Position numbers and translations under genes: made by a program. From NCBI GenBank assembly GCA_016841005.1, contig JAEORG010000346.1, positions 1 to 7,080 on the forward strand: a stretch of DNA of 7,080 bases, in the 5' to 3' direction. The DNA comes from Candidatus Thorarchaeota archaeon. GTDB lineage: Archaea > Asgardarchaeota > Thorarchaeia > Thorarchaeales > Thorarchaeaceae. Shown here piece after piece: positions 1-7,080 of this stretch. Below the pieces are notes generated by a model. The model searched no databases. It was not told where the DNA came from and saw only the letters and a program-made list of their open reading frames with translations. Position 1 is the first letter of the stretch, and every line of letters starts with the position of its first letter.

Positions 1-10
1 AAACCCGACT

Positions 11-403
11 ATGTTCTGGTTCATTATGTTTCTAATACCATTCGCACTGATTATAGTGCTTTTCATAATCCTGTGGACAGTTCAAGAAGGAACGCGTTGG
101 CAGAAACACAGATTTCTTGGAGTATTTGCCAGATTTATACAGGCATCTCCTGGACGAGCCTTTGGTACATTCCTTATTCTCACAATTGCAATTATTCCTG
201 CAACTTTGGGACTTATGTATGGTAACTGGTTGGACATCTTCGAATCTGGAAGCGCACCAAGTAATACAGTCGATATTGTTAATGCTTTGTTGATAATGTT
301 CCTCCTACTCGCTTTTATGATTGCAGTTGTCTGGGGAGCATTCTCTTCATGGAGACAATCGGTCAGACAAGTTGCAGATGTCAGAGTACGAACCACACAG
401 TGA
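11..403 (+). CDS. Small three-helix membrane protein, unknown function, possibly 5'-truncated
   Basis: No family recognised. The 130-residue product has three hydrophobic segments at about residues 3-23, 50-70 and 89-110. A basic stretch around residues 28-42 (RWQKHRF) follows the first helix, and the C-terminus is Arg/Gln-rich and polar (residues 114-130). The loop at 71-88 is polar and acidic, as expected for an external loop. The reading frame is open to the left edge of the window (three more codons, no stop), so ATG 11 may be an internal methionine and the protein may be longer; no ribosome-binding site can be judged from ten bases. Its stop codon lies 101 bp before the next gene on the same strand, too far to assume translational coupling. 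The amino acid composition and helix pattern argue for a real gene rather than a shadow; the antisense ORF over the same span is not protein-like. Confidence 0.7.
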   Translation: MFWFIMFLIPFALIIVLFIILWTVQEGTRWQKHRFLGVFARFIQASPGRAFGTFLILTIAIIPATLGLMYGNWLDIFESGSAPSNTVDIVNALLIMFLLLAFMIAVVWGAFSSWRQSVRQVADVRVRTTQ

Positions 404-413
404 TACTTATCAC
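400..413. promoter_or_regulatory. Short inverted repeat, possible operator
   Basis: GTGATA-CT-TATCAC is a perfect 6+6 bp inverted repeat with a 2-bp spacer. It overlaps the stop codon of the small membrane protein and lies about 90 bp before the hydrolase gene. Its size suits a dimeric helix-turn-helix regulator, but no second copy was found and it could be chance. Confidence 0.2.
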
Positions 414-443
414 ATCGGGTGACTTACCTAACTTGAGAGAAAC

Positions 444-470
444 CGGATGACCTCTAACTAAAGGCATCCG
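444..470 (+). terminator. Hairpin in the intergenic leader: terminator or 5'-UTR structure
   Basis: CGGATG (444-449) pairs with CATCCG (465-470). After a single bulged A, CCT (451-453) pairs with AGG (462-464), leaving an 8-base loop. The following stretch, 471-492, is moderately T-rich. It lies 40 bp after the stop of the upstream gene and 34 bp before the hydrolase start. It could end the upstream transcript or form a structure in the hydrolase leader; the sequence does not decide. Confidence 0.35.
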
Positions 471-492
471 AGTCTTCTCCGAGTTTTCGTTT

Positions 493-496
493 GGAG
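493..496 (+). promoter_or_regulatory. Ribosome binding site of the MBL hydrolase
   Basis: GGAG, 8 bases before ATG 505. The frame has a stop at 448-450 and no other usable start between it and 505, so this motif supports the chosen start. Confidence 0.55.
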
Positions 497-504
497 ATTC
501 TTTC

Positions 505-1422
505 ATGACCACTCTTGACCTTGAAAACGACATCCATGTTGTCATTGGTGGTGGATTTCCTTATTGTAACACTATTGTAATCATGTCAGATGAGATTGGA
601 GTAATAGATCCTGGTTGTAGAATTGAAGATATCAGGAAATTTCTAGTCCGTCATGATAAGGACATTCATGATATAGATTATATCGTTCTCAGTCACATCC
701 ATCCAGATCATATAACTCATGCATCAAGAATTCAAAGATTGTCAAAGTGTAAGATAGTGGCAAACGAAATCACCGCTCCTTTGTTTAATAATAAGGAAAT
801 GATGAAAGAATTCCTCGGTTTCCATCGCGAACATAAAATTCGACCATTCTGGGAAGAGTTGGTCAATGAAAGGATGTATGGTTGTTTAGATGAAGGACAT
901 GTTGATATTATACTTCGAGATGCAGCTGAATTTGACATTGGAGATGTAACATTGAGAACCTTCTACACACCAGGACATCTTCCTGATCACATGTGTATTG
1001 AATTCCCAGAATTAGAACTGATTTTTGGCGCGGATATAGATTGTACTGATTTTGGCCCGTTTTATGGTCATCCAAATGCATCAATCACTGAATTTAGAGA
1101 TTCGATCCACCGTCTATCCAATCTTGATTTCAAAGGTCTCATTAGTGGACATCTTTCAGAACCTTTGATCAAAGATTACAAATCCGCTTTGAAGTCCTAT
1201 GAACTTCAGATAGATATGAGGGAAGATTTTGTCCTGATGGCGATAACAGGTGGGGCAGGAACTGTTGATGAAATCACATTGAATCCTATTATTTACCGCT
1301 CACTATCCAATGTCGTATTTTTGCAGTTCGAGAAATGGATGATTGAACATCATGTTGATAGTCTTCTTGAGAAAGAGTTGATTCGAGTCGAAGACGATAG
1401 ATATATTCCAACTCAGACTTGA
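505..1422 (+). CDS. MBL-fold metallo-hydrolase with C-terminal winged helix
   Basis: A 305-residue metallo-beta-lactamase superfamily hydrolase, probably a cytosolic di-metal (usually zinc) enzyme. The signature HxHxDH is at residues 64-69 (HIHPDH). The remaining expected ligands are visible as H158 in TPGH, D177 in GADID and H216 in SGHLSEP, so the metal site looks complete. Residues 80-135 are a helical insertion. Residues about 240-303 look like the winged-helix tail (BLACT_WH type) found in LACTB2-like members: a TVDEIT segment, then EKWMIEHHVDSLLEKELI, then a basic/acidic wing. Family members include thioesterases, lactonases, glyoxalase II and nucleases, so the substrate cannot be named. 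There is no signal peptide. It is convergent with the methyltransferase gene, with only 5 bp between the two stops. Fold and active site are confident; the substrate is unknown. Confidence 0.93.
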   Translation: MTTLDLENDIHVVIGGGFPYCNTIVIMSDEIGVIDPGCRIEDIRKFLVRHDKDIHDIDYIVLSHIHPDHITHASRIQRLSKCKIVANEITAPLFNNKEMMKEFLGFHREHKIRPFWEELVNERMYGCLDEGHVDIILRDAAEFDIGDVTLRTFYTPGHLPDHMCIEFPELELIFGADIDCTDFGPFYGHPNASITEFRDSIHRLSNLDFKGLISGHLSEPLIKDYKSALKSYELQIDMREDFVLMAITGGAGTVDEITLNPIIYRSLSNVVFLQFEKWMIEHHVDSLLEKELIRVEDDRYIPTQT

Positions 1423-1427
1423 GTCGA

Positions 1428-2093
1428 TCAGAAAAACATCTCAGGGGTTATCGAAATCATTTGAAAGTACAGAATAACTGCTGAGAATAGAAAAACGATT
1501 ACCATGTTTAGTACTTTATTCGAGATCTTCACGTATGGTAGAATAAATGATGAGTTTTCAAGATAATTACGGTATTCATCTCCCATTTGATCTACGAGAT
1601 AATGCTCTTCAGCAAGTGCAAGACCTATGTATCCTAGGACCATCAGAAACCAAAGTATGATTGTTTCCTCTGCAGAAACATAACTGATTCCGAATGTATT
1701 CAAAAGAATCCACCAACTTCCTGCAGTGAGAGTCGATGTGAACATAATGGCTCCTAAGTACTGTGGATGTCTGATGTACCTATATATTCCTGATGTGACC
1801 AGACCTTTCTTTTTCGCAAAAAATAGATAGAATACTGAGTAGATCCATATTATAAAACCCAAATCGAAAATAGCTGTCTGAATTGTTGGACTTGAAATCA
1901 GTGGTATAAACCAGTTTGGATAGATTCCACTAGGAGCCCCGCCAATTAAAACAATGAGCAATCCGAAGAGGGGAAATGTCATCAGACCTGCCCATATCAA
2001 TGGAGTGCTTTGAAGAAGAATAACAAGATGACCTGTTATTCGGAGAAACCAATCCTTCGCACGTTCACCGGATTTTGTTTCGTCATTTTTCAC
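1428..2093 (-). CDS. Isoprenylcysteine carboxyl methyltransferase (ICMT/PEMT)-family membrane protein
   Basis: A 221-residue integral membrane protein. The family signature is visible as YRYIRHPQYLG (residues 104-114), followed by a hydrophobic segment and then EEHYLVDQMGDEYRNYL (162-178). That is the RHPxY plus EE...EYxxY pattern of ICMT, phosphatidylethanolamine methyltransferase and NnrU-like proteins, in which it binds S-adenosylmethionine and places the acceptor near the membrane. Hydrophobic segments lie at about 20-50, 72-92, 112-132, 143-161 and 194-213. The N-terminus (1-14) is charged and probably cytosolic. The start is GTG: the frame has a stop 36 bases upstream and no ATG in between; a weak GGGA precedes it, and the next methionine is residue 38, inside the first helix. 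The methyl acceptor (prenyl-cysteine, phospholipid or other) cannot be assigned. Gene context gives no help; the neighbour is a convergent hydrolase. Confidence 0.85.
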   Translation of the reverse strand: MKNDETKSGERAKDWFLRITGHLVILLQSTPLIWAGLMTFPLFGLLIVLIGGAPSGIYPNWFIPLISSPTIQTAIFDLGFIIWIYSVFYLFFAKKKGLVTSGIYRYIRHPQYLGAIMFTSTLTAGSWWILLNTFGISYVSAEETIILWFLMVLGYIGLALAEEHYLVDQMGDEYRNYLENSSFILPYVKISNKVLNMVIVFLFSAVILYFQMISITPEMFF

Positions 2094-2104
2094 TATCGAT
2101 TCCC

Positions 2105-2131
2105 AAAATATATAGATGAATATCTATTAAT
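2105..2131 (-). promoter_or_regulatory. Candidate promoter (TATA region) for the methyltransferase
   Basis: On the minus strand this AT-rich stretch reads TTAATAGATATT followed by CTATATATTTT. The upstream block is centred about 30 bases before the GTG start, the right distance for a leaderless or nearly leaderless archaeal transcript. The downstream TATATATT is too close (12-20 bases) unless transcription starts inside the gene. Confidence 0.35.
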
Positions 2132-2180
2132 GAGGATTGGCAGGTACGCAACATCACTCCAATTTAGGGGTATATCTATT
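2120..2180. repeat. Direct repeat of a 9-mer, ATATCTATT
   Basis: ATATCTATT occurs at 2120-2128 and again at 2172-2180, 52 bp apart, in the short region upstream of the methyltransferase. The first copy falls in its candidate promoter; the second overlaps the stop codon of the minus-strand remnant. AT-rich words recur easily, so this alone is weak. Confidence 0.3.
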
Positions 2181-2295
2181 TTCGAAATCGACGGAGAAGA
2201 ACGATAAATGCCACTGCTCCATATATCAACACTACTGAAACAACGATGAGGATTCTCGCTCAGAATTCCATTGGTACCCATTGAATAATCCTCAT
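2130..2295. repeat. Three copies of a 9-mer, ATGAGGATT
   Basis: ATGAGGATT is present at 2130-2138 and 2246-2254 on the plus strand and inverted (AATCCTCAT) at 2287-2295. The second and third copies could form a 9-bp stem with a 32-base loop. Three exact copies in 166 bp are more than expected by chance, but the flanks do not match, so this is not an obvious duplication or mobile-element end. Confidence 0.35.
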
Positions 2296-2394
2296 TTCAC
2301 CACCGTCAAGAATAAGAGGCGGAGTAGTAGTGGGTTGTGTTTCTGTATTCGTTGAACTTGATGATGGTAGAGCCATGGAGTTGTATACACATGT
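2176..2394 (-). pseudogene. Probable 3' remnant of a minus-strand surface-protein gene (Ser/Thr stalk plus C-terminal membrane anchor)
   Basis: Read on the minus strand in one frame, 2394-2263 gives a Ser/Thr/Pro-rich stalk (PSSSSTNTETQPTTTPP) and then LILDGG and IIQWVPMEF. A TGA follows at 2260-2262. The same frame then continues as about 20 hydrophobic residues (starting ILIVVSVVLI), a basic end RRFRK and a TAG stop at 2176-2178. Stalk, helix and basic tail are the usual order in archaeal anchored surface proteins. The same helix-plus-basic-tail ending occurs in the large gene at 4848-6992. The internal TGA, and a TAG just upstream at 2395-2397, break the frame, so I read it as a decayed gene end. 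The codons in the helix part favour purine-first codons, as real genes do. No start or globular domain is recoverable upstream. It overlaps the plus-strand ORF at 2330-2596; both cannot easily be functional over 2330-2394. Confidence 0.35.
2321..2324 (+). promoter_or_regulatory. Ribosome-binding-site-like GGAG before GTG 2330
   Basis: GGAG, within GAGGCGGAG, lies 5 bases before GTG 2330. It is the main support for that start, because the frame stays open back to the TGA at 2282-2284 with no ATG. Confidence 0.35.
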
Positions 2395-2596
2395 CTATGA
2401 AGGAAGCCCAATATCAATTTCCACGCTAAGTTTCTGGATTCTTTGGCCAGTTCCACCGATTATTCTCATGTGTGTAGTGTATTGGGGATTGTTTTTCGGA
2501 GTTAGAAAATTCAATGCACGCTATGCAGGACTTGAGAAGACTAGTAAGACTGCATTCCCAGATGCCGCCCCCAGTGAATCATATAATCGCGAATGA
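2330..2596 (+). CDS. Small single-pass membrane protein or gene fragment, unknown function
   Basis: No family recognised. The 88-residue product has a polar N-terminal part (FVELDDGRAMELYTHVYEG, about residues 7-25). One strong hydrophobic segment runs from about residue 34 to 56 (FWILWPVPPIILMCVVYWGL). A basic, hydrophilic cytosolic-looking tail follows (VRKFNARYAGLEK and onward). Codons are purine-first and rich in Gly, Glu, Asp and Val, unlike the antisense frames over 2400-2596, which makes this part convincing as protein-coding. The start is uncertain: GTG 2330 has GGAG at a good distance, while ATG 2375 (residue 16) lacks one. It resembles the last part of a longer anchored protein, so a degraded gene end is an alternative. 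The first 65 bases overlap the minus-strand remnant. It ends 56 bp before the thioredoxin-domain gene on the same strand. Confidence 0.5.
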   Translation: MGCVSVFVELDDGRAMELYTHVYEGSPISISTLSFWILWPVPPIILMCVVYWGLFFGVRKFNARYAGLEKTSKTAFPDAAPSESYNRE

Positions 2597-2604
2597 TTGT
2601 CCGA

Positions 2605-2625
2605 TACAAATACTTTTTACTATTG
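2605..2625 (+). promoter_or_regulatory. Candidate promoter of the YyaL-like gene
   Basis: The AT-rich segment ATACAAATACTTTTTACTAT lies about 30-48 bases before the TTG start at 2653, where an archaeal BRE/TATA pair for a short-leader transcript would sit. It does not match the TATA consensus closely. Confidence 0.25.
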
Positions 2626-2641
2626 TTAACTTTCTTTCAAT

Positions 2642-2647
2642 GAGGGG
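2642..2647 (+). promoter_or_regulatory. Ribosome binding site deciding the TTG start at 2653
   Basis: GAGGGG ends 5 bases before TTG 2653. The frame has a stop at 2641-2643, so TTG is the only possible start ahead of the conserved N-terminal motif of the protein. Confidence 0.55.
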
Positions 2648-2652
2648 CATAT

Positions 2653-4758
2653 TTGTCAAATAAGAAAAACGACCACAAGGCGAATCGTCTAATCAAGGAA
2701 AAGAGCCCGTACTTGCTACAACACGCCTATAATCCAGTAGATTGGTATGCTTGGAATGACGAGGCGTTTGAGAAAGCAAAATATGAGAACAAACCTATCT
2801 TCCTATCCATAGGGTACTCTACATGCCATTGGTGTCATGTTATGGCTCACGAATCATTTGAAGATGGTCAAGTAGCCAAACTCATGAATGATGCATTCAT
2901 CAATATCAAAGTTGATCGAGAGGAAAGACCTGACATCGATAAGATATACATGCAAGTCGCACAGATGATGACTGGTCGCGGTGGATGGCCTCTCACTATA
3001 ATTATGACTCCTGATAAGAAACCTTTCTACGCGGATACATACATTCCAAAAAAGATGAGATACGATAAACCTGGAATGGTTGATCTCATACCAAGAATCG
3101 ATGAACTTTGGAAGAATGATCAAGAAAACATTTCAGATGTTGTAGAAAGAATCATGGACGCTCTAGATACATCAAAGATTGGTGTTCGAACCAGACAGCT
3201 TGACATAGATGACATAGAGAAAGCCTTCGAATCTTATACTCAGAGATTTGACCAGAAGAATGGAGGATTTGGTGGGGCTCCAAAATTCCCCTCACCACAC
3301 AACTTGTTGTTCTTGTTAAGGTACTGGAAAAGAACGAATGATGCATGGGCATTACACATGGTAGAGAAGACATTGACTGAAATGCGACTTGGAGGAGTCT
3401 ATGATCAAATTGGTTATGGATTTCACAGATATTCAACTGATGCCCACTGGCTGATTCCGCATTTCGAGAAGATGTTGTATGACCAAGCCATGCTACTCAT
3501 GGCGTATACTGAAACTTACCTCGCAACCAAGAACCAGCAATATGCTCAAGTTGTACATGAAGTTGTTGAATATTTAGTACAAGATATGCGCTCACCGGAA
3601 GGAGCATTCTATTCAGCTGAAGATGCAGATAGTGAAGGTGAAGAGGGGAAGTTCTATGTTTGGGACTATGAAGAGATTGCATCCATATTGAGTGGAGAGG
3701 AGAGAGACCTCTTCATTAAAGCATTCAATATCAAAGAAGATGGTAATTTTCTCGATGAAGCCACAAGAAAGAAGCATGGTGCAAACATCCCTCATCTTAA
3801 GTTACATCCAGCTAAATTGGCTGAATCACTTGGAGTTGAGAGAGGCAAACTGAAAGACACCATTTCTAATGCAAGGCAGAAATTATTGGATGTCAGATCT
3901 GGAAGAATACGTCCTCACCTAGATGATAAAATTTTGACAGATTGGAATGGACTCTTAGTGGCAGCTATTGCGAAGGCAGCTAGAGCAATGGGTGATGATG
4001 ATTACGCGGACATCGCAAAAGAGGCAATGGAGTTCATTCTACAGAAAATGAGGAAACCAAATGGCGCTTTACTTCATAGATACAGAGAAGGCGAAGCTGC
4101 AATAGATGGGTTTCTGGATGATTACGCATTTGTCATTTGGGGTTTGATAGAACTCTACGAAACAACATACGAAACAGTCTATCTTACTGAAGCTCTAGAA
4201 CTACTCAAGATCCAGCTCTCTCGGTTCTGGGATCCTGAGCATGGAGGATTCTTCTTCACGGACAATAGCTCTGAAGCCCTTCTTCAGCGTCAGATTGATG
4301 CATATGATGGAGCAATACCTTCTGGAAATTCAGTTTCAATGTATAACCTAGTACGGCTCGGTCGAATGTTAGGCATTCCAGAATATGAAGAACAAGCTGC
4401 CCAAATTGGGGCACGTTTCTCAGGTATTATCGAACAGAGTATGGGAGGATTCTCAATGATGCGTTCCGCCTTGGATTATGCCCTTGGACCAACAAACGAA
4501 GTTGTAGTCGCAGGGGATTCTGACGACAAAAATACATCCAAGATGCTTCGGGAGTTAGAAACCATATTTCTCCCAAACTTGACAGTACTACTAAGGAGCA
4601 CACCAGATCAAATTGCTATACTGAATGAGATAGCTTCCTATACGAAATTTCATGAACCAATCAACAACAAAACAACAGCTTTCGTCTGCATTGAACAGAA
4701 CTGCAAGTTACCTACAAGTGAGAAGGACCAGATGATGGAAATGCTAAGCAAAACCTAA
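2653..4758 (+). CDS. YyaL/SPATA20 family protein (DUF255): thioredoxin-like domain plus (alpha/alpha)6 barrel
   Basis: A 701-residue protein, full length for the COG1331/YyaL family (human relative SPATA20). The N-terminal family motif [21 protein letters not shown] is at about residues 11-31. The thioredoxin-like domain (about 12-170) carries the CxxC motif in STCHWCHVM (C58, C61), then [10 protein letters not shown] (88-97) and GGWP (110-113). Residues about 185-660 form the helical barrel related to N-acylglucosamine 2-epimerases and six-hairpin enzymes. Landmarks there are [10 protein letters not shown] (204-213), [15 protein letters not shown] (247-261), [10 protein letters not shown] (270-279), [15 protein letters not shown] (323-337), LTDWNGLL (428-435), DGFLDDYAF (485-493) and SGNSVS (557-562). 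The C-terminal pair C679/C684 with KLP matches the usual family ending. There is no signal peptide, so it is probably cytosolic. All expected motifs are intact; the reaction is not established for the family. The start is TTG with GAGGGG upstream. Confidence 0.95.
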
Positions 4759-4777
4759 TTTCATGGCGCCTTCCCAT

Positions 4778-4803
4778 AGCCTTATTTTGTTGTTATAGAG
4801 GCT
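4778..4803 (+). terminator. T-rich region with weak stem after the YyaL-like gene
   Basis: AGCCT (4778-4782) and AGGCT (4799-4803) can pair around a T-rich loop (TTATTTTGTTGTTA). Archaeal termination often needs only T-rich tracts, so the stretch 20-40 bases after the stop may end the transcript; the stem is short and unconvincing. Confidence 0.25.
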
Positions 4804-4818
4804 CCCATTCTAACAGGC

Positions 4819-4835
4819 AATAATTTACCTCGGAG
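4819..4835 (+). promoter_or_regulatory. Candidate TATA element and GGAG before the SBP-like gene
   Basis: AATAATTTA (about 4820-4828) sits about 24 bases before ATG 4848, close to the spacing for a leaderless archaeal transcript. GGAG (4832-4835) is 12 bases before the ATG, rather far for a ribosome binding site. Either way ATG 4848 is the first usable start after an in-frame stop at 4821-4823. Confidence 0.3.
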
Positions 4836-4847
4836 AAGTCTGATCCA

Positions 4848-6992
4848 ATGTCATCCAATTTCAAGCGTGTAGTGCTTCCACTAATGTTTTTCTTTGTTCT
4901 AATTATGCCTCTCTCTTCTGTTCCATATATAGTAGAAAATTCGACTGCGTCGACTCCGAGGACTCTTGCACAGACTGATCAATATCGGGTGTATCATGGG
5001 GGTTCAATAGATTCAGTGCGTTTCGTAGAATATAACAATCTTACAGATGCATTGGAAGCTATAGATTCGGGTGAGGCTGATTTACTTGGGCATCGAATCA
5101 ATGCATCTGACTATGCACTTGTTGACAGCTATAGTTCAGTGGAACAGGAATGGGTATATGACGAACTCTCAACGCTTCTGTCCATCAATGCTAAGTATTA
5201 TCCATTGAATAATTTTCATCTTAGAAGAGCGATAGCTTTTGCAGTTGATAAGGAAAATATCTCAGAAACTGCAATGAATGGAACTGTCGATCCTATCGAT
5301 CTTGCAGTGCCGCTCTACAATGAGTATTCCTTAGAATCAACAGAAGGTGGTTTGTTTTATGATGCGAATATTGCTAGTGCGATTATGGAATTAGCCCTTG
5401 CTGGAATGCTCGATGTTGATGATGATGGCGTTGTTGAAGGACCTGATGGTAGTGAAGTCGATTTCCCCTTCTGGTATCCATGGGACACACCAGGAATGAA
5501 TGACACAGCATCAATCATCTCACAAAATCTTCTAGATGTTGGAATTAATAATACACTTTTACCTCTGACTTCTGCTAATCTTCAGTATCAGGTAGCCCAT
5601 CACAACCTCACATACGGATTGGCACTTTATGAACAGAAGCTGAGTCAATTTGGATACGACTGGGTAGCAATGACATTTCATAGTTTTGCGCAAACAATCG
5701 TAGGCCATAATATTGCCAATATCTTCAATGCGCAGCTGAATGATCTTGCAGAACGATATTTGGATGAGGTATACTTAGAAACTGCAGAGGAGATTGGTCA
5801 AGAAGCGATGCTTGCAGTAAGAGACCTCTGTCCGGTAGTTCCACTTTTTACATATAGATGGCTTTCAGTATATTCAGAGCAGAATTTCGAAAATTGGCCA
5901 GAAGATAAGAATAGAGGGGTACTAAGTCTTTGGACACCTGTTACAGTTACCCCCACAGGTTCCTCAAGCGAACTTGTAGTAGCAGTCCTTCCTCAATTTT
6001 TTGATTATTTCTTCAGGTCCCTCAATCCATTCTTCGGAAATCAAACAATTGGTCAAGACTGGATTGAAGGTATGTTTAATCCATACTTACTGGTGTATGA
6101 TTCTCCTATTGCAACAAGCCCTGATGGATTTCCAGTGCCTAGACATGCAACTTCTTGGGAGATGCAATTCTTAGGAATTGCGCCAGATATCGCGTATAAT
6201 CAGTCCCGAGTGAATTTCTATTGTGACCCAAATGCAAACTGGACTGATGGAGAAGTAATGAATGCGCAGGACTACAGATTCACTTTCGAATATTATAGCA
6301 ATAATTCCTTGACCGAATATGAGCATCTAGGTGATACTGTCAAAGTTACAGGAGATTACCTTGCAGGGATATTGGATGAATACAAAGATATGTTTCTATA
6401 TCGACGGATAGGGGAACTTCCGATTCTTCCTGAGCATGTCTGGACTGACCGAGACCCAGATACTTGGGATCCAACTGTCACACAGGCCATAGGGTCAGGA
6501 CCATTTCTGTTCTCCCAGTTCACTCCTGGTTCCGAACTAGTACTGTCTGCAAATGATGATTATTATCCTGAGATTGATAATGAGGTCCCAACACTCAGGT
6601 CACTCTCTATAATACCTGAAGAACCAATACCTGCAGAGAGCGTTGTTTTTAGGGTTTTTATTGATGATAGAAGCATTGTTAATAATGTGACAATCATCTA
6701 CACGTACCAGGTTGGACAGATTAACTTCACAGAATCACAGATGATGATATCAGATGCTACAGGTTTTGAAGCAACAATACCTGCAAGAGTGACTGCTACA
6801 ACGGTATCATGGCGAATAGAAGCAACTGACATCTGGGGCAATAGAGCTATTGTAGCAAGTGGTTCCTATAGTAGATCTATAACTACAGATGTTGACGGTT
6901 TCGAGTCAACCCTTTTACTCGCTTTAGAAATATCAGGAGTTGCACTTGCAGTGCTTATTGCAATCATCCTAATTCGCAGAAGACGAAAGTAG
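4848..6992 (+). CDS. Membrane-anchored solute-binding-like protein (SBP family 5) with halves in permuted order
   Basis: A 714-residue secreted protein with a C-terminal anchor. A signal peptide is clear: FKR, then a hydrophobic core at 9-25. Residues about 46-362 look like the second half of an OppA/DppA-type binding protein: DALEAIDSGEADLLG (67-81), LRRAIAFAVDKENI (125-138), a Ca-loop-like DVDDDGVVEGPDG (189-201), and AERYLDEVYLETAEEIGQEA plus PVVPLF near 301-334. A linker PVTVTPTGSSSE (364-375) follows. Residues about 376-590 resemble the first half: SLNPFF, PRHATSWEM, NANWTDGEVMNAQDYRFTF (462-480), LPILPEHVW (524-532), GSGPFLFSQF (549-558), NDDYYPEIDN. An Ig-like domain (598-678), a helix (688-709) and the tail RRRRK complete it. 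There are fourteen N-x-S/T sequons. The family binds peptides or other solutes for ABC importers; the ligand is unknown and no permease or ATPase gene is adjacent. Confidence 0.88.
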   Translation: MSSNFKRVVLPLMFFFVLIMPLSSVPYIVENSTASTPRTLAQTDQYRVYHGGSIDSVRFVEYNNLTDALEAIDSGEADLLGHRINASDYALVDSYSSVEQEWVYDELSTLLSINAKYYPLNNFHLRRAIAFAVDKENISETAMNGTVDPIDLAVPLYNEYSLESTEGGLFYDANIASAIMELALAGMLDVDDDGVVEGPDGSEVDFPFWYPWDTPGMNDTASIISQNLLDVGINNTLLPLTSANLQYQVAHHNLTYGLALYEQKLSQFGYDWVAMTFHSFAQTIVGHNIANIFNAQLNDLAERYLDEVYLETAEEIGQEAMLAVRDLCPVVPLFTYRWLSVYSEQNFENWPEDKNRGVLSLWTPVTVTPTGSSSELVVAVLPQFFDYFFRSLNPFFGNQTIGQDWIEGMFNPYLLVYDSPIATSPDGFPVPRHATSWEMQFLGIAPDIAYNQSRVNFYCDPNANWTDGEVMNAQDYRFTFEYYSNNSLTEYEHLGDTVKVTGDYLAGILDEYKDMFLYRRIGELPILPEHVWTDRDPDTWDPTVTQAIGSGPFLFSQFTPGSELVLSANDDYYPEIDNEVPTLRSLSIIPEEPIPAESVVFRVFIDDRSIVNNVTIIYTYQVGQINFTESQMMISDATGFEATIPARVTATTVSWRIEATDIWGNRAIVASGSYSRSITTDVDGFESTLLLALEISGVALAVLIAIILIRRRRK

Positions 6993-6994
6993 TC

Positions 6995-7080
6995 TTATTG
7001 ACTGGGAGTTCTCTTGATTTTCATTATCACCACAGCGGCGATTACAACGACAACAAACCCTGCGACGATTAACAAAGGAC
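6995..7080 (-). CDS. 3' end of a minus-strand gene encoding a C-terminal membrane anchor (partial)
   Basis: Only the last 28 codons and the TAA stop (6995-6997) are in the window; the gene continues past the right edge. The visible residues form one hydrophobic helix beginning PLLIVAGFVVVVIAAVV, then a short basic tail IMKIKRTPSQ. This is the ending of a single-pass C-terminally anchored protein, like the large gene it faces. The codons are strongly purine-first with many GTN valines, as in a real coding end. Its stop is 2 bp from the stop of the solute-binding-like gene, so the two are convergent with no room for separate terminators. The body of the protein is out of view, so no function can be given. 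Confidence 0.7.
   Translation of the reverse strand, partial: PLLIVAGFVVVVIAAVVIMKIKRTPSQ

Follow-up and report, generated by a model that had tools for sequence, protein, structure and literature searches.

The window analysed here, by which we mean the whole stretch of 7,080 nucleotides from Candidatus Thorarchaeota archaeon (assembly GCA_016841005.1, contig JAEORG010000346.1), carries on its forward strand an open reading frame (ORF) at 4848..6992, which encodes a protein of 714 aa and matches solute-binding protein (SBP) family 5. Read from its first residue to its last, the product opens with a hydrophobic segment, passes through two stretches matching PF00496 and a part rich in beta strands, and ends with a membrane-type helix and a basic tail. 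The start is a putative signal-peptide-like segment (residues 1-25; 4848..4922), modelled as a helix over residues 5-23. It is followed by a stretch corresponding to the C-half of an SBP, here in first place (residues 53-366; 5004..5945), which contains a DVDDDG loop (residues 189-194; 5412..5429) whose D189, D191 and D193 are invariant in an alignment of 43 rows. Between the two matched stretches lies a short linker from the native C-end to the native N-end (residues 367-373; 5946..5966), spanned by PVTVTPTGSSSE, the linker named in the original prediction. The N-half comes in second place (residues 374-581; 5967..6590) and is followed by a candidate Ig-like beta domain or stalk (residues 582-676; 6591..6875), recognized from the strands of the model and seen in the window's subfamily; over this segment no Pfam family scored above its cut-off, an LtfC beta-sandwich being matched at E 0.11. 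A transmembrane-like helix with a basic tail, indicated by the sequence and by a model helix, closes the protein (residues 687-713; 6906..6986). Upstream on the same strand, Pfam identifies a Thioredox_DsbH/DUF255 protein (2653..4758), and the end of the window carries on the reverse strand the last 27 codons and the stop of a convergent gene (6995..7078), which, when its translation is set beside seven relatives, resembles the C-termini of a C39/BtrH_N-like neighbour family.

This protein had been predicted to be of the OppA/DppA type with its two halves swapped, and Pfam, the sequences of solved structures and a profile of native-order proteins all bear this out. The whole protein scores 131.1 bits against PF00496 (E 7.4e-38), above the curated cut-off of 32.4. 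When the halves were searched separately, the first segment (residues 46-362) aligned with profile positions 147-343 (E 7.3e-20), its later part, and the second (residues 376-590) with positions 2-148 (E 5e-16), its early part, as anticipated. PF00496 is limited to the central part of these proteins, so the query was also compared with the sequences of solved structures; phmmer placed residues 379-586 of the query on residues 7-201 of the 7ebm chain and residues 115-364 on 261-517. A native-order profile of 584 positions, built from 19 native-order proteins, aligned residues 53-366 with its positions 229-537 and then residues 414-581 with 60-225; the two pieces are complementary and abut without overlap, both order and complementarity being directly observed. 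The C-half precedes the N-half, and the domain order is not the native one. Order was assigned throughout by this profile, an earlier motif scan having left 125 of 180 proteins undecided.

The position of the cut is equally well defined. Across 172 proteins the N-half ends at a median profile position of 218 and the C-half starts at a median of 228, and this 218/228 cut, the window's own, is called type 1 below. The new chain ends fall between the N..YY motif and the strand IDSVRFVEY, in what we take, from the domain borders of DppA, to be lobe I. Of the two sides of the cut that had been proposed, VRFVEY stands, since the C-half does begin there. LRSLSII (residues 583-589) is not supported as the other side: the N-half match stops at residue 581, short of it, and the model puts it in the beta domain, where eight strand elements, one of them very short, begin with it (582-589 to 666-675). 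From the model, an Ig-like domain is the better reading of the strand elements of residues 582-676, LRSLSII first. One BLAST alignment of the N-half continues past the LRSLSII point (248 columns, 26% identity) and scored about 3 bits above the next, and this stretch may, by its sequence, be a leftover of an SBP strand.

A single-chain structure model based on an alignment of 43 rows reached a pLDDT of 87.7, and its C-half (residues 47-370) superposes on residues 204-507 of DppA. VIA-align covered little of the model outside residues 46-372. Modelled alone, the N-half reached a pLDDT of 37.9, for which the smaller alignment (14 rows vs 43) is an obvious reason.

The swapped order is conserved in a family. 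Counting the query with its 60 hits, 55 of 61 proteins have swapped halves, three are fragments of 416-442 aa that are too short to tell, and three are native; orthologues with the same order, which the original prediction had proposed to look for, are therefore present. In an alignment of the query with 42 selected homologues (41-73% identity to the query), 64 columns are invariant. Hits of the window's subfamily whose source gives an organism are from Thorarchaeota, except P0028 and P0043, which are from Lokiarchaeota. This subfamily occurs in 21 of the 227 genomes of the phylum, counting rows of at least 370 bits, the weaker rows belonging to a sister subfamily. A scan of contigs with a single protein as query found no relative, and one with the alignment as query found 16 loci of the window's subfamily. 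The sister subfamily is larger: a 602-aa member (P0058) used as query gave 945 hits, and among the 120 matches listed 118 have the same order, the other two being shorter matches with the same trend. The Ig-like domain is absent from the aligned sister proteins, which carry a linker and a membrane-type helix instead.

On the scale of the phylum, at least 56 of the 227 genomes have the permuted order (best match to the permuted model at E <=1e-70), a lower bound, because scoring was confined to each genome's best candidates; two further genomes are permuted by reading of their loci (L090, L091). The remaining genomes gave weaker matches or none, and those that were read, L090 and L091 aside, are native or of the second type described below. 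The chromosome-level record CP070761.1, from a metagenome-assembled genome, has ten PF00496 matches, which amount to two native genes (L017 and L018, one of them followed by an Opp-type permease) and four permuted ones, including the window's orthologue and a tandem pair, so that native-order paralogues were seen directly in one genome with permuted genes. Taken together, the swapped order is apparently a widespread, stable and old feature of an Asgard family. Elsewhere in the phylum, one genome has seven permuted SBP genes in tandem (L080, 2444-16216, reverse strand), which bears on how these archaea feed, and arrays of two to five genes occur at L079, L081, L082 and L085. Three giant ORFs (L096, L097 and L098; 2592, 2578 and 2299 aa) begin with a permuted SBP. 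Outside the phylum, one genome encodes an SBP with a dockerin-like tail (L130, 733-3063, reverse strand) that, as its sequence reads, looks to have the window-type cut. Among plasmids no example of the window's cut was seen: all 15 listed rows align as two pieces, and of three rows inspected, two are native and one is of the second type.

Gene neighbourhoods differ between the subfamilies. The gene order around the window's subfamily is conserved: an MBL fold gene, a Thioredox_DsbH gene, the SBP gene and a convergent C39/BtrH_N-like gene. A gene of the Thioredox_DsbH family is the immediate upstream neighbour in 10 of the 13 relative loci whose upstream DNA is available, and the C39/BtrH_N-like gene, whose end is encoded at the edge of the window, is convergent and adjacent in all 13 loci with downstream DNA (within L001-L015); the family names of these neighbours rest on Pfam for two representatives. 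No Opp-like ORF was found in the window or in the 16 loci of its subfamily, in flanks of up to 9 kb, several of which were ended by the contig, so that gene context lends no support to a transport role of this subfamily. In the sister subfamily, transporter genes were directly observed beside some members: in 6 of 18 regions, same-strand Opp-like genes lie within 2.6 kb (L071, L073, L076, L077, L078, L084), and at L076 Pfam confirmed an OppC-type permease and an oligopeptide-type ATPase. A PF00528 match on the same strand as a permuted SBP gene and within 0.4 kb of it was found in at least six of ten genomes (G181, G184, G194, G200, G211, G222); both the sister regions and these ten genomes were hand-picked, not random. 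None of ten further type 1 regions (L090, L091, L096-L103) has a same-strand Opp-like gene within 2.6 kb.

We consider it very probable that the window gene encodes a circularly permuted family 5 SBP, held at the cell surface by means of a signal peptide, an Ig-like stalk and a membrane helix, and sequence and model together make a tethered binding protein the most likely reading. Such a protein would be exported by its N-terminal signal peptide and held at the surface by the stalk and the C-terminal helix, as sequence and model suggest. The short linker would join the native N- and C-ends, and the chain would fold into a two-lobed binding protein that closes on an extracellular solute, possibly a peptide, an oligosaccharide or something similar; family 5 SBPs bind peptides and also nickel. 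The protein might then hand the solute to an Opp-type ABC importer whose genes lie elsewhere in the genome, or report its presence.

The same permuted fold could have no importer role at all and act as a tethered receptor, a scavenger or an adhesion module, perhaps linked to the C39-like peptidase. To this reading the 16 loci of the window's subfamily without an Opp-like ORF, the convergent neighbour adjacent in every locus with downstream DNA and the permuted SBP in front of three giant sister ORFs (2299-2592 aa) all lend weight. Against it, some sister genes adjoin Opp-type genes, the remaining conserved neighbours belong to families of general kinds (DUF255, MBL fold, radical SAM, GNAT), and orphan SBP genes can work with permeases encoded elsewhere; on balance this reading is possible but rather unlikely. 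A domain-swapped dimer, in which each chain lends its C-half to the N-half of another, would be in keeping with the shortness of the joining linker; the single-chain model is of high confidence, the relative placing of the halves aside, and in SBPs the two native chain ends are near each other in lobe I, which leaves the dimer very improbable. Although the order of the halves would by itself be compatible with a chance fusion or misassembly of two partial SBPs in a decaying gene, conserved orthologues rule this out for practical purposes: the order is common to 54 of 60 hits, of which the 42 aligned ones are 41-73% identical, and is present in a chromosome-level record and in many assemblies, while the halves are complementary, do not overlap and yield a high-confidence model.

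As to the origin of the tethered, permuted binding protein, a tree was inferred from 80 hand-chosen rows, with the pieces placed on common profile columns and the groups named after the tree had been seen. All but one of the 42 type 1 rows group together (UFBoot 84; SH-aLRT 91). In the first trees the remaining row, L090, stood among native proteins; the second origin of type 1 that this hinted at was set aside, a clade of all 42 rows not being rejected (AU p 0.69). The window's subfamily is a tight group with a support of 100 and adjoins the sister subfamily, which itself has a support of 95 when L090 is left out. The most likely origin that we infer is a tandem duplication of the SBP domain inside the gene, followed by loss of the first N-half and the last C-half. 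In permuted proteins the signal-peptide and membrane-type segments hold their positions, and for this reason the duplication was probably internal: the SBP domain would have been duplicated and its outer halves lost, with the signal peptide and the anchor left in place. Two tandem forms were met. At L087 (1423-4389, forward strand) tandem SBP copies lie in one frame, the second being cut by the contig end, and at L088 (141-3089, forward strand, near the contig start) the end of one SBP copy and a full copy share a frame. These possibly represent the intermediate type that duplication and end loss need; their proteins fall outside the type 1 group of the tree, and they attest that forms of this kind exist, not that one of them gave rise to type 1.

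A different permutation of SBP family 5, called type 2 here, was met among weaker matches. Its chain starts behind a D.DGDG loop, which corresponds to the DVDDDG loop of the window protein, runs to the native C-end, continues with the N-half and stops just before its own start; in 28 proteins the cut lies at native profile positions 373/377, and matches to columns 552-583, those of the native anchor, occur in many type 2 proteins. Among the 120 proteins listed from a search with a type 2 query, 28 are type 2, one is partially so and 91 are native; native members of the subfamily are 49-61% identical to the query over 50-66% of its length, and type 2 members align over the full length. Judged by the matched stretches, none of the 60 PDB chains shown has the type 2 order, the matches being confined to residues 203-553 or less of the type 2 protein compared. 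Examples of type 2 are L045/L092, L052/L093, L062/L094, L066/L095, P0181-P0203, L104, L136, L163 and L166. Within the phylum, Opp-type genes lie near the type 2 SBP gene in all four regions read (L092-L095). Outside it, a second and presumably archaeal phylum has type 2 in at least 3 of 29 genomes (L135, L136, L163). Among plasmids 3475 records matched. Of the 30 listed, 27, counting that of the query itself, align in one piece; by their genus names these type 2-like records presumably belong to alphaproteobacteria and haloarchaea. On one alphaproteobacterial plasmid, the type 2 gene (L166) is annotated as an SBP and adjoins a permease. In the tree, from which the bacterial and haloarchaeal proteins were left out, a single clade of all 12 type 2 rows was rejected (p 0.0007), and one of the 11 rows without L092 was not (p 0.498). 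Because the 12-row clade was rejected, type 2 required more than one change.

Considered jointly, these observations allow a tentative reading, to which we give clearly less than even credence, that family 5 permutes repeatedly, that the moved ends re-site the membrane tether and that tethering drives permutation. If so, there would be one old Asgard cut, that of the window, and a second one with at least two origins, spread over archaea and alphaproteobacteria. The signal peptide and the anchor would stay fixed, and the tether would move on the SBP, elsewhere on lobe I or to lobe II, altering how the protein meets its permease; both this re-siting and the lobes assigned to the cuts are predicted. 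With native paralogues in the same genome, such proteins form a natural experiment in which chain topology, membrane tethering and the docking of permeases can be studied. The named database records call permuted SBPs ordinary binding proteins or hypothetical proteins, and routine annotation hides such cases. To our knowledge, few natural circular permutants of large two-lobed proteins have been described. In the literature searched, mainly open-access and with bioRxiv outside its scope, no description of circular permutation was found for family 5, as judged by titles and abstract openings; as far as was found, the permutation is new for this family, and a permuted binding protein of another class was already known.

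Both halves of the window protein are homologous to the OppA/DppA class (PF00496), whose SBPs we take to be those of cluster C, and its C-half superposes on DppA; the window protein differs from this class in its swapped halves, its Ig-like stalk and its C-terminal membrane helix. Its best solved relatives by sequence are the structures of the Vibrio chitooligosaccharide-binding protein (7ebm, E 2.3e-15; 1zty, E 2e-14), which, unlike the window protein, have the native order. The type 2 proteins are likewise permuted SBPs of family 5, with Opp-type or permease genes at the five loci inspected, and differ in their cut, which lies at 373/377 behind the D.DGDG loop instead of at 218/228. The nearest parallel outside the family is TpMglB-2 (Tp0684) of Treponema pallidum and its relatives, a natural permuted binding protein of an ABC transporter that is tethered to the membrane and for which a 'cluster Bc' has been proposed (PMC4990184). 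According to that source, TpMglB-2 binds glucose and changes shape, closing on its ligand, and tethering was suggested as a factor that may favour permutation (PMC4990184). As described there, it is a type I/cluster B sugar binder of other organisms, whereas the window protein belongs to PF00496; it nevertheless shares with the present proteins, which appear to be tethered at the C-terminus, the character of a permuted and tethered SBP.
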